Below are positions 1-64,000 of a DNA stretch of 64,000 nucleotides, one piece after another. The translations under genes were made by a program, and so were the position numbers. Source of the stretch: Halovenus aranensis (GTDB lineage Archaea > Halobacteriota > Halobacteria > Halobacteriales > Haloarculaceae). The stretch lies in assembly GCF_900100385.1 (NCBI RefSeq), contig NZ_FNFC01000007.1:124001-188000 (forward strand), given 5' to 3'. Position 1 is the first letter of the stretch, and each line of letters starts with the position of its first letter. The notes beneath the pieces are model-generated. The model was not told the DNA's origin. It searched no databases and saw only the letters and a list, made by a program, of their open reading frames with translations.

Positions 1-46
1 ACATATCTGTTTGAGTCGTCGCCATCTGGATGAGCGTTCTCCCGAG

Positions 47-121
47 TATGTTCGAACCGGCCACAGCACAGGTCGGCCACTGTCACCATGTACCGCGACT
101 TCTGCCGCGTGAACATGTTCG
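47..121. promoter_or_regulatory. GAAC/GTTC palindromes upstream of the heme O synthase gene
   Basis: Two perfect palindromes lie in the upstream region: GTTCGAAC at 50-57 and GAACATGTTC at 111-120. The second is 50-60 nt before the probable ATG at 171. A related perfect inverted repeat, ATGTTC-CC-GAACAT, lies at 2725-2738 in front of the HTH regulator encoded two genes downstream. Shared half-sites suggest one regulator binds both regions. That is inference; short palindromes also arise by chance. Confidence 0.35.
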
Positions 122-170
122 GGAATACCACCGAGTACGACCGGAAACTTCCTATCACTCGTATACGCTA

Positions 171-1586
171 ATGCGTCTCTGGAATCTCACAACGCGGCAG
201 TTCGAAACCGTCCTCGCAGCGACCACGCTCGCAGTGTATGTCCTCATCGCGACGGGCGCGACGCTCGCGTCGACAGGAACGACGACCTGCTCGCAGTGGC
301 CCGTCTGTGTCTCGAACTCGGGGCTGTTCACCCCTGGATTTCTCCTCGTCGTCGGACACCGGGCACTGACAGCACTGGTCGGTCTCCTGCTCGCAGTGAC
401 GCTTCTCGGTGGGCTGTCTGTCTCACTCGACTGGCGCGCCCGAGTGGCCCTGTACAGCGTCGGCGTCGCCTTTCCGTTGCAGGTCTCGGTTGGCGCGCTC
501 GTTGTCCTCACGGATGTGTCTGCAGTCACAGAGATACATCTGGCGCTCGGGACTTGCCTGTTCGTCTTGCTCCTGACTGCGCTATCCTGGACGCTCGAAG
601 ACGGGACCGGCGAATCAGACACAGCCACGCCAGAGCCAGCGGTCACGGAACGCGATGTCGTCACAGACGAGACGAGTGCACAATCCCATTCGGAGCGTCC
701 CTCCGCGGGAGCCACGGCGACGGCACGCGCATACCTCGAACTGACGAAGCCGCGCCTGATGTGGCTGCTCTGTCTGCTCGCACTCGCCGGGATGGCGCTG
801 GCGACGACGACCGGACAGTGGCCGACCGGGCTCGAAGTCGCCGGAACGCTCACGGGCGGTATCCTCGCTATCGGCGCGAGTGGGACGTTCAATCACCTCT
901 ACGAGCGCGACCGTGACCAGCAGATGGAGCGGACGAACGACCGTCCCGTCGCGACAAACGAGATTCCACCCCGGAACGCGGCCGCGTTCGGGTGTGTCCA
1001 ACTCGCGCTCGCGATGGGCATCCTCCTCGTTTTTGTCAACGCTCTCGCGGCAGCGCTGACGCTCGCGGCCGTCGTCTACTACAGCGTAGTCTACACTGTC
1101 GTTCTGAAGCCGAACACCTCCTGGAACATCGCAATCGGCGGCGGCGCTGGCGCACTCCCCGCGCTCATCGGCTGGGCCGGCGTGACCGGCTCTGTCGGAC
1201 TCGGTGGGCTGTTGCTCGCCGTGTTGGTCGTCGTCTGGACGCCGCCGCATTTCTACAACCTCGCTATCGTCTACAGAGACGACTACGCCCGCGCTGGCTA
1301 TCCGATGTTTCCGGTCATCGCTGGTGTCCCGGCCGCGCGGCGTCGCATCCTCCTCACGCTCGGTGCCACGCTGCTAGTGACAGTGGGGCTAGTCGTCTGG
1401 ACGCCGCTCGCCTGGCTGTTCACCGTCGCCTCGGTGCTCGCGGGTGGCCTGTTCTTCTGGAGCACCGTCTCGCAGTGCCGGCTCCGGACTCGTGACGCAA
1501 CAATGCAGACGTTTTTCATCTCGATTGCCTATCTCGGTATCGTCCTCGGCGCAATCGTCGTCGAGACAGTGGCCGTCCACTCATGA
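171..1586 (+). CDS. ctaB: Heme O synthase (protoheme IX farnesyltransferase) with N-terminal CtaA-like domain
   Basis: This integral-membrane enzyme of 471 residues should transfer a farnesyl group to heme b, giving heme O for terminal oxidases. Residues about 10-141 look like half of a heme A synthase (CtaA/Cox15): four hydrophobic segments with His63 (GHRALTALVG) and His123 (EIHLALGT), the positions of heme-liganding histidines in that family. A polar linker (about 142-182) leads to a UbiA-type prenyltransferase domain with the Asp-rich motif NHLYERDRDQQMERTNDRP and a second motif near DDYARAGYPMFPVIAG. An upstream in-frame start at 30 would add 47 polar residues unlike either domain, so ATG 171 is preferred. 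The stop overlaps the next start (ATGA). A cytochrome oxidase operon lies near 39 kb. The call is firm; the role of the fused CtaA-like part is inferred. Confidence 0.9.
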   Translation: MRLWNLTTRQFETVLAATTLAVYVLIATGATLASTGTTTCSQWPVCVSNSGLFTPGFLLVVGHRALTALVGLLLAVTLLGGLSVSLDWRARVALYSVGVAFPLQVSVGALVVLTDVSAVTEIHLALGTCLFVLLLTALSWTLEDGTGESDTATPEPAVTERDVVTDETSAQSHSERPSAGATATARAYLELTKPRLMWLLCLLALAGMALATTTGQWPTGLEVAGTLTGGILAIGASGTFNHLYERDRDQQMERTNDRPVATNEIPPRNAAAFGCVQLALAMGILLVFVNALAAALTLAAVVYYSVVYTVVLKPNTSWNIAIGGGAGALPALIGWAGVTGSVGLGGLLLAVLVVVWTPPHFYNLAIVYRDDYARAGYPMFPVIAGVPAARRRILLTLGATLLVTVGLVVWTPLAWLFTVASVLAGGLFFWSTVSQCRLRTRDATMQTFFISIAYLGIVLGAIVVETVAVHS

Positions 1587-2014
1587 GCAATACAACTACG
1601 ACTCACCGCGTTGTCGCATCGCTCACCGGCCGGGTTCCGACGACGACCGGCTTGACACTCCTGGCTGGCGACCTCGTGGCGCTGTTTGCCTTCGTCGTCG
1701 TCGGCCAGTACAAACACGGCTATCTCTTCTGGGAGTATCCGAGTCGGACGGTCCTCATCTCCGCGCCACTTGTCTGCTCGTGGCTCGTCGCTGGGGTCGT
1801 CTGCGGGCTCGCCACAGCTGGCTCGGTCGCGAACTATCGCCGCGCAGTCCTGTGGATGGCCCCTGTCTGGCTCGTCGTGGCGGTCGTCGGCGGCGTCATC
1901 AGACGGACGACACTCGTCCCCGGCTACGCGCCGCCGTCGTTTTTCATCGTGAGTATTCTCTTTGGCTGGCTCTTTCTCGGCGGATGGCGACTGCTCGCGG
2001 CGAAACTGCTGTGA
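1583..2014 (+). CDS. DUF3054 family membrane protein
   Basis: A small integral-membrane protein of 143 residues with four predicted transmembrane segments: LTLLAGDLVALFAFVVVGQ, a segment around SWLVAGVVCGLATAG, one around AVLWMAPVWLVVAVVGG, and a C-terminal one. The sequence pattern (GDLVALFAFVVVGQYKHG) fits the DUF3054 family, common in haloarchaea and actinobacteria. Its start overlaps the stop of the heme O synthase gene (ATGA), so the two are translationally coupled. The coupling hints at a link with heme or oxidase biogenesis, but no function is known and no catalytic motif is visible. Confidence 0.75.
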   Translation: MSNTTTTHRVVASLTGRVPTTTGLTLLAGDLVALFAFVVVGQYKHGYLFWEYPSRTVLISAPLVCSWLVAGVVCGLATAGSVANYRRAVLWMAPVWLVVAVVGGVIRRTTLVPGYAPPSFFIVSILFGWLFLGGWRLLAAKLL

Positions 2015-2027
2015 CCTTGCGCTGCTG

Positions 2028-2693
2028 TCACTGCTGTGCGAGGCCAATCGCGTCGGTGTCGATGTAGTCGACGTCGTTGGTGAACTGTTTGATTACCTTC
2101 TCTTCTGCCCGGTGGAGTGTTTCGCTACAGGTGGACTTCGCGAGGTCGAGGTCCGCCGCGAGGTCGGTCAGCGTGTTCGTCCGCGGGGTGTCGTAGTAAC
2201 CGGTCTCCACTGCGTGTGTTAGAATCTCGATCTGTCTGTCGGTTAGCAACTGCGTGGTCTCGATTTCGTGTGTGACCGAGCGCACGTCGAAGGTGATGTC
2301 GAACTCCCGAAGCTGGTCTGCCAGTCGCGACAGGCGGTCCTGTGTCGCGGTAATCTCCCAGTTGACGCTCCCGTCCCTGACCCGGAAGGGCAGTTCGAGG
2401 GGCGTTCCGGCCTCCTTGACTGGCAACAGCAAAATCGGCTCCGAGGTCTCGAACTGCACTAACAGCGTGTCGGCCGTCTGTTTGAGCAGGTTCACCTCGA
2501 GTACCGCCTCGTATGTCCGCATCGCTGCGACAATCTCCTCCCCGTCGGTGGCGGTTATCTCTGCGAGTGCCACCCCTCCGATCTCCTTCGGAAACGCGGT
2601 GAGAACCTCGAACTCCGCGTCTGCGTACTCCCGAGAGAGTTCGCCGACCCAGATATTCTCGGGAATCGTAATTGTCAGTCTAGCGGTTGGCAT
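2028..2693 (-). CDS. Bat-type HTH-10 transcriptional regulator
   Basis: A cytoplasmic regulator of 221 residues with the layout of haloarchaeal bacterio-opsin-activator-like proteins: an N-terminal beta-rich sensor region (about 1-155), then a C-terminal HTH-10 domain. The HTH begins LLTDRQIEILTHAVETGYYD and includes LTDLAADLDLAKSTCSETLHRAEEKVIKQF, the typical recognition region. It is convergent with the ctaB-DUF3054 pair, 14 nt apart. An inverted repeat sits 32-45 nt upstream of its ATG, where a regulator could block its own TATA region. Related palindromes lie in front of ctaB, so it may control itself and heme O synthesis. The family is clear; the ligand and targets are not. Confidence 0.85.
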   Translation of the reverse strand: MPTARLTITIPENIWVGELSREYADAEFEVLTAFPKEIGGVALAEITATDGEEIVAAMRTYEAVLEVNLLKQTADTLLVQFETSEPILLLPVKEAGTPLELPFRVRDGSVNWEITATQDRLSRLADQLREFDITFDVRSVTHEIETTQLLTDRQIEILTHAVETGYYDTPRTNTLTDLAADLDLAKSTCSETLHRAEEKVIKQFTNDVDYIDTDAIGLAQQ

Positions 2694-2724
2694 ACTCTAT
2701 ATCCGAGCCGCTCCCTGCGTATCA

Positions 2725-2738
2725 ATGTTCCCGAACAT
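2725..2738. promoter_or_regulatory. Candidate operator between the HTH regulator and the SRPBCC gene
   Basis: ATGTTC-CC-GAACAT is a perfect 6-bp inverted repeat with a 2-bp spacer. It is centred about 39 nt upstream of the HTH-10 gene start, in the BRE/TATA region of that promoter. The half-site recurs as GAACATGTTC upstream of ctaB. Autoregulation is inferred. Confidence 0.4.
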
Positions 2739-2817
2739 ATTCGCCCCTATGGCGAGACGTTCTTACCGAGTGAGACTGGACACAAGGCGTAACCGGACTG
2801 GCAGTCTTCGTTCGGAT

Positions 2818-3234
2818 ATGGAAACAGTCTCGGTCACCCGGACGTTCGACGCGTCGCCAGAGTCGATTCGTGGGCTGGTGACTGACGTGCGGCCGTTTAT
2901 CGAGGCGTGCGGTTTCGACGACGTGTCGGTGACCGGTTCCGCGGTTCATATCGAAAACAGCGTCGGGCTTCTCACTATCGAACTCGACCTCGAACTCGTC
3001 GACGAACCGGGTGCTGTTCTCGCTTACGAGCAACGCGAGGGCATCTTCGACACGATGACAACGAGATACGAACTCGACGCCGGAGCGTCTACGACACTGA
3101 CGGCCACGACCGATTTCGCACTCGATGTCGCGCTGGTGGGTGAAATACTCGATTCGACGGTCATCGAACGACAGCGACAAAAAGAATTGGCCGCACAGTT
3201 CGGGTATCTCGCGGACGCAGTTGCCGACTCCTGA
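2818..3234 (+). CDS. SRPBCC (START/polyketide-cyclase fold) family protein
   Basis: A 138-residue soluble protein. The opening METVSVTRTFDASPESIRGLVTD and the alternating beta pattern through a final amphipathic helix (VIERQRQKELAAQFGYLAD) are typical of the SRPBCC lipid- or ligand-binding fold. ATG 2818 is chosen because the longer frame upstream (to 2254) only mirrors the opposing HTH gene, and the fold begins right after this ATG. It is divergent from the HTH-10 gene and may share its control region. The ligand is unknown. Confidence 0.7.
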   Translation: METVSVTRTFDASPESIRGLVTDVRPFIEACGFDDVSVTGSAVHIENSVGLLTIELDLELVDEPGAVLAYEQREGIFDTMTTRYELDAGASTTLTATTDFALDVALVGEILDSTVIERQRQKELAAQFGYLADAVADS

Positions 3235-3261
3235 GGGCTCGCCGAGTGGGTTCTCGTGCGC

Positions 3262-3762
3262 TCAGAACCCTCGCTCGTCTCCGACGGCGTCTGCCAGTGG
3301 CTCGGTCTCGTCGAGTGCCTGCCCGGCGAGGACACCCTCGACAGCGGCACAGGCCTCCTCGATGGGGTCGTGCGTCTCGACGTAGGCCGCCAGCGCGAAC
3401 TCTGTTTCGCTCAGGCCCGTCAACTCGATGGCTTCCCTGCGAGAGAGGTCGCCCGCGTGCCAGTCAGCGAGTACATCGCGCTGGAGTGGCGTCGCCGGCG
3501 AGACAGATTCGCCAAGCAGATACAGCGTCTTCGCGGCGGTCATCGGCGCGACATCCGCCGCCCGACCGGCCGCACCCACCGAGCCACAGGCGGCGTACCG
3601 CTCTAGCACCGTCGCGGCCGCCGTTACCGAACACGGCAGTGCCGACGCGAACGGCTCCAACCGTTCGGCGAGTGTCGCATCGGTGTCGTCGACGGTCGCA
3701 ACCCCCCGCGCGTCCTGTGTGTCGGTCACTTCGATTCCCGCTGCGATGTCCGCCAGCCCCAT
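3262..3762 (-). CDS. Haloarchaeal hypothetical protein
   Basis: A soluble, acidic, mostly helical protein of 166 residues. The C-terminal half (ADWHAGDLSRREAIELTGLSETEFALAAYVETHDP) has an HTH-like arrangement. The reading frame also opens at 3783, but a TATA-like TTTTTATG at about 3786-3793 lies 24-31 nt before the internal ATG at 3762 (MGLADIAAG). That spacing suits a leaderless transcript, so 3762 is preferred. It is divergent from the TFB gene, with a long perfect palindrome between them. Function not recognised; a DNA-binding role is only a guess. Confidence 0.6.
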   Translation of the reverse strand: MGLADIAAGIEVTDTQDARGVATVDDTDATLAERLEPFASALPCSVTAAATVLERYAACGSVGAAGRAADVAPMTAAKTLYLLGESVSPATPLQRDVLADWHAGDLSRREAIELTGLSETEFALAAYVETHDPIEEACAAVEGVLAGQALDETEPLADAVGDERGF

Positions 3763-3848
3763 ATTATCTTGATTCGAAACCATTCATAAAAAGGTGCGTC
3801 TTTTGATGGCAGCGACGGTGTGGAGGCCAGGCTATCGACTCCTAACTA

Positions 3849-3871
3849 ACCTACCGGTAACCGGTAGGTTG
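3849..3871. promoter_or_regulatory. 23-bp near-perfect palindrome upstream of TFB
   Basis: Arms AACCTACCGGT (3849-3859) and ACCGGTAGGTT (3861-3871) are perfect 11-bp inverted repeats around a single central A. The site is about 40 nt upstream of the TATA-like TTTAAA (3913-3918) serving the TFB gene, and about 60 nt from the promoter of the divergent gene. Its length and symmetry fit a dimeric regulator operator. A cruciform or transcription terminator is less likely because no T-run follows. Confidence 0.6.
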
Positions 3872-3942
3872 TTCAATCACGATTCGGCCCAACTCCGGCC
3901 GTTTCTGGCTTCTTTAAAAGTGCATTCCGGGACAATCTCCGA

Positions 3943-4809
3943 GTGAAGATGGCAACGACGATGCACGCCTGTCCGGAGTGTGAGGGACAGTTACGAAGTG
4001 ACGACTGCGAGACGGTCTGCCAGCAGTGCGGGCTGGTAGTTGACGAGCACGCAATCGACCCGGGGCCGGAGTGGCGTTCGTTCGCCGACGAGGACACGAA
4101 CCCGGAACGCACCGGTGCGCCGCTGACGCGGTCGCGTCACGACCGCGGCCTGTCGACGGAAATCGGTCACACGAACCGACTCACCGGGCGCAAGCGGCGG
4201 CGGGTCGCTCGGATGCGCCGCCAGCACAAGCGCACCCAGATTCGCAGCAAGGTCGAGCGCAACCGCGTCTACGCGTTCACAGAGATTCGACGCCTGGTCG
4301 GGGCGCTCGATTTGCCCGAGCACATCCGCGAACAGTCCTGTGTTCTCTTCGAGTCAGCACAGGACGCCGACCTCCTGCAGGGGCGCTCGATAGAGGGGTT
4401 CGCGGCCGCGGCGGTGTACGCCACCTGTCGGGCACAGACAGTTTCCCGAACCTGCGAGGAGGTGACCGAGACGGCAAAGGCCACCCGTGCGGAACTCGAC
4501 GCCGCCTACGACGCGATGAACCGCAGCCTCGGACTCCCGACCGGGCCTATCCACCCGCGGGAGTACCTCGCTCGCTTTGCCAGCAAGCTCGACCTGTCCC
4601 AGGCTGTCGAGATGCGAGCCCAGGAACTGGCAGGCGAGGCCCGCGAGCAGGGGCTCGACACGGGACGGGACCCGAGCGGCGTGGCCGCCGCCTGTCTCTA
4701 CACCGCCGCTCAGGAGCGGGAGTGCTCCTTGACACAGCAGGCCGTCGCCGACGTGGCCGACGTTGCCCCGGTTACTGTGCGCTCGACGTACTACGACCTC
4801 CGGGAGTAG
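3943..4809 (+). CDS. tfb: Transcription initiation factor TFB
   Basis: The archaeal TFIIB homologue binds TBP-TATA and the BRE and recruits RNA polymerase. The 288 residues contain an N-terminal zinc ribbon (C10-C13, C26-C29), a B-finger/linker region (RSFADEDTNPERTGAPLTRSRHDRGLSTEIG), and two cyclin-like repeats (about 105-190 and 200-288). GTG 3943 is the first usable codon; ATG at 3949 would remove two residues. A TATA-like TTTAAA at 3913-3918 places the transcript start close to these codons, so the mRNA is probably leaderless. Haloarchaea carry several TFBs with different promoter sets, and which paralogue this is cannot be told here. The upstream 23-bp palindrome suggests regulated expression. 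Confidence 0.95.
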   Translation: MKMATTMHACPECEGQLRSDDCETVCQQCGLVVDEHAIDPGPEWRSFADEDTNPERTGAPLTRSRHDRGLSTEIGHTNRLTGRKRRRVARMRRQHKRTQIRSKVERNRVYAFTEIRRLVGALDLPEHIREQSCVLFESAQDADLLQGRSIEGFAAAAVYATCRAQTVSRTCEEVTETAKATRAELDAAYDAMNRSLGLPTGPIHPREYLARFASKLDLSQAVEMRAQELAGEAREQGLDTGRDPSGVAAACLYTAAQERECSLTQQAVADVADVAPVTVRSTYYDLRE

Positions 4810-5388
4810 CTACTGCGGCAGCGTCGCGTCGGTCGCGGCCACGAGCTGCTCGGCGCGGCTGGTGAACCACGACGCCACGTCCCGATGTTGGCCTGCCCAG
4901 AGGTCGTAGGCGACCTCCGTGTTCGGCTGTCCCTCGGGAGCGCCGGGGAGAACGACGCCCAGTTCGTGTCTGCAGAGCCGCCGGTCGGACTCTTTGACGA
5001 CCGCGAGGTCGTCCTCGGTTGGCTCCAGGTCGAAGGCGGCCCAAACCGCATCCTCGACGCCGGATTCGAGATGCTGGTACTCCTCTAGGTGACTCTTGAC
5101 CGGCGAGATGAGGTCGGTGATGTAAGCCTCCTGTGCATCGTGAAGCAGGCCGATGAGCTGGCGACGGCGCGAGTGGCCGCGGGCGGCGAGGTCCTGGCTC
5201 ACGTAAATCGAGTGCAGACCGACGCTGTAGAAAAACTGGGTCTGGCCCGAGGCACGACAGAGATTCGCGAGCCCGTGAGCGATGTCCCGGAGCCGCACGT
5301 CACTGGGACTCGGGTCGAAGGGGGTGAACTGCACACCGCTGACCGTCGTCATCGCCGATTCCGTCGGATGTTGTTTGCTCTCGGGCAT
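4810..5388 (-). CDS. HD-domain phosphohydrolase (YfbR-like)
   Basis: A soluble 192-residue protein with a metal-dependent HD fold: H38 (RDIAHGLANLCR), H59 (VGLHSIYV), the H83-D84 pair (LLHDAQEAYITDL) and further acidic positions. The arrangement resembles 5'-deoxynucleotidases such as YfbR, so nucleotide dephosphorylation is likely, though the substrate is not proven. The stop codon directly abuts the end of the convergent TFB gene. An AATTAA element at 5415-5420 gives a TATA about 27 nt before ATG 5388, supporting that start. Confidence 0.75.
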   Translation of the reverse strand: MPESKQHPTESAMTTVSGVQFTPFDPSPSDVRLRDIAHGLANLCRASGQTQFFYSVGLHSIYVSQDLAARGHSRRRQLIGLLHDAQEAYITDLISPVKSHLEEYQHLESGVEDAVWAAFDLEPTEDDLAVVKESDRRLCRHELGVVLPGAPEGQPNTEVAYDLWAGQHRDVASWFTSRAEQLVAATDATLPQ

Positions 5389-5528
5389 GGTTGTCTATTG
5401 GAACGGATTTGGCCAATTAAGCCTCACGGTGTCGCGGCGGTCTGGTGGCTGTTCGCACGCCTACACGCCGTGGTAGCAGTCGACAGAACAGACGCCTTGA
5501 TGGGGGTGGCGATACAAGGACAGCACGA

Positions 5529-6149
5529 ATGGGACTGTTCGATACGGTAAAACAGCTACTTGGTGTCCAAGCCGAGGCGGCGGCGACAGACGAGGCCGAC
5601 GCCGAGGACCTCTTCGGGATGAGTACGGCCTATGTCACGATGGAGGCCGACCTCGGCTACGAACCGACGGGCGAGGCTGCGCTCTGTTTCTCCGATGTCG
5701 ACAGTACGGGCTTTAGAGAGACAGTCGACGAAGTTCGCCAGATACTCGCCACGACCGAGGAAGACGGTACCGTCGCCGATTTCCACGAAGACCAGCACGG
5801 CACGCAGTGGATTGTCGTCACCGCAAACGACTTCGAAGACCTCGTCACGAGCGTCCACTTCGGCGCGGACACGCTCATCGAGGGGCGCTATGGCTCCCGG
5901 CTGCTGGCTGCGCTGTTTGCCTTCGAGGGAACAGACCGCGCGGACGAGGCTGGACAGCGAGTCTACTGGGTGTACTCGTTCCGCCGCGGTGCCTACTATC
6001 CGTTCGTACCGACGGGCACCAGCAGCCGTGACGAACGCGTCGAACTCAAACTATCGAGCGTCCTCGACGGTGAACTCGACGTCGAAGACGACCGCGGATA
6101 CTGGTATCCACTCTGGCCCTCTGCCCCGAACGCCAAGCCCTGGGAGTGA
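5529..6149 (+). CDS. PspAB-like (PspA-associated) family protein
   Basis: A 206-residue soluble protein starting MGLFDTVKQLLGVQ, with an alpha/beta body and a characteristic C-terminus (YWVYSFRRGAYYPFVPTG... YWYPLWPSAPNAKPWE). This matches my recollection of PspAB, the haloarchaeal protein often found near PspA/HtpX stress functions. The upstream extension of the frame (to 5445) is rejected because MGLFDT is the usual family start. No PspA gene is adjacent here; the neighbours are an HD hydrolase and a TRAM protein. A membrane-stress role is inferred from the family name only. Confidence 0.55.
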   Translation: MGLFDTVKQLLGVQAEAAATDEADAEDLFGMSTAYVTMEADLGYEPTGEAALCFSDVDSTGFRETVDEVRQILATTEEDGTVADFHEDQHGTQWIVVTANDFEDLVTSVHFGADTLIEGRYGSRLLAALFAFEGTDRADEAGQRVYWVYSFRRGAYYPFVPTGTSSRDERVELKLSSVLDGELDVEDDRGYWYPLWPSAPNAKPWE

Positions 6150-6150
6150 G

Positions 6151-6570
6151 CTACCGACCGCCTTCGACGACGGTCGCGAAGGCGACGTTCTTCTTTACTT
6201 GGTCGATTTCGATGGTCGGCTGGTCGCCCGGCCGAGCGCCGGGGACGATGACGACGTAGCCGCGCTCGACTTTGGCGATACCGTCGCCTTGGTCGCCGAC
6301 GGACTCGATGGTGACCTCCCGGCGTTCGCCCTCGTCGACGGGCGGTTCCGGCGGGCCGGGTTCGCGGTCGGGCGCTGCCTCGTTAGTGTCGCTTGTCTCC
6401 GTGGAGTCAGTTTCTACCGCATGGGGCAGGACGGCGACCCGGTAGGTACTCCCGGGACGCGCGGCCTCGTTTTCTATCTCAGACTTTGGTACCTCGATAA
6501 CATATTTACCTTCCTGCTCTTCGACAGTCGCAGTGAACAAACTCCGCAGGGAATCCGGAATTTCGACCAT
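6151..6570 (-). CDS. TRAM-domain RNA-binding protein
   Basis: A 139-residue protein. An N-terminal segment (MVEIPDSLRSLFTATVEEQEG) and an acidic, Pro-rich linker precede a C-terminal TRAM domain beginning VTIESVGDQGDGIAKVERGYVV and ending VKKNVAFATVVE. The TRAM domain is a beta-barrel that binds tRNA or structured RNA, and stand-alone TRAM proteins in archaea act like RNA chaperones. A TTAAT element about 27-30 nt upstream of ATG 6570 supports this start. It ends one base past the convergent PspAB-like gene. Confidence 0.85.
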   Translation of the reverse strand: MVEIPDSLRSLFTATVEEQEGKYVIEVPKSEIENEAARPGSTYRVAVLPHAVETDSTETSDTNEAAPDREPGPPEPPVDEGERREVTIESVGDQGDGIAKVERGYVVIVPGARPGDQPTIEIDQVKKNVAFATVVEGGR

Positions 6571-6706
6571 GTGATACTCGACCTAACGGCGGACACTACA
6601 TTAATTCCCGGGGTCGTTTGGATTGTTGCCGGGGCGACGGCGCTTCTCGTCCGGCCGCCGGCTCCGGATAACAACGGTTTTGCCGGCGCTTCCCCGAACA
6701 GACGGT

Positions 6707-8089
6707 ATGCTCGGGATACTGGTCTCCCGTGCCGACAGCGCCTCGGTACACATCGGTGAGCAGTTGCGCGCCGTCGCGGACTGGGAGACCCGCGAGGACG
6801 ATAGCCGCCCGGACGGGGCAGGCGGCGGAACTGTCTACGAAACCGAGGGGGCACAGCTCCGCGAGTTCGGCGGCCGCCACCTCGACATCGTCCGTCCGGC
6901 TGAGGCCTTCGACGGTATCGATTTACTCGCCGTTGCCTCCCGCCACGCCGGCGAGACCGGCCCACTGCTGACGGCCCATCACACAGGTAACGTCGGACCG
7001 GCAGAACACGGCGGCGACGACAACGCGCTTGCCGAGGCCTGTCCGAACGCTCTCGGCACCGTCCGCGAGGCGCTCGAACGACACGCCCCACCCGACTACG
7101 AGGTCGGCATCGAGTGTACACACCACGGCCCCACCGACGTCGGCGTCCCGTCGCTGTTCGTCGAGGTGGGAAGCGCCGAACCCCAGTGGGACGACCCTGA
7201 CGCCGCCCGGGCAGTCGCACAGGCCATCCTCGATTTGTGCGAGACGCCGCCACACCGACCGCCCGAAAACGGAAGCTGGACCGACGGCAGCGACACTCAG
7301 CGACGGCGACAGCTCGTCGGCATCGGCGGCGGCCACTACGCCCCGCGGTTCGAGCGTGTGATGGCAGAGACCGACTGGACAGTCGGGCACATCCTCGCAG
7401 ACTGGGGGCTCGACGCGCTCGGCGACCTGGACACGCCGGCCGCCGAGTCGGTCCTCCGACAGGCGTTTGCCGAGAGTGCAAGCGCCTACGCACTCGTCGA
7501 AGGAACGGCGGCCCAGCGCGTCGAATCTCTCGGCTACCGCGCGGTGTCTGAAACCTGGGTCCGCGAAACCGATGGCGTGCCGCTCGGATTCGTCCGGGCA
7601 GTCGAAGATGACGTGATGACCGTCGATGCGGGCCTCCGGTTCGGTGAGCCGGCGAGAGACGGCGCGCTTCCCGACACCTATCGCGTCGTCGAGTTACCGG
7701 CGGACCTGCTCGCCGAGGCTCGTGGTATCGACCGCGAGGCGACCTACGAGGCGCTCGCGGCGACGGCGCTCGCCTTCGGAACCGACCAGGGAGGAACCCG
7801 CCCGACCGGCCCGCTCGTTCTCGGCCCGGACACCGACCGCGAGCGGGTCGTTGAGGCGTTGCTGGACGTACTGGCCTCGAAATACGACAGCGTCGAGGTT
7901 GACGAGGAGACGGTCGTCGCCAGCCAGCGCGTCCTCGACGACGAGAAAGCCCGCACTCTCGGCGTCCCCGAGGGACCGGCGTTTGGGAAACTCGCTGCCG
8001 GCAAGCCCGTCGAGGTCGACGGCGAGACTATCCCCCCCGAGGCGGTCCACGACGAACGGACCAGCCGGTTCCCGCTCTCACCCGAGTGA
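6707..8089 (+). CDS. dtdA: D-aminoacyl-tRNA deacylase (archaeal DtdA/DTD2 type)
   Basis: This 460-residue enzyme hydrolyses D-aminoacyl-tRNA, keeping D-amino acids out of translation. The N-terminal two thirds carry family blocks: LTAHHTGNVGPAEHGG, the zinc-site-like stretch YEVGIECTHHGPTDVG, SLFVEVGSAEPQWDD, and VGIGGGHYAPRFERVM. The C-terminal part (about 310-460) is an extra domain seen in haloarchaeal members. ATG 6707 begins MLGILVSRAD, the usual opening of the family; the 28 preceding in-frame codons are Arg-rich read-through. It is divergent from the TRAM gene. Confidence 0.88.
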   Translation: MLGILVSRADSASVHIGEQLRAVADWETREDDSRPDGAGGGTVYETEGAQLREFGGRHLDIVRPAEAFDGIDLLAVASRHAGETGPLLTAHHTGNVGPAEHGGDDNALAEACPNALGTVREALERHAPPDYEVGIECTHHGPTDVGVPSLFVEVGSAEPQWDDPDAARAVAQAILDLCETPPHRPPENGSWTDGSDTQRRRQLVGIGGGHYAPRFERVMAETDWTVGHILADWGLDALGDLDTPAAESVLRQAFAESASAYALVEGTAAQRVESLGYRAVSETWVRETDGVPLGFVRAVEDDVMTVDAGLRFGEPARDGALPDTYRVVELPADLLAEARGIDREATYEALAATALAFGTDQGGTRPTGPLVLGPDTDRERVVEALLDVLASKYDSVEVDEETVVASQRVLDDEKARTLGVPEGPAFGKLAAGKPVEVDGETIPPEAVHDERTSRFPLSPE

Positions 8090-8203
8090 GAACTCCCCTT
8101 CGCTTCGTCTGGAGATTGCGAGAAAACCGCAGTCGGCGATAGTAGTTTTCACACACACTATCGTGACATGAGTGTCAGACAACGGTCAGACAGGAGGGAA
8201 AAG

Positions 8204-8238
8204 TAATTAATACTCGGCCCGCAATGGGTATTTAAATT
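8204..8238 (+). promoter_or_regulatory. ftsZ1 promoter region
   Basis: TAATTAATA at 8204-8212 lies about 27-30 nt upstream of the ftsZ1 ATG at 8239 and fits an archaeal TATA box for a leaderless transcript. A second AT-rich block, TATTTAAATT (8229-8238), abuts the start codon and is too close to serve it. A weak inverted repeat, TGACA-N4-TGTCA (8164-8177), lies further upstream. Confidence 0.55.
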
Positions 8239-9393
8239 ATGGATTCGATTATCGACGACGCGATTGAGGAGGCCGAGGACGAGCGGGACGAGGTACGGGA
8301 GGAACCGACCGACAGCGGCCCGACAACCGAGGAACCATCGACCTCGGGGACGATGACCGACGACGAGCTCGCCGAGGTAGTCGAAGACCTCGAAACGAAA
8401 ATCACCGTCGTCGGCTGTGGCGGCGCAGGCGGCAACACCGTCACCCGGATGATGGAGGAAGGGATTCACGGCGCGAAGCTCGTCGCGGCGAATACCGACG
8501 CCCAGCACCTTGCAGATGAAGTGGCGGCTGATACCAAAATCCTCATCGGCAAGAAACGGACCGGCGGTCGCGGTGCCGGTTCGGTCCCGAAAATCGGCGA
8601 GGAGGCCGCCCAAGAGAACCTCGAAGACATCCAGCAGTCCATCGACGGCTCCGATATGGTCTTTGTTACTGCGGGACTAGGTGGCGGCACCGGCACGGGA
8701 GCCGCTCCGGTCGTCGCACAGGCCGCACAGGACGCCGGCGCGCTGACTATCTCTATCGTGACGATTCCCTTTACCGCCGAAGGTGAGCGCCGGCGAGCCA
8801 ACGCCGACGCGGGTCTCGAACGCCTCCGCTCTGTCTCTGATACCGTGATTGTCGTTCCTAACGACCGCCTGCTCGATTACGCGCCGTCGATGCCTCTACA
8901 GGACGCGTTCAAAATCTGTGACCGCGTCCTGATGCGCTCGGTGAAGGGGATGACCGAACTCATCACCAAACCCGGCCTCGTCAACGTCGACTTTGCCGAC
9001 GTTCGCACTATCATGGAAAACGGCGGCGTCGCCATGATTGGTCTCGGCGAGAGCGACTCCGAGAACAAGGCCCAGGACTCGATTCGCTCGGCGCTGCGCT
9101 CGCCGCTGCTCGACGTGGAATTCGACGGCGCAAACTCCGCGCTGGTCAACGTCGTCGGCGGCCCCGACATGTCCATCGAGGAAGCCGAAGGCGTCGTCGA
9201 GGAGATTTACGACCGCATCGACCCCGACGCCCGCATCATCTGGGGTGCTTCGGTCAACCAGGAGTTCGAGGGCAAGATGGAGACGATGATCGTCGTCACG
9301 GGCGTCGAGAGCCCACAGATTTACGGCAAGAGCGAAGCTCAAGAAGAACGTGCCGCCCAGCAGATTGGCGACGACATCGACTACGTCGAGTAA
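8239..9393 (+). CDS. ftsZ1: Cell division protein FtsZ1
   Basis: This tubulin-like GTPase forms the cytokinetic scaffold in haloarchaea. The 384 residues comprise an acidic N-terminal tail (1-50), the GTPase domain with [15 protein letters not shown], the tubulin signature [15 protein letters not shown], the T7-loop region, and a C-terminal domain ending GDDIDYVE. The start [15 protein letters not shown] and this ending match what I recall of the FtsZ1 rather than FtsZ2 paralogue. It overlaps the convergent P-ATPase gene by 13 nt. In Haloferax, FtsZ1 acts with FtsZ2 and SepF; none of those is in the window. Confidence 0.93.
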
Positions 9394-11729
9394 TTCTTTT
9401 CGCGTCCGTCGGTCGTTCGCGCGGCGTTTGCGACGACGAGCAGGCTACTCGTCGCCATCGCCAGCGCGGCAAACAGCGGATTCAACAGACCAGAGACCGC
9501 AAGCGGTATCGCGATAGCGTTGTAGACAAACGCCCAGGCGAGATTCTCGCGGATGCGCCGGCGGGTCGCCGCCGCGACGGCGAACACATCGGGTAGCCGC
9601 CGGAGGTCGTCGCCGAGAACGACCGCATCGGCGGCGTCGAGCGCGAGTTCGGTCCCCTGTTCGAGTGCAACGCCGATGTCGGCGGCCGCCAGTGCTGGCG
9701 CGTCGTTGCTCCCGTCGCCGACCATCGCCACCGTCTCCGTCGCCGCCAGTCGCCTGACCGTCACAGCCTTGCCGTCCGGTTTCATCCCTGCAAACACCTC
9801 GTCGACTGCAGTGTTGGCTGCCAGTCGCTCGGCGGCAGGTCCGTCGTCGCCCGTCAGGACAACCGTCCGGTCGCCGAGAGCTGTCGCGACCGATTCCCAC
9901 GCCTGGCGGTCCTCGTCGCCGACGGTAAGTACGCCACGGGCCGTCCCGTCCCAGCCGACGACGACCGGTACCGCGCCTCGGTCGGCTGCGGTCGCCGCCC
10001 GACGCTCGATATCCGCGGAGACAGCGTACCCGCGGTCGTCGAACAGCTTCGGGTGGCCAACGAGGACACGGCGACCGTCGACCGTCGCGGCGACGCCACG
10101 GTCGTACCCCTCGAACGACGAGACACGCCCGGCTCGCTCGACTGCGAGAGCACCACCGTCGGTCCGGGCGTCGGGGCTTGCGGCTGCGACTGCCGTCGCA
10201 ACTGGATGAGTGGCGTGCTGTTCGACGGCGCCCGCTCGCGCGAGCACCGTCTCCTCGGTCGCATCGCCCGGTGTGTAGATGTCTCGGACGGCCATCTCGC
10301 CGTCGGTCAGGGTACCGGTCTTGTCGAAGACGACGGTATCGACGGCGTCGACGTGTTCGAACAGCGCGGGCGTCGTGACGACGACGCCTCGGTCGGCCGC
10401 TGACTGGAGGCCCGATGCGACCGCAAGCGGCGTTGCCAGCCCGAGCGCACACGGACAGGAGACGATGAGCACCGTTAGGCCGGTGAGCAGTGCCGTCTGT
10501 GGTGCGGCTGTCAGGAGGAGCCAGCCGCTCACCAGCGCCGCGACCGTCAACACCAGCGGGACGAAGACCGTCGCGAGTCTGTCGGCGAACCGCTGTGCGC
10601 CCGACCGGGCGGTCTGGACCTCCCATAGCGAGTCGACGACCCGGTCGAGCGTGTTCTCACCCCGCGTCGCTTCGATCACCAGCGGCGCGTCGGTGACGAC
10701 TGCGCCGCCGACGACGGTATCATCCGGCGATTTCGTCTCCGGCAGCGACTCCCCCGTGACCAGTGCCTCTTCGACTGGGGCTTGCCCCTCGCGGACCACG
10801 CCGTCGACAGGAACTCGCTCGCCCGGCTTGACGAGGAGGCGGTCGCCGGGGTCGACAGCGTCGACAGAGACCGACTCTCCGTTCTCTCTGGTGGCCGTCT
10901 CCACCTGTAGCGGCGTGAGGTCGGTGAGCAGCCCCGAGGTCTGTGCCCGGATTCGCCGCTCGTAGTAGGTTCCGGCCGTCACCGCCAACACGACGACGAC
11001 GGTCACGTCGTAGTAGAGGTCGGCGTGGCCGCCGACCAGACGGACGGTGCTGTAGGTGTACGCCGCTAGCGCAGCGGTCGTCACCAGTAGGTCGACGTTC
11101 GGTCGCCTGGTCCGGAGGCTGACGTAGGCGCCCCGGAGCATCGGCGCACCAGTGTACAACACGAGGATAGCTGAGAGCGCGGCGAGATGGCCGTAGATGT
11201 GTGCGCTGTCGCCTGGCTCCAGGGGGACCAGCGGGTCGTACCCGAAGTACGTCGGGTACAGAAAGGCCGCGTACGCCGTCATCGCCATCATCCCCAGGGC
11301 GGCACCGACGATGAGGCGGTTCTCGATTGCCTCGACGTCGTCCTCACTCGTCGTGTCACGGTTCCGCGCGATGTATCCCGTCCCCGAGAGCGCCTCCTTC
11401 AGATGCTCCCGGGAGAGTGCCTCGGAGTCGTACACCACTTTGACCGCCTCGGCCGCGTAGCTCGCTTCGGCGTGATAGACGCCGTCGCAGTCGGTCGCGA
11501 CCGATTCCAGATACACCTCACAGGTCGTACAGTGCATCCCGTCCATCGCGAAAAACGCGGTTGTCGCGTCCTCGGGTGCTGGCTGTCGGTCCGCCGTACC
11601 CTCGGTCGTCTCGACGTCGCCGACCGTCTGGTACACCTGCAGACAGCCCTGACAGCAGAAGACGCCCTCGACGTCCTCGCCGCGGACGGGCTCTGTCACC
11701 GGCAACGAACAGAGGCGACAGGTCGTCAT
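9381..11729 (-). CDS. Heavy-metal (copper-type) P1B ATPase
   Basis: An integral-membrane ATP-driven metal exporter of 782 residues from ATG 11729. Order: an N-terminal Cys-rich metal-binding segment (CRLC..., FCCQGC), a heavy-metal-associated domain ([15 protein letters not shown]), transmembrane helices, the actuator TGES loop, the transport motif SCPCALG with C425-P-C427, the phosphorylation site DKTGTLT, the HP motif (HATHPVA), and the hinge [13 protein letters not shown] indicates Cu(I) or a similar soft metal. The Cys-rich extension recalls ATPases that supply copper to cytochrome oxidase (CcoI/FixI type). The longer start at 11762 would overlap the upstream chemoreceptor gene. The stop lies 10 nt downstream of that gene, so the two may be co-transcribed. 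Confidence 0.9.
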
Positions 11730-11739
11730 CGTCGCGAGG

Positions 11740-13674
11740 TCATTGCTCCGTCTCCGAGCCACCGTCGGTCAGCTGTGGTGACTCGACGCCACCTCGCGGG
11801 GCACAGTCGAAGGCTTCGAGGCGGCTCTGTAGCTCGGTTGTCTGGCTCGTGAGGTCGGCGAGACGATCGCTGATGTCGGCCATCGTGGCGGCGTTCTCCT
11901 CGGCGCGGTCGGCGAACGCCTCGCTCTGGGCCGCGATAGAGCGAGACTGGTCTGCCACCTGCATGACCGCATCGACGACGCCTTCGGTCGTCTGTGCGGC
12001 GCTGTCGGTCGCCGTCGCGACCCCATCCACCGAATCGTCGACCGAGTCGACCGTCTCCGAGAGCGCTTCGAACTGGTTGCCGGCCTCGGTGACTGTCGAT
12101 TTCCCGTCCTCGGTGCGGTCTCTGGCTCGCTCCATCTCGGAGAGCACCCGCTCGACGTCCCCGACAGTGGTCTCGATAGTCTCCTCGATTGCCGTCGAGT
12201 GCTCTCGGGTTTCGTCGGCCAGTGACTTGACCTCGTCGGCGACGACAGTGAATCCCTCGCCGTCGGTGCCGGCCCGGGCAGCCTCGATGTTCGCGTTCAG
12301 CGCTAGCATGTTCGTCTGCTCAGCGATATCGTCGATGAGACCCGTGCTCTCTGCAACGTCGTCCATCCGGCTGTCGAGAGAGTCAATCAGCCCCCATAGT
12401 TCTTCGATGCTGTTCTCGATTTCGGCAATCGATTCGACGGCCTCTGTGGCGGTTTCGCCGCCCGCCTCGGCCGCATCGGCAGCCGCGCCGGCCTCGGCTG
12501 CGACCGAGTCGGCATTTGCTGCAATCTCCTCGATTGTCGCCGCCAGGTCGCCGAGTTCGTCGGTCGCGGCCTCCAGGTCGGCCGCCCGCTCACGGAGCTG
12601 TGTCGCAAAACCCCTGATATCGTCGGCCATCTCCTGTTGCTCGCGCTCGAAGGTCTCGGCGTCGTCGTAAACCGAGGCCGTCGTCTCCTCGACGGTCCCC
12701 ACGAATGCCCGCAGGTCGGCAATAGTCGCCGATAGCTCGTCTGTCATCGTCCCGAAGGCGGCGTTGATTTCGTCGATGGCTTCGATGTCAGTATTCTCTG
12801 GTGGGTCGACTGTCAGGTCGCCGTCGGCGACGGCATCCATCGCGTTTGCGATATTATCGGCCCGGGTCAGCAACTCATCGTTCAACTGTTCGACCTCCTG
12901 TCTGCGCGTCTCGGCCTTTGCCTGTGCCTCCTCGGCGGCTGACCGGGCGTCCTCGGCCTCTGATTTCGCCGCTTCGAGGTCGGCCATGTCGGCACGGTTC
13001 TCCTTGAGATTTTGAATCTGTCGCTGTGTCTCCTCGCGGGCACGCTCGATAGACCGCCAATGCATGACGATTGCGCCCGCGAGTCCGAGGATGAACACCG
13101 CGTGGATGAAGCCCCACCGCCAGGGGTTAGCGATGGCGGCGGCGTGGTTGTAGACAGCCTCGGGGAAGTACATCCCGGCAGCGCCGTGCTGGAGTGCGAC
13201 GTAAAGAATCGCCAGGATGTACGGCAGCCAGTCCTCGTAGATGGCGACGACCCCGACCATCACGAAGAAATGGAAGTGTGCTTCGATGAAGCCACCAGAG
13301 AAGTGGACGAGCGATGCCGAGCCGGTCATCAGTCCGAGCGCGGCGATGAACGTCCGCACCCGTCGGTCGAGACGAGAGACACTTGCAAGCACCGCGAGTG
13401 CAGTGATACTGCCCACCTCGAAGAGCACAACACCTAGGGGCTCTGCGTCGAAGGTTGCTCCGGTGAGGTATGGGTCGTGGCCGTCGAACAGTCCGAGTAA
13501 GAGCAACAACGGTGGATGTGCGAACAGCAAGGGGAGGATTCCCCGGTGACGTGCAGTCCACGTGTCGTCCGGTATCGACCGCCCCTGTGGCACGTACCGA
13601 ACGAAATCCTCGTAGCCAGCAGCTATCCGTGCCGACAGCCGCGAGCCACCCCCTGACATGTTTTCACTTGCCAT
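11740..13674 (-). CDS. Membrane methyl-accepting chemotaxis transducer
   Basis: A 644-residue chemoreceptor signalling to CheA. The N-terminal part (about 40-205) has six hydrophobic segments with a His/aromatic-rich motif ([17 protein letters not shown], then [19 protein letters not shown]), a membrane sensor module rather than an extracellular Cache domain. It is followed by a coiled coil, a HAMP-like stretch ([20 protein letters not shown]) and the signalling domain with tip [20 protein letters not shown] and adaptation helices rich in Glu, Ala and Gln. The frame opens at 13875, but TTAATTA at about 13698-13704 lies 25-30 nt before ATG 13674 ([10 protein letters not shown]), so that start is chosen. 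The stimulus is unknown; proximity to a metal ATPase is suggestive only. Confidence 0.88.
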
Positions 13675-13819
13675 ACAAAGACAGGGGGATTGAGGGTAAT
13701 TAACGGTTTTGGGGTGGGTACTACCTTTGAGAGTTGAGTGAACTGGACAGAGTGTTACAGACTGCTGACAGTCGGTGCCAACCAATAGATAGAAAAGCAC
13801 GCACCGGAAAAGGGTCCGT

Positions 13820-13993
13820 ATGAACACGCCAACAGACCTCAGCTCGTACATCCGTGTCCTCAAGTTGGCGAGCACGCCCGCCTGGGAGGAGTTCAGTCAG
13901 GTCGCCAAGATTGCCGGCCTGGGAATCGTCCTCGTCGGGTTCATCGGGTTCGTCATCTTCGCGTTCATGACGTTCGTGCCGGGTGGTCCGTAA
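13820..13993 (+). CDS. secE: Protein translocase subunit SecE (Sec61 gamma)
   Basis: This small gene encodes 57 residues. A short amphipathic N-terminal region ([20 protein letters not shown]) and a single transmembrane helix (about 31-54, [19 protein letters not shown]) are the archaeal Sec61-gamma pattern. SecE clamps the SecY channel in the membrane. Its stop TAA shares its last base with the ATG of the following Spt5 gene (TAATG). The secE-spt5 order is conserved in archaea and supports the call. Confidence 0.92.
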
Positions 13994-14430
13994 TGGGAAT
14001 CTACGCGGTCAAGACGACAGCGAGTCAGGAACAGACCGTCGCGGATATGATTATCAACCGCGAGGAGCCAGAGATTCACGCGGCGCTTGCGCCGGACTCG
14101 GTCACCTCCTACGTGATGGTCGAGGCCGAGGACTCTTCGGTGTTCGAGCGCATCCTCGACGAGATTCCCCACGCAAACGGTGTCGTCCCCGGCCAGACCT
14201 CGATGGCCGAAATCGAGCACTTCCTCTCGCCGACGCCCGATGTCGAGGGTATCGCCGAGGGTGACATCGTCGAACTCATCGCCGGCCCGTTCAAAGGCGA
14301 GAAAGCGCAGGTCCAGCGCATCGACGAGGGCAAAGACCAGGTCACGGTCGAACTCTACGAGGCGACAGTCCCGATTCCCGTCACGGTTCGTGGCGACCAG
14401 ATTCGGGTGCTCGACTCCGAGGAGCGGTAA
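13993..14430 (+). CDS. spt5: Transcription elongation factor Spt5 (NusG)
   Basis: A 145-residue factor that binds the RNA polymerase clamp and raises processivity. It contains an NGN domain (1-85: [20 protein letters not shown]..., HFLSPTP) and a C-terminal KOW domain (about 90-140: EGDIVELIAGPFKGEKAQVQRIDEGKD...). Length and domain order are normal for archaea. It overlaps the upstream secE stop by one base, so translation is coupled. Confidence 0.96.
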   Translation: MGIYAVKTTASQEQTVADMIINREEPEIHAALAPDSVTSYVMVEAEDSSVFERILDEIPHANGVVPGQTSMAEIEHFLSPTPDVEGIAEGDIVELIAGPFKGEKAQVQRIDEGKDQVTVELYEATVPIPVTVRGDQIRVLDSEER

Positions 14431-14491
14431 GACGACGACTGTGAGTCACTCGACGCGAACAGACTGAGCGCAAATGACACACAGTGCGTAG

Positions 14492-15097
14492 CTACAGCGT
14501 AAACTCGAGCACGTCGCCCTCGGACACGTCATTTCGGTCGGTCCACCGGTAGTTGACTTCGAGGACGTACTGCCCGCGGCCGCTGTACGTGTCCTCGGTG
14601 CCGTCTCCCGCTGGCTCGGGGGCGTGGCGGATGCCGGTGATGGTTTTCTCGTCGTCGACAAAGAGCATATCGAGGCCGAAATCCATCTCTTTCATCCAGA
14701 ACTCCCGGTCCGAGACCGACTCGTCGACGAACAACATTCCCCAGTCCTCGGGCAACGACACGGTGTCGCTGAGGCCGAGCCGCCACTCCTCGGAGGTCTC
14801 TGCGAGTGCGGCGGTAATCGAAGCGAGTTGCTCGCCGTCGGGCGTGGCGAATGTTATCTCAGTCGTCTCGTAGCCCGGAAAGAGCGACTCGGGAGTCGGT
14901 GTCTCAGTGGGCGTTGCCGTCTCGGTCGGGGTCTCTGTCTCGGTCGGGGTCTCTGTCTCGGTCGGCGTGGTAGTCGCCGTCTCCGCTGGCGTGGCTGTCC
15001 CGGACAGGGCGTTGTCATCGTTCTCAGAGCCGAGGCACCCGGCGAGGCCGCCGGCCACCCCTGCAAGGAGTGTTCGTAGTGCGCTCCGTCGTTTCAT
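14492..15097 (-). CDS. DUF192 lipoprotein with Tat-like signal
   Basis: A 201-residue secreted lipoprotein. [21 protein letters not shown] has twin arginines and a lipobox with Cys21. Residues about 33-70 are a Thr/Pro/Glu-rich repeat (units of PTET), probably an O-glycosylated cell-wall spacer. The C-terminal domain (about 72-201) is DUF192: [46 protein letters not shown], and a final VLEVN motif. The molecular function of DUF192 is unknown. It is convergent with spt5. Confidence 0.88.
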
Positions 15098-15228
15098 CGG
15101 GGTCGTCGGGTAGCTACGGTTCCCGGCATCTTCAAGCTCCCGAGACTGGCCTGCACGGGTCCGGGTGGCCGTTCCCGGACTGTGGCTACAGAACGGTTAT
15201 CCCGCGCCCCCACCAATACCGGGCCAAG

Positions 15229-16455
15229 ATGAGTACGCCAGACCCAACCGTCGACGTGGAGACGGCGACCACCCTCTCGACGCCGACCGCCGAGCTTCGC
15301 TACACCGCAGAGACTGCACTACCCGAATCACGCGAGGAAACCACAGCGTACGTTTCGTCCCAACTCGACACACGGGACCAGGAGCTGTTGACCTGTGTCG
15401 GCGAGTATTTCACGAACACGCTTCCGAACGGAGACAGTGCGTACGAGGACCTCGTCGCACTCGTCGCCGAGACGGAGACAGCGCCGGCGGAGTTCTTTGG
15501 GGCACTGGCGACGGTCCAGGCCAACCTGCTCGCCGAGGACGGCTCGCCGGCCGCGACCGCGGCGCTCTCGCGGGTCGTGACGATAGACACCGCCGCGCTC
15601 GCGCCTCGCATCCACGGGGGTGAGGAGGGCGTGACACAGACCAAGCAGTCGGTAGACGAACTCGTCGACCAGGCGACCGACATCCAGGAGAGTTCCTTCG
15701 AGATACAGACACTCGCCGAGCAGCAGGCAGAGAACACTGACAACCTCGCGGGCGAAATCGACGACATCAACGCCGCGACCGAGGAGATTGCCGCGACAGC
15801 ACAGGAGGTAAACGAGCAAAGTGACGAGGCACAGGACCTCGCACAAAAGGGTCGAGAGCGCGCCGATGAGATGGCCGACCGACTCGAACGAATCAACGAC
15901 AGGGCGACCCAGGTCGGCGAGCGCGTCGGGACGCTCCAGGACCGGACCTCGGAAATCGACGAGATTGTCGATGTCATCGACGACATCGCCGAGCAGACGA
16001 ACATGCTGGCGCTGAACGCCTCCATTGAGGCCGCTCGTGCCGGCGGCGACAGCGAGGGCTTTGCCGTCGTCGCCGACGAAGTCAAGTCACTCGCCGAAAA
16101 GAGCAAAGCACAGGCCGGCGAAATCGAGGAGCTCGTGGACGTGATTCAGTCCGGTACCGCCGAGGCCGCAGCGGAACTCGACGAGCTAGAGAGTGAAACC
16201 GACGAGGGCGTCGACGCCGTCACACAGGCGCTTGACACCTTCGATAGCATCGAGGAACACGTCACGACGGTGTCGACGGCGCTCGAAGAGGTCGAAACCG
16301 CGACCGAAGAACAGTCCGAAAGCGCCGAAGAGCTAGCACTGATGATTGACGAAGCCTCTCGGAAAGCCTCACAAATCTCGACTGAAATATCCGACATCGC
16401 GGTGGCAAACGAGACACTCCACACCGAACTCGAAAGCGTCGCAGACCGACTCTAA
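15229..16455 (+). CDS. Soluble methyl-accepting chemotaxis transducer
   Basis: A 408-residue cytoplasmic receptor without a transmembrane segment. Residues 1-120 form an unclassified helical N-terminal region ([41 protein letters not shown]). Then come a coiled coil and the MCP signalling domain with tip [20 protein letters not shown] and [13 protein letters not shown] 15229 is chosen because the upstream 53 codons overlap the divergent DUF192 promoter and show no domain. Haloarchaea use soluble transducers to sense internal signals; a globin-type sensor was considered but no proximal-His pattern is evident. Confidence 0.87.
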
Positions 16456-16697
16456 CTGTACTGTCGTTCGAGATAGCGGACGATATCGTCGCTGTCGGCA
16501 AGAAACTCCTCGTCCATGTTGTCGTCGAGGATGACGGGAACGCCGGTCTGACCGGTCGCCTCCTCGACTTCCGAGCGCTCGGCGTGTGCGTCCGGGACGA
16601 CTGTCTCGTCGTACTCGAGGTCTAACTCGTCGAGTTTGTCTCTGACTTTCTTCGAGTATGGACACTGCTCTCTGTCGTAGAGTTTGATAGTAGACAC
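16452..16697 (-). CDS. Glutaredoxin-like thioredoxin-fold protein
   Basis: An 81-residue single thioredoxin-fold domain ([25 protein letters not shown]). It has the C-P-Y-S active-site motif with one N-terminal Cys, so monothiol-type chemistry is likely, plus a TGVPVILDD cis-Pro loop. The C-terminus ([17 protein letters not shown]) resembles the GST N-terminal/glutaredoxin family. Possible roles are thiol-disulfide exchange with gamma-glutamylcysteine, the haloarchaeal thiol, or iron-sulfur handling. It overlaps the end of the convergent transducer gene by 4 nt. Confidence 0.85.
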
Positions 16698-16824
16698 GAC
16701 GATAGCTTGTGCCGGGACGAACCTAAGGATTTCGCGGGTTTGTACCCAGAGTACAATGCCGAGATAGCTCCCGAATCACTGCTATTTATATACGAGCCGG
16801 ATGCACGAAGATACACATTCTTCG

Positions 16825-16857
16825 GGCCGGAGCCGCGGCACTGTTCCGACTCCGGCC
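16825..16857 (+). promoter_or_regulatory. Stem-loop in the 5' leader of the phosphotransferase gene
   Basis: Arms GGCCGGAG (16825-16832) and CTCCGGCC (16850-16857) form an 8-bp perfect stem with a 17-nt loop. A TATA-like TATTTATATA at about 16783-16792 predicts transcription from about 16811, giving a leader of about 70 nt before ATG 16885 that contains this stem. A structured leader is unusual beside the leaderless genes around it. Confidence 0.35.
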
Positions 16858-16884
16858 GGACACCACCCGTAGTGGCAGAGACTC

Positions 16885-17805
16885 ATGAGAGAGAAGACTC
16901 GCGATAGACTCGAGGCACAGTTCGAGAGCTACAGTATCGACGACCGCCTTCACGACGTGCCACCCCACGCGGTGTACGAGGTCACCGTCGAGGGACGACG
17001 CGCCGTCGCCAAACTCGACACCGACAGGACCGGGAGCGCCGGAATGGCGGGGGCAGTCATCGGCTTCGTCGGCGCGCGAACGTCGGTTCCAGTCCCGGAG
17101 GTTCTCGCCCGTGGAAACGACTACTACGTCACCGCGTGGCACCCCGAAGCACCGACGCCGGAGGCCGATCAGGTGTCGACCGAGGAGTGGGCACGGACCG
17201 CAGGGCGCGGGATGGCCACGCTCCACGCAGAGACGGCCTCTCATCTCGACGGGTACGGACAGTTCGAACCCGCCGGCAGCAACGCCATCGAGACGACCGG
17301 CCACGACGAGTGGCACGCGGCCGCCATCGAGTACGTCACCGAGTATCGGCCGACGCTCGAACGGCACGGCCACGGCGACATCGCACAGCGCGCTCTTGAC
17401 TGCCTGCGTGCTCATCCCGACGCCTTTGCCGGCACGGGCACGTCGGTCTGCTGTCACGGCTGGGTGACTCCCGAACACCTCGCGGTGCGCGACGGTGAAC
17501 CCGCCTGTCTCGTCGATTTCGAACACGCTATCGGCGCACCCGGTGAGTTCGACTACTGGCGAACGGTGTTGCCGACGTTCGGTCCCGAGGACGACGGCAC
17601 GCGAGCGGCGTTCCGTCGGGGGTACGAATCCGTCCGCCCGCTTCCGGACGGTCTCGCGACGCGACGGCCGTGGTACGTGCTATTGCACCTGCTTTATTTC
17701 TTCGAGTCGCTGTACGTCCAGGACCAACACGACCCGGAGACGACCGAGCAGAAGGCGGCCGACCTTCGCACGACGGTGACCGAGATACTCGCCGACTGCA
17801 CCTGA
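16885..17805 (+). CDS. Aminoglycoside-phosphotransferase-like (APH/choline kinase fold) protein
   Basis: A 306-residue soluble protein. The N-lobe contains VYEVTVEGRRAVAKLDTDR, with the ATP-anchoring Lys in AKL. The C-lobe has CCHGWVTPEHLAVRDGEPACLVDFEHA. In canonical members the catalytic loop is HGDxxxxN and the metal motif is D-F/W-E. Here the catalytic Asp position is Trp (HGW) and the Asn position is not Asn, while DFE is intact. It may be a degenerate kinase, an ATP-binding regulator, or a lineage with a shifted catalytic residue. The substrate is unknown; antibiotic resistance should not be assumed. Confidence 0.7.
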   Translation: MREKTRDRLEAQFESYSIDDRLHDVPPHAVYEVTVEGRRAVAKLDTDRTGSAGMAGAVIGFVGARTSVPVPEVLARGNDYYVTAWHPEAPTPEADQVSTEEWARTAGRGMATLHAETASHLDGYGQFEPAGSNAIETTGHDEWHAAAIEYVTEYRPTLERHGHGDIAQRALDCLRAHPDAFAGTGTSVCCHGWVTPEHLAVRDGEPACLVDFEHAIGAPGEFDYWRTVLPTFGPEDDGTRAAFRRGYESVRPLPDGLATRRPWYVLLHLLYFFESLYVQDQHDPETTEQKAADLRTTVTEILADCT

Positions 17806-17864
17806 CCGGTCGACACTGCGTGTCGACCCTGTCTTATTTGCCACTCCCCGTAGTACTGGCGGGC

Positions 17865-18308
17865 ATGAGAATACGCCGGCCACGCCGCCCTCGCGGGTTT
17901 CGGCTCGCCGACTCCGCACAGCAGCTCGTCGGCGGCTTCCTGCTCGCGGGACCGTTCGTCGTCACCGAGGAGGTGTGGACACTCGCAGGCAACATGACTA
18001 TCTTCCACGCCGTAGGCACGGCCGGCGTCGTGTTCGCAATCGGATACGCGGCGCTGTACAAGGCGGACACGACGCGTGACACGACCGACGAACAGCGCTT
18101 TCTCGGGATTCCTGTGCGGTTCATCTCGCTGATGGCTGTCTCTTTCGGCTCGGTGGCGATTCTCGCGGCGCTGTTTGGCGCGCCAGCGACGTTTCTCGAC
18201 GCGAGCGACACCGCCGACCTCGCACAGACGACGGTCAAAGCCATCAGTATCGGAGCGATATTCAGCGTCGTCGGCGCGGCGACCGCCGACAGCATCTTCG
18301 CGAAGTAG
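17865..18308 (+). CDS. DUF2391 family membrane protein
   Basis: A 147-residue integral-membrane protein with an Arg-rich start (MRIRRPRRPRGF) and three to four hydrophobic segments: QLVGGFLLAGPFVVTEEVWTLA, FHAVGTAGVVFAIGYAALY, FISLMAVSFGSVAILAALFG and a C-terminal Ala/Gly-rich helix. The pattern fits DUF2391 (TIGR02587-like) membrane proteins. ATG 17865 is used because the upstream frame overlaps the phosphotransferase gene. No function is known. Confidence 0.7.
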   Translation: MRIRRPRRPRGFRLADSAQQLVGGFLLAGPFVVTEEVWTLAGNMTIFHAVGTAGVVFAIGYAALYKADTTRDTTDEQRFLGIPVRFISLMAVSFGSVAILAALFGAPATFLDASDTADLAQTTVKAISIGAIFSVVGAATADSIFAK

Positions 18309-18359
18309 CTTCTGTGGTTCAGTGTTTGTTTATTCTCCTGGTACCGACGAGACACTCAT

Positions 18360-18806
18360 ATGACCAACCTGTCTGCGTTCATCGCCCAGGCCCACAAGCA
18401 CGGCTATGCGGCTGCACAGCCCGATAACGCCACAGAACAAGCCGGGACGATTCTCACCTACGAGCGTGGCCCGTGGCGCTACCGGGACTCCTACACCGGC
18501 TCCAGCGCGTTTGTCGGGCACGAGGTTGTGTCTCACGAGAGCGACCCCGTCTGGGGAATGAGCTACTACGGCGACCTGACGACAGTCACCGTCGACCGCG
18601 ACAAGGTGTACGGATTCCTCCGTGACGCGTTACGCGAGGCGACTCCTGCCCGGCCGTACCGCGGCCCCGAACAGCTCCGCGGGGACGACCTATCCTACCG
18701 CAGTACTGTCGATGGAAACCTGGACCGATTCGACGGCGAGGAGGAAATTCGAACTGAGGGGGAGATCGTCTACCGCGGACAGTTCTCCGGCGGACGGGTC
18801 GAATGA
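18360..18806 (+). CDS. DUF5680 domain protein
   Basis: A 148-residue soluble protein made almost wholly of a DUF5680 domain: FIAQAHKHGYA, YERGPWRYRDSYTGSSAFVGHEVV and DPVWGMSYYGDL are the family's conserved blocks. No catalytic residues are assigned in the family. It lies just outside the right end of a solo-tnpB element, whose presumed tip at 18825 is 18 nt past this gene's stop, so the insertion did not damage it. Confidence 0.8.
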   Translation: MTNLSAFIAQAHKHGYAAAQPDNATEQAGTILTYERGPWRYRDSYTGSSAFVGHEVVSHESDPVWGMSYYGDLTTVTVDRDKVYGFLRDALREATPARPYRGPEQLRGDDLSYRSTVDGNLDRFDGEEEIRTEGEIVYRGQFSGGRVE

Positions 18807-18824
18807 ACTTCGGCCACCACACGA

Positions 18825-20239
18825 GTCAACGACCCCACCCTACTCGCTCGCGCTACTCGCTTCGTTGAGGGTGGGGCTTGTCCGTGGGCTCGACCTCGAA
18901 CCCGTCTGGGTACGGGGTGTATCCCCGGTTCGGCGTCACCGTCCCAGACTTCAGGGCGTATTGACTGACGCCCCTCCCACGCGAGGACTGTTGCTCGCGT
19001 CGGAGATACACGTCTGCTACGTTTTTAGCGGCGTTGTAGTCGGCGTGATTCTGATTCCCGCATTGCTGGCACTCGAACGTATCGCGTGACGGGCGGTTGT
19101 CGTCGTGAATGAACCCACACTCAGCGCACCGCTTACTGGTGTTCTTCGGATTCGTTGTCTCCACGAACAACCCTTCAGCTTCGGCCTTGTACTCGACGTA
19201 CTCGTAGAGGCGGTCGAACGCCCACTCCGAGTGCCACGCCGCTTCGGGCAACCGTTCACGGATGCCATCTAACTCCTCGAAGACGATGCCCTCGCAGTCG
19301 TAGCGGAGTGCTTCTTCGACAATACCGTTGGCCACGCTGTGGAGGACGTGTTTCACGTACTCGTCTTCCCGCCCACTCACGACTTCCAACGTTCGGTGAG
19401 CGCTCCGCGTGCCACACTCCTGTAAGTCGCCACGCACACGCTCGAACTCCCGTCGCTTGTGGTTGAGTTCACCAGCCGAGAAAAAGCGGGCCGTACTGGT
19501 GACAGCGATTTCGGTCACGCCAAGGTCAACGCCGAGAACCGTTCCGTTCTCGGTCGCTTCGTCGGCAGTCTTGGGCTTGCGGAAGCCGAGATGCAAATAC
19601 CAGTCTTCGTCTCGGTAATGGAGCGTGGATTCAGTGGGTTCCCACTCGTCGCTGTCAAGGTACTGGTGTTGGTAGCCGTCCTCGTCGTCGGGGAGTACGA
19701 GGTCGGCACGAACGCGAGCGTGGTCGCCGTGCGTGGTGAGCGAGACCTGCTCTTTCTCGGGGAAGACTGTCATCGTCCGACTGTCGTAGGTGACGGTCGG
19801 ACTGGTGTAGGTGGGCTTGCTGGCTTTCTTCCCGTCTTGGCGGCGGGAGATGCAGGATTTGATGTTCTCGGCGGCTTGGTGACACGCGAGGATAGCGTGT
19901 TGGCTACCGAGACTCGTCTGGTCTCGCACGTCGTCGTAGGCGAGTTGTTGCACGTCGGACTTGGAGTGACACCGCTCCCATGCTTTGTCCACGGCGATTT
20001 GGCAGCCTTGTTTCCACTCCGCGGTGGTATCTCGGAGGAGTGACTCGTCGGTGGGGGATACGGCGAGCCGTGTGATGGCGGTTCGGCGGTGATAGTCGTC
20101 GTCCGACACTACCTTCAATGTAGTACTAAAGTCAATTAATAATTGGTGGTTGTCGGCTCCTCCTCTCCCTACTGTGCTACTCGTTCGCTCCGCTCACTGC
20201 GTTGCTCCTTGAGGAAGAGGACTCCGCCTAGAAAGACGT
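18825..20239 (-). mobile_element. Solo-tnpB IS200/IS605-type element (element 1)
   Basis: The element encloses one tnpB on the minus strand and no tnpA. At the tnpB-distal end the minus strand reads CCCCACCCT...AGGGTGGGGTCGTTGAC, a 9-bp stem with a 26-nt loop ending at 18825. At the tnpB-proximal end the minus strand starts near 20239 with ...GGCGGAGTCC and a long imperfect hairpin ending GGAGGAGCCGACAACC. The GGCG...AGCCGACA frame recurs at the left ends of elements 2 and 3. Boundaries are inferred from these shared patterns and carry a few nt of uncertainty on the 20.2-kb side. Confidence 0.65.
18853..20118 (-). CDS. tnpB: TnpB RNA-guided endonuclease (element 1)
   Basis: A 421-residue TnpB of the IS200/IS605 family, a compact RuvC nuclease guided by RNA from the element's own end. 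The N-terminal wedge/REC-like region is followed by RuvC-I (VLGVDLGVTEIAVT), RuvC-II (CEGIVFEELDGIRE), a zinc finger (CAECGFIHDD... CQQCGNQ) and RuvC-III (HADYNAAKNVADV). All three catalytic acids are present, so it looks intact. The annotated start is TTG at 20118; GTG at 20109 is an alternative, and an AT-rich TCAATTAATAATTG stretch just upstream gives a TATA. No transposase tnpA is in the window, so movement would need one supplied in trans. Confidence 0.92.
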   Translation of the reverse strand: MKVVSDDDYHRRTAITRLAVSPTDESLLRDTTAEWKQGCQIAVDKAWERCHSKSDVQQLAYDDVRDQTSLGSQHAILACHQAAENIKSCISRRQDGKKASKPTYTSPTVTYDSRTMTVFPEKEQVSLTTHGDHARVRADLVLPDDEDGYQHQYLDSDEWEPTESTLHYRDEDWYLHLGFRKPKTADEATENGTVLGVDLGVTEIAVTSTARFFSAGELNHKRREFERVRGDLQECGTRSAHRTLEVVSGREDEYVKHVLHSVANGIVEEALRYDCEGIVFEELDGIRERLPEAAWHSEWAFDRLYEYVEYKAEAEGLFVETTNPKNTSKRCAECGFIHDDNRPSRDTFECQQCGNQNHADYNAAKNVADVYLRREQQSSRGRGVSQYALKSGTVTPNRGYTPYPDGFEVEPTDKPHPQRSE

Positions 20240-20266
20240 TAAGTTCCGGGCAACCGAGACACACCC

Positions 20267-21127
20267 ATGCACGGTATCGGGCCACCGCTCGTAACCCCGT
20301 TTACGGAGGATGGTGAGGTCGACTACCCGGCGCTTCGCGAACTCGTCGGCTGGGTCGAAGCACGCGGCGTCGACTTTCTGGTCCCCTGTGGCTCGAACAG
20401 CGAAGCCGAACTGCTGACCGCGACCGAACGGAACCGCGTCATCGAGACGGTCGTCGAGGCGGCGTCGGTGCCGGTGTTGGCCGGCACCGGCCACCCCGGC
20501 CTGCGCGAGACGCTTGCGGCGACCGACGCCGCCGCCGAGACCGGCGCGGATGCGGCGCTCGTGGTGACGCCGTTCTACTACGACCACGACCAGTCGACAC
20601 TCGCCGCGTACTACCGCGAGGTAGCAGACAGCGCTGACTTGCCGGTCTATCTCTACTCGGTCCCCAGCTACACGGGCCTCAGGCTCGACCCCGAAACGGT
20701 CGCCGACCTGGCGACACACCCCAACATCGCTGGCATGAAAGACTCCTCGGGCGACCTGGCGGCGTTCATCAGAACCCAGCGTCGGACTACAGACGAGGCG
20801 TTCGACCTGCTGGTCGGCAGCGGGAGCCTGCTGGCCCAGGCCCTCGATGCCGGTGCGAGTGGGGGCGTCCTCGCGCTGGCAAACCTCTTTCCCGAGGTCT
20901 GTCGCGAGATTGCACAGACCGAGGACGCCGAGCGCGCGCGAGCGACAAACGCGGCCGTTGTCGACGTGAACACGGCGATTACGGCGACCTACGGCGTTCC
21001 CGGGCTGAAGTGGGCGATGCGGGAACGCGGCGCGCCGGCAGGCTACCCGCGCTCACCGCACCAGCCGCCAGACGACGCAGCGACCGAACACCTCGCTTCC
21101 CTGCTCGCCGAGACCGAACCGGAGTGA
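20267..21127 (+). CDS. Dihydrodipicolinate synthase (DapA)-family aldolase
   Basis: A 286-residue class I aldolase with the (beta/alpha)8 barrel of the DapA/NanA/KDG-aldolase family. Visible marks are GIGPPLVTPF, VPCGSNSEAELLT (the GTTGE-like loop, changed to GSNSE), TPFYY, the Tyr in VYLYSVPSYTG, and the Schiff-base Lys in IAGMKDSSGD. Loop changes mean the substrate may be a keto-deoxy sugar acid rather than aspartate semialdehyde. A TATA-like GTTAAG at 20238-20243 lies about 27 nt before ATG 20267, and a tnpB element ends right there, so the promoter may have been remodelled by the insertion. Confidence 0.85.
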   Translation: MHGIGPPLVTPFTEDGEVDYPALRELVGWVEARGVDFLVPCGSNSEAELLTATERNRVIETVVEAASVPVLAGTGHPGLRETLAATDAAAETGADAALVVTPFYYDHDQSTLAAYYREVADSADLPVYLYSVPSYTGLRLDPETVADLATHPNIAGMKDSSGDLAAFIRTQRRTTDEAFDLLVGSGSLLAQALDAGASGGVLALANLFPEVCREIAQTEDAERARATNAAVVDVNTAITATYGVPGLKWAMRERGAPAGYPRSPHQPPDDAATEHLASLLAETEPE

Positions 21128-21180
21128 TTAGCGCCGACGTGCCCCGGACGGGTCGTCTCTGAGCGGTGCCGCCGACTTCG

Positions 21181-21621
21181 CTACTCTGTGTCGTGCCGCA
21201 CGGTCAGAACCGGAACGTCGGCGTGGCGGACGACGCCTTCGGTGACACTGCCGACCAGCGCCCGCTTCACGCCCGTTCGCCCGTGTGTCCCCATTACAAT
21301 CAGGTCGATATCGTGTGCTGTCGCATACTCCAGTATTGTCTCGCTCGGCGCTCCCTCCCGAACCGATATCTCCGTCTCGACGCCGTGGTCCTCGGCTCGT
21401 GTTGCGACCGAGGCCGTGACGTCTGTCCCCTCCTCTTCGAGATATTCCATGTACGATTCGAGTTCCGAGTTGCCCTCGCCGACGCCAGAGACGACCGGGT
21501 TCTCGACGATGAACAGCGCATGGAGCGTGGCATCGTGGATTTCTGCCAGCGTGACCGCGTTTTCGACTGCTGGCGTGACCGCATCGCTGCCGTCTGTCGG
21601 GATGAGTATCCTGTCGAACAT
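21181..21621 (-). CDS. Universal stress protein UspA family
   Basis: A 146-residue single Usp domain: the start MFDRILIPTDGSD and the ATP-binding GTHGRTGVKRALVGSVTEGV motif, ending VRHADVPVLTVR. The intact G-2x-G-9x-G-S/T pattern suggests an ATP-binding type. It is cytoplasmic and usually dimeric. It is divergent from the P450 gene with 101 nt between starts. No specific stress can be inferred. Confidence 0.92.
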   Translation of the reverse strand: MFDRILIPTDGSDAVTPAVENAVTLAEIHDATLHALFIVENPVVSGVGEGNSELESYMEYLEEEGTDVTASVATRAEDHGVETEISVREGAPSETILEYATAHDIDLIVMGTHGRTGVKRALVGSVTEGVVRHADVPVLTVRHDTE

Positions 21622-21722
21622 CTGTCTTCGTCGTTATCTGGCTGTTCACGACAGACTGACATAATGCTGTGGCTCCCCGGAGGCGACACAACATTTTCAC
21701 CGCCACCGTCCGAACGTTCGGC

Positions 21723-23009
21723 GTGAACGAGCGACCGCCGGCAGCGCACGGTCGTCATCCCGTCATCGGCCACACGGTTTCGCTTTTGCGCGGACCGCTG
21801 GACGCTATCCAGCGCTGGGGACGGACCGACGAGGACCTCGTTCGCCTGCAGATTGCGGGACAGACGATGGTACTGGTCACCGCGCCCGACCCGGCCAAGC
21901 AGGTGCTTGCGACCGACAGTGAGAGCTACCAGAAAGCCGAACTCGTTCGTGACCGACTCGGCACGCTTCAGGGGAACAGTCTCGTCTTGCTGGAGGGACA
22001 ACAGTGGCGCGACCGGCGACAGACCCTGCAGCCGGCCTTTAGACCGGCGGAGGTGTCGGCGACTGGCGCAGTTGCGACCGACCACGCCCGCGAGATGGTT
22101 GCAACGTGGGGGCCGGGAGCGTCAATCCGTGTCGTCGACGAGACGCGAACGTTCGTTCTCGGTGTGCTGGCCGAGGCGCTGTTCGGGCTGGAGCTTCGCA
22201 ACGAACAGACGCCGATTCACGAGGCGGCCACAGACATCCTCGCGCGTCTCGACCTGCGGTCGCCGTCGACGTATCTTCCGGAGTGGGTTCCCACGCCGAC
22301 GAACCGTCGGTTCCAGCGGGCTGTCTCGACGCTGCACGACCGCCTCGATGTGGTCGTCGATGACGGCGGGAGTGACGACTCACTGCTCGGTCGGATGCGG
22401 GCGGCGGGCCTCTCGTCTTCGGAGATGCGTGACGAACTCATCGCGTTGCTGTTTGCTGGCTACGACTCGACGGCGACCGCGCTGTCGTGTACGCTCGGTC
22501 TGCTCGGCACCCACCCGCAGATTCAGGCCGACCTGCGGCGCGACCTCGCTGTGTCGCTCGATGGGACACCGACCGCCGAGGACGTCCACTCACTCGACGT
22601 GCTGGATGCGGTCGTCGAAGAGAGCCTCCGGCTGTATCCGCCACAGTATCTCCTCTTTCGCGAGCCGACAGCCGACACGACGCTCGCGGGGTATCAGGTG
22701 TCGGCCGGTACTCCCGTCGTCGTTGCGCCGTGGGTGCTCCATCGTGACCCCACGTTCTGGGAAGCACCGTCGGCGTTTCGACCCGAACGCTGGCTCGACG
22801 GTGGCCCGGACTGCCCGGAGTACGCGTATCTCCCGTACGGTGGCGGCCCCCGCTACTGTCTGGGCGCGAACATGGCCGACCAACTGCTTCGGCTGGCCGT
22901 TGCGGTCGTCTGTCAACACGGCCGGTTCCGGGCGAGTGAACCAGTGTCAGTGACCGCGGGGCCGACACTTGCGGTCGACGAGACGCTTAGGCTCCGGCTG
23001 ACGGACTAG
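21723..23009 (+). CDS. Cytochrome P450
   Basis: A 428-residue soluble heme-thiolate monooxygenase. Marks: the I-helix oxygen-binding segment LLFAGYDSTATALS, the ExxR motif (VVEESLRLYPP), and the heme-binding loop YLPYGGGPRYCLGANMA with axial Cys379. The GTG start at 21723 (VNERPPAAHGRHPVIGHTVS) matches the usual family opening; the longer frame overlaps the Usp promoter. Redox partners are not nearby. In haloarchaea such P450s may act on carotenoids or other lipids; the substrate is not known. Confidence 0.9.
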   Translation: MNERPPAAHGRHPVIGHTVSLLRGPLDAIQRWGRTDEDLVRLQIAGQTMVLVTAPDPAKQVLATDSESYQKAELVRDRLGTLQGNSLVLLEGQQWRDRRQTLQPAFRPAEVSATGAVATDHAREMVATWGPGASIRVVDETRTFVLGVLAEALFGLELRNEQTPIHEAATDILARLDLRSPSTYLPEWVPTPTNRRFQRAVSTLHDRLDVVVDDGGSDDSLLGRMRAAGLSSSEMRDELIALLFAGYDSTATALSCTLGLLGTHPQIQADLRRDLAVSLDGTPTAEDVHSLDVLDAVVEESLRLYPPQYLLFREPTADTTLAGYQVSAGTPVVVAPWVLHRDPTFWEAPSAFRPERWLDGGPDCPEYAYLPYGGGPRYCLGANMADQLLRLAVAVVCQHGRFRASEPVSVTAGPTLAVDETLRLRLTD

Positions 23010-24613
23010 ACGAACTGTCGAATCGTCAAATCAAGCGTCTGCAGGTCGACAATCGGCGCGTATCCCACGTCGGGTTCGAGGTTGACACTCTTCTGGAAGT
23101 CGGTCTGAGCCTGCCAGCAACTGGAGTTGATAGTGAGGACGTTGTGGTAGGTGCCGTAGCCGAGCTTGTGGATGTGGCCGGTGTGGAGGATGTCTGGCAC
23201 CTCCTCGATGACGAGGTGGTCTTCCTCCTCGGGTGCGATTCGCGTCATCCCGCCGTACTGGGGGGCGACGTGGCGTTTCCGCAACAGCTGTGCCATCGTC
23301 CCCTCGGGATTCTCGTAGCTTGCGTGTTCGTCGGGCAACTCGGCGATAATCTCGTCGAAGGAGGTGCCGTGGTACATCAGTACCGAGACACCCTCGACGG
23401 TTACCATCGACGGGTTCGCCGTGATACGGGCGTCGTGGGCAGACATGATATCGCGGAGTTCCTCGTCGAAGGCCGGCTGTGGTTCGGCCAGCCGGACGGC
23501 GTCGTGGTTCCCCGGTATCATCACGATTTCCATGTCGCCGGGAACGTCTTTGAGGTGTTCGCTGAAGGCCTCGTACTGGTCGTAGATATCGACGATGTCG
23601 AGTTCCTCGTCTTGGTCGGGGTAGACGCCGACGCCTTCGACCATGTCACCGCCGACGAGCAGATACTCGACGGACTCGGCCTCGGGAGTGTGGAGCCAGT
23701 CGGCAAACCGTTGCCAGGCGTCGGCGCGGAACTCTTCGCTGCCGACGTGTACATCAGAGACGAGCGCGGCTTCGACCGGCCTGTCGGCCGTCGACGGCGT
23801 GTAGGTGCGGGGCACATCCGGGAAGTGCATCGTGTCGACGAAGAGGATACCCGCGTCGTCGGCCAGGCTCCCCTCGACGGCGATGACCTCGTCGTACAGC
23901 AACGTCTGCACGTCGTCGGCGAAATCCCGGTCTTTCATCACCAGACAGGGGAAGGTCCCGTTCGTATCTTCGAGTTCGACCAGCCAGTGCCCGCTGGCCG
24001 TCGAGCGAATATCTGACACCATCCCGATGATGGCGGCGTCGCTGTTGCCGCTCATCTCCGCGACGGCGTCGGTCGGCCGGTGGTTGACGCGCCCCCGGAG
24101 CTGTGCCGCCAGCTTCTCGTAGCGGTTCCGGAAGACGGAGACGAAATCGTCGTACTCGCCGGTTCCGGTGCTCTGGATGTCGCCGCTCAGCTCCGGCTCG
24201 ACGGGCGACCGCCCGCTCGATGTGCTGTCTCTGTCTCGGAAATCGCTACCACGTGCATCGTTCTCAGACCCCTTCGTTTCAACTGGAACGCCGTCCCTGC
24301 TGTCGGTTGGTTGGTCGTGGCTGTCTCCAGTTGAAATAGGGGGGTGTTGGGAATCGTCACTCTGGCCGGATTCGTCGGTCTCTGTTGGCTGTGACGAACC
24401 GGCAGACTTCGGGCCATTTGCCGGTGTATCGACCGCTTCTTTGACGTGGTCTGCCGTAACGACGACAGTCCCATCGGGCACCGTTTCGAGTGCACGCTCG
24501 ATTGCCGCCTGTGGGTCCGACGCACTCGCCAGTAGCGTGACTGCTTCCCGGTCTGCGTTGTAGCCACGGTCTGCGAGTGCACGAACGATGCGAGTGCTCG
24601 CGTCGAGAGACAC
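23006..24613 (-). CDS. polB: DNA polymerase D small subunit (DP1)
   Basis: This is the exonuclease subunit of the archaeal replicative polymerase D. Of 535 residues, the first 200 are acidic and poorly conserved (a helical ADRGYNADREAVTLLAS domain, then a Ser/Asp-rich linker). An OB-fold follows at about 225-300, and then a calcineurin-like phosphodiesterase domain with ALVSDVHVGSEEF, LLVGGDMVEGVG, IMIPGNHDAVRLAEP, LMYHGTSFDE and ILHTGHIHKLGY. The metal ligands are present, so 3'-5' exonuclease activity is expected. GTG 24613 is preferred because DP1 proteins start at this point (SLDASTRIVRALADRGYN); ATG 24646 is possible. It overlaps the convergent P450 stop by 4 nt. The partner DP2 gene is elsewhere. 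Confidence 0.92.
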   Translation of the reverse strand: MSLDASTRIVRALADRGYNADREAVTLLASASDPQAAIERALETVPDGTVVVTADHVKEAVDTPANGPKSAGSSQPTETDESGQSDDSQHPPISTGDSHDQPTDSRDGVPVETKGSENDARGSDFRDRDSTSSGRSPVEPELSGDIQSTGTGEYDDFVSVFRNRYEKLAAQLRGRVNHRPTDAVAEMSGNSDAAIIGMVSDIRSTASGHWLVELEDTNGTFPCLVMKDRDFADDVQTLLYDEVIAVEGSLADDAGILFVDTMHFPDVPRTYTPSTADRPVEAALVSDVHVGSEEFRADAWQRFADWLHTPEAESVEYLLVGGDMVEGVGVYPDQDEELDIVDIYDQYEAFSEHLKDVPGDMEIVMIPGNHDAVRLAEPQPAFDEELRDIMSAHDARITANPSMVTVEGVSVLMYHGTSFDEIIAELPDEHASYENPEGTMAQLLRKRHVAPQYGGMTRIAPEEEDHLVIEEVPDILHTGHIHKLGYGTYHNVLTINSSCWQAQTDFQKSVNLEPDVGYAPIVDLQTLDLTIRQFV

Positions 24614-24724
24614 AGGTCGGTACTGGGGCGAAGCGCTCAAAAGCATAGCGAATACTGCGCCCGTCGACGAGCTCGAACCACGACTCCAGAACATTCAAAC
24701 GCCCGACTGTGGAACAGCTAGCCA

Positions 24725-25528
24725 ATGACAGCGCCCGGCGACGAGGAGACAGACGCCGAGCGAGCGCCCGGGGACGCCGGAGCGTCACCGACTTCCGGTA
24801 ACGACCCACCGGAAGACGTGGAGGACAGCGAGTCGGATACAGACGGCGTCCACTCGGCGGCCCTCGCCGAGGGCTATCAGTCCGAGGACCTGTCCCGCCC
24901 GCCCGCGGTCGGCCGCGGTGGCACACCCCGCCCGACCCCGGCAACCGAGGAGTCCAGCGAGTGGGTGCAGTTCGTCCGGGATATCGTGACGAGCGTGGTC
25001 GCTGTCCTGTTACTCGGCGCGTACCTGTTTGCGATAAGCGGCGTCTGGCCGCCGATGGTCGCTATCGAGAGCGGGAGTATGGAGCCCAACATGGAGGTCA
25101 ACGACCTCGTCATCCTGATGGAGACAGAGCGGTTCCAGCCCGCTGAGGCACACGGCGACACCGGTGTCGTGACCGCCGCCGTCGGGAACGAGACCGGGTA
25201 CGGGAGCCACGGTGGTGACGGCGACGTTATCGTCTTCAATCCCGACGGCAACGAGGGGACGACACCGATAATTCACCGGGCGATGTTCTGGGTCGAGGAA
25301 GGCGAGAACTGGTGTGCACAGGCGAACCAGGCCTACCTGGGGAGTCTCGACCCGGACGACGAGGAGTGTGTCGCGCCCAACGACGGTTTCATTACGAAAG
25401 GCGACAACAACGGCCGCTACGACCAGGCCTCGCTCCAAGCCACCAGACCGGTCAAACCCGAGTGGGTCGTCGGGACTGCAGAGGCGCGGATTCCCGGGCT
25501 CGGCTGGTTCCGCCTGCGCTTCCAGTAA
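24725..25528 (+). CDS. Type I signal peptidase (Sec11-like)
   Basis: A membrane-anchored S26 peptidase of 267 residues that cleaves signal peptides from Sec substrates. A long acidic cytoplasmic N-terminus (1-80) precedes a transmembrane helix (about 83-107). The catalytic Ser118 lies in ESGSMEPNM and the catalytic His184 in IIHRAMFWV (archaeal/ER Ser-His type). Box E follows as FITKGDNNGRYDQ. It ends one base before the stop of the convergent GT39 gene. The N-terminal acidic extension is a haloarchaeal trait. Confidence 0.93.
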   Translation: MTAPGDEETDAERAPGDAGASPTSGNDPPEDVEDSESDTDGVHSAALAEGYQSEDLSRPPAVGRGGTPRPTPATEESSEWVQFVRDIVTSVVAVLLLGAYLFAISGVWPPMVAIESGSMEPNMEVNDLVILMETERFQPAEAHGDTGVVTAAVGNETGYGSHGGDGDVIVFNPDGNEGTTPIIHRAMFWVEEGENWCAQANQAYLGSLDPDDEECVAPNDGFITKGDNNGRYDQASLQATRPVKPEWVVGTAEARIPGLGWFRLRFQ

Positions 25529-25529
25529 C

Positions 25530-27668
25530 TCACTCGGGGTCGAGTGAGACCCGGAAGCTCACGCCGCCGAGGTGTTCTCCGGGGTGGTCTGGCAGATAGG
25601 TCCCCTCCCTGCCACAGGCTGTCGTGAGCCGACAGACCGTGCGTTCGGGCGGCCAGACGACCTCGACCGCGTCGCCGTCGGCTCGGACAGTCGCTTCCTG
25701 CCGGTATGTGAGCGTCGACCCATCGGGCTGGACGAGTGTTACCGTCACCACGACGAGGTCTGTCTCGTCGAGGGCGACAGCGCCGGCGGCCTCATCCAGA
25801 CTGGCGTTGTTTCCGTCGAGTGACCACGGGACAGTCAGCTCTGTGTCCGGGTCGTCGACGGTGTACTCGACGGGACCGCCGCCCTGCGTCGTCAGTCGAA
25901 CGTGAGCGCGGTCGACGCGGTCGGGGACGCCGACGACAGCCTCGGCGTCGAAGGCCGCGGCGCGACGAACCGACAGGGATTCGAGTCTCGGCAGCACGTG
26001 TTCGCTGGCGTCGGCACTCCACTCGCCGCGGTAGGTGTAGCGATGGAGACTCCGGTCTGGATAGGCGTCGATGACCGCGAAGTCTTCGGCGGGGTCGCGG
26101 TCGAGCGCGTAGACGACCGGGCCGTCGAAGCCGGGGTCGTTTCGGAGCACCTGGAATGGGTGGGCCTGCCACTCGCCGTACGGTGTCGGGACGAACACGA
26201 GGTCGTTCTCGAAGTCAGCCGCTTCGACCGGCCCGTAGGCGGTGTCGTACTTTTCGGCGTAGGCCGCGTTTCGGTCGACGGGTGTCGCCGCGAGGACCGC
26301 GCTCGTTCCCGCGAGGACGAGGACGCTCACCAGCAAGCCAGACAGCGCTAGCCGCCGTGGAGAGACGGGACCGTGCGCGGCCAGTCGGGACGAGAGCCGC
26401 CGCCAGCCGACGACGAGGGCGACGGCGGCGAAGACGGCAACCGGCGCGAGCAGGTCGAAGTGATAGAAGGGGCCGAACTGCGAGACGAGGCCGTCGGTCG
26501 GGTCAGAGAGCGTGGCAAGCAGGTTGTAGTTCCCCCAGAACGGCACGTTCCCGAGGACGACCGAGGGCACGACGGCCGCGACCAGCAGTCCGGCGGTCGG
26601 GTCGACCAGACTGTCGCCTTCGCGCTGCCAGGCCCGGACGACGACCGCGATGCCCCCGAGCGCGAGTCCCGCACCCAGGAGGCCGGCGACGACCCACCGG
26701 GAGAGCAGATACCAGACGGCGAACCCGTTTGCCCGCACGGCGACGCCAGGCGTGTACTCGATAGCGTGGTCGAGAATCCGTCGGTAGCCAAAGCCCGGCC
26801 CGTCGAGCGGCGCGAACGCCGCGTATGGAAAGGTCAGTGGGTCACCGGTCAGCCGGGCGTTGTAGCAAAGCGTGACGAGGACAAAACAGAGCCCACAGAG
26901 TGCGGTGAGTAGCTGTCGGCGAGCTGTCGTCGGAAGCGGCCAGTACCCCTCGTCTGCGAGACACGCGAGCGCGGTGTAGGCGGCGTGTGCGACGAACGGG
27001 AGCGCGAACAGGACGGCCGTGTACGGCCGGGCGAAAAAGGCGATGCCGATGGCGAGGCCGGCGACAGCCCCCCACCGGTAGCCGCCGGTCCGGACGCCAC
27101 GGAGGTAGGCAACGGCAAAGACGAGGTTACACAGTGTCGTCGGCGCGTAGGGGAGAAAGGTTGCGCTCGTCACGAACGCCATCGGCGAGCAGGCAAAGAG
27201 AGCGGCGGCGACGAGGCCGACGCGTCTGTCGGCGACGGCGGCCCCGAGGATATAAACGAGGCCGGTGTTCGCGGCGGCGATTGCTGCGAGGGTGACGCGT
27301 GGCTCGCCAAACAGCGCCATCGAAATCGCGTACATCGCGGCCGGCACCGGCGCGTACTTCGGATAGAGGGTCCCGCCGTCTTCGACGAAAAACCAGGGGC
27401 GAAACGCCCCGACGAGGTCGCCGGCGGCTAACTCGAGTTTCCCCTCCAGCAACATCGCCGCCTGCTGGAGGTAGACCGCCTCGTCGTGATTACTGGAGTG
27501 GTACTCGAAGACAGTCGAGGCGAGAGCGAAGACGGCGACGCCGGTCAGAACTGCGAGTCCACCGGCCGCCACAGCCTCGGGAGACATCGCGCGGAGGCGG
27601 TCGCGAGCGCTTACGACGCGCTGTTCGAGGCTCTCGCGTATCCGTCTGCCGTGGCTGTCGCCGGGCAC
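25530..27668 (-). CDS. GT39-type (ArnT/PMT-like) membrane glycosyltransferase
   Basis: A 712-residue membrane protein with about 12 transmembrane helices up to residue about 445 and a soluble C-terminal domain with beta-rich features. The N-terminal loop has the GT39/GT83 acidic motif (STVFEYHSSNHDEAVYLQQA) and ends in a luminal segment (WFFVEDGGTLYPKYAPVPAAMYA). Such enzymes move a sugar from polyprenyl phosphate to a protein or lipid outside the membrane. The gene follows the ferric-binding-protein gene by 12 nt and the RGP-like glycosyltransferase upstream, all on one strand below an iron-box promoter, so it is probably the third gene of an iron-controlled operon. Acceptor and sugar are unknown. 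Confidence 0.78.
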   Translation of the reverse strand: MPGDSHGRRIRESLEQRVVSARDRLRAMSPEAVAAGGLAVLTGVAVFALASTVFEYHSSNHDEAVYLQQAAMLLEGKLELAAGDLVGAFRPWFFVEDGGTLYPKYAPVPAAMYAISMALFGEPRVTLAAIAAANTGLVYILGAAVADRRVGLVAAALFACSPMAFVTSATFLPYAPTTLCNLVFAVAYLRGVRTGGYRWGAVAGLAIGIAFFARPYTAVLFALPFVAHAAYTALACLADEGYWPLPTTARRQLLTALCGLCFVLVTLCYNARLTGDPLTFPYAAFAPLDGPGFGYRRILDHAIEYTPGVAVRANGFAVWYLLSRWVVAGLLGAGLALGGIAVVVRAWQREGDSLVDPTAGLLVAAVVPSVVLGNVPFWGNYNLLATLSDPTDGLVSQFGPFYHFDLLAPVAVFAAVALVVGWRRLSSRLAAHGPVSPRRLALSGLLVSVLVLAGTSAVLAATPVDRNAAYAEKYDTAYGPVEAADFENDLVFVPTPYGEWQAHPFQVLRNDPGFDGPVVYALDRDPAEDFAVIDAYPDRSLHRYTYRGEWSADASEHVLPRLESLSVRRAAAFDAEAVVGVPDRVDRAHVRLTTQGGGPVEYTVDDPDTELTVPWSLDGNNASLDEAAGAVALDETDLVVVTVTLVQPDGSTLTYRQEATVRADGDAVEVVWPPERTVCRLTTACGREGTYLPDHPGEHLGGVSFRVSLDPE

Positions 27669-27680
27669 GCGAATCCCCTC

Positions 27681-28805
27681 CTAGAGGTTCGCGCCCGCGT
27701 CTCGAAGCAGGTCGACCGTCGGCTGAAGGTTCGACAGCTTCGAGAGGTCGATGTCGGGCACGTCGAGTTCGTCGATAGACGGCAGGTCACCGACAGGGTC
27801 GACCTCGGGGATGAGTGGGTACTCGAAGGTTTCGACGGCGAAGTACTCCTGTGCTTCTGCCGAGAGGAGGTGTCTGATGAAGTTCCCTGCGAGCTCCGTG
27901 TCGTCGGCGGCGTCGATGATAGTCGCGCCAGCGACGTTGAACACAGCGCCGGCGTCGCCGCTCGTAAATGCCGTCGAGATAGGGGCCTCAGGGTTGCCGT
28001 CGAGGACGCGCTGGATGTAGTAGTGGTTCGCGAAGGCGGCGTCGATTTCGCCGTCGGCGACGGCCTGACTGGCGGCGAACTCGTCGGGATACGAGCGAAT
28101 GCCGCCGTCGACGACACCCTCGACCCACTCGCGTGTCGCCTCCTCGCCTTCGAGGAGACGCATCGCGGTCACGAAGGCCTGACAGGAGCCGTACGACGGG
28201 GCCCAGCCGAGGTCGCCCTCGAAGTCGGAGTAGGCCATGATGTCGTTCGGGAGGTCCTCGGCCGAGTAGGCGTTCGTGTTGTGAGCAATCGTCCGCCCTC
28301 GACCCGAGGTACCGACCCACTGGTCGGTTCGGAACTCCTCGCTGACGGTCTCGGTGACTGCCTCGGGCAGGGCCTGCGTGCGGCCCTCGTCGGCGAGTGC
28401 GCCGAGTGAACCGGAGTTGACGGAGTAGAACACGTCTGCGGGCGTGCCGTCGCCCTCGTTGAGAATGGCGTTGACGTGGTCGGTCGAGGCGTTGTACCGG
28501 GGCGTCAACTCGAAATCGTCGTAGAGGTTCTCGATGTAATCGACGAGGGGGCCAACGAGGAACTCGTTGCGGCCCGAGTAGACTGTCAGCTCGCCTGAGA
28601 GGTCGGGCAGTTCTTCCATCGACGTGCCGCCGGGGGCGTCCCGACCGGCCCGTCCCGACCCAATCTGGCCGATGTCTGGGGTGTCTTCGCTGTCGTCACT
28701 GCCCAGAAGGTCTGTACATCCTGCAAGGCCTGCGGCCCCCAGCGCGGTCATCCCCGCGAGGAACCGCCGCCTGTCGTAGCTGTCGTGTGAATCGTGTCCG
28801 GTCAT
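27681..28805 (-). CDS. Iron(III) ABC transporter substrate-binding lipoprotein
   Basis: A 374-residue secreted protein. A Tat signal (DRRRFLAGM) with lipobox Cys30 anchors it to the membrane. The mature part is a periplasmic-binding fold: LTVYSGRNEFLVGPLVDYIE, TPADVFYSVNSGSLGALADEG, SQAVADGEIDAAFANHYYIQR and NPEAPISTAF. These are typical of the ferric-ion/thiamine/spermidine group (FbpA, Idi). The Tyr pair in NHYYIQ fits FbpA-type Fe(III) ligands. It lies 5 nt downstream of the RGP-like gene in an iron-box operon. The matching permease is at 30917-32530; no ATPase gene is nearby. Confidence 0.88.
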   Translation of the reverse strand: MTGHDSHDSYDRRRFLAGMTALGAAGLAGCTDLLGSDDSEDTPDIGQIGSGRAGRDAPGGTSMEELPDLSGELTVYSGRNEFLVGPLVDYIENLYDDFELTPRYNASTDHVNAILNEGDGTPADVFYSVNSGSLGALADEGRTQALPEAVTETVSEEFRTDQWVGTSGRGRTIAHNTNAYSAEDLPNDIMAYSDFEGDLGWAPSYGSCQAFVTAMRLLEGEEATREWVEGVVDGGIRSYPDEFAASQAVADGEIDAAFANHYYIQRVLDGNPEAPISTAFTSGDAGAVFNVAGATIIDAADDTELAGNFIRHLLSAEAQEYFAVETFEYPLIPEVDPVGDLPSIDELDVPDIDLSKLSNLQPTVDLLRDAGANL

Positions 28806-28810
28806 GTGTA

Positions 28811-29980
28811 TCAGTCGTCAGCAGGTGTCGAAACGCGACTGTGGCCCTCGAGTCCGTCGAGGTCGTCGAGGCAGTCGAGCCAATCGAGCATGTGTTCGCC
28901 GACGTGGTTGAAGAACGCTCCGTTGTTGTACGACGAGAACTCCCGTGTGGCGAGTTCCCGAGCCATCGCCTCGAAGACGCCGGCGTAGGTCGTCGCGTCG
29001 CCGCCGACATCGTCGATAATCTGCCAGAGGTGTTCGTTGAGCTCCAGTCCGGCGACTTCGTTTGTGAGGTCGTCGAACGTCGACCGCGGTGCCTTGTTGT
29101 GCTCACAGAGGGGATACCCGTTGTAAATCTGCTTGCCGAGCACGTCACAGGCCCGCTTGAGGAAGACGCCGCTCCAGATGTCGTCGAACCGGCCCACGTC
29201 CCACTCGTTGTCGTCCATCGGGAGCTGGTAGAAGGCCGGAACCACTTCCCGGCGGAAGGCCAGATTCATCGAGCAGACGGTCAGATACTGGCCAGGTGCG
29301 GCGACGAAATCGCCGGTGAAATCGTCGCGGCTCGTCCGCGTCTGGGCCTGGCCGTCGAGGTCACCGTCCATCAGGATGCGCACCGCATCGAGGTCGGGAA
29401 CGTTCGTCCACAGCCCCTGTGAAGCGACCACGTCGTCGACCTCGGCCGTCGTCGTCTCGACAGACTCGTCCATCGCGGCGTATGGGTACCCTCGCGGGTA
29501 GAGCCCGTGTTCGTCGGCGCGCTGGTAGAGCACGTTTACCCACTCCTCGTCGGAGGAGACCGCCTCGATTTCGCCCTCGTAGGCGAGGTTCTGGAGGTGC
29601 CGACCGAAGAAGTCGTCGGCTTCGTGGGGCAGGGTGTCGTCGTCGATGAAAACGCCGTACTCGAACCGGGGGTGAGCCCACATATACAGCAGGCCGAAAC
29701 TCGTCTCGGCGTGGCTGGCCGCCGGCACGACGTGACTGTAGTTCTCGATGCCGTGGCGCTCGTAGAAGGTCTGCCGGCGGGTTCCGTCGAAGACCTCGCC
29801 AGCGACGCCCTCCTCCTCGAGCATCGCTTCCATCTCGTCGGTCTCACAGAAGTCCTCTGTCACGAGCACAAAGTGGAGCCGCGAGGTATCGAATCCGTGC
29901 TGTCGGGCGTTTTCGACGTACGCCCTGACGCAGTCGTACTCCCGTATCGTGGGAACGATGACGCAAATGTCCTCGCTCAT
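28811..29980 (-). CDS. Reversibly glycosylated polypeptide-like glycosyltransferase
   Basis: A 389-residue soluble protein of the RGP family ('alpha-1,4-glucan-protein synthase' in many haloarchaeal annotations). It has a GT-A-like start (ICVIVPTIREYDCVRAYVE) and an acidic DDD triad at 113-115 (GVFIDDDTLPHEADDF). Plant RGPs are UDP-arabinopyranose mutases or self-glycosylating proteins; the haloarchaeal substrate is unknown. The ATG at 29980 (MSEDICVIVP) is preferred to the TTG at 29992. It is the first gene of a three-gene operon (RGP, iron-binding protein, GT39). An 18-bp iron-box palindrome at 29997-30014 covers its promoter, so expression should rise when iron is scarce. Confidence 0.75.
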   Translation of the reverse strand: MSEDICVIVPTIREYDCVRAYVENARQHGFDTSRLHFVLVTEDFCETDEMEAMLEEEGVAGEVFDGTRRQTFYERHGIENYSHVVPAASHAETSFGLLYMWAHPRFEYGVFIDDDTLPHEADDFFGRHLQNLAYEGEIEAVSSDEEWVNVLYQRADEHGLYPRGYPYAAMDESVETTTAEVDDVVASQGLWTNVPDLDAVRILMDGDLDGQAQTRTSRDDFTGDFVAAPGQYLTVCSMNLAFRREVVPAFYQLPMDDNEWDVGRFDDIWSGVFLKRACDVLGKQIYNGYPLCEHNKAPRSTFDDLTNEVAGLELNEHLWQIIDDVGGDATTYAGVFEAMARELATREFSSYNNGAFFNHVGEHMLDWLDCLDDLDGLEGHSRVSTPADD

Positions 29981-29996
29981 CGTGGTATGCAATTGT

Positions 29997-30014
29997 TTTT
30001 AGGAGAACCTAAAA
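29997..30014. promoter_or_regulatory. Iron box 1 (DtxR/SirR-type operator)
   Basis: TTTTAGG-AGAA-CCTAAAA is a perfect inverted repeat with 7-bp arms, centred 25 nt upstream of the RGP-like ATG and overlapping its likely TATA (CTTTTAGG on the minus strand). It has the same arms and spacing as the box at 34736-34753. The TTAGG...CCTAA halves match the DtxR/IdeR consensus. Binding of an iron-dependent repressor here would block TBP. Confidence 0.7.
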
Positions 30015-30026
30015 GATTGTCGATTC

Positions 30027-30040
30027 TTAGGCAAGCCTAA
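30027..30040. promoter_or_regulatory. Iron box 2
   Basis: TTAGGC-AA-GCCTAA is a perfect inverted repeat with 6-bp arms, 13 bp from iron box 1. It lies between the RGP-like operon and the divergent acetyltransferase, whose TATA-like GCTTATGTG is at about 30073-30081. The paired boxes suggest cooperative binding by two repressor dimers. Confidence 0.65.
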
Positions 30041-30103
30041 ATGGTTGTGACGGGTTGGCTCACAGCCACGAAGCTTATGTGGGTTCTCGGGCACCGTCTC
30101 TGC

Positions 30104-30916
30104 ATGAGCGAACGACCGCCCGAGGAGCGTTCAGCGGAGCCGGTGACGGTCGCGTCGATGACCGCGGACCTCCGGGACCTCGGAGTCGCGCGCGGAGACA
30201 CTGTTCTCGTCCACGGTTCGCTGTCCTCGCTCGGATGGGTGTGTGGCGGTGCGCCCGCCGTCGTCGACGCGCTCCAGCGGACCCTCGGCGAGGCGGGGAC
30301 GCTCGTGATGCCGACACACTCGCCCGGGAACATGGAGCCGTCGGCGATGGAACACCCGCCGCTCCCGGAGTCGTGGCACGGGACGGTCCGCGAACAGATG
30401 CCCCCCTACCGGCCGGCGATGACGCCGACACAGGGGATGGGAGCCATCGCCGAGTGTTTCCGGTCCTGTCCGGGGGTCGTCCGCAGCGATCACCCACAGC
30501 ACTCGTTTGCCGCCTGGGGGGCCGACGCCGACGACGTGACCGGGGAGCACTCGCTCGAGTACTCGCTCGGCGAGGCGTCACCGCTCGCGCGGGTCTACGA
30601 CCGCGAGGGCCAGGTGGTCTTTCTCGGGACCGACCACGCGACGAACACGTCGATACACCTCGCGGAGTACCGGACAGACCTCGACGTCGGGACCAGAGAC
30701 TGCGGGAGCGCGATACTCGTCGACGGCGAGCGCGAGTGGGTCACGTGGGAGGATATCGATTTCAGCGACGAGGACTTTCCCGCCTGTGGCGCGGCCTTCG
30801 AGCGCGAACGTCCCGAGGCCTTCGAGACGGGCACGGTCGGGGCCGCCGAGGCGAAACGCATCGACCAGCGAGCCCTCGTCGACTTCGCCGTCGAGTGGTT
30901 CGAAGCAAATCGGTAA
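30104..30916 (+). CDS. Aminoglycoside N(3)-acetyltransferase-like protein
   Basis: A 270-residue soluble protein of the AAC(3)/YokD fold. Marks: DTVLVHGSLSSLGWVCGGAPAVVDAL, LVMPTHSPGN, PTQGMGAIAECFRS, RSDHPQHSFAAWG, and LGTDHATNTSIHLAEYR, which includes the conserved His region. It should use acetyl-CoA to acetylate an amine. Natural roles in archaea are unknown and may include acetylating an amino sugar or siderophore rather than resistance. ATG 30104 sits about 27 nt after a TATA-like element, and the upstream 21 codons are excluded. It is divergent from the iron-box operon, and box 2 lies 64 nt upstream of its start. Confidence 0.82.
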   Translation: MSERPPEERSAEPVTVASMTADLRDLGVARGDTVLVHGSLSSLGWVCGGAPAVVDALQRTLGEAGTLVMPTHSPGNMEPSAMEHPPLPESWHGTVREQMPPYRPAMTPTQGMGAIAECFRSCPGVVRSDHPQHSFAAWGADADDVTGEHSLEYSLGEASPLARVYDREGQVVFLGTDHATNTSIHLAEYRTDLDVGTRDCGSAILVDGEREWVTWEDIDFSDEDFPACGAAFERERPEAFETGTVGAAEAKRIDQRALVDFAVEWFEANR

Positions 30917-32530
30917 TCACAGCCCTTCCTGGCCGCCCTGTGAGAGCAGAATGACCATCGAGATACCGGAGATAGCGAGCAACAGGAGGGCCGGAACGGC
31001 CGCGTACTGATAGAGGAGGTTGCTCTGGGCGCGCCAGATTTGGGTGACGATGGTCTCGAAGCCAGTCGGCCGAAGCACGAGCGTCACCGGCAACTCCTTC
31101 ATCGTCGTCAGGAAGACCAGTGCCATCCCGGCGACAACACTGGAGCTGATAAGCGGCAGCGTCACCCGGCGGAACGCGCCCAGCGACGACTCGCCGAGCG
31201 TGCGCGCAGCCTCGACGAGTGTCGGGTCGACCTGCTGGGTACCCGAGCGGATGATGCCGACCGCCTGAGACATGAACCGGACGACGTAGGCGAACACCAG
31301 CATCGGCACCGTCTGGTAGAACGCTGGCGCATAATCCGTCCCGAAGAAGACGAGTGAGAGCGCGAGGACGATACCCGGGACGGCGAAGCCGATGTAGGTG
31401 GTCCGCTCGAAGATAGTCGACAGCCAGGAGCGGTGGCGTGCCGCGTAGTACGCGATGGGTATCGCAGCCATCGCAGAGAGTATCGCGGCCGCGCCAGCGA
31501 CTTCGACCGAGTTGATGACGTGGCCCAACTCGAAGGCGAGTTCGGAGCGCCCGCCGGCGGTGTCGGCCCGGACCACCCAGAGCAGGAGAATCCAGATTGG
31601 CACCAACAGCGCGAGGCCGGTGACGGCGAGCGGAAACACAAGTGCCGGCCAGCGCCACCGACCCAGGTCGACCGGTTTCGCGGGGTTGCTGGTGTCGCCG
31701 TCGAGCCTGTCGTCGGACCGAATATGCTGTTCGAGTGCCAGCACCACCAGCACGATACCCAACAGGTGCAAGGCGAGCAACGCCGCATACTCGGTGCCGA
31801 AGGTATCGTTTTCGACGTAAATCTGGCGGGTGAACACCGGCAAACGCATGATTGCGGGTGTCCCGAAGTCAGAGACGGCATACAGCGCCGCCAGCAGGCC
31901 GCCGGCCGCGGTCGCCGACCGGATGTGTGGCAGGGTCACCCGCTTGAACGCCTCCCACCGCGAATGGTTGAGGGTGCGCGCGGCTTCGAGCAGCGACGTA
32001 TCGAGCGTCAGCAACGCCGCCCGCGCGGTGAGATAGACGTATGGATAGGTATACAGTGTGATAACGAGCGTTGCGCCGCCGAGGCCGTAGATTTCTGGCA
32101 CGCGCTCGACGCCAAACGGTGCGAGCAAGTCTTGGAACTCGCCGCGGGGGCCGAATGCAGAGACGAACGTAAACGCTCCGATGTAGCTCGGAATCACGAG
32201 CGGGAGTGCGACAATAACAGTCCAGAACCGGCGAAAGGGGAGGTTCGTCCGCGTGGTGAGATACGCGAGAGGCACGCCCAGCAGAACAGAAAATCCCGTC
32301 ACGCCCCCCATCAACAGGAGGCTGTTGACAAGGATATCGAGCGTCTCCTGTTGTACGACGAGGTCGACGGCTCGGCCGCGTTCGACCTGGAAGGCTTTGA
32401 TAAACAGCCAGGAAACCGGAAATACCATGCTGGCTGCTATCACGCCACAAAGCAACGTCAGGCCGAGCGGCAGTTCGTCCCTCGAAAACTGTCTCCTGAC
32501 CGCACGGAGCGCCGCAACTGGCCCTCGCAT
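30917..32530 (-). CDS. Iron(III) ABC transporter permease, two fused domains
   Basis: A 537-residue membrane protein with 12 predicted transmembrane helices in two homologous halves. Each half ends in the EAA-loop signature (LLEAARTLNHSRWEAFKRVTLPHI and LVEAARTLGESSLGAFRRVTLPLI). This is the SfuB/FbpB layout of ferric-ion permeases, where one chain forms the whole channel. It is convergent with the acetyltransferase and directly abuts it. Its ATG lies about 28 nt from the TTATAA element and next to the iron box of the divergent oxidoreductase pair. It should work with the binding protein at 27681-28805; the ATPase is not in the window. Confidence 0.9.
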   Translation of the reverse strand: MRGPVAALRAVRRQFSRDELPLGLTLLCGVIAASMVFPVSWLFIKAFQVERGRAVDLVVQQETLDILVNSLLLMGGVTGFSVLLGVPLAYLTTRTNLPFRRFWTVIVALPLVIPSYIGAFTFVSAFGPRGEFQDLLAPFGVERVPEIYGLGGATLVITLYTYPYVYLTARAALLTLDTSLLEAARTLNHSRWEAFKRVTLPHIRSATAAGGLLAALYAVSDFGTPAIMRLPVFTRQIYVENDTFGTEYAALLALHLLGIVLVVLALEQHIRSDDRLDGDTSNPAKPVDLGRWRWPALVFPLAVTGLALLVPIWILLLWVVRADTAGGRSELAFELGHVINSVEVAGAAAILSAMAAIPIAYYAARHRSWLSTIFERTTYIGFAVPGIVLALSLVFFGTDYAPAFYQTVPMLVFAYVVRFMSQAVGIIRSGTQQVDPTLVEAARTLGESSLGAFRRVTLPLISSSVVAGMALVFLTTMKELPVTLVLRPTGFETIVTQIWRAQSNLLYQYAAVPALLLLAISGISMVILLSQGGQEGL

Positions 32531-32556
32531 CTAGCTCAACGAAGTCGCTCCAACGA

Positions 32557-32562
32557 TTATAA
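32557..32562. promoter_or_regulatory. Shared symmetrical TATA element for two divergent genes
   Basis: TTATAA is self-complementary. Its centre is about 29.5 nt from the permease ATG (32530, minus) and 28.5 nt from the oxidoreductase ATG (32588, plus), the right spacing for two leaderless transcripts. One TATA could therefore serve both directions. Confidence 0.5.
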
Positions 32563-32564
32563 GG

Positions 32565-32580
32565 TTTAGGTTTGCCTAGG
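32565..32580. promoter_or_regulatory. Iron box 3
   Basis: TTAGG-TTTG-CCTAG (32566-32579) is the same palindrome with one mismatch in the last arm base. It lies between the shared TATA (32557-32562) and the plus-strand start (32588). A repressor there would shut off both directions. Confidence 0.6.
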
Positions 32581-32587
32581 AGCGGGC

Positions 32588-33100
32588 ATGGAACTGTCGA
32601 GACGGGACGCACTCGCTGCGCTCTCGGCGCTTGGGACCACTGCTATGGCTGGCTGTGCCGCTCGCGCGCCACAGGAGGGAGTCGACGAGTCGGTCGTCGA
32701 GACTTACGTCGCGATTGCGGCGGTCGTCTACCCCACAGCCGTTTCGGGCGTGCCGTCGTTCGTCAGGTCGTTCCTGCCGGCCCGACTCGACCGGTCGACA
32801 CACGGCCCGGCGATGCGCGAGACCGTCACGGAGTTACAGACTGTGTCCCGCGAGTGGTACGACGAGGAGGTACCGGCCCTCGACGAGTCGGCCCGGGACC
32901 AGCTGTTGCGGGAAGTCGGAGTCGATGCGGCCGACGAAGACCCCGAGGGGACACTCGCCGAGCGGGTGCGCTTCTATGTCGTCAACGAACTGTTGCTCGC
33001 GCTGTATAGCTCGCCCACCGGCGGCGACCTGGTCGGCATCGAGAACCCACAGGGCCATCCCGGAGGGACGGACACGTATCAGCGGGGGCCATCGAAATGA
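32588..33100 (+). CDS. Gluconate 2-dehydrogenase subunit 3-like Tat protein
   Basis: A 170-residue exported protein. MELSRRDALAALSALGTTAMAGC has a Tat motif (SRRDALAAL) and a lipobox Cys. The body (YVAIAAVVYPTAVSGVPSFVRSFLP, ARDQLLREVG, RFYVVNELLLALYSSPTGGDLVGIENPQGHPGG) matches the gluconate 2-dehydrogenase subunit 3 family, which escorts a GMC flavoprotein through the Tat system. Its stop overlaps the GMC gene start by 4 nt (ATGA), so they form one unit. Iron box 3 controls the promoter. No cytochrome subunit is present. Confidence 0.85.
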   Translation: MELSRRDALAALSALGTTAMAGCAARAPQEGVDESVVETYVAIAAVVYPTAVSGVPSFVRSFLPARLDRSTHGPAMRETVTELQTVSREWYDEEVPALDESARDQLLREVGVDAADEDPEGTLAERVRFYVVNELLLALYSSPTGGDLVGIENPQGHPGGTDTYQRGPSK

Positions 33101-34686
33101 GCGACGACCGCCAGCCCGTCGCCGACGCCGACCTCTGTGTCGTTGGAGCGGGACCGGCCGGCGCGCTCGTGGCCGCCCGACTCGCCGAGGCGGGCCAGGA
33201 GGTCGTCGTTCTCGATGCCGGGCCGCGGTTCGACGCCGACGACCGACTCGCCAGACAGGAGCGAGCCATCCGGCCGGCGTACGACAGACCGGACGTCTGG
33301 GAGGGCGACCCAAAGCGAGACGCACACGCCGCCTCCGGCGAGTGGTTCTATCCGCTGAATCACGCCCGCGTCAAGGGTGTCGGCGGGTCGACGCTCCACT
33401 GGCAGGGAATGGTGATGCGTCTACACGAGGCCGATTTCCGGTCGGCCAGCGAGCGCGGCGTCGGCGTCGACTGGCCACTCGATTACGCGGACCTGCGTCC
33501 ACACTACGCCGAGGCCGAGCGCGAAATCGGCGTCGCCGGCGGGATGGACAATCCCTACGCGCCGCCGCGTGAGGAACCGTTCCCGATGGCACCGTTCGAA
33601 CCTTCCTACAGTGACAGCCTGTTCGCCGAGGCCTGTGCCGAGTTGGGTATCGATATGCACTCGGTGCCAAACGCCCGCAACTCCGAACCCTACGACGACC
33701 GCAGCGAGTGCGTCGGTTACGGCACCTGTCAGCCGGTCTGTCCCTCCGGCGCGAAATACGACGCGACCGTTCACATCGAGCGCGCCGAGGCGGCGGGTGC
33801 GACGGTCATCGACCGCGCCCCAGTCCAGCACCTCGCCCACGACGCAGACGCCATCGAGGCCGCGGTGTACGCCACACCGGACGGCGAGCGCCACCGTCAG
33901 CCCGCCGAGCAGTTCGTCCTCGCCTGTGGCGGCGTCGAGACGCCCCGCCTGCTGTTGCTCTCGAAGTCGGCGCAGTACCCCGACGGGCTGGCGAACTCCA
34001 GCGGGCTGGTGGGGCGGTACTTCATGGACCACCTCTTTGCCGGCACCGGGGGCGTCCTCGACGAGCCGACCCGCCAGAACCACGTTGGTTTTCTCACCAG
34101 CGAGTCCCACCAGTTCTACGACGAGGCCGACGCCGAGGTCGGCCCGTTCAAACTGGAGTTTTTCAACTACGCCGGCCCCTCGCCAGTCGAGATGGCCCTA
34201 TCCGGCGAGGACTGGGGCGACGACCTGCTGGGACGCCTGCGCGAGGACTACGGCAACCACGTCGCGGTGGGAGCACTGGTCGAGCAACTCCCCCGCGAGG
34301 ACAGCTACGTCGGGCTGGACCGCGACCAGACCGACGACCACGGCAACCCCGTGCCTGACGTTCACTGGAACGTCGGCGACCGGGCGCTGCGGACCATCGA
34401 ACGGGCAAACGAGATTCAAGAGCGGATACTGGAGCAACTCGGCGCAGAGATTACGTGGCAGGCCGGCCCCGACTCGACCGGTCCGGCCTACCACCACATG
34501 GGGACGACGCGGATGGGCACCGACCCCGACGAGAGCGTCGTCGACCCGCGTCTACAGACCCACGACCTCGATAACTGCTGGATTGTCTCCAGTAGCGTCT
34601 TCCCCACTGGCGGCGCGATGAATCCGACGCTGACGATTGGGGCGCTCGCGCTCCGGGCGGCCGAGCATCTCGACGACGCGCTGTGA
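33097..34686 (+). CDS. GMC-family FAD-dependent oxidoreductase
   Basis: A 529-residue flavoprotein, gluconate/alcohol dehydrogenase large-subunit type. N-terminal FAD motif LCVVGAGPAGALVAARLAE (GAGPAG at 17-22), then VGGSTLHWQGMVMR, a Cys-rich segment (CVGYGTCQPVCPSGA), and the C-terminal GMC block with HHMGTTRMGTDP and PTGGAMNPTLTIGALALR. It probably oxidises a sugar, sugar acid or alcohol and passes electrons to the chain, riding the Tat pathway with its partner. It lacks its own signal peptide. The substrate is unknown; placement under an iron box suggests use during iron limitation. Confidence 0.88.
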   Translation: MSDDRQPVADADLCVVGAGPAGALVAARLAEAGQEVVVLDAGPRFDADDRLARQERAIRPAYDRPDVWEGDPKRDAHAASGEWFYPLNHARVKGVGGSTLHWQGMVMRLHEADFRSASERGVGVDWPLDYADLRPHYAEAEREIGVAGGMDNPYAPPREEPFPMAPFEPSYSDSLFAEACAELGIDMHSVPNARNSEPYDDRSECVGYGTCQPVCPSGAKYDATVHIERAEAAGATVIDRAPVQHLAHDADAIEAAVYATPDGERHRQPAEQFVLACGGVETPRLLLLSKSAQYPDGLANSSGLVGRYFMDHLFAGTGGVLDEPTRQNHVGFLTSESHQFYDEADAEVGPFKLEFFNYAGPSPVEMALSGEDWGDDLLGRLREDYGNHVAVGALVEQLPREDSYVGLDRDQTDDHGNPVPDVHWNVGDRALRTIERANEIQERILEQLGAEITWQAGPDSTGPAYHHMGTTRMGTDPDESVVDPRLQTHDLDNCWIVSSSVFPTGGAMNPTLTIGALALRAAEHLDDAL

Positions 34687-34735
34687 CGCCGTCGTCAGCA
34701 GCCACCCGGGCACTGCTCTTGTTCGCTTCCCTCTA

Positions 34736-34753
34736 TTTTAGGCAAACCTAAAA
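34736..34753. promoter_or_regulatory. Iron box 4
   Basis: TTTTAGG-CAAA-CCTAAAA has perfect 7-bp arms with a 4-bp spacer, the same arms as iron box 1. It ends just before the TATA-like ATAAGTATAT (34755-34764) of the GT2 gene, over the BRE position. This is the fourth box within 5 kb. Confidence 0.7.
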
Positions 34754-34783
34754 CATAAGTATATCGGGCCGAAAGCCGGGATA

Positions 34784-35521
34784 ATGAGTCAGAAACAGCA
34801 TCTCAACGGAGATGGCGGCGGCGAGCAGACAGACGACGCGTTCACCTTCGCGGACCTGAGCGTCGTGATGGGGACCTACAACGAGGAGGAGGCAATCGGA
34901 ACCGTCCTCGAAGATATCGAGAGAGTCACCGACGGCGAGGCCGAGGTCGTCTGCGTCGACGGCTCCTCGGACCGCACGCCGGAGATTGCCCGCGAACACG
35001 GCGCGCGGGTCATCGAACAGGAGCCCCAGGGGTACGGCGTCGCGGTCGAGGAGGCGATTCGCACGCCCGACCGACCAATCGTCGTGACGACCGACTGTGA
35101 CGACACCTACCCGATGGAGCAACTGCCGGAGTTCCTCGCGGCCATCAACGAGGGGTACGACGTGGTCAGCGGCGACCGTCTCTATCACGGGGCCGAGGCG
35201 ATGCCAGCGTTCAACCGTCTCGGCAATCACCTGTTTGCGCTCACGGCGAGTGTCTTGATGGGTGAGCGCGTCCACGACACGACGACTGGGATGCGGGCCT
35301 ACCGCCGCGAGGTCATCGAGTCTATCGAGTGGACCGAGAACACGGGACTGTCGGCCGAACTTCTCATCCGCCCGCTGATGCGTGGCTACGACGTACAGGA
35401 GCGCCCAATCCGGTACGGCGAGCGCAAAGGCGAGACGAAACTCGACCCAATCGAAGGCGGGCTGGCTATCGCCAAATCGATTGTCACGGTCTGTCTCGAA
35501 GAACAGTTCCGGCGGCTCTAG
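34784..35521 (+). CDS. GT2 glycosyltransferase (dolichol-phosphate mannosyl/glucosyltransferase type)
   Basis: A 245-residue soluble or membrane-associated GT-A enzyme: LSVVMGTYNEEEAIGTVLEDIE, EVVCVDGSSDRTPEIA, a DCDDTYP metal-binding acidic motif, and the late TGLSAELLIRPLMRGYDVQERPIRYGERKGETKL block. It resembles enzymes that charge dolichol phosphate with a sugar from a nucleotide donor, giving the donor used by GT39-type enzymes such as the one at 25530-27668. ATG 34784 lies about 26 nt after its TATA (leaderless). Iron box 4 is directly upstream. Its TAG stop shares CTAG (35518-35521) with the convergent ATPase stop. Confidence 0.85.
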   Translation: MSQKQHLNGDGGGEQTDDAFTFADLSVVMGTYNEEEAIGTVLEDIERVTDGEAEVVCVDGSSDRTPEIAREHGARVIEQEPQGYGVAVEEAIRTPDRPIVVTTDCDDTYPMEQLPEFLAAINEGYDVVSGDRLYHGAEAMPAFNRLGNHLFALTASVLMGERVHDTTTGMRAYRREVIESIEWTENTGLSAELLIRPLMRGYDVQERPIRYGERKGETKLDPIEGGLAIAKSIVTVCLEEQFRRL

Positions 35522-37911
35522 AGCGGCCGGTGGGCGTTTGCCACGAGCAGTGCACCGCTCGTCGCTGCTGCGGCGATGGCGACCACGGGATTCAATACAC
35601 CGAGTACCACCGTCGGTATTGTCAACGCGTTGTAGAGGACGCCGAGCGCAGTGTTCTGTCTCACGCGCTTTCCGGCCGCGCCCGCGAGGTCAAACGTTTC
35701 TTCGACACCGGTGAGGTCGTCGTCCGCGATGGCCACGTCTGCGGCGTCGGAGGCCAGTGCCGTCCCGCTGCCAAGCGAGATACCCAGGTCGGCCTGGGCG
35801 AGGGCGGGGGCGTCGTTGGTGCCGTCACCGACCATCGTTACGGTCTGCTCGGCCTGGAGACGCCGCAGCGCCTCAGTTTTTCCCTCGGGCGGGATTTCGG
35901 CGAAGACGTGGGTCACGTCGGCCCGGGACTCGAAAAACCGGGTCGCCTCGGGGTCGTCGCCGGTCAACACGACCGTATCGACGCCGCGCTCTCCTAGCTC
36001 TGAGAGCACCTGTTCCCATCCCTCTCGTGGCTCGTCGCCGAGAACGACTACCCACTTCGCTTCGCCGTCACGACCGACGACGACCGGCAGATGACCGTCC
36101 GCGCGTGCGTCCGCAGCCGCCGACTCGACTGACGGGGGTACAGGCCACTCGCGTTCCTCGAAGAGGTCCGGGTGCCCAACGAGGTACCGGTCGCCGTCGA
36201 CGGTGCCGGCAACCCCACGGCCGAGGGTCTCGAACTCGGTCACGTCGGCCGCCGCTCCGCCGTCTGTGACAGCGTGGTCGCCAAACGCGGCCGTGATGGC
36301 TTCGGCAGCCGGGTGGGCGGCCCGCCGTTCGAGGTCGGCGACGGCGGCGAGGGCATCCGGTGGGGCGTCGGTCTCCCGGACGGTCATGGTGCCCTGGGTC
36401 AGCGTCCCCGTCTTGTCGAAGACCACCACGTCGGTCTCGCGGACGCGCTCGAAGACCGTCTCGTCGAAGACGACGATACCCCGCTGCATCGCCGCCTGGA
36501 GATTCGCCGCCACAGACAGGGGCGTCGACAGCGCGAGGCCCCACGGACAGCCCACCAGCACGACGGTCAACGCGCCGAGTAGGGCGGCCGTCGGTGCGGC
36601 GCTGGTCGCGAGGACGACTGCAGCGACTGTGACTACCCCGACAGCCAACAGCGGGACGACGCGACCGGCGAGCCTGTCGGCCCCGCGCTGGAGGCCGTGT
36701 GTCGCGCTCTGGAGGAGCCAGACTGCCGTCGTGAGGCGGTCGATACTGCTCGTCGGCGGGTCGCCCACACGCACGACGGCCGCCCCCTCGGTGACGACGG
36801 AGCCACCGACAAGCGGGTCGCCGGCTTCCTTGCTCACCGGGAGGGACTCGCCGGTGACCACAGACTCGTCGACGGTACAGCCCTCGGCCGTGAGCGTGCC
36901 GTCGACAGGGACCCGTTCCCCCTGGCCGACGAGCACCTCGTCGCCAGGTGTGAGGTCCTCGACGGCCACCTGCTCGGTGTCGCCGCCGCGATACAGCGTC
37001 GCGGTCTCGGTCTGTGAGATAGTGAGGTCGGTGAGGCGGTCCATCGCACGCTGTTTGGTCAGTGACTCGTAGAAGACGGCCGCGACGACGCTCGCGCCCA
37101 CGAAGATAGTCAAATCGAAGTACATGTCCAGCCGACCGAGCAGGACCGCGACGATGCTGTAACTGTATGCAGACAGCAACATGACCGCCGCGAGCAGGTC
37201 GGTGTTTGGCTCCCGGGACCGGATGCTGACGTACGCGCCACGGAGCAGTGGGAGACTGGTGAAAAAGACGACCACGCCCGCGACGCTCGTAAACAGCGGC
37301 AAGAGGAGAATCATGCCGCTGTCCATCGTCCCGCCCTCGAACCCCTGCAGCGGGCCGCCGAGCAGGTCCGAGAGCTGGTAGGGGTAGAGAACGACGACGT
37401 ACGGGAACATCAAGAAGAGGCCAAAGAGGACGCCGGCAGCGTATCGAAAGCCCAGCAGGTCTTCGAGGTCGCGGGTTTCGGCCCCGCCCTCTCGTGAAAG
37501 AACTGTGGTGACAGACTCTTTCCCGGTCTGCTCCCGGTCGGCGACGCGGTAGCCCGCGATAGAGAGCGCTTCTGCCAACGTCTCGGTGTCGGTCTCGTCG
37601 GGGTCGTAGGTGACGCGGACGCTCTCGGAGACGTAGCTCGCGCTGGCGTCGTGGACGCCGTCTTGGTCGAGTGCAGTCGATTCGAGAAACGACTCACAGG
37701 TCACACAGTGCATCCCGGCGACGTGAAAGAAGACGCGCTCGCCGTCGTCGGGGTCTGTCGCTACTGGCTCTGGGTCTACCGGCGCCGAATCGAGCGTGTC
37801 GGCTGCGTCTCGACACCCCGGCGAACAGTAGCTGTGGCCGCCCGTCTCGATTGGGTCGGCCGGTGCTGTTCGCCCGCAGAACTGGCAGTCTTCGGCCGTT
37901 GTCTCGGACAC
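35518..37911 (-). CDS. Heavy-metal P-type ATPase with CPW in place of CPC
   Basis: A 797-residue membrane ATPase. Order: a Cys-rich N-terminal zinc-ribbon-like segment (CQFCGRTAP, YCSPGCRDAAD), a metal-binding domain (VAGMHCVTCESFLES), transmembrane helices, TGES, the transmembrane motif VGCPWGLALSTP (C455-P456-W457), DKTGTLT, an HP site (AAHPAAEA) and GDGTNDAPAL. All catalytic sites are intact, but the usual second Cys of CPC is Trp. The overall plan matches the ATPase at 9381-11729. Metal choice or affinity may differ; a copper-delivery role for the nearby oxidase operon is plausible but not shown. Confidence 0.88.
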   Translation of the reverse strand: MSETTAEDCQFCGRTAPADPIETGGHSYCSPGCRDAADTLDSAPVDPEPVATDPDDGERVFFHVAGMHCVTCESFLESTALDQDGVHDASASYVSESVRVTYDPDETDTETLAEALSIAGYRVADREQTGKESVTTVLSREGGAETRDLEDLLGFRYAAGVLFGLFLMFPYVVVLYPYQLSDLLGGPLQGFEGGTMDSGMILLLPLFTSVAGVVVFFTSLPLLRGAYVSIRSREPNTDLLAAVMLLSAYSYSIVAVLLGRLDMYFDLTIFVGASVVAAVFYESLTKQRAMDRLTDLTISQTETATLYRGGDTEQVAVEDLTPGDEVLVGQGERVPVDGTLTAEGCTVDESVVTGESLPVSKEAGDPLVGGSVVTEGAAVVRVGDPPTSSIDRLTTAVWLLQSATHGLQRGADRLAGRVVPLLAVGVVTVAAVVLATSAAPTAALLGALTVVLVGCPWGLALSTPLSVAANLQAAMQRGIVVFDETVFERVRETDVVVFDKTGTLTQGTMTVRETDAPPDALAAVADLERRAAHPAAEAITAAFGDHAVTDGGAAADVTEFETLGRGVAGTVDGDRYLVGHPDLFEEREWPVPPSVESAAADARADGHLPVVVGRDGEAKWVVVLGDEPREGWEQVLSELGERGVDTVVLTGDDPEATRFFESRADVTHVFAEIPPEGKTEALRRLQAEQTVTMVGDGTNDAPALAQADLGISLGSGTALASDAADVAIADDDLTGVEETFDLAGAAGKRVRQNTALGVLYNALTIPTVVLGVLNPVVAIAAAATSGALLVANAHRPL

Positions 37912-38034
37912 GTACGCTCACTCCGTCTCTCCCACGCGTCGTGGGGAATACCCTACTCTACCCATCGGAACGACAAAACTGTACCGCGTCCCTGGCACGG
38001 AAACGCCTTTTATCGCGCCGACCGACGGACCGGT

Positions 38035-38064
38035 ATGAACTGTCCAGCCGAGGTGCGACGATGA
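38035..38064 (+). other. Possible 9-codon leader peptide overlapping the next gene
   Basis: ATG at 38035 opens a frame reading MNCPAEVRR and stopping with TGA 38062-38064, which overlaps the ATG of the enoyl-CoA hydratase gene (ATGA). A TATA-like TTTTAT at 38008-38013 predicts transcription from about 38035, so this would be the first AUG of a leaderless transcript. A GAGGTG at 38051-38056 could act as a Shine-Dalgarno site for the main gene. Expression is not proven. Confidence 0.3.
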
Positions 38065-38900
38065 GCGACGACCGCGTCGAGGGAGCCGACCACATCGAGG
38101 AACTGGCAGCTGACTGTGACCTGCTGACTGTGGCCGTCGGCGAGCGCGTCGATGGGGTCGCGACGGTGACGCTGAACCGCCCCGACGCTCGGAATGCGCT
38201 CAACGGGCAGCTGCGCCGCGAACTCAAGGAGGTACTCGACGCCATCGACGACAGTGACATCCGAGTCGTCGTCCTGACCGGTGCGGCCGAGGCAAAAGCC
38301 TTCGTTGCCGGCGCGGATGTCGAAGAACTGCGCGAGCGCAGTGCCATCGAACAGCGGGAGGCCTCGAAACGACCGCGCGTCTACGAGGCCGTCGACGACC
38401 TTCGCCAGCCGGTCATCGCCCGCATCAACGGCCACGCGCTCGGCGGCGGCTCGGAGCTTGCACAAGCCTGTGACGTGCGTATCGCTCACGAGCGGGCCAA
38501 ACTCGGCCAACCAGAAATCAATCTCGGCATCATCCCAGGTGGCGGCGGAACCCAGCGACTGCCCCGACTCGTCGGTGAAGGGCAGGCGATGCGGTTGATT
38601 CTCTCGGGCGAACTCATCGACGCCCACGAGGCACGCGATATCGGGCTCGTCGACGTCGTCTGTGCTGACGAGGACGAACTCGACGAGGAGGTCTACGGCC
38701 TGGCTGGCTCGATGGCAGAAAAGAGCCCAATTGCCCTCGAAATCGGAAAGAAAGCCGTCAAAGCCGGGACGCGGATGGACCTCGAAGCTGGTATCGAGTA
38801 CGAGGCTGAACTGTTCGCGACGCTGTTTTCGACCGAGGATAAAGACGAGGGAATCGACGCCTTCTTCGAGGACCGCGAGCCCGAGTGGGACGGGCAGTAA
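38061..38900 (+). CDS. Enoyl-CoA hydratase/isomerase
   Basis: A 279-residue crotonase-fold enzyme: VATVTLNRPDARNALNGQLRREL, KAFVAGADVEEL (oxyanion hole), INGHALGGGSELAQACDVRIA with the GGG hole, LGQPEINLGIIPGGGGTQRLPRL carrying catalytic Glu, and a C-terminal helix region. It hydrates trans-2-enoyl-CoA in beta-oxidation or related pathways. The ATG at 38061 is preferred to longer in-frame starts, which overlap the ATPase gene. It stands between a P-ATPase and the oxidase operon with no pathway partners. Confidence 0.9.
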   Translation: MSDDRVEGADHIEELAADCDLLTVAVGERVDGVATVTLNRPDARNALNGQLRRELKEVLDAIDDSDIRVVVLTGAAEAKAFVAGADVEELRERSAIEQREASKRPRVYEAVDDLRQPVIARINGHALGGGSELAQACDVRIAHERAKLGQPEINLGIIPGGGGTQRLPRLVGEGQAMRLILSGELIDAHEARDIGLVDVVCADEDELDEEVYGLAGSMAEKSPIALEIGKKAVKAGTRMDLEAGIEYEAELFATLFSTEDKDEGIDAFFEDREPEWDGQ

Positions 38901-39056
38901 CGCCGGTCGTCTCGTTCGCACAGACGGAGATATCCCCGACTTTTCTTCGACAAACCGACAGAGATTGCCGAGATACGGCTGTCCTAATAAAAACTGGCCC
39001 CGGATATGGCGGGGTACCGAAATGCATAATACATGGTGGTCGTAAGGCCGAGTCAA

Positions 39057-39875
39057 ATGCTGGGTTCCGGAGCCATACAGACGTTGTTGCCGAGGCTGGG
39101 GGCAGTCGCTACGCTCTCCCGAACCCAGGTAGACATTTTCAGCCGACTCTACCTGGTGTTTCTCGGCATGGGAACGCTGGTCGGCGTCGTCGTCATCAGC
39201 TACCTGGTGTACAACGCGTACAAGTACAGGACTGATGCGCCCGACGCCGACGGAAAGTACGATGTCGAAGAGGTTCAAGACGACGACGTCGTCCGCCCGA
39301 AACTCGGCGAGATGCCGTCGAGTTCGAAGGGTGGAAAGAAGCTCTTCCTCTCTTTCGGTATCAGCGCCGTCATCGTGCTGGGGCTGATTATCTACTCGTA
39401 CTCGCTGTTGCTGTACGTCGAGGACACCGGCGACGTCGAGCCCGACATGGAAGTCAACGTCGAGGGATTCCAGTTCGCCTGGGCCTACGAGTACGACAAC
39501 GGCTTCGAGACGACCGACGAACTGGTCGTGCCTAACGAGGCGGTGGTCGGACTCGAAGTGACATCACGCGACGTGATGCATAACTACGGCATACGCGGAC
39601 TCCGGGCAAAGAGCGACGCTATCCCGGGCCAGACCACCGAGACGTGGTTCCAGGCCGACGAGTCCGGCGAGTACCAGGCAATCTGCTTCGAGCTGTGTGG
39701 CAACGGCCACTCGAACATGCGTGAAGACGTACTCGTCGTCCCCACGAGTGTCTGGGAACAGGGACAGGAAGAGTACGACTTCGACGACCCCGAGGAGTTC
39801 GGGGAGTGGTACCAGCAGACGCTCGAAGCCTGGCAAAACGGCGAACTCGACAACCAACTTGAGGTGACCAACTGA
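39057..39875 (+). CDS. coxB: Cytochrome c oxidase subunit II
   Basis: A 272-residue membrane protein carrying the CuA electron-entry site. Two transmembrane helices (around FSRLYLVFLGMGTLVGVVVISYL and FLSFGISAVIVLGLIIYSYS) precede a cupredoxin domain with a DVMHNYGI His and the CuA loop CFELCGNGHSNM. A TATA-like GCATAATAC at about 39024-39032 fits a leaderless start at ATG 39057 (MLGSGAIQ). The in-frame ATG at 39033 lies too close to that TATA but could be used from a further-upstream AATAAAA promoter. The stop overlaps the subunit I gene start by one base. Confidence 0.93.
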   Translation: MLGSGAIQTLLPRLGAVATLSRTQVDIFSRLYLVFLGMGTLVGVVVISYLVYNAYKYRTDAPDADGKYDVEEVQDDDVVRPKLGEMPSSSKGGKKLFLSFGISAVIVLGLIIYSYSLLLYVEDTGDVEPDMEVNVEGFQFAWAYEYDNGFETTDELVVPNEAVVGLEVTSRDVMHNYGIRGLRAKSDAIPGQTTETWFQADESGEYQAICFELCGNGHSNMREDVLVVPTSVWEQGQEEYDFDDPEEFGEWYQQTLEAWQNGELDNQLEVTN

Positions 39876-42574
39876 TGGGAGATCTACCACCACGGTCAAG
39901 CGTGAAGCGCTGGCTCGTCACAACTAACCACAAGGACATCGGCATCCTCTACCTGCTGACGTCGGTGTTTTTCCTCGTCGTCGCAGGGGTGCTGGCGCTG
40001 CTTATCCGAATTCAGCTCCTGCAGTCTGGCGGAACGATTCTCAGCGACGCGGGGTACAATCAGGTCGTCACGTCCCACGGCTTCCTGATGATTTTCTGGT
40101 TCCTCTCTCCGTTCGCGTTTGGCTTCGCGAACTACTTCGTCCCCCTCCAGATTGGGGCCGACGACCTCGCGTTCCCGCGGCTGAACGCGATGAGTTACTG
40201 GCTGTACCTGTTCTCAGGTGTGCTGGTCCTGGGTTCGTTCTTCCAGGGTGCGACGTTCATGGGCGGCTGGACGGCATACGCGCCGCTTAATGTCCCGTCT
40301 TACATCCCCGACTTCGGTCAGGTCGGTTCCTTCGCGACGATTCTCGCGCTGATTGCGTTCATCGGGTCGGTCACCATCGGCTCGGTGAACTTCCTGACGA
40401 CGATTTACCGGATGCGCGCGAAAGGCCTGCGGATGCGTGATATCCCGCTGTTCAGTATCTCTATTCTCGTCACGGTTTGGATGATGCTGTTCGCCTTCGC
40501 GGCGTACCTGGCTGCGCTCATCATCCTCAGCTCTGACCACCTGCTTCACACGTCGTTTTTCGCACTCGAAACCGGCAGCGGCCCCGAAGCGACCGACAGC
40601 GGTTCGCTGCTGTGGACACACATCTTCTGGTTCTTCGGTCACCCGGAGGTGTACATCGTCTTCTTCCCGGCACTCGGTGTGCTGGGTGAGATGGTCCAGA
40701 CGTTCTCTGGCCGCCGCCTGGTGGGTCGCAAGTGGTTCATCATCGCGATGGCACTCGTCGGCATCCAGAGTTTCATCGTCTGGATGCACCACATGTTCCT
40801 CACCGCTATCAGCCTCGAAATAAAGACCGTGATGATGGTGACGACAGTCGCCATTTCCTTGCCCTTCGACCTGATGGTGTTCTCGCTCATCTACACGATG
40901 ATAAAGGGCAAGATTCGCTGGAAGACACCGTTCCTGTTCTCGCTCGGTGCGCTCGTTATCTTCATCATCGGCGGTATCACAGGGGTCTTCCTCGGTGCTA
41001 TCGTGCTGGATTACTCGTTCCGTGGCACCTACTGGGTCGTTGCACACTTCCATTACGTGATGGCTTCCAGTGCAGTGATACTCATCGGGGCCGTCTACTA
41101 CTGGTTCCCGAAGATGACGGGCAAGATGTACAACGAATTCCTCGGGAAGGTGCACTTCGCGATGGCCTTTATCGGGTTCAATCTCCTGTACTTCCCGATG
41201 TTCATCGTCTGGGAGACGCCGCGACGTATCTTCCATTATAACTCCGGGTTTACCATGTGGCACCAGACGGCGACTGCGGGAGCGTTCCTCTTCGCGGCGT
41301 CGTTCCTGGTGATGTTCTACAACCTGGCCAAGAGCCTCTACAGTGACCGTCACGTCGGCGAGTCGCCGTGGTCGTACGTCGCCTCGCCCGAGTGGGCGGT
41401 CTCCTCGCCGCCGCCCCTGGAGAACTTCCCCGGCAAGCCGAGCTTCGCCTCGGGTGAACTGAACTTCCTCGACAGAGCCGAAACCGACGGCGGCGTCGAG
41501 GATGCAGCGACCGACGGCGGTGTGGAGGAGACGCTGGCGCCGCCAGAAGAACACGCCGACCACGCGAGCTGGTGGCCGTTCCTCACCGCGTCGAGCGTCG
41601 TGCTAACTGGCTTCGGACTGGCCGGCCTGAGTGTCTCGCACTTCGTGTGGCCGTTCCTCTTTGCCATTCCGGCGTTCGTCGCCGCGCTCGGCGTCCACGG
41701 GGCTCGCCAAGACGGCTTCGCGCAGATTCACGGCATCTACATGATGCTGTCGTTCCCGCTGCTTGCCCTCTTTTTCATCTTCTTCCATATCGGCATTGGA
41801 ATCGGTGAACTGGCGAGCATGAGCGCGTACTTCTGGGCTGCGCTGGTCGGCGCGGTCTGGGGTGCGTACACGCTCGCGGGCATCGGTTACGAGTCCTTCG
41901 AGGTGCCCGAGCCGAAGATGGCAGAGCAGTGGCCCTTCGAGTCTGTCGAGAACACGAAACTCGGCATGTGGACGTTCATCGCCTCGGACATCATCGTCTT
42001 CGGGGCGTTCATTGGCGCGTACATCTTCACGCGCATCGAGTACGGCTGGCAGGAGTGGTGGAAACTCGCAAAAGACCCTGCTGCGCACACGATGGCCGAG
42101 CAGGCGCTCGAACATCACCCAGTTCTGCCTGGACTGATTAACACGTACCTGCTGCTCGCCAGCAGCTTCACGGTCGTGCTCGCCCTTTCGGCGGCACGGC
42201 GGACCGAGGACTACTCGATTGGGCCGTTCTCGATTTCGAACCGGTCGGCGACGGTCACCTTCCTCGGGCTGACCTTCGGCGGGGCGGCGTTCTTCCTCGT
42301 CAACAAGGGCATCGAGTGGGTCGACCTCTTCGTCCACCAGGGATGGACCTTCGGCGTCGACGTGATGTCCTCGACGTTCTACCTGACGACCGGAATGCAC
42401 GCGCTCCACGTCATCATCGGCATGCTCGTCATGCTGTTCCTCATCGCGCGGGCCTGGACAGGAGCCTACGTCGGCGAAGGCGAGGACGCCAGTACCATCG
42501 AGTACTTCGGGCTGTACTGGCACTTCGTGGACATCGTGTGGCTGTTCCTGTTCCCGCTGTTCTACATCCTCTAA
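39875..42574 (+). CDS. coxAC: Cytochrome c oxidase subunits I and III fused
   Basis: An 899-residue fusion. Residues 1-about 490 are subunit I with 12 helices, the heme a and a3/CuB histidines, H256-P-E258-V-Y260 (GHPEVY, the A1-type Glu and cross-linked Tyr), and D97/N104 at the D-channel entrance (GADDLAFPRLN). AHFHYVM completes the heme-ligand helix. In helix VIII the A-family K-channel Lys aligns with M334 (LPFDLMVFS). After a linker of about 60 acidic residues, 560-899 form subunit III (PFESVENTKLGMWTFIASDIIVFGAF... HALHVIIGM... YWHFVDIVW). It reduces O2 to water and pumps protons. It overlaps coxB by one base, and the next gene follows with a strong Shine-Dalgarno site. Confidence 0.94.
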   Translation: MGDLPPRSSVKRWLVTTNHKDIGILYLLTSVFFLVVAGVLALLIRIQLLQSGGTILSDAGYNQVVTSHGFLMIFWFLSPFAFGFANYFVPLQIGADDLAFPRLNAMSYWLYLFSGVLVLGSFFQGATFMGGWTAYAPLNVPSYIPDFGQVGSFATILALIAFIGSVTIGSVNFLTTIYRMRAKGLRMRDIPLFSISILVTVWMMLFAFAAYLAALIILSSDHLLHTSFFALETGSGPEATDSGSLLWTHIFWFFGHPEVYIVFFPALGVLGEMVQTFSGRRLVGRKWFIIAMALVGIQSFIVWMHHMFLTAISLEIKTVMMVTTVAISLPFDLMVFSLIYTMIKGKIRWKTPFLFSLGALVIFIIGGITGVFLGAIVLDYSFRGTYWVVAHFHYVMASSAVILIGAVYYWFPKMTGKMYNEFLGKVHFAMAFIGFNLLYFPMFIVWETPRRIFHYNSGFTMWHQTATAGAFLFAASFLVMFYNLAKSLYSDRHVGESPWSYVASPEWAVSSPPPLENFPGKPSFASGELNFLDRAETDGGVEDAATDGGVEETLAPPEEHADHASWWPFLTASSVVLTGFGLAGLSVSHFVWPFLFAIPAFVAALGVHGARQDGFAQIHGIYMMLSFPLLALFFIFFHIGIGIGELASMSAYFWAALVGAVWGAYTLAGIGYESFEVPEPKMAEQWPFESVENTKLGMWTFIASDIIVFGAFIGAYIFTRIEYGWQEWWKLAKDPAAHTMAEQALEHHPVLPGLINTYLLLASSFTVVLALSAARRTEDYSIGPFSISNRSATVTFLGLTFGGAAFFLVNKGIEWVDLFVHQGWTFGVDVMSSTFYLTTGMHALHVIIGMLVMLFLIARAWTGAYVGEGEDASTIEYFGLYWHFVDIVWLFLFPLFYIL

Positions 42575-42579
42575 GGAGG
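42574..42579 (+). promoter_or_regulatory. Shine-Dalgarno site for the small oxidase subunit
   Basis: AGGAGG begins at the last base of the coxAC stop codon and ends 7 nt before ATG 42587. It marks the small subunit as a downstream operon gene translated by an SD mechanism, unlike the leaderless first genes around it. Confidence 0.7.
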
Positions 42580-42586
42580 CACAATT

Positions 42587-42856
42587 ATGGCATCAACAAA
42601 AACCTATACGGCAATATTCGTGGTACTGATGGCACTGTCGACTACCCAGGCCGCTGTCGAGTGGCTGGGCTTTCTGGAGGATTACTACTGGGAGACGCTG
42701 GGGGTCATCATGGTCCTCTCGACGATGAAGGCCCTGGCGGTCGCCGGCTACTACATGCACCTCCGTGACGAACCACGCTCGATAACCTACGTCGCGATGG
42801 CCGGTCTCATCGGCTTCCTCGCACTGACGGCCGGTGCGAGTTACTCGATTATCTGA
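42587..42856 (+). CDS. coxD: Cytochrome c oxidase subunit IV family protein
   Basis: An 89-residue protein with three hydrophobic segments: YTAIFVVLMALSTTQAAVEWL, ETLGVIMVLSTMKALAVAGYYMHLRDE (the GYYMHL motif typical of CoxD/CyoD/subunit IV) and ITYVAMAGLIGFLALTAGASYSII. It is the small accessory subunit of the heme-copper oxidase. It is the last gene of the coxB-coxAC-coxD operon. Confidence 0.88.
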   Translation: MASTKTYTAIFVVLMALSTTQAAVEWLGFLEDYYWETLGVIMVLSTMKALAVAGYYMHLRDEPRSITYVAMAGLIGFLALTAGASYSII

Positions 42857-43141
42857 GGCGCTGCTCGTTGTCAGCCAGGTGAAACAGGTTTCTTTTCTCT
42901 CGCTTGCGTCGCCTGGCGTTGAGCATACAGTGCTCACTAACTTCTGTCGTCTTTTCCTTTGTCAGGCCGTACCTTTTGAACTCGTTTGTCATTTTCACAG
43001 AAATATCAAGGCGGATGCCACGGGGCTTGACCCCGTGGAGGAAGCCGACACTCGATGACGCCAACAACGTTCAACAGCAAGGCCAACTCCCCCACTATTA
43101 TATAAATATTTATTAGGTAACAAATTTAAATGTGAAATACG

Positions 43142-44416
43142 ATGGACGATGACGCGCCACGGCGTACCGTGCCCATCAAACTCGATGTACCCGAACAGCG
43201 TCGTGGCGACCTCCATCAAACCAAAGCCCAATTTCTCCACTGTGCAAACCGCACAAGTGAGTGGGCGTGGCGCTACGACGACTACTGCATTACCAGCAAG
43301 AGCAAGGCAGAAGACACCCTGTACGACGACTTGCGCGAGGAAACAGACCTTACCGCTAACCTCGTCCAGAAAGGTATTCGACGTGCTATCCAAGCTGTCA
43401 CAGGTGGCGTCGAGAAATTGAAGAAGGGCGAGAAAACGAGTCAACCACACTTCGACTCGTGGAGTGTCGTCTACGACAAGCGTTCGGCAACGTTCAACGC
43501 CGACCACGCTACTCTCTCCACACCGAACGGCAGAGTCACCGCTGAATACGTCCTCCCACCGGTAGACGAGCGAGAAGACACACCGTTTGGTCAGTACTAC
43601 GAGAGCGACGACTGGGATGCCTCAAGCGCCACACTCCAGTACGACGAGCAGGAGGGCACGTTTTTCCTCCACGTCACGCTGAAGAATCCAGATTACGAGG
43701 TTGACGGTACTGAACGCCAAGAAGCCGAGTTACCCGACGACCACGAAAAGAACGGAACGGTTCTTGGAGTGGATTTGAACGTGACCGGCGCGCTTGCCGT
43801 CACCTCCACAGGTGCGTTCATCGGCAGTGCTGACTACCTGAACCACAAACGTGACCAGTACGAGCAACGCCGAGGCAAACTGCAACAGACAGGAACGCGC
43901 TCGGCGCACCTCACCATCAAATCCATCGGTAGTGCGTTCAGCGAGTGGTCACTGGACTGGTTGCACAACCGAGTCAACGACCTTATCGCGGAAGCCCACA
44001 ACGCGGATGTGGACGGCATCATTTTCGAGAATCTTGACTATATCCGCGAGAACATTGCGAACGGGTCGAAGTTCCAGCAATGGGCGTACACGAAGTTCGT
44101 GGAACTCATCCAGTACAAGGTTGAATCCACGGCGTTGTTCGTGGACTTCGTGAACCCGGCGTATACGAGTCAGCGATGTAGTCACTGTGGGTTTACCCAC
44201 GAGGACAACCGCGACGACAAACAGTTCGCGTGTCAGGACTGTGGATACGAGGCAAATGCCGATTACAACGCGGCGAAGAACATCGCCAACCGGTATTGCG
44301 GGTATATCCATCGCGGGCAGAAGTCTCGCGGTGGATGGGCCACCAGTCAACTGGCCCTCAAGTCAGGGACGTTGAACGTGAACGGTGACTACACACCTAC
44401 CGAGCTACTCGGTTAG
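43142..44416 (+). CDS. tnpB: TnpB RNA-guided endonuclease (element 2)
   Basis: A 424-residue TnpB with RuvC-I (VLGVDLNVTGALAVT), RuvC-II (VDGIIFENLDYIRE), a zinc finger (CSHCGFTHEDN... CQDCGYE) and RuvC-III (NADYNAAKNIANR). All catalytic acids are present, so the nuclease looks intact. The N-terminal DDAPRRTVPIKLDVP start is typical. ATG 43142 follows the AT-rich promoter by about 30 nt. The 3' flank folds into a conserved structure, the likely guide-RNA scaffold. Its role is to cut empty target sites so that the element is retained. Confidence 0.92.
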   Translation: MDDDAPRRTVPIKLDVPEQRRGDLHQTKAQFLHCANRTSEWAWRYDDYCITSKSKAEDTLYDDLREETDLTANLVQKGIRRAIQAVTGGVEKLKKGEKTSQPHFDSWSVVYDKRSATFNADHATLSTPNGRVTAEYVLPPVDEREDTPFGQYYESDDWDASSATLQYDEQEGTFFLHVTLKNPDYEVDGTERQEAELPDDHEKNGTVLGVDLNVTGALAVTSTGAFIGSADYLNHKRDQYEQRRGKLQQTGTRSAHLTIKSIGSAFSEWSLDWLHNRVNDLIAEAHNADVDGIIFENLDYIRENIANGSKFQQWAYTKFVELIQYKVESTALFVDFVNPAYTSQRCSHCGFTHEDNRDDKQFACQDCGYEANADYNAAKNIANRYCGYIHRGQKSRGGWATSQLALKSGTLNVNGDYTPTELLG

Positions 44417-44435
44417 AACGGGAGTCCACTGACAA

Positions 44436-44512
44436 GCTCCGGGGTCGTACGGAAATCTTCGATTTCCGTGATGACGAGACGCTCCGCGTCTCGAACCACT
44501 TGACCCCGGAGC
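44436..44512 (+). ncRNA. Right-end RNA fold of element 2 (likely omega/reRNA scaffold)
   Basis: The outer stem is GCTCCGGGGTC (44436-44446) with GACCCCGGAGC (44502-44512), 11 perfect pairs. Inside are hairpin 1, ACGGAAATC-TTC-GATTTCCGT (44449-44469), and hairpin 2, CGAGACGC-TCC-GCGTCTCG (44475-44493). The same layout with compensatory base changes is at 63487-63563, and with unrelated stems at 55171-55237. The position 3' of tnpB fits the known source of TnpB guide RNA. Confidence 0.6.
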
Positions 44513-44604
44513 AGTTGACACACTCGCTCTGAGGCGTGTAACGACTACTCTTGTCTTTCTGACCAATGGGTTTATTCTATTGGCCTGTGTACCAATGGTT
44601 GAGG

Positions 44605-44943
44605 ATGGCTGCATTGACTGACGACGACCTTGACGGGGTAAGTCGGGCGGAGAAGTACCCTGATGGGACTGTCGTCCGCGTGTTTTGCATGCGGACCGAT
44701 CGTGACTCATACTCATCTGGGTGGGCATACAAGCTCCACTACGGCGCGACAGAGCCGGAACCACCCCGCACGCTTGAGGATGGCACAATTCGTCGGTACG
44801 ACAACTCACATGAGGATACCAAGGGGCATGAACTGCACGTCGCACCAGACCCCGACCCAGAAATAATCACGTTCCCGGGGATGGTCGAACTCTGGGAACG
44901 GTTCTGGATCGAAATTCCGAAAGCCGAGTTTGCGGTCAAGTAA
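44605..44943 (+). CDS. TumE-like (DUF6516) toxin-family protein
   Basis: A 112-residue soluble protein (MAALTDDDLDGVSRAEKYPDG, VVRVFCMRTDRDSY, SGWAYKLHYGATEPEP, IRRYDNSHEDTKGHELHVAP). The RYDN-H-x-KGHELH core fits my recollection of the DUF6516/TumE family of small toxins. ATG 44605 follows a TATA-like GTTTATTC (44570-44577) by about 30 nt; the longer frame upstream is rejected. It is followed after 23 nt by an HTH protein, the usual partner. It lies 85 nt past the end of tnpB element 2. Confidence 0.6.
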   Translation: MAALTDDDLDGVSRAEKYPDGTVVRVFCMRTDRDSYSSGWAYKLHYGATEPEPPRTLEDGTIRRYDNSHEDTKGHELHVAPDPDPEIITFPGMVELWERFWIEIPKAEFAVK

Positions 44944-44966
44944 GGTCATCACAGACGGTGATACAC

Positions 44967-45416
44967 ATGAACGATACCACGCCGCCACTACACCCGATGG
45001 AACGTGAACAGCTTCGGACAGAATCAACCCTCGTCGTGACAGTAACCTCATCCAGTGAATTCCACGATGATGTCACCAACGAGATTGAGGCGCTCAAACG
45101 GGATGATGCAGTAGATTCCACGCCAATGCTCTCGTTCACCAGCTACGACGATCTGATGGGGACGCTGACGCCGCGTGTGCTTGACCTCGTCGAAGCTATC
45201 CGTCAAGAGAAGCCAGTTAGCATCAACGAAACTGCACGGGTTGTTGACCGGGACGTGAAAAACGTCCACGAGGAGCTTAGTCGGCTCGCCCAGCTGGGAA
45301 TCATCTTCTTTGAGGAAGATGGCCAAAGTAAGCGTCCAGTCGTCTGGTTTGACGAACTCGTCATTAACCTCCCGTTCGATTCAGAGTCCAGCGACACAGC
45401 GGCCGCTGTGCCATAG
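44967..45416 (+). CDS. HTH protein, HVO_A0114-like (candidate antitoxin)
   Basis: A 149-residue protein with an N-terminal region of predicted strands (STLVVTVTSSSEFHDDVTNEIEAL), then LMGTLTPRVLDLVEAIRQEKPVSINETARVVDRDVKNVHEELSRLAQLG, a winged-helix HTH of the kind seen in haloarchaeal HVO_A0114 proteins, and a C-terminal beta wing (FFEEDGQSKRPVVWFDELVINLP). The short spacing to the DUF6516 gene upstream implies one operon and a toxin-antitoxin-like pairing. GTG 44958 is an alternative start three codons upstream. Confidence 0.6.
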   Translation: MNDTTPPLHPMEREQLRTESTLVVTVTSSSEFHDDVTNEIEALKRDDAVDSTPMLSFTSYDDLMGTLTPRVLDLVEAIRQEKPVSINETARVVDRDVKNVHEELSRLAQLGIIFFEEDGQSKRPVVWFDELVINLPFDSESSDTAAAVP

Positions 45417-45474
45417 CTCTCCTTCTATCACATATTTAAGTATTCCCGGTCGTGACAGCGTGGAGACTCACGAT

Positions 45475-46215
45475 TCAGCGGCGGGTAGCTGACAGCTCGT
45501 CTACGACAGCGCGGGCCAACTCCTCAAAGCCGACACTCGCCGGTACCACGTCGACATCGATACCGCGTTCCTGTGCCGTCTCGCGGGTCGGTTCGCCGAT
45601 GGTCCCGACGACGGCGTCGTCGAGGCCGGCGCGTGCCGCCGTTTCGAGTCCGCGCTCGCCTGCGGCCGCGAGGAAGTGCTCGACGGTGAGCGAGGAGGTA
45701 AAGAGGATGCCATCGAGCGTTCCGTCGGCAGCCCGCTCGGCGGAGACGCCGGCCCCATCCGGTCGGACGAGGCGATACAGCACCGTCTCGTGAACGTACG
45801 CACCCGCCGATTCGAGACCATCGAGGAGGACAGCAGAGCCGTGGTCGCTCCGTGCCACCTCGACGCGCGCCCCGTCGACCTCGCCTGCCAAGTAGTCGAC
45901 TAACCCACCCGAGGTGAACTGTTCGGGGACGAGGTCGACCGCGAACCCCTCGGCTTCGAGCGCGTCGGCAGTCGACTCGCCAATCGCACAGAGGGTACCG
46001 CCGGGCTGGTAGCCCGTCCCGGCGAGCAGGTCCGCTGCGGTCGGGCTGGTCAGTATCGTGTAGTCGGCGTCCTCGCGAGGGCGGTCGCCGGTCGGTGACA
46101 CCGACAGCATCGGGTCAGAAAGGGGGTCGACGCCCAACTCTTCGAGCAGCGCGACGGCGGCGTCGATGCGTTCGTCGTCGGGGCGCAACGCCGCGACGGT
46201 CGGCTGGTCGGTCAT
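45475..46215 (-). CDS. hemD: Uroporphyrinogen-III synthase
   Basis: A 246-residue enzyme that closes and inverts ring D of hydroxymethylbilane to form uroporphyrinogen III. The two-domain Rossmann-like fold shows ADYTILTSPTAADLLAG, LCAIGESTADALEAEGF, GILFTSSLTVEHFLAAAG and VVGTIGEPTRETAQERGI, the family's loosely conserved Ser/Thr-rich loops. The gene starts three bases after the hemC stop on the same strand, forming a hemCD operon. Heme made here would feed the CtaB and oxidase systems in the window. Confidence 0.88.
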   Translation of the reverse strand: MTDQPTVAALRPDDERIDAAVALLEELGVDPLSDPMLSVSPTGDRPREDADYTILTSPTAADLLAGTGYQPGGTLCAIGESTADALEAEGFAVDLVPEQFTSGGLVDYLAGEVDGARVEVARSDHGSAVLLDGLESAGAYVHETVLYRLVRPDGAGVSAERAADGTLDGILFTSSLTVEHFLAAAGERGLETAARAGLDDAVVGTIGEPTRETAQERGIDVDVVPASVGFEELARAVVDELSATRR

Positions 46216-46218
46216 CGG

Positions 46219-47331
46219 TCACTCCCCCCGTTTCGCGTCGTCAGGGTCCTCCCGCCTGGCTTTCTCGATGAGATCGGCCGCGCCCCGGTCGGCGAGGTCG
46301 GCGGCAAATTCAGCGGCGGCCTGTGCGTGGCGCTCGACGGGCAGGTCCCGCGCGTCGCTGACCTCCTCGGTCCCGTCCTGTGAGAGCACCCTGACTCTCG
46401 TCGACACCACGTCACCCTGCAGGCGCGCGTAGATACCAACGGGGGCGACACAGCCGCCGCCGAGCTCGGCGAGGACCGTCCGCTCGACGGTGGTCTCGAC
46501 GCGCGTCGGTGGGTCGTCGACCGTGTCGTGGATGTACTCGGCGGCCTCGTCGTCCAGCGCCGTCACCGCAATCACGCCCTGTGCCGGGGCTGGCACGAAC
46601 GATTCGGGGTCGAGGTGTTCGACGTGAAGTTCCCCGAGCAGGCTACTCCGGTCGAGACCGGCTTCCGCGAGGCAGATTGCGTCGTACTCCGTCTCGACCT
46701 CGCGGTCGAGGGCAGCCTGTTCGAGGGCGGTCAGGCTCTCGACCCACTCCTCGGGCGGGCGGTCGAACTCGCTTTTGTCCTCGTTTTCGTCATCGTCAGT
46801 CTCGTTGTGCCACGCTTCGACCCGCCGGTCGTGTTCGCGCTGGAGTTCCGGCCCAAGCAGCTTCTCGACGCGGGTGTCGACGTTCCCACGGAGTCCTGCG
46901 ATGTCGAGGTCGGGCCGTCGGGCGAGTAGCTGTGCCCCTCGGCGGAGACTCGACGTGCCGATGGTCGCCCCTTCCGGCAGGTCCTCCAAGCTGGTTCCCT
47001 CGGGTGTTACCAGTACGTCGCCTGGCGGTCCGCGTTCGAGCACGCCAGCGACGATGAGGTCGTCTGGCTGTTCGGTCGGCATATCCTTCATCGAGTGGAC
47101 GGCCGCGTTGAGGTCGCCCGACAGCACCTGCTCGTCGAGGCTGCGGACGAACGCGCCCGTCGTGCCGAGCTGGTGGATGAGCTCGTCGCGCACCTGGTCG
47201 CCCTCCGTCTCGACGGTGACCAGCTCGACGGGCTGGCGTCTGCTCGACAGCTGGTCTCTGACCGTCTCTGCCTGCCAGCGCGCGAGTGCCGAGCCACGCG
47301 TCGCGAGCTGGAGCGTTCCGTGTGTACTCAT
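46219..47331 (-). CDS. hemC: Porphobilinogen deaminase (hydroxymethylbilane synthase)
   Basis: A 370-residue enzyme that assembles four porphobilinogens into hydroxymethylbilane on a dipyrromethane cofactor. Marks: LATRGSALARWQAETVRDQL, DLNAAVHSMKDMPTE, IGTSSLRRGAQLLARRPDL, LRGNVDTRVEKL, and the cofactor Cys294 in LGGGCVAPVG. An acidic insert of about 30 residues (around NETDDDENEDKSEFD) between the domains is a haloarchaeal feature. It is the first gene of hemCD. Confidence 0.95.
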   Translation of the reverse strand: MSTHGTLQLATRGSALARWQAETVRDQLSSRRQPVELVTVETEGDQVRDELIHQLGTTGAFVRSLDEQVLSGDLNAAVHSMKDMPTEQPDDLIVAGVLERGPPGDVLVTPEGTSLEDLPEGATIGTSSLRRGAQLLARRPDLDIAGLRGNVDTRVEKLLGPELQREHDRRVEAWHNETDDDENEDKSEFDRPPEEWVESLTALEQAALDREVETEYDAICLAEAGLDRSSLLGELHVEHLDPESFVPAPAQGVIAVTALDDEAAEYIHDTVDDPPTRVETTVERTVLAELGGGCVAPVGIYARLQGDVVSTRVRVLSQDGTEEVSDARDLPVERHAQAAAEFAADLADRGAADLIEKARREDPDDAKRGE

Positions 47332-47450
47332 TGTTTCTCCCTCTGTGACCCTCGGTGAAAAGCACCGTCGTTTGTCTGCTCTGAGCGCTCCTGTGCACCA
47401 ATTTGCTGTCTCTGCCTGACGCTTTTGTGCGACGAGCGCCTATCTGGAGT

Positions 47451-48074
47451 ATGGTTCCCAGTCCACACCACGGCTCGATGTCCGGCGATGGGGAGCCGTC
47501 TAATGGGTGTCCTCGCACGGACAGGGCAGTACTGACCGACGGGGGCGAACCGGTGGACGGAGTTGGAGACGACGGTGAGACGGTTGCTGACGCGTCGGGA
47601 GACGACCCCGACAGCCCCGCTGCCGACGACGCCGTCGCGAAACACAGCGTCTCCCGGCGCGGGATGCTCCTGTATGGAGGTGGCTCGGCGCTGGTGACAC
47701 TCGGGGGCGCTGGCGCGGGTTGGTTTGCCTTCATCAGAGCATCACGCGGGCCCGAGGAGGAGGTCGTCAGAGAGTACGTCGACGCAATCGACCGCGGGTA
47801 CTTCTATACGGCTCAGGAACTGTTCCACGAGAACGCCCCGACCGACGCGTGGGGACAAGACGAGTTGCCCGGCGTCGACCGCATCTCGCTGTCGGTCGAG
47901 CGGACAGCGGTGGCCGACCGCGAGGAAGACCCAGGACTGGAGGGCGTCGAGGAACTGGCGCTCGTCCACGTCGACATCACGATGGAGGGCGGCGTCAACT
48001 CCGAGTTGCTCGAACTGGCCTTCGTCGTCGCACAGAACGAGGCCGGCGAGTGGAAGCTCTGGCGTGACCGCTAG
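47451..48074 (+). CDS. Haloarchaeal Tat-type or membrane-anchored hypothetical protein
   Basis: A 207-residue protein. Acidic residues 1-66 precede SRRGMLLYGGGSALVTLGG, a twin-Arg hydrophobic segment (69-94) that is either a Tat signal with a long n-region or a membrane anchor. The C-terminal 105 residues (EEEVVREYVDAIDRGYFYTAQELFHENAP...) resemble a small NTF2-like/DUF4878-type alpha+beta domain. A TATA-like CTTTTGTG about 27 nt upstream supports ATG 47451; ATG 47478 is possible. The function is not known. Its stop abuts the UDP-glucose dehydrogenase gene end. Confidence 0.6.
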   Translation: MVPSPHHGSMSGDGEPSNGCPRTDRAVLTDGGEPVDGVGDDGETVADASGDDPDSPAADDAVAKHSVSRRGMLLYGGGSALVTLGGAGAGWFAFIRASRGPEEEVVREYVDAIDRGYFYTAQELFHENAPTDAWGQDELPGVDRISLSVERTAVADREEDPGLEGVEELALVHVDITMEGGVNSELLELAFVVAQNEAGEWKLWRDR

Positions 48075-49379
48075 CTACCACGTAAGTCCTTCGTAGGTGA
48101 TGCCGTCGCGCCGGGAGACGATGCGACGGCCATCGACAACGACCGGGGTCGCCATCGCATCGAACTCCTCGTCGAGCGTGGCGAACTCGTCCCAGTCGGT
48201 GACGACGAGCGCTCCGTCTGCCCCATCGAGTGCCTCTGCAGGCGACGCCACGGCCTCGAACGCGACACCCGGGTAGCGTTCGCGCATGTCTTCGACCGCC
48301 ACAGGGTCGTAGGCGACGACCTCTCCGCCGCGTTCGCGGACGCCCTCGATAACGGGTACGGCCCGGGTATTGCGGGTGTCGTCAGTGCCGGGTTTGAACG
48401 CGAGTCCGAGTACTGCGACCGTCGCGCCGTCGATGTCGATATGCTCGGCGAGCAAATCGAGCAGGCGCTCGGGCTGGCGGTCGTTGCGCTCTTTGACTGC
48501 ATCGAGGACGACCGGGTCGACGCCGCGCTCGCGGGCGGCCGCGACGAGGGCGTCTGTGTCTTTCGGGAAACAACTGCCCCCCCACCCGACCCCCGAGCGG
48601 AGGAACCTCTCGCCGATACGGTGGTCGAGACCGAGCGCGTCGGCCACCGCGTAGGAGTCGACGCCGTAGGCCTTGCAGATGTCGCCGAGCTCGTTGATGA
48701 GGCTGACCTTCGAGGCCAGGAAGGCATTGCTGGCGTACTTGATCATCATCGCCTCGCGGGTCCCCGTGGTGACGACGGGGACGTCCCCGTTTGCCCCTTC
48801 GACGACCGGCTCGTAGACCGCTTCGAGGCGCTCGCGGGCCAGCGACGAGTCCGCTCCGATGACGACTCTGTCCGGGTTCTGGAAGTCCTCGACTGCACTC
48901 CCCTCACGGAGGAACTCGGGGTTGGTGGCGACGTGGATGTCCTCGCCGAGCGTTCCGTCTGCCGCGGCCGCAATCTGTGGCGCGATTGTCTCCTCGACGA
49001 TGCCCGGAATGACGGTACTTTTGACCGCGACGACGTGTGGACCCTCCTTGTCGGCAAGTGCCTCGCCGAGCGATGTGGCGGCAGCTTCGAGAATCGAGCT
49101 GTCGATGCTGCCGTCGTCGTTCGACGGCGTCGGGAGCGCGAGCAGGGTGAGATCGGTCTCGCGGACGGCGTCGTACTCCGTCGTCGCCTGCAGGCGGTCA
49201 CCGCCGTGGCGGCCGACGAGTTCGTCCAGTCCCGGCTCGTGAATCGGAGCCTCGCCGGCGTTGATTGCGTCCACGACAGCGGTGTCGATGTCGACGTTCG
49301 TGACGCGGTGGCCGGCCGCTGCGAGACAGGCAGCGACCGTCGTGCCGACGTAGCCCGAGCCAATGATACTAACCTCCAT
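48075..49379 (-). CDS. UDP-glucose 6-dehydrogenase
   Basis: A 434-residue cytosolic enzyme that oxidises UDP-glucose to UDP-glucuronate with two NAD+. The N-terminal Rossmann domain starts [20 protein letters not shown]. Then follow [22 protein letters not shown], the central [19 protein letters not shown] helix, catalytic Cys270 in [16 protein letters not shown], and the C-terminal domain [24 protein letters not shown] 49379 is chosen over 49439. It is divergent from two sugar-nucleotide genes and would supply UDP-GlcA for S-layer N-glycan or surface polysaccharide. A UDP-mannuronate-type dehydrogenase is the main alternative. Confidence 0.88.
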
Positions 49380-49471
49380 ACACGTACCAGACGCAGACGA
49401 CACCTCATGGTTTCGGTCTGTGGTCTGGGCGGTCCACAATACTTATTCACCTCAACGAAAGAAAACGTGAT

Positions 49472-50233
49472 ATGGATGCTGTCGTACTCGCGGCTGGAGA
49501 GGGAACGCGGCTGCGGCCGCTGACCGAGGACAAACCGAAGGGGATGGTCGAGGTTGCCGGCAAACCGATTCTGACACATTGTTTCGAGCAACTCGTTGCC
49601 CTCGGTGCCGACCAGCTCGTCGTCGTCGTCGGCTACAAGAAAGAACACGTTATCGAGTACTACGGCGACGAGTTCGAGGGTGTTCCGATTACCTACACCC
49701 ACCAGCGCGAGCAGAAGGGTCTGGCACACGCGCTGTTGACCGCCGAGAAACACGTCGACGGCGACTTCATGCTGATGCTGGGAGACAACATCTTCCAGGC
49801 GAATCTCGAAGATGTCGTCAACCGACACAACGAGGACCGGACCGACGCCGCGTTCCTCGTCGAGGAGGTGCCCTGGGAGGAGGCCTCGCGGTACGGCGTC
49901 TGTGACACGAACAAGTACGGCGAGATCGAGGAAGTCGTCGAGAAGCCAGATGACCCGCCGTCGAACCTGGTGATGACCGGCTTCTATACGTTCACGCCGG
50001 CGATTTTCCACGCCTGTAACCTCGTCCAGCCCTCCGACCGCGGCGAGTACGAGTTGTCGGATGCGGTCGACCTCCTGCTCCAGTCCGGCCGGACCATCGA
50101 CGCAATCGGGCTCGATGGCTGGCGTATCGATGTCGGGTATCCGGAGGACCGCGACGAGGCGGAGCGGCGGCTACACGACGGTGACGCAGTTGCCACAGAG
50201 GAGGACGCCGACACCGAAGCAAGCGAATCGTGA
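49472..50233 (+). CDS. Sugar-1-phosphate nucleotidyltransferase (UTP/TTP-glucose-1-phosphate type)
   Basis: A 253-residue enzyme with the nucleotidyltransferase signature LAAGEGTRLRPLTEDKPKGM, the QREQKGLAHALL motif, the metal site LGDNIF, and the sugar loop VEKPDDPPSNLVMTGFY. It makes a nucleoside-diphosphate sugar from NTP and sugar-1-phosphate. Its GTGA overlap with the next nucleotidyltransferase shows translational coupling; the second copy is broken by a tnpB element. It is paired divergently with UDP-glucose dehydrogenase, which suggests UDP-glucose as the product. Confidence 0.88.
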   Translation: MDAVVLAAGEGTRLRPLTEDKPKGMVEVAGKPILTHCFEQLVALGADQLVVVVGYKKEHVIEYYGDEFEGVPITYTHQREQKGLAHALLTAEKHVDGDFMLMLGDNIFQANLEDVVNRHNEDRTDAAFLVEEVPWEEASRYGVCDTNKYGEIEEVVEKPDDPPSNLVMTGFYTFTPAIFHACNLVQPSDRGEYELSDAVDLLLQSGRTIDAIGLDGWRIDVGYPEDRDEAERRLHDGDAVATEEDADTEASES

Positions 50234-50579
50234 TCGGCGTCGTCCCTGCTGCTGGCCAGGGCACGCGTCTTCGTCCGCTCACCGACGACACGCCCAAAGG
50301 GCTTGTCGATATTGCCGGGCAGCCACTGCTCGCACACGTCTTCGAGACGCTTCTCGACAGCGGCGTCGACGAACTGGTCGTTGTGGTCGGGTATCGCGCC
50401 GGCGATATCGTCGCACACTTTGGCGAGTCGTACGCTGGCTGTCCGCTAACGTACGTCCATCAGCGTGAGCGGCTGGGACTGGGCCATGCAATCGCACAGG
50501 CCCGGCCCCACGTGGACGGCCCGTTCGTCGTGTTGAACGGCGACAACGTCGTTCGCGGAACACTGGACGCGCCGATTAC
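50230..50579 (+). pseudogene. 5' part of a nucleotidyltransferase gene split by a tnpB element
   Basis: The 116 intact N-terminal codons (MIGVVPAAGQGTRLRPLTDD... NGDNVVRGTLDAPI) are about half of a paralogue of the upstream enzyme. The frame then runs into element 3 and ends in element sequence near 50700. Removing 50580-52033 joins codon ATT-AC to T-GCG at 52034 and restores the reading frame (...LDAPITAFEEDDAVVAV...), giving a 236-residue protein that aligns with the intact paralogue. The start is GTG 50230, overlapping the upstream stop. It is now very likely non-functional. Confidence 0.85.
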
Positions 50580-52033
50580 AGCGGTAGCGAGGCGAAAGCC
50601 CATCGGCTTTAGCCGTGGGATGAAGCCGACAACTGAGAATCTTTCCACGCTTGTCGCCACGGCTGGATATTCCACCGACCAAGGAACGATATTTTTATAA
50701 CCGTCCGACGTTTAATTACACGTGTAATGGTTGAGGTGAGTGTTGAAACGACCTTCCGAAATCCAAGCCACACCCGCCAGAAAGAATGGCAGCGTGCCAC
50801 CCATATTCTGCGGGAGTGCAAACAGTGGCTTGTCGATGGCTGGAATGACGGGTCGCTCTCCTCATCCATCACGACTGGTGACATTGAGAACCCGCTGTAC
50901 TCAGCACTCCAAAATCAAGCAATACGAGCAGCGAAAAGTGACTACGATGATGAGCCTGTTGAGTACACGGGCGAGCAACCCATCGAAGTTAACAACCAGA
51001 ACTGGGAAATCCACACCACTGAGAATGGGTCTATCGTTATCGGGTTCCCGTGTATCTCTGACTGGTGGTACACCCCAATCCACGTCTACGACGACATCGA
51101 AGACCCAATTGAGGCACTGCTTGACGGTGACGCAGAAAAGACAAAGTTGAGTGTGTGGCGTGAAGGTGACGATTGGAAAGTGTCGTTCACCGTTTCCTAC
51201 AGTGACGATACCAGTGGTGAGGAAACACCCATTGGTGTCGATGTTGGCCACAACTACATTCTCGCCGCTACGCCAGATGATGCGAGTGCTGAGTCATTCC
51301 TCGTCAGTGGCAAGGAGTACAAATTCGTGCGGCGATACTACCGTTCCCTTCGTGAGTCGCTTCAGCAAGCGGGTGCGCTTCGCGCACGGAACCACGTTGG
51401 TAACAAGGAGTATCGCCGTATCCAAGATGCAAATCACACCCTCTCAAAACGACTTGTCGAATACGCCAGTCAATTCGAGAATCCAGTCATCAAACTCGAA
51501 GACTTGGAAGGTATCCGTGACGGCAGTGAATGGCATGGTGTCCACTCGTGGCCGTTCTACGAACTCCAGCAGTTCATCATCTACAAGGCTGAGAAAGCAG
51601 GAATTCGTGTCGAGAAGATTGACCCACAAAATACGAGTCAAGAGTGTAGTCAGTGCGGTGAGTACGCTGGACGTGATAGGAGTCGCTTCGAGTGTCCATC
51701 GTGTGGATACGTTCGACATGCGGATTTGAACGCGGCAGAAAACATCAGTCAACGAGAGGGTGAACCATGCACGGCGTAACACTACGGATGACGCGAACCG
51801 TGCGGCCCAGTCGGTTGAAGAACCGACCATCCACATCGTGGGTGTCTGCCACGTACAGATGGGAAGGCCCGCTTGACCGGGCTACACGCGCTGGAACGCA
51901 CGCCCTCGGTCATAATTGGGCGGCAACCTGTGACGCTGGCCACGCGAAAGCGTATTTGAGCCGCCGAGGAAACGCGCAACCCTAATATCCCCATCGGGGA
52001 ATCCCACGGCTTTAGCCGTGTGGAGGAGGTCAA
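50580..52033 (+). mobile_element. Solo-tnpB IS200/IS605-type element (element 3) inside a nucleotidyltransferase gene
   Basis: 1454 bp with one tnpB and no tnpA. The left flank is ATTAC (50575-50579), like the IS608 target TTAC. The left end (from 50580) carries CCCATCGGCTTTAGCCGTGGG with TGAAGCCGACAAC. The right end has CCACGGCTTTAGCCGTGTGG (52003-52022) and stops at GGTCAA (to 52033). Precise excision restores the host frame, which fixes both ends. The 254 nt after the tnpB stop would hold the guide-RNA scaffold. No target-site duplication is expected for this family, and none is seen. Confidence 0.85.
50727..51779 (+). CDS. tnpB: TnpB RNA-guided endonuclease (element 3)
   Basis: A 350-residue, shorter TnpB with RuvC-I ([14 protein letters not shown]), RuvC-II ([14 protein letters not shown]), a zinc finger ([21 protein letters not shown]) and RuvC-III ([13 protein letters not shown]). 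All acids are present. It begins [27 protein letters not shown]-rich ATTTTTATAACC stands about 30 nt before ATG 50727. Base use is less GC-rich than its surroundings. The predicted guide, read just past 52033, would match the uninterrupted host gene downstream of TTAC. Confidence 0.92.
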
Positions 52034-52394
52034 TGCGTTCGAAGAGGATGACGCTGTCGTCGCTGTTGAGGAGGCGACCCGCGAGACTGCCACGGAGACG
52101 GGTGTAGTCTCCGTCACCGACGGGCAGGTAACGGGTATCGTCGAGAAACCCGACGACCCACCCTCGACGCTTGTGACGACCGGCTGCTATGTCCTGCCAG
52201 AGTCAATCTTCGACGCCATCGAGTTACTCCGGCCGTCGGACCGCGGCGAGTACGAACTGCCCGACGCGCTGGGAGTATTGATTCGCGCTGGCTGGGATGT
52301 CCAGGCCGTTGAGCTGGATGTCGAGCGTGTGAATGTCAACACGCCAGCGGATATCGAGCAGGCCAGCGACATGGTCGATAACTCGGATCAATAG
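52034..52394 (+). pseudogene. 3' part of the split nucleotidyltransferase gene
   Basis: The continuation of the interrupted gene: AFEEDDAVVAVEEATRETATETGVV, VEKPDDPPSTLVTTGCY and a C-terminal DVERVNVNTPADIEQ end. It matches the intact paralogue block for block (VEKPDDPPSNLVMTGFY). A GTG at 52020, inside the element's right end, could start a 124-residue remnant, but this lacks the nucleotide-binding half. No frameshift or stop is seen in this part, so the disruption looks recent. Confidence 0.85.
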
Positions 52395-52462
52395 CCAGGC
52401 GAAAACGATGATTTGTGGGGAAGGAAAACGCTAATCACCTCGGCCGGTGAGGCCCCAAACAG

Positions 52463-52957
52463 ATGCAACGCGGTCACCGATTGCTCGCGCTCGTCGTCGT
52501 CCTGTTGCTTGTGGCGGGGTTGTGCGTCCACTACGGTGCGACTCACGAGGAGCGTTCGCCACACCCGACAGGTGAGCAGCTTGCGGAGAACCCTGCGGGC
52601 TGGGACGGGGAGCGCGTTCTCCTGTTCGGTACTGTTACCGAACAGACTGAAGGGGGATTCGTGATGGATGTCGAGACTGATAGCGGGGAGATTGCGCGGA
52701 CTGTCGAAGTCTACAACGCGCAACCGTCGGTCGATACTGGCGGTGTCGTGCAGGTATACGGCGAACTCTCGGAGCGTGGCACCCTCCAGCAGGCCGACTC
52801 CGTCGTTGTGGTGACCGAGAGTCCGCGCGAGCACTGGTATAAGCTCGGTCTCTCCGGTGTTGGTGGGCTCTTGGCTGCTGGCGCGTTCCTGTGGTATTGG
52901 CGCATCGACCCGCATCGAGTGCGGTTCGTCGCCCGCGGAGGTGAGGACGATGGCTGA
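52463..52957 (+). CDS. Membrane protein with OB-fold-like extracytoplasmic domain
   Basis: A 164-residue protein with an N-terminal transmembrane helix (RLLALVVVLLLVAGLCVHYG), an extracytoplasmic beta-rich domain (WDGERVLLFGTVTEQTEGGFVMDVETDSGE, VQVYGELSERGTLQQADSVVVV) resembling a small OB-fold, and a second transmembrane helix (LSGVGGLLAAGAFLWYWRID). It overlaps the next gene by 8 nt, so the two are one unit. No known function; a glycan or lipid role is suggested only by the setting. Confidence 0.6.
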   Translation: MQRGHRLLALVVVLLLVAGLCVHYGATHEERSPHPTGEQLAENPAGWDGERVLLFGTVTEQTEGGFVMDVETDSGEIARTVEVYNAQPSVDTGGVVQVYGELSERGTLQQADSVVVVTESPREHWYKLGLSGVGGLLAAGAFLWYWRIDPHRVRFVARGGEDDG

Positions 52958-53444
52958 ACTGTTCTCTCACATCCTGTTGGCTTTCGGGCTGTTCACCGCC
53001 GTGGGATGGGCCGTGTCGTGGCTCGACCGACGCTGGGTCGTCGTCGGGATGATCGGCTCGTTACTGCCCGACTTGAATCGAATTGACCTGCTGCTTGATG
53101 ATTATGTGGTTGCGCAGCTACTGGGAATTCCGTTTAACTGGACTGGGATTCACACGGTCGGTGGTGTTCTCCTCCTGTCGGGTGCTGGTGCCGTTTTGTT
53201 CGCCACCCACGAGCAACAGAGCCGTGCCTTCGGGCTGCTCGCGGCTGGCGGGTGTTCACATCTGCTTGTCGACGCCGTCAAGGCCTGGGCTGACGGCTCT
53301 AATGGAGCGTACTTGTACCCGTTCTCGTGGTGGCGCAATCCCACTCCTGGGTGGTATGTGTCCGCCGAACGGTGGGTGTTTGTCGCCTCGCTTTTGTTGG
53401 CTGTCGGTGTGTGGGTCGTTGACCGACGAGATAGCATTCAGTAG
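52950..53444 (+). CDS. YdjM-type membrane-bound metal-dependent hydrolase
   Basis: A 164-residue membrane protein with four hydrophobic segments. Marks of the family: HILLAFGLFTAVGWAVSW near the start, GSLLPDLNRIDLLLDD (conserved Pro-Asp), TGIHTVGGVLLLSGAG (conserved His), and GGCSHLLVDAVKAW (His-Asp). These His/Asp sites could bind a metal. Family members are annotated as LexA-binding or inner-membrane hydrolases, but activity is not well shown. It overlaps the upstream gene by 8 nt. Confidence 0.75.
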   Translation: MAELFSHILLAFGLFTAVGWAVSWLDRRWVVVGMIGSLLPDLNRIDLLLDDYVVAQLLGIPFNWTGIHTVGGVLLLSGAGAVLFATHEQQSRAFGLLAAGGCSHLLVDAVKAWADGSNGAYLYPFSWWRNPTPGWYVSAERWVFVASLLLAVGVWVVDRRDSIQ

Positions 53445-53746
53445 AAGCTGACAGCGAGCCCAGAATCCACTATCTTGATTCAGCGAGAGAATCCCGCCCT
53501 TCCCGTGAGTGACGAGTGTTCCGACGCTTCGTCGGAACCGAGGAGCGAACAGGGGCATGGCAAGACTGGAGGTCTTGCTGCACCCGAAAATCTCCGATTT
53601 TCGAGGACGGGAGAGAATCGCGTACGCTCCAGTGAGAAACTGCCGTGTTACTGCTGGTCTTGAGTCTCACCCACGTAGCGTTATTTTCACTTTCACCGTG
53701 GGTGGCCAGCATTCACTATGTCTCCGTTCGAACACCGATACAGGCG

Positions 53747-55153
53747 ATGAAGCGCACCAACACGTTCGCCGTGCGACCGCTCACCGGCGATGACGAGCAG
53801 ATACTACGGGACCTGTTGGACGCGTGTGCCGCTCTCTGGAACGAAATCAATTACCACCGCCTTATGCGCTACAACGACGAAGACGGCTTCAAGGGCGACG
53901 TGTGGGACGCCGATACCGGCGCTCTCGAAGGCAAATACAAAGCCGTTCTCGGCGCGTCCACCGCTCAAACTGTCCGGCGAGCAAACAGCGAAGCGTGGCG
54001 CGGGTTCTTCGAGAACAAGAAGGCGTATCACGACGAGTCGAACACATCGGTTACGGAACACCCGGAACCGCCGGGCTTCCGTGGGAACGAGGACGATGGA
54101 CGTGTTCTGAAAGGCGTCGTCCGAAAGGACGCCTACACCGTCGAATGGGGCGACCGCTCCCGGCTTGAGATGGTCGTCGGAAAAGAACTCCGTGACAGGC
54201 ACAACAGCCCGAAAAGCCGTCTCCGACTGGAAATCGTTGGCGACCCAAACTGGCCCAACTACGAGGACCAGAGCCGGTTGGAATTGTGGTACGACGAGAC
54301 TGACAGCACCTTCCGAGCTTCGCAGCCTGTCACTGTTTCTGACGATGAACAGGCAACTCCACTGGCCGACGAGACGGCCGCTCTGGACATTGGTGCGAAC
54401 AATCTCGTCGCCTGTACCACCACGACCGGCGAGCAATACCTGTACGAAGGCCGCGAGTTGTTCCAACGATTCCGTGAGACAACGCGAGAAATCGCCCGGT
54501 TGCAGTCGAAACTCGAAGAAGGCCGGTACAGTAGTAAGCGTATCCGACGACTGTACCAGAAACGGACTCGTCGCCGCGACCACGCCCAAGACGCACTGTG
54601 TCGTGACCTGCTGGACCGACTGTACGCCGGCGGTGTCGATACCGTGTATATCGGTGGGTTGACCGACGTACTCGAAACGCACTGGTCGGTCGAAACCAAC
54701 GCCAAGACCCACAACTTCTGGGCGTTCAAGAAATTCACCGAGCGGTTGGCGACGACCGCTGAGGAATACGGCATCTCGGTGGAAGTCCGGTCAGAAGCGT
54801 GGACCAGTCAAGAGTGCCCGCAGTGTGGTTCGACAGACCGAACGACACGACATCAGGATACACTCACCTGCCCATGTGGGTTCGAGGGGCACGCCGACCT
54901 TACAGCCTCAGAAACGTTTCTGAGACGTCATCAGAAATCGCAGATTTCTGATTGGCGAACGAGACGCGAAGCGTCTCGTCAACGGCAGACAGAACAGGCA
55001 GTCAGGCCGATGGCACGGCCCGTGCGGTTCGAGTGGGACGACCACAACTGGTCGGAGTCACCACGCTCTCACCGTCCCAAAGAACAGCGCACAGACCCGA
55101 GTACCGTCCACAAAGACGGGAATGTTGCCTCCGAGGAATCACAGACTGGCTGA
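53747..55153 (+). CDS. tnpB: Divergent TnpB-family protein (element 4)
   Basis: A 468-residue protein from ATG 53747 ([18 protein letters not shown]). RuvC-I is present ([14 protein letters not shown]). At the RuvC-II position the sequence is [14 protein letters not shown], where the catalytic acid expected before D/N-L is Gly. A zinc finger ([11 protein letters not shown]... CPCGF) and RuvC-III ([11 protein letters not shown]) follow. About 70 residues after RuvC-III are Arg/Gln/Ser-rich, and their DNA contains two hairpins, so the frame reads into the guide-RNA region. It is related to the haloarchaeal DLTDVL group of TnpBs, whose catalytic arrangement is uncertain. It may be an inactive or repurposed nuclease. 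The in-frame start at 53645 is rejected because it encodes only hydrophobic read-through. Confidence 0.8.
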
Positions 55154-55170
55154 GACTCCCACGGAGGAAA

Positions 55171-55237
55171 CCGCGCCGTCGCCGGACTACGTCCGGCTTC
55201 AAGCGAGACCGGAGGTCTCGCCCTGTTTACGGCGCGG
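55171..55237 (+). ncRNA. Right-end fold of element 4: stem enclosing two hairpins
   Basis: Outer stem CCGCGCCGT (55171-55179) with ACGGCGCGG (55229-55237), nine pairs. Inner hairpins GCCGGAC-TAC-GTCCGGC (55181-55197) and GCGAGACC-GGA-GGTCTCGC (55203-55221). The layout equals that of element 2 and the 63.5-kb scar, but the sequences differ, so the fold, not the letters, is conserved. Confidence 0.55.
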
Positions 55238-55333
55238 AGGATGTCATTTCTGGATCGCCGTCGTTTGCGTCGGCTTCAGACATACGCCAGTATGTCGGTA
55301 GTACATACACAAAAGAGTGCCGCCGGTACGCTA

Positions 55334-56320
55334 TCACGAGCGCCGCACAAGCGAATCGTACCAGTCCTCGTTTGCGCGGTACCATTCGATGAACTGCTCG
55401 ACTCCCTCACGGATATCGAACGTCGGCTCGTAGCCAAGCAACGCAGCCGCCTTCGAGACATCAGCGTGCGTGTGTTCGGCATCGCCCTCCCGCGGGTCAT
55501 CGTAGACGATCTCGAGCGAGGGGTCAATTTCGTCACGCACCACCTCGGCGAGCGTCTGGATGTCGATATTATCTGTCGAGCCGATATTGAGAATCTCTCC
55601 GTCGGCGCTGTCGTCAGTGAGGAGTTGTTCATTGACCCGGCGCACGTCTTCGACGTAAGTGAAGTCCCGGGTCTGCTCCCCGGTGCCGTAGATGACTGGC
55701 GGTTCGCCGTGGAGACACCGCGAGACGAAGTTCGTCATCGCCATGTTCGGGCGCATCCGTGGGCCATAGACCGTGAAATACCGGAGCGAAACGGTCGGCA
55801 GCCCGTAGATTTCGCTGTAGACACGCGCGTATTGTTCGGTGGCGAGCTTGGAAACGCCATACGGTGAGACCGGCGTTGTCGGGTGGGCTTCGTCGTAGGG
55901 GAGGTAGTCCGGTTTTCCATACACTGACGAGGAGGAAGCGACGACAACTCGATCGACATCGTGTTTTCGCGCGGCGTCGAGCACGTTGACCGTGCCGTCG
56001 ACGTTGTAGCTGTTGACCTTCGCGGGTTCGTCGACGCTTTTGCGGACGCCAGCCTGTGCGGCTTGGTGGTAGATGACGTCGCTGTTGGCGACCAGATCGT
56101 CGACGAGAGTTGCGTCGGTGATAGACTCCCGGACGAGTTCGTAGCTGCCGCCGGCATCAGCGGCTGCCTCCCGTGCCGCCTCGACGTTGTGTTCCTTGAT
56201 TCCGAGGTCGTAGTACGGTTCGAAGTTGTCGATGACTGTTACGTCGTGGCCGCTGCCTGCAAGGTGTTCGCTGATGTGGCCGCCAATAAAGCCTGCGCCA
56301 CCTGTGACGAGGACGTTCAT
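55334..56320 (-). CDS. NAD-dependent sugar-nucleotide epimerase/dehydratase
   Basis: A 328-residue extended short-chain dehydrogenase. It has the NAD motif MNVLVTGGAGFIGGHISEHL, the catalytic Ser region (VVASSSSVYGKPDYLPYDE), Tyr-Lys in PYGVSKLATEQYA (YxxxK), and TRDFTYVEDV. The LRYFTVYGPRMRPNMA loop favours a UDP-glucuronate or UDP-glucose 4-epimerase. ATG 56320 starts exactly at the Rossmann motif; the 22 upstream codons are rejected. Together with UDP-glucose dehydrogenase (48-49 kb) it could give UDP-galacturonate for surface glycans. Confidence 0.88.
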   Translation of the reverse strand: MNVLVTGGAGFIGGHISEHLAGSGHDVTVIDNFEPYYDLGIKEHNVEAAREAAADAGGSYELVRESITDATLVDDLVANSDVIYHQAAQAGVRKSVDEPAKVNSYNVDGTVNVLDAARKHDVDRVVVASSSSVYGKPDYLPYDEAHPTTPVSPYGVSKLATEQYARVYSEIYGLPTVSLRYFTVYGPRMRPNMAMTNFVSRCLHGEPPVIYGTGEQTRDFTYVEDVRRVNEQLLTDDSADGEILNIGSTDNIDIQTLAEVVRDEIDPSLEIVYDDPREGDAEHTHADVSKAAALLGYEPTFDIREGVEQFIEWYRANEDWYDSLVRRS

Positions 56321-56456
56321 GTATTCTGTCTTCGTCGGTAGTGGATAAAAAAGAGGCGAAGCGGATTGAGTGGTACTTCGCTGCATGGCTGCCCGCTATC
56401 ACCGAATCTTTCGACTACCCGGTGAATATATTGGACTTGCCGTCGTAACATACAGT

Positions 56457-56885
56457 ATGTCCGCCGAAGAGCAGAATCGCTTCACGGATGCAGACCGTCA
56501 GGCACTCCGTGAAGTGCTTGCTGCACACGATATTCAGCTCGCCATTCTGTTTGGCTCAGCACTCAATGCTCCCGAGCCGGCAGATATCGACCTTGCTGTC
56601 GAGTTCGACACGTGGCGGCCCGGCGACGATGGCTACGCCAGTGCGTATCTCTCGCTTCATACTGCTCTCGAAGAAGCAGTTGGGACGACCGTCGATCTTG
56701 TTGATATCCACACCGCAGACGACGCCTTCCTTGCGGTCGCCCTTGACACCGGCACTTATCTGTACGGCTCAAAACAACGGTATGCCGAACTGAAAAATAC
56801 AGTCTCGGATTCTCATCCCTCGACGACGGATGCACAAAAGCGTGTGGCTGCGGCAGCACAGCGACTACGCGAACAGTTCTGCTGA
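56457..56885 (+). CDS. MNT-type minimal nucleotidyltransferase domain protein
   Basis: A 142-residue protein with the pol-beta-type motif ILFGSALNAPEPADIDLAVEF (GS...DxD) and a later Asp (VDLVDI). It resembles MntA-type antitoxins that AMPylate HEPN toxins. No HEPN gene is next to it: the upstream gene is an epimerase on the other strand, and the downstream one is a convergent membrane protein. The ATG at 56457 has a TATA-like AATATATT at about 56425-56432. It could be an orphan antitoxin or act elsewhere. Confidence 0.75.
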   Translation: MSAEEQNRFTDADRQALREVLAAHDIQLAILFGSALNAPEPADIDLAVEFDTWRPGDDGYASAYLSLHTALEEAVGTTVDLVDIHTADDAFLAVALDTGTYLYGSKQRYAELKNTVSDSHPSTTDAQKRVAAAAQRLREQFC

Positions 56886-56907
56886 TGAACGACCGAGTGT
56901 ATACCAG

Positions 56908-57669
56908 CTATCGCTCGTCGTTTTCACGCTCGCTTTCTTCTCGTCTCGCCGGTTCTGGCGGCTCTGGCGGCTCGAACGCCGCGGCGAGTAACTGGTAGCC
57001 CTTGGTCTCACGGAGCGTTCCCCACGTCCACGTAATGCGACTACCGACGACCGCCAGCAGTGCAAGGAGTGCTCCCACACCGACGAGAACTGCCGACGGG
57101 TCGCTAGACTGTGCCGCGAGTGCCAGGATGAGGACAGCGACGGAGCCTATGAAGAGGCTCGCTATCTGGACCGGGCGGCTGGTGACAGCCCGGTGGATGT
57201 GACGACAGGTCCGAAACAGGAGTGACGAGACTGCCGCGGGGAGCAACCACTCGATTGTGCGCTGGAGCACTCGAAGCCACGGGCCGACAGTCAGGGTCTC
57301 CCGGAGGTCGATGACGACCACGTCCGGGTCAGGCTCGGCCGTCAGCCAACGATATAGCCACGACGACTTGACGAGATGCTGTGCGCTCGCTGTGACACCA
57401 GCAACCTCTGAGCGTTTCGCTGCGTCTCCTATTCTGGAGGTCGTGTTGTGGACGAACCCGACGAGTTGTGAGTTCGCGATGGCAGGTCGCTCAGTCTCGT
57501 CTGACTCGTCGTCCGACGAGCTTTGACCTCCGCGTAGCTGATGGACGGCAGCCAGGGGTGGCCCGACGAGACGTGAGCGTGTGACTGCGGACGCGATCCG
57601 GTTTCGGATGCTGGCGAGACTACCGAGGACGGCTGACTCCTGTGCTGCCGGGTGATTCCGGAGGCTCAT
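56908..57669 (-). CDS. Haloarchaeal membrane protein of unknown function
   Basis: A 253-residue protein with a basic N-terminal region, two or three hydrophobic segments (VQIASLFIGSVAVLILALAA, PSAVLVGVGALLALLAVVGS), and an acidic, Pro-rich C-terminus (FEPPEPPEPARREESERENDER). It follows the DUF4330 gene with a 4-nt overlap (ATGA), so the two are co-translated and probably work together at the membrane. It lies among glycan genes, so a role in polysaccharide export is possible. No known domain recognised. Confidence 0.6.
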   Translation of the reverse strand: MSLRNHPAAQESAVLGSLASIRNRIASAVTRSRLVGPPLAAVHQLRGGQSSSDDESDETERPAIANSQLVGFVHNTTSRIGDAAKRSEVAGVTASAQHLVKSSWLYRWLTAEPDPDVVVIDLRETLTVGPWLRVLQRTIEWLLPAAVSSLLFRTCRHIHRAVTSRPVQIASLFIGSVAVLILALAAQSSDPSAVLVGVGALLALLAVVGSRITWTWGTLRETKGYQLLAAAFEPPEPPEPARREESERENDER

Positions 57670-59429
57670 TCCTCGAAGCCAATCACCTCGCCGTTGACCG
57701 TAAGGGGCCCGAGTTCGAGTGCAATGTCCTGTCCAACGCGGAGTGTCTCTCCACGGAACCGAATCGTTCCGCCGTCTAACTCGCGGACTGACAGGTCAAC
57801 CGTCAACTCGACATCTTTGTTTTGGGGATGTTCACGGAGGAAGATGTCACCGCCCTCGCTTTCGAGGACGATTTCGGCAGGCTGTGTCGTCACGTTTTGT
57901 ACCTCCGCCGTCGTTTTGTCACGATTCTCCTCTGTCATCCCGCTGGTGAGACTTGCTGCCCGTTCCGGTGGGATATTCTTGAGCTGTATCGTCACGGTCT
58001 GTGTTGTCGGACTGCCGGGCTCGTTCAGGCCTCCCCGACGAATGATTTCCGTCTGGATGTCGTAATTGTCCGTTCTAATCGGGAGCTGTGACCCGATCCG
58101 AAGCTGTCGGTCACCGAAGAGAAGCGTGCCCCCTTCTGTCCGTGTCTTTGCAGAGACGCCGAGGACAACCCGCCGCACGTCCGGGTTCGCCGTCGGGTAG
58201 ACCGTTACAGAGTCGACAGAGACAATCGGCACGCCATCGATGTCGAACTGATCACCGACGTTGATGTCGCTAGCAACAGTTGCCGGAACCTCCGTCCGGA
58301 CGACCAGTGGGCGCGCTTTCGTGGTGAGGTTGCCTATGCCGCGGTCGATAATTTCGCCGCCGAAGCTGTAGCCGTCGCCATCGAAGGTGAGCGACTGACC
58401 GATGGCGGCGCGAATGTTGCCGATGTACTGTGCGCCGTCACGCTCGACTGTTCTGGCTGTAACCCCAACGAGTGCGTACCGCTGGTCGCCGTCTCCTGCT
58501 CCGGGGAACAGCTCGAGGGCGGTCACTTCGCCGAACGTTGTTCCGCCGGCTGTGAATTCGTCGCCGGCTTCGATTTCGTCTGCCGTTGCTGCCGGGAGCG
58601 TTGTTTCGATGACGAATTCGCTGTCGTTTGCCGGAATCGCACTGGTGCCGCGGTCGATAATTTCGCCGCTAAAGCTGTAGCTACCGCCATCGAAGGTGAG
58701 AGATTGGCCGACGGCGACGCGGGTGTCGCCAAGGTACTGGGACCCGCTTCGCTCTATTGCCTTGGTTGTGAGACCGATAAGGGTGTATTGACCTTCTCCA
58801 CTCTGGTTCGCCGCGAATGTCTCGAACGCAGTTACTTCGCCGAGAACGTCACCACCGGCGGTGTACTGGTCGCCGACCTCGATTTCGCTTGCTGTTGTCG
58901 GTGCGAGACTCGTCTCGAGGACCAGCTCGCTGTCGGTGACCGGGAGCGTTTCACCGTCGGACTCGACGCGTGTCACAGCACCCTCGACCTCGTACTCAGA
59001 GGTAACGAGAGTGTACGTCTGTCCGGTCAGGAGCGGGTTGCCACGAAATTCGAAGATGGGGTCGTCTGTAGGGTCCTCTGGCTCGACTTCCGTTCCGTTT
59101 ACGGCTGCGCGTGCGAGCACGCTCGTCCCGTTCCCGGCGTTGTTGAACCGATAGACATCGGTGATCGTTATTGAGTCGCTTGTCCGTTCTGGTGCCCACT
59201 CGTCGCCGGGGGTAATCTCTTCAGCAAGGTAGTCTGGCTGATCGCCGAGATCGAGTGTCACATATCGTGTCTCTGTTTCACCGCTACTGGAGGGAAGTAG
59301 CAATGCCACGCCCGCGACCACGACTGCGAGGACCAACAACACGACCAGGGCGTCGACGATGTTGACGAGGCCGAACAACCGTCCCTCGTCGTCGAGAAAT
59401 CTGCGGGAATCGTCGTCGGAGTCTTTCAT
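57666..59429 (-). CDS. DUF4330-like membrane-anchored protein with three repeats
   Basis: A 587-residue protein with a short cytoplasmic start, one transmembrane helix (about 24-45, VDALVVLLVLAVVVAGVALLL), and a long extracytoplasmic part. Residues about 165-465 hold three repeats of about 100 residues, with the patterns DEFTAGGTTFGEVTALE, VGVTARTVERDGAQYIG and IGQSLTFDGDGYSFGGEIIDRG recurring in the first two and weaker in the third. The N-terminal type (DEGRLFGLVNIVDALVVLL) matches DUF4330. It shares an ATGA overlap with the next gene. A role in cell-surface glycan assembly or scaffolding is inferred from the location. Confidence 0.7.
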   Translation of the reverse strand: MKDSDDDSRRFLDDEGRLFGLVNIVDALVVLLVLAVVVAGVALLLPSSSGETETRYVTLDLGDQPDYLAEEITPGDEWAPERTSDSITITDVYRFNNAGNGTSVLARAAVNGTEVEPEDPTDDPIFEFRGNPLLTGQTYTLVTSEYEVEGAVTRVESDGETLPVTDSELVLETSLAPTTASEIEVGDQYTAGGDVLGEVTAFETFAANQSGEGQYTLIGLTTKAIERSGSQYLGDTRVAVGQSLTFDGGSYSFSGEIIDRGTSAIPANDSEFVIETTLPAATADEIEAGDEFTAGGTTFGEVTALELFPGAGDGDQRYALVGVTARTVERDGAQYIGNIRAAIGQSLTFDGDGYSFGGEIIDRGIGNLTTKARPLVVRTEVPATVASDINVGDQFDIDGVPIVSVDSVTVYPTANPDVRRVVLGVSAKTRTEGGTLLFGDRQLRIGSQLPIRTDNYDIQTEIIRRGGLNEPGSPTTQTVTIQLKNIPPERAASLTSGMTEENRDKTTAEVQNVTTQPAEIVLESEGGDIFLREHPQNKDVELTVDLSVRELDGGTIRFRGETLRVGQDIALELGPLTVNGEVIGFEE

Positions 59430-59586
59430 TGAGGGTACGCTTCACAAGACGGGAGTAAAAACTCTGCTATCTATCATGCGACTCTTGGTCAGCGATTTTC
59501 GGGTCGCGAGCGTCACTCGATGATGTAGGGGCCCTCTATGATATCTTTCACAGCTTTTATACTTGTTTTGAGGGTAATACTATGCA

Positions 59587-61149
59587 ATGGACGCTGGCTG
59601 GCGGTATCGGATTTCGAGCTTTATTGGGGCGGCTCTGTTGACTGTCGCAGCTGTTGTGGGAACGAATCTCCGTGTTGTTCACGAGACGTTCGCTCAGGTT
59701 CCGTTTTTCGGGAACCCTGCGCCAGAGGTGCTACCAGCCAGTGAGTTGCGGTTTGCTGTTGTGACGACGCTTGTCGTTGTTCTCGCGACAATGTGGCCGT
59801 TGTTCAAGCCACGACCACGCCGGATACTGGATACGATCTTATCAACCCAGAAGCGGGTTTTTATGGCAATGGTCGGCCTGGCTGCGATTGGCTACTTCAA
59901 ATACTCCTACCGGTTACCGCGGACGACGCTCATGTTAACGACTGCTGTCCTCTTTATCGTGCTGCCGTTGTTTATGACGACGGTTCGGCGTCGTCCACAG
60001 TCCAGTTCCCGGGCAGTAATTGTTGGTGACGACCCTGAGGCGATGGAATCACTGCTGTCGGCGTCGACGTTGCCAGTCATAGGGTATGTATCCCCACCGT
60101 CCGCGTACGCGCCGGACGGAATTGAGCCCGAACTGGTGAGCGTGACCGACGGCGGAACCTCCGCTGAGCGGTTGGACGAACTGCCCTGTCTCGGTGGGTT
60201 GGCACGGTTGGACGAAGTGTTGGTTGAGCAGGATGTGGATACGGTGTTGTTAGCGTTTGCGGCAACAGATCGTGAGGAGTTTTTCGGGACACTGGAGACG
60301 TGTTACGAGCATGGGGTGGCTGCGCTGGTACATCAGGACCACGCCGATCACGTGTTGACTGTCGAAGACACGGGGGCGTCGCTTCTGTCCGTGGATCTTG
60401 AACCATGGGATTGGCAGACACACGTGGCGAAGCGACTGTTCGATATCGCATTTGCGGGGACGGCGTTGTTCGTGCTGTCGCCAGTAATTTTGCTTATTTC
60501 TGTGGCGATCAAGCTGGATGATGGGGGGCCGATTCTGTACAGTCACGAGCGGACAGCGGCGTTTGGTGATACATTCACTGTCTCGAAGTTCCGGAGTATG
60601 ATTCCGGATGCGGAATCAGAGAGTGGTGCGAAACTGAGCGAGGAAGACAAAGGCGGCGTCGATCCACGTGTAACGCGGGTCGGTCGTGTGCTGCGGAAAA
60701 CGCATCTCGACGAGATTCCACAGCTCTGGTCGATTCTCGTCGGCGATATGAGTGTCGTCGGACCGCGGCCCGAGCGTCCGCAGCTCGATACCGATATTGA
60801 GCAGGGTGTCGGCAACTGGCGGCGTCGCTGGTTCGTCCGGCCTGGGTTGACTGGCCTCGCACAAATCAATGACGCGACGGGAGCTGAGCCCGAAGAGAAG
60901 CTCCGGTTCGATCTCTTGTATATTCGCAAGCAGTCCTTCTGGTTCGATCTGAAGATTGTCATCCGGCAGCTGTGGATGGTCGGCACGGATGCAGTGAATG
61001 TCGTTCTCGGAAGTGAGTCGGTGAAAGGGACAAAACAGAACGAGTCACAAAGATCGACTGATATCGGTTCATCACCGGAGCCGAACGAACAAGCGGTTGA
61101 GTCAACAGAAACCGAGTCTGATCACGAGAAGTCGCCGATTCAAGACTGA
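59587..61149 (+). CDS. Polyprenyl-phosphate sugar-1-phosphate transferase (WbaP/PglC-type)
   Basis: A 520-residue membrane enzyme. Four or five N-terminal transmembrane helices (up to about 130) are followed by a nucleotide-binding-like middle domain ([17 protein letters not shown]... [17 protein letters not shown]). The C-terminal catalytic domain of the bacterial sugar transferase family has [22 protein letters not shown], the FSMI-like [31 protein letters not shown], and [11 protein letters not shown]. It moves a sugar-1-phosphate from a UDP-sugar to the polyprenyl carrier, the first step of repeat-unit assembly. TATA-like CTTTTATAC (about 59554-59562) sits about 28 nt before ATG 59587. 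The tail after residue 480 is hydrophilic. Confidence 0.9.
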
Positions 61150-62036
61150 TTTTCGAACCAATCTATTGTTCGTTTCAGACCATCACGGAGCGACACCGTC
61201 GGTTCGTAATTGAAGTCGCGTTGGGCACGAGAGCTGTCTGCTTGTGACTGTTCAATGTCTCCATCGCGCGGTTCGGTATGGACGATATCGGCATCAGAGT
61301 CCGTCAGATCCTGAATCAGTTCGGCGAGTTCACGGATCGTAATCGATTCGCCAGTCCCGATATTGCACGCTTGGCCGGTGTTCTCTGTTGTCGCTGCGGA
61401 CTGGTTCGCGTGGACGACATCCTCAACAAAGACGAAATCACGGGTCTGTGAGCCATCGCCGTGGACGGTAATGGAGTCGTCATTCAGCGCTGGCTCAATG
61501 AAGACGGAAATAACGCCAGCGTACTCACCGGTCTTCCAGGCCCATAGACGTTGAAATAGCGGAGTACGACCGTTTCGAGGCCGTACAGGTCTGCGTACAG
61601 TCGCATATACTCGTCAGCTGCGAGTTTGTCTATCCCGTACGGTGACGTGGGTTCCTTTCAATGAGCCTCGTCGATTGGCGTCTCCATGGGGTGGCCGTAG
61701 ATTGCGGCACTCGACGCAAAGACGACGCGAGTATCGTGTTCTCTGGCGGCTTCCAAGATGTTTAGTGTTCCTGTCGTGTTCGTCGTATGACTTCGAATCG
61801 GGTCACGGACCGAGGCGCCGACGCTGACGAGTGCCGCCTCATAAAAAACCACGTCAGTATCGGCAACTGCCTGAGCAACTGTTCTCATCACGAATATCGC
61901 CTTCGATGTAGATTGTGTCGTTGAGTGATTGCCAACCGGGATCGCTATCGAGAATCCGAACAGAACTCGACGCCTGTAGACTGTCGACAAGGTGTCCGCT
62001 AATAAAGCCTGCTCCACCAGTAACGGGTGCGTGCAT
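61140..62036 (-). pseudogene. Broken NAD-dependent sugar-nucleotide epimerase
   Basis: Three frames join into one epimerase. The N-terminus (MHAPVTGGAGFISGHLVDSLQ) runs into a stop after a frameshift near 61880. The middle continues in another frame (TDVVFYEAALVSVGASVRDP... SSAAIYGHPMETPIDEAH). An in-frame TGA then precedes [17 protein letters not shown] near 61655, and another frameshift near 61545 changes YGPG into [14 protein letters not shown], ending ...FENQS at 61140. Two frameshifts and one stop rule out normal function. Compared with the epimerase at 55334-56320 it would have been full-length. It overlaps the convergent sugar transferase stop. Confidence 0.85.
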
Positions 62037-62211
62037 CGCTCAATATGTCCGGTGCCTGAGTTATAAACATCCGGATTGAGACTCAGGTTCTACCTAAACT
62101 TGTTGTACAAACAAATATACCACTAAGGATGACTTTGAGAGCTGTTGTTTGCGGTTTGGGACGCTCAAAAACCGGCATACTCTTGAGGTTTCTTGAGAAA
62201 AGAAACATAGA

Positions 62212-63276
62212 ATGCGGATCCTCCGTGTTGCCCAGAAAGTCTATCCTGACACGAAAGGCGGCGGTGCATATCATGCTCATGCAATGAGTCGAGATCAAGC
62301 CGAGATGGGTCACGATGTTACTGTCTTGACTGTCCGGCAGGATCCATATCTGCCACATATTGAGGAACGTGACGGGTACACAGTCGTGCGGTTTGAGCCA
62401 ACAGTGAATCTTCTCGGTAACGACATCAGTTCGGGGGTGGCTCAGTATCTCGCTCAAGATGGCGACTTTGACGTGATGCACGCGCACTCGCACCTATACT
62501 TCTCAACGAATCTTGCAGCGCTGAAGCGGTGGCTCGGTGACGTTCCGTTGGCGATTACGAATCATGGCCTGTACTCTCAGACTGCGCCGGAGTGGGTATT
62601 CGATTTGTATCTAAAGACAGTGGGGCGATGGACGTTTAATCAGGCTGATGTGGTGTTCTGCTACACTACCGAGGATCGCGAACGAGTGCGGGAGTTCGGA
62701 GTTGATTCACGGATTGAGGTCGTTCACAATGGGATCGATACTGAACGGTTCTGTCCGGACGGCCCTGAGAGCGACCGGATCGATCACGACGGTCCAGTGG
62801 TGGTGTTTGTCGGCCGACTAGTTGAAGGCAAGCGGCCTAAAGATGCTGTGGCAGCGGTGTCACGACTGGCTGAGACACGGAACGTGAAGTTGTACGTGGC
62901 TGGCGAAGGACCACTACGGTCCGAGATGGATGAGGAACATGTTAATTTTCTTGGACACATTCCCTACGAGGAGATGCCGGCGGTGTATCGGGCTGCGGAT
63001 GCGTTAGTGCTATCGAGTCGTGCTGAAGGATTGCCCCGAACGGTTTTAGAAGCGATGGCGTCAGGTGTCGGAGTCGTAGTGAGTGATTTAGAACAGGTCG
63101 CACCCGTGGTTGATGGTGGCGGCGTGACTGTACCCGTTGGGGATATTGCAGGGTTTGTTGAGGGATTGGAAACAGTGCTAGACGGTAGCATGGAAGATCC
63201 GAGGGCACAGATCGAGGGACAATTTGACTGGACGGAAAGTGTCGAACGGACAACCCAGCTGCTCGAAGACTTGTAG
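62212..63276 (+). CDS. GT4-family glycosyltransferase
   Basis: A 354-residue GT-B enzyme. The N-terminal acceptor domain has KVYPDTKGGGAYHAHAMSRDQAEMGHDVTVLT and the donor domain RIEVVHNGIDTERFCP, VVFVGRLVEGKRPKDA, LYVAGEGPLRSEM, LGHIPYEEMPAVYRAADALVLSSRAEGLPRTVLEAMASG, including the E-x7-E motif of retaining GT4 enzymes. It adds a sugar from a nucleotide donor during glycan assembly. It follows a poorly coding, AT-rich stretch and a broken epimerase. Base use is less GC-rich than in core genes, suggesting transfer. Confidence 0.92.
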   Translation: MRILRVAQKVYPDTKGGGAYHAHAMSRDQAEMGHDVTVLTVRQDPYLPHIEERDGYTVVRFEPTVNLLGNDISSGVAQYLAQDGDFDVMHAHSHLYFSTNLAALKRWLGDVPLAITNHGLYSQTAPEWVFDLYLKTVGRWTFNQADVVFCYTTEDRERVREFGVDSRIEVVHNGIDTERFCPDGPESDRIDHDGPVVVFVGRLVEGKRPKDAVAAVSRLAETRNVKLYVAGEGPLRSEMDEEHVNFLGHIPYEEMPAVYRAADALVLSSRAEGLPRTVLEAMASGVGVVVSDLEQVAPVVDGGGVTVPVGDIAGFVEGLETVLDGSMEDPRAQIEGQFDWTESVERTTQLLEDL

Positions 63277-63892
63277 GGACGGTGGATATTGTCGCAACGA
63301 TCGGAGGATCGTTGGGGCTGTTCGTGTGACCCGTGATGTCAATCGTCGCTGTGGTAACGACGCCAGAAAGAAATCATAGTTCCTGAAATTGTGATCTTCG
63401 AGATCGTAGTTTTATTCGAACAGTTCTGCCAGCGCACCCTCCTGAATCTCGTCGACCGACGGTTCTACAGAGAAAGCAGGCAGAGTGCCTCGGGGTCGTC
63501 CGGAACTCTCCGAGTTCCGTGATCACGAGAATCGGAGATTCTCGAACCACTTGACCCCGGAGCAGTTCACGATGTCGAATAGGGGGATTTAGAACGGAGT
63601 AGCGCGGAACCACTCCTGCTCATAGCCCGAGGCACGAAGCACCTCGCAGGTGAGCACTATAATATGCCTTGCGGCGTTGAACGCAATACAGCGGCAGAAT
63701 CAAATTTATGATATTCAATTTTCCACTGGTAACAGCCCTCTAACGGAAGATACTGAGATCAGACGATTCGATTGGAGCTGTTTTGCGCAGTGATCAAAAC
63801 ATCAGTTTCACAAGATACTGGACAAAGTATGAGATGGACGATGGCGATGCCTCTCCCGAATACGTCCGAAGAAGGAGAGCAGGCGGCGAGCC
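63277..63892. other. Non-coding, AT-rich mobile-element debris (no gene seen)
   Basis: No credible coding region was found in this 616-nt stretch. It holds a hairpin (CAACGATC-GGAG-GATCGTTG, 63295-63314), a stem GATCT-TCG-AGATC near 63391, the folded right end of an IS200/IS605-type element (63487-63563) and TATA-like AT-rich DNA (63655-63730). It looks like a decayed insertion between a glycan gene and a transposase. Confidence 0.5.
63487..63563 (+). ncRNA. Orphan right-end fold without a tnpB gene
   Basis: Same arrangement as 44436-44512. The partial outer stem is CGGGGTC (63491-63497) with GACCCCG (63553-63559). Hairpin 1 is CGGAACTC-TCC-GAGTTCCG (63501-63519) and hairpin 2 is CGAGAATC-GGA-GATTCTCG (63526-63544). 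The string AACCACTTGACCCCGGAGCA is shared with element 2, and an AGTTCAC follows. Stem changes relative to element 2 are compensatory (one A-T to C-G in hairpin 1; C-G to A-T and G-C to T-A in hairpin 2). No tnpB is attached. Confidence 0.6.
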
Positions 63893-63908
63893 CTAACTCG
63901 CCGCCTGC
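63879..63908. terminator. Hairpin across the transposase stop codon
   Basis: GCAGGCGGCGAG (63879-63890) and CTCGCCGCCTGC (63897-63908) form a perfect 12-bp stem with a 6-nt loop containing the minus-strand TAG stop. It may end transcription or form the inverted-repeat tip of the transposon. No T-run follows on either strand. Confidence 0.35.
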
Positions 63909-64000
63909 GTCAGGTTATGTACGATGCACTTCCGTGTGAGCTCCCGGAACTGGCCATGCCAGCTCCGGGAGCGAATCTCGTCGCCGTCGTCCTTCAGCAT
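63893..64000 (-). CDS. C-terminal fragment of a transposase (cut by the window edge)
   Basis: The last 35 residues before the stop read MLKDDGDEIRSRSWHGQFRELTRKCIVHNLTQAAS, and the frame is open to the window end. The FRELTRKCIVHNL pattern resembles the C-terminal helix after the catalytic Glu of DDE transposases found in haloarchaeal IS elements. The IS family cannot be fixed from this part. The upstream part lies beyond base 64000. Confidence 0.6.
   Translation of the reverse strand: MLKDDGDEIRSRSWHGQFRELTRKCIVHNLTQAAS

Follow-up and report, generated by a model that had tools for sequence, protein, structure and literature searches.

A shared DtxR-type box at the ferric-importer and sugar-handling genes of haloarchaea

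To our knowledge, archaeal iron uptake and surface glycosylation have been treated as separate fields. Why, then, would genes for handling sugars stand beside those of a ferric-iron importer in Halovenus aranensis, with similar palindromes at their promoters? The original prediction, made for the 64-kb stretch of DNA analysed here (hereafter the window), was that four iron boxes join iron import to glycosylation in one regulon. A literature search for this haloarchaeal gene set returned no report. The features concerned are the following.

The cluster and its four palindromes

25530..27668, minus strand: GT39/PMT_2 GT-C transferase with a C-terminal DUF7846 domain (PF13231, PF25230)
27681..28805, minus strand: FbpA-like ferric-iron substrate-binding lipoprotein (SBP), with a Tat/lipobox N-terminus; matches ferric-binding proteins in the PDB (E=1.4e-57)
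28811..29980, minus strand: RGP/GT75 family protein, NDP-pyranose-mutase-like (PF03214, E=9e-19, above cut-off; MtdL structures, E=7e-22)
29997..30014: iron box 1, TTTTAGG-AGAA-CCTAAAA, with the RGP start 17-34 bp downstream
30027..30040: iron box 2, TTAGGCAAGCCTAA, 28 bp from box 1
30107-30916, plus strand: AAC(3)-type acetyltransferase, between the RGP and permease genes, sharing its promoter region with RGP
30917..32530, minus strand: iron ABC transporter permease with two BPD_transp_1 domains (PF00528)
32566..32579: iron box 3, TTAGGTTTGCCTAG, flanked by the divergent GDH3 and permease genes
32588..33100, plus strand: Tat/lipobox small subunit, gluconate-2-dehydrogenase-subunit-3-like (GDH3; PF13618, E=1.6e-4)
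33097..34686, plus strand: GMC sugar dehydrogenase large subunit, matching FAD-glucose dehydrogenase (E=3e-83) along its full length and also fructose dehydrogenase
34736..34753: iron box 4, TTTTAGG-CAAA-CCTAAAA, 5′ of GT2
34784..35521, plus strand: dolichyl-phosphate hexose transferase (GT2; NCBIfam NF041391, 412.6 bits, cut-off 375)

All four palindromes were found in the sequence at their predicted positions. The exact pattern TTAGGN4CCTAA occurs three times in the window (29999, 30027 and 34738) and never in 100 dinucleotide shuffles. When up to one mismatch is allowed, the window holds four sites, all inside the cluster, against a mean of 0.21 in the shuffles, none of which (0/100) reached four; at two mismatches there is no excess (6 sites vs 6.6 expected). 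The tandem pair formed by boxes 1 and 2 recurs in close relatives, and a TATA-like TTATAA lies directly upstream of box 3. An alternative start for RGP is possible at an in-frame TTG (29992).

The ferric-binding protein and permease expected of the cluster are both there. Like the FbpABC ferric-ion importer, the system has an FbpA-like SBP, with the paired-tyrosine ligand motif NHYY at residue 260 (N.YY in 64/65 relatives), a two-domain permease and, in most relatives, an ATPase. It differs from FbpABC in sharing a single transcription unit with RGP and GT39; moreover, the H. aranensis cluster has no ABC ATPase gene, which is present at 51 of the 80 relatives' loci. The AAC(3)-type acetyltransferase gene had been omitted from the earlier gene list. 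It was rejected as a core part of the cluster, being found only in this window and in Halovenus salina.

Conservation and iron meaning of the box

The box was then followed through 80 haloarchaeal RGP-cluster loci, 1.59 Mb in all. Absence from orthologous clusters had been named beforehand as one finding that would refute the regulon; a box in fact precedes RGP at 79 of the 80 loci, the ferric-binding protein at 65 of 80, GT2 in 50 of the 61 relatives in which it is linked to the cluster, and GDH3 in 32/52 relatives. These loci contain 239 exact boxes, while five permuted palindromes gave none, and 224 of the 239 are intergenic or at gene edges (22% for random positions). Boxes are carried by 184/479 cluster genes vs 64/988 neighbours, which include other iron genes (Fisher p=8e-50). 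RGP itself was found in 223 of 283 good-quality genomes of the order, representing 61 of 78 genera.

The arrangement of the genes varies. On a Salarchaeum plasmid, RGP-SBP-permease-ATPase-GT39-GDH3-GMC-GT2 are co-directional, whereas the Haloferax cluster holds only RGP-SBP-permease-ATPase-GT39, so the oxidase and GT2 can lie outside the cluster. GT2 nonetheless had its box in 13/13 further genomes, including 10 of 10 Haloferax in which it is unlinked, and a GMC gene away from the cluster kept its box in 15 of 16 cases (permuted patterns in this test of unlinked genes: 0-6). Iron control of the sugar-handling genes thus appears as a conserved regulon rather than an operon accident. As read from the sequences, one box, TTTAGGYNNRCCTAAA, is found order-wide at the promoters of RGP-(SBP)-(permease-ATPase)-GT39, GDH3-GMC and GT2, linked or unlinked. 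The sugar and importer genes very probably all belong to a DtxR-type iron regulon, and the proposed union of ferric import with sugar genes is upheld across the order, unlinked genes included.

That the box means iron is suggested by the siderophore (dat/iuc) operon: in 19/20 genomes the box also occurs in the region of this operon, which in H. volcanii is induced ~44-fold without iron (PMC7407949). The whole genome of H. aranensis holds 15 exact boxes, compared with 7 for a backward-read control pattern. Many of these adjoin genes for DpsA, FecCD/siderophore-binding proteins and a DtxR-type regulator; four DtxR-family matches (PF02742) were found in this genome, one with its own box. The DtxR-type palindrome, the DtxR-family genes and the siderophore, DpsA and ABC importer targets are all shared with the haloarchaeal FerR/Idr iron regulon (Leyn and Rodionov, 2015; Schmid, 2011; Martinez-Pastor, 2017; all cited by PMC11349517 and PMC11218638). 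RGP, GT39, GT2 and GMC did not appear as FerR/Idr targets in the literature searched, and may have been listed earlier in the primary regulon papers. A plausible counterpart of the cluster SBP is H. mediterranei E6P09_12005, an iron(III) SBP co-repressed with siderophore genes (PMC11218638).

The sugar enzymes

The “RGP-like glycosyltransferase” originally described is indeed of the RGP family (PF03214), but an ordinary glycosyltransferase fits it less well than the GT75 NDP-pyranose-mutase type, given the MtdL match and the catalytic residues. The DDD motif (D113-115), the glycosylated arginine (R163) and four further catalytic residues, D196, R264, D267 and H294 (equivalent to MtdL Asp195, Arg257, Asp260 and His287), are shared with the GT75 mutases MtdL, Hyg20 and plant UAM/RGP. 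The match to these begins only at residue 84, and in 72/73 haloarchaeal RGP sequences aligned to MtdL, Asp87 is replaced by His90. Since Asp87 mutants of MtdL are inactive (PMC9937993), mutase activity is not certain, and the protein is classed as a mutase-like member of GT75 rather than a proven mutase. Its context differs as well: iron uptake in haloarchaea, as against antibiotics or the plant cell wall for the known mutases.

No box precedes GT39 itself, although it was counted among the controlled genes; it belongs to them as the downstream member of the RGP-SBP-GT39 unit. Its AlphaFold model (pLDDT 86.5) matches ALG9, ArnT, AftA and Pmt4. A fold search gave 33 PDB matches at E<=0.001, headed by ALG9, oligosaccharyltransferases, ArnT and arabinosyltransferases, so the modelled fold is the GT-C fold of lipid-linked-sugar transferases. 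The PMT_2 domain and a DE pair near the N-terminus (D62-E63) are likewise shared with ArnT, Pmt and the mycobacterial Aft-Emb enzymes, which differ in that the haloarchaeal protein bears the C-terminal DUF7846 domain. GT2 clears its family cut-off, in agreement with the idea that it charges dolichol phosphate.

The remaining pair is predicted to be a sugar dehydrogenase of the FAD/[3Fe-4S] type, whose small subunit bears a Tat signal. What had been called a Tat/GMC dehydrogenase is a GMC protein, but the Tat/lipobox signal lies on the small subunit. Large-subunit similarity along the whole length, the cluster motif C-x5-C-x3-C (at residue 205, kept in 27/27 relatives) and a Tat small subunit gene just 5′ are all shared with FAD-dependent glucose, fructose and gluconate dehydrogenases. 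These differ in lacking iron-box control, and no cytochrome c subunit was identified within the cluster. The GDH3 assignment lies slightly under the PF13618 cut-off (22.4 against 23.4), one relative reaching 4e-10, and a search of its fold against the PDB gave no match.

Possible roles for iron-controlled sugars

The original prediction also named two possible outcomes, a change of glycosylation under iron starvation or an iron-binding product of the enzymes. How might such a system work? When iron is plentiful, a metal-bound DtxR-family repressor would sit on the boxes, which partly cover the core promoter; as iron drops it would leave them, and every part would be expressed. RGP would turn the pyranose of a nucleotide sugar into a furanose, or rearrange the sugar donor in some other way, while GT2 would load a hexose onto dolichol phosphate and GT39 would pass the lipid-linked sugar to an acceptor at the outer face. 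There, the Tat-exported dehydrogenase could oxidize the sugar, and the oxidized surface glycan or glycoside might keep Fe3+ close to the FbpA-like SBP and hence to the ABC permease. The product is probably a surface or lipid-linked glycan. An iron-starvation regulon of DtxR type with a dedicated surface-sugar branch operating as above is, as a whole, possible at somewhat less than an even chance, and a direct role of the glycan in Fe3+ capture is a tentative proposal, leaning towards doubtful. It is rather unlikely that the product amounts to an order-wide, cell-fixed glycan “siderophore”, oxidized and probably furanose, which RGP, GT2, GT39 and the exported dehydrogenase build on demand and which hands Fe3+ to the importer.

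Several points weigh against the mechanism outlined above: the genome-wide box excess is just 15 vs 7, the Haloferax cluster lacks a linked oxidase and GT2, the aspartate essential to MtdL is a histidine here, GDH3 has no PDB counterpart, and making a [3Fe-4S] enzyme during iron starvation is odd. GT39 could instead O-glycosylate the FbpA-like lipoprotein at its linker, or a partner protein, the glycan protecting or tethering its carrier and binding no iron. No two genes keep together more closely than those for SBP and GT39, which remain beside RGP in Haloferax too; a Tat/lipobox N-terminus is present on the SBP, and the GT39 fold is common to Pmt4 and ArnT. Yet Ser and Thr make up just ~20% of the 30 residues following the lipobox Cys and the sugar dehydrogenase is left unexplained; this reading is unlikely. 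A general remodelling of the envelope under iron stress, altering S-layer or glycolipid sugars with no direct part in iron capture, has a similarly small chance of being right. It would suit a dolichyl-phosphate hexose transferase, and also the flippase-like PF03706 gene found upstream of RGP at 17 loci (boxed in 14), whose family is linked to archaeal glycosylation (PMC5898192), but the ferric-importer transcription unit contains sugar genes order-wide, which suggests a closer tie. HVO_1859 of H. volcanii (UPF0104), which rises 11.6-fold without iron (PMC11349517), was considered as this flippase-like gene, but the link was given up because the family has many members and no such gene stands at the cluster in the Haloferax loci inspected.

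Could the exported GMC/GDH3 enzyme itself be the point, as a sugar-driven ferric reductase or as the maker of a diffusible chelating sugar acid, with the glycosyl genes providing its substrate? Its matches to FAD-glucose and fructose dehydrogenases, its three conserved cluster cysteines and the box kept by unlinked GMC genes would fit, but GMC was found at only 32/80 cluster loci (some of them incomplete, and the gene can lie elsewhere) and the cluster shows no cytochrome subunit, making this distinctly improbable. That the boxes respond, through SirR/TroR-type regulators, to manganese or some metal other than iron is most improbable: Halobacterium SirR is described in a review as an Mn(II)-dependent autorepressor (PMC3600143) and the genome offers four DtxR-family candidates, but the iron-induced siderophore operon has the same box, boxes adjoin DpsA and FecCD genes, and the cluster SBP is of the ferric type.

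To return to the surface glycan, the sequence evidence suggests that haloarchaea may employ surface sugars under iron shortage, and sugar-building genes that stay under the iron switch even when scattered imply that iron uptake and surface glycosylation are functionally tied. RGP, GT39, GT2 and GMC make a gene set small enough for deletion in Haloferax volcanii or Halobacterium salinarum, in search of an iron-dependent glycan. The same reading would assign a role to archaeal RGP/GT75 proteins. Their sole annotation at present is “alpha-1,4-glucan-protein synthase.”

The boxed cluster in the window

Four DtxR-type palindromes (TTAGG-N4-CCTAA, the iron box) had been predicted at 29997-30014, 30027-30040, 32566-32579 and 34736-34753, and all four are found at exactly these positions. 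Three are perfect and one carries a single mismatch, while shuffled windows hold 0 perfect sites and a mean of 0.21 sites when one mismatch is allowed; tolerating two mismatches in the window added nothing except noise.

Genes of the window cluster, from gene and domain calls
25530-27668, minus: GT39 (PMT_2-type transferase) with DUF7846
27681-28805, minus: SBP, FbpA-like ferric-binding lipoprotein
28811-29980, minus: RGP, GT75-type protein
30107-30916, plus: AAC(3)-type acetyltransferase (aminoglycoside acetyltransferase homologue), divergent from RGP
30917-32530, minus: ABC permease
32588-33100, plus: GDH3, putative small dehydrogenase subunit
33097-34686, plus: GMC, large dehydrogenase subunit
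34784-35521, plus: GT2, dolichyl-phosphate hexose transferase
35518-37911, minus: heavy-metal P-type ATPase

The AAC(3)-type gene (30107-30916) shares its boxed promoter region with RGP. Beyond the window it was seen at this place in Halovenus salina only, whose RGP is 94% identical to that of the window and marks the window as Halovenus DNA, and the P-type ATPase is present at only 4 of 80 cluster loci; being so rare elsewhere, neither is considered a core part. The window has no ABC ATPase gene for the importer, the nearest one in the host genome lying on a different contig (61% identity across 298 residues). On a Salarchaeum plasmid, eight genes run in one direction, in the order RGP-SBP-permease-ATPase-GT39-GDH3-GMC-GT2.

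Conservation and iron meaning of the box

Within the order, 223 of the 283 good genomes encode RGP, and 61 of the 78 genera are represented among them. In a set of 80 cluster loci taken from genome records (1.59 Mb in total), the box precedes RGP in 79 (76 exact), SBP in 65, GDH3 in 32/52 and GT2 in 50/61. Absence of boxes from orthologous clusters, which would have spoken against the original prediction, was thus not observed. None precedes GT39 or GMC in this set, as expected of downstream genes. Among whole-genome relatives, the box ends 11-22 bp before the start codon of RGP in most, 3-26 bp before SBP, and 32-38 bp before GT2 in nearly all. The 80 loci contain 239 exact boxes (consensus TTTAGGYNNRCCTAAA) and not one match to five permuted palindromes; 224 of the 239 are intergenic or at gene edges, as against 22% of random positions. 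Exact boxes are attached to 184/479 cluster genes vs 64/988 other nearby genes (p = 8e-50), the latter group containing iron-related genes too, for example those for DpsA and siderophore-binding proteins. The H. salinarum cluster has exact boxes upstream of RGP and SBP. An iron-binding-protein gene of Halobacterium is among the known iron-responsive genes.

Two lines of evidence identify the palindrome as an iron box. The first is the siderophore (dat/bdb/iuc) operon, which in H. volcanii rises about 44-fold without iron on Northern blots (PMC7407949): its region carries the same box in 19 of 20 haloarchaeal genomes, with 62 boxes in a total of 356 kb and 0 for controls. The second is the company the box keeps in the host genome, where it adjoins genes for DpsA/ferritin, a FecCD permease, siderophore-binding proteins and a DtxR-type regulator, the genome-wide count being 15 vs 7 for the backward-read pattern, an excess of only about twofold.

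Boxes at unlinked genes

The Haloferax cluster (set assigned via DNA similarity to H. mediterranei) consists of RGP-SBP-permease-ATPase-GT39 only. GT2 and GDH3-GMC are encoded at other sites, the distance to GT2 being roughly 80-105 kb in the genomes for which both positions are known. Even so, 10/10 Haloferax GT2 genes and 3/3 GT2 genes from other genera lying 9-25 kb from RGP are preceded by a box that has no more than one mismatch, in most cases TTTGG-N4-CCTAA. The best GMC matches away from the cluster have an exact box in 15/16 cases, 14 of these about 600 bp upstream, i.e., before the small subunit, while more distant GMC paralogues have none. Permuted patterns (at most one mismatch) give 0-1 matches at unlinked GT2 and 0-6 at unlinked GMC. 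Nothing points more strongly to a shared iron-related process for these enzymes than this retention of the box at unlinked genes. The asymmetric form TTTGG-N4-CCTAA recurs at GT2 in Haloferax, Haloarcula and others (e.g., 1448-1461 of locus L247), and may be a weaker or differently read site.

Enzymes, proposed regulon and further boxed genes

The closest solved relative of RGP is MtdL, a GT75 NDP-pyranose mutase whose Asp87 mutants are inactive (PMC9937993). Like MtdL, RGP keeps the DDD that binds metal, the Arg that is glycosylated and residues equivalent to Asp195, Arg257, Asp260 and His287 (73 sequences), but the Asp87 position is an invariant His (72/73). The AlphaFold model of GT39 (pLDDT 86.5) has a GT-C fold resembling ALG9, ArnT, AglB, AftA/Emb and Pmt4, and GT2 passes the family threshold set for dolichyl-phosphate hexose transferases. 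GMC matches FAD-glucose dehydrogenase (3e-83) and has in 27/27 relatives three cysteines that we take to be [3Fe-4S] cluster ligands, as in that enzyme. SBP matches ferric-binding proteins (1e-57) and contains the NHYY motif.

The position of the boxes at promoters, after a TATA-like element but ahead of the start for GDH3 and immediately upstream of such an element for GT2, suggests that a metal-bound DtxR-family protein would repress them. Going by their family assignments, the enzymes would first rearrange an NDP-sugar, then load dolichol phosphate, transfer the sugar outward and finally oxidise it outside the cell. Since the core of the module joins a ferric importer to sugar enzymes, our guess is that the sugar product binds Fe3+; alternatively, the enzymes might modify the importer itself, take part in general envelope remodelling, or form a sugar-driven ferric reductase. 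Regulator family, box and importer are of known kinds. No description of the sugar branch was found in the literature searched, the main regulon papers falling outside its scope, and priority for it is uncertain.

Other genes also carry the box. A flippase-like PF03706 membrane gene directly 5′ of RGP (8804-9937 of locus L118, and 16 other loci) has it in 14/17 loci; it belongs to the same large family as HVO_1859, which is reported to be 11.6-fold up without iron in H. volcanii (PMC11349517). In genome record G000, an 827-residue Tat lipoprotein with DUF5059 and plastocyanin-like domains (contig 42; locus L095, 5028-7565) has two exact boxes upstream, hinting at a copper protein induced at iron shortage. 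Candidate regulon members in the same record are a small DUF7552 protein with two boxes (contig 27; L094, 5055-5390) and a PAS/histidine-kinase-type protein with one (contig 55; L096, 5051-6304). Finally, a DUF7547 protein near the cluster is boxed in 12/12 loci (L134, 1814-2398, and 11 others).
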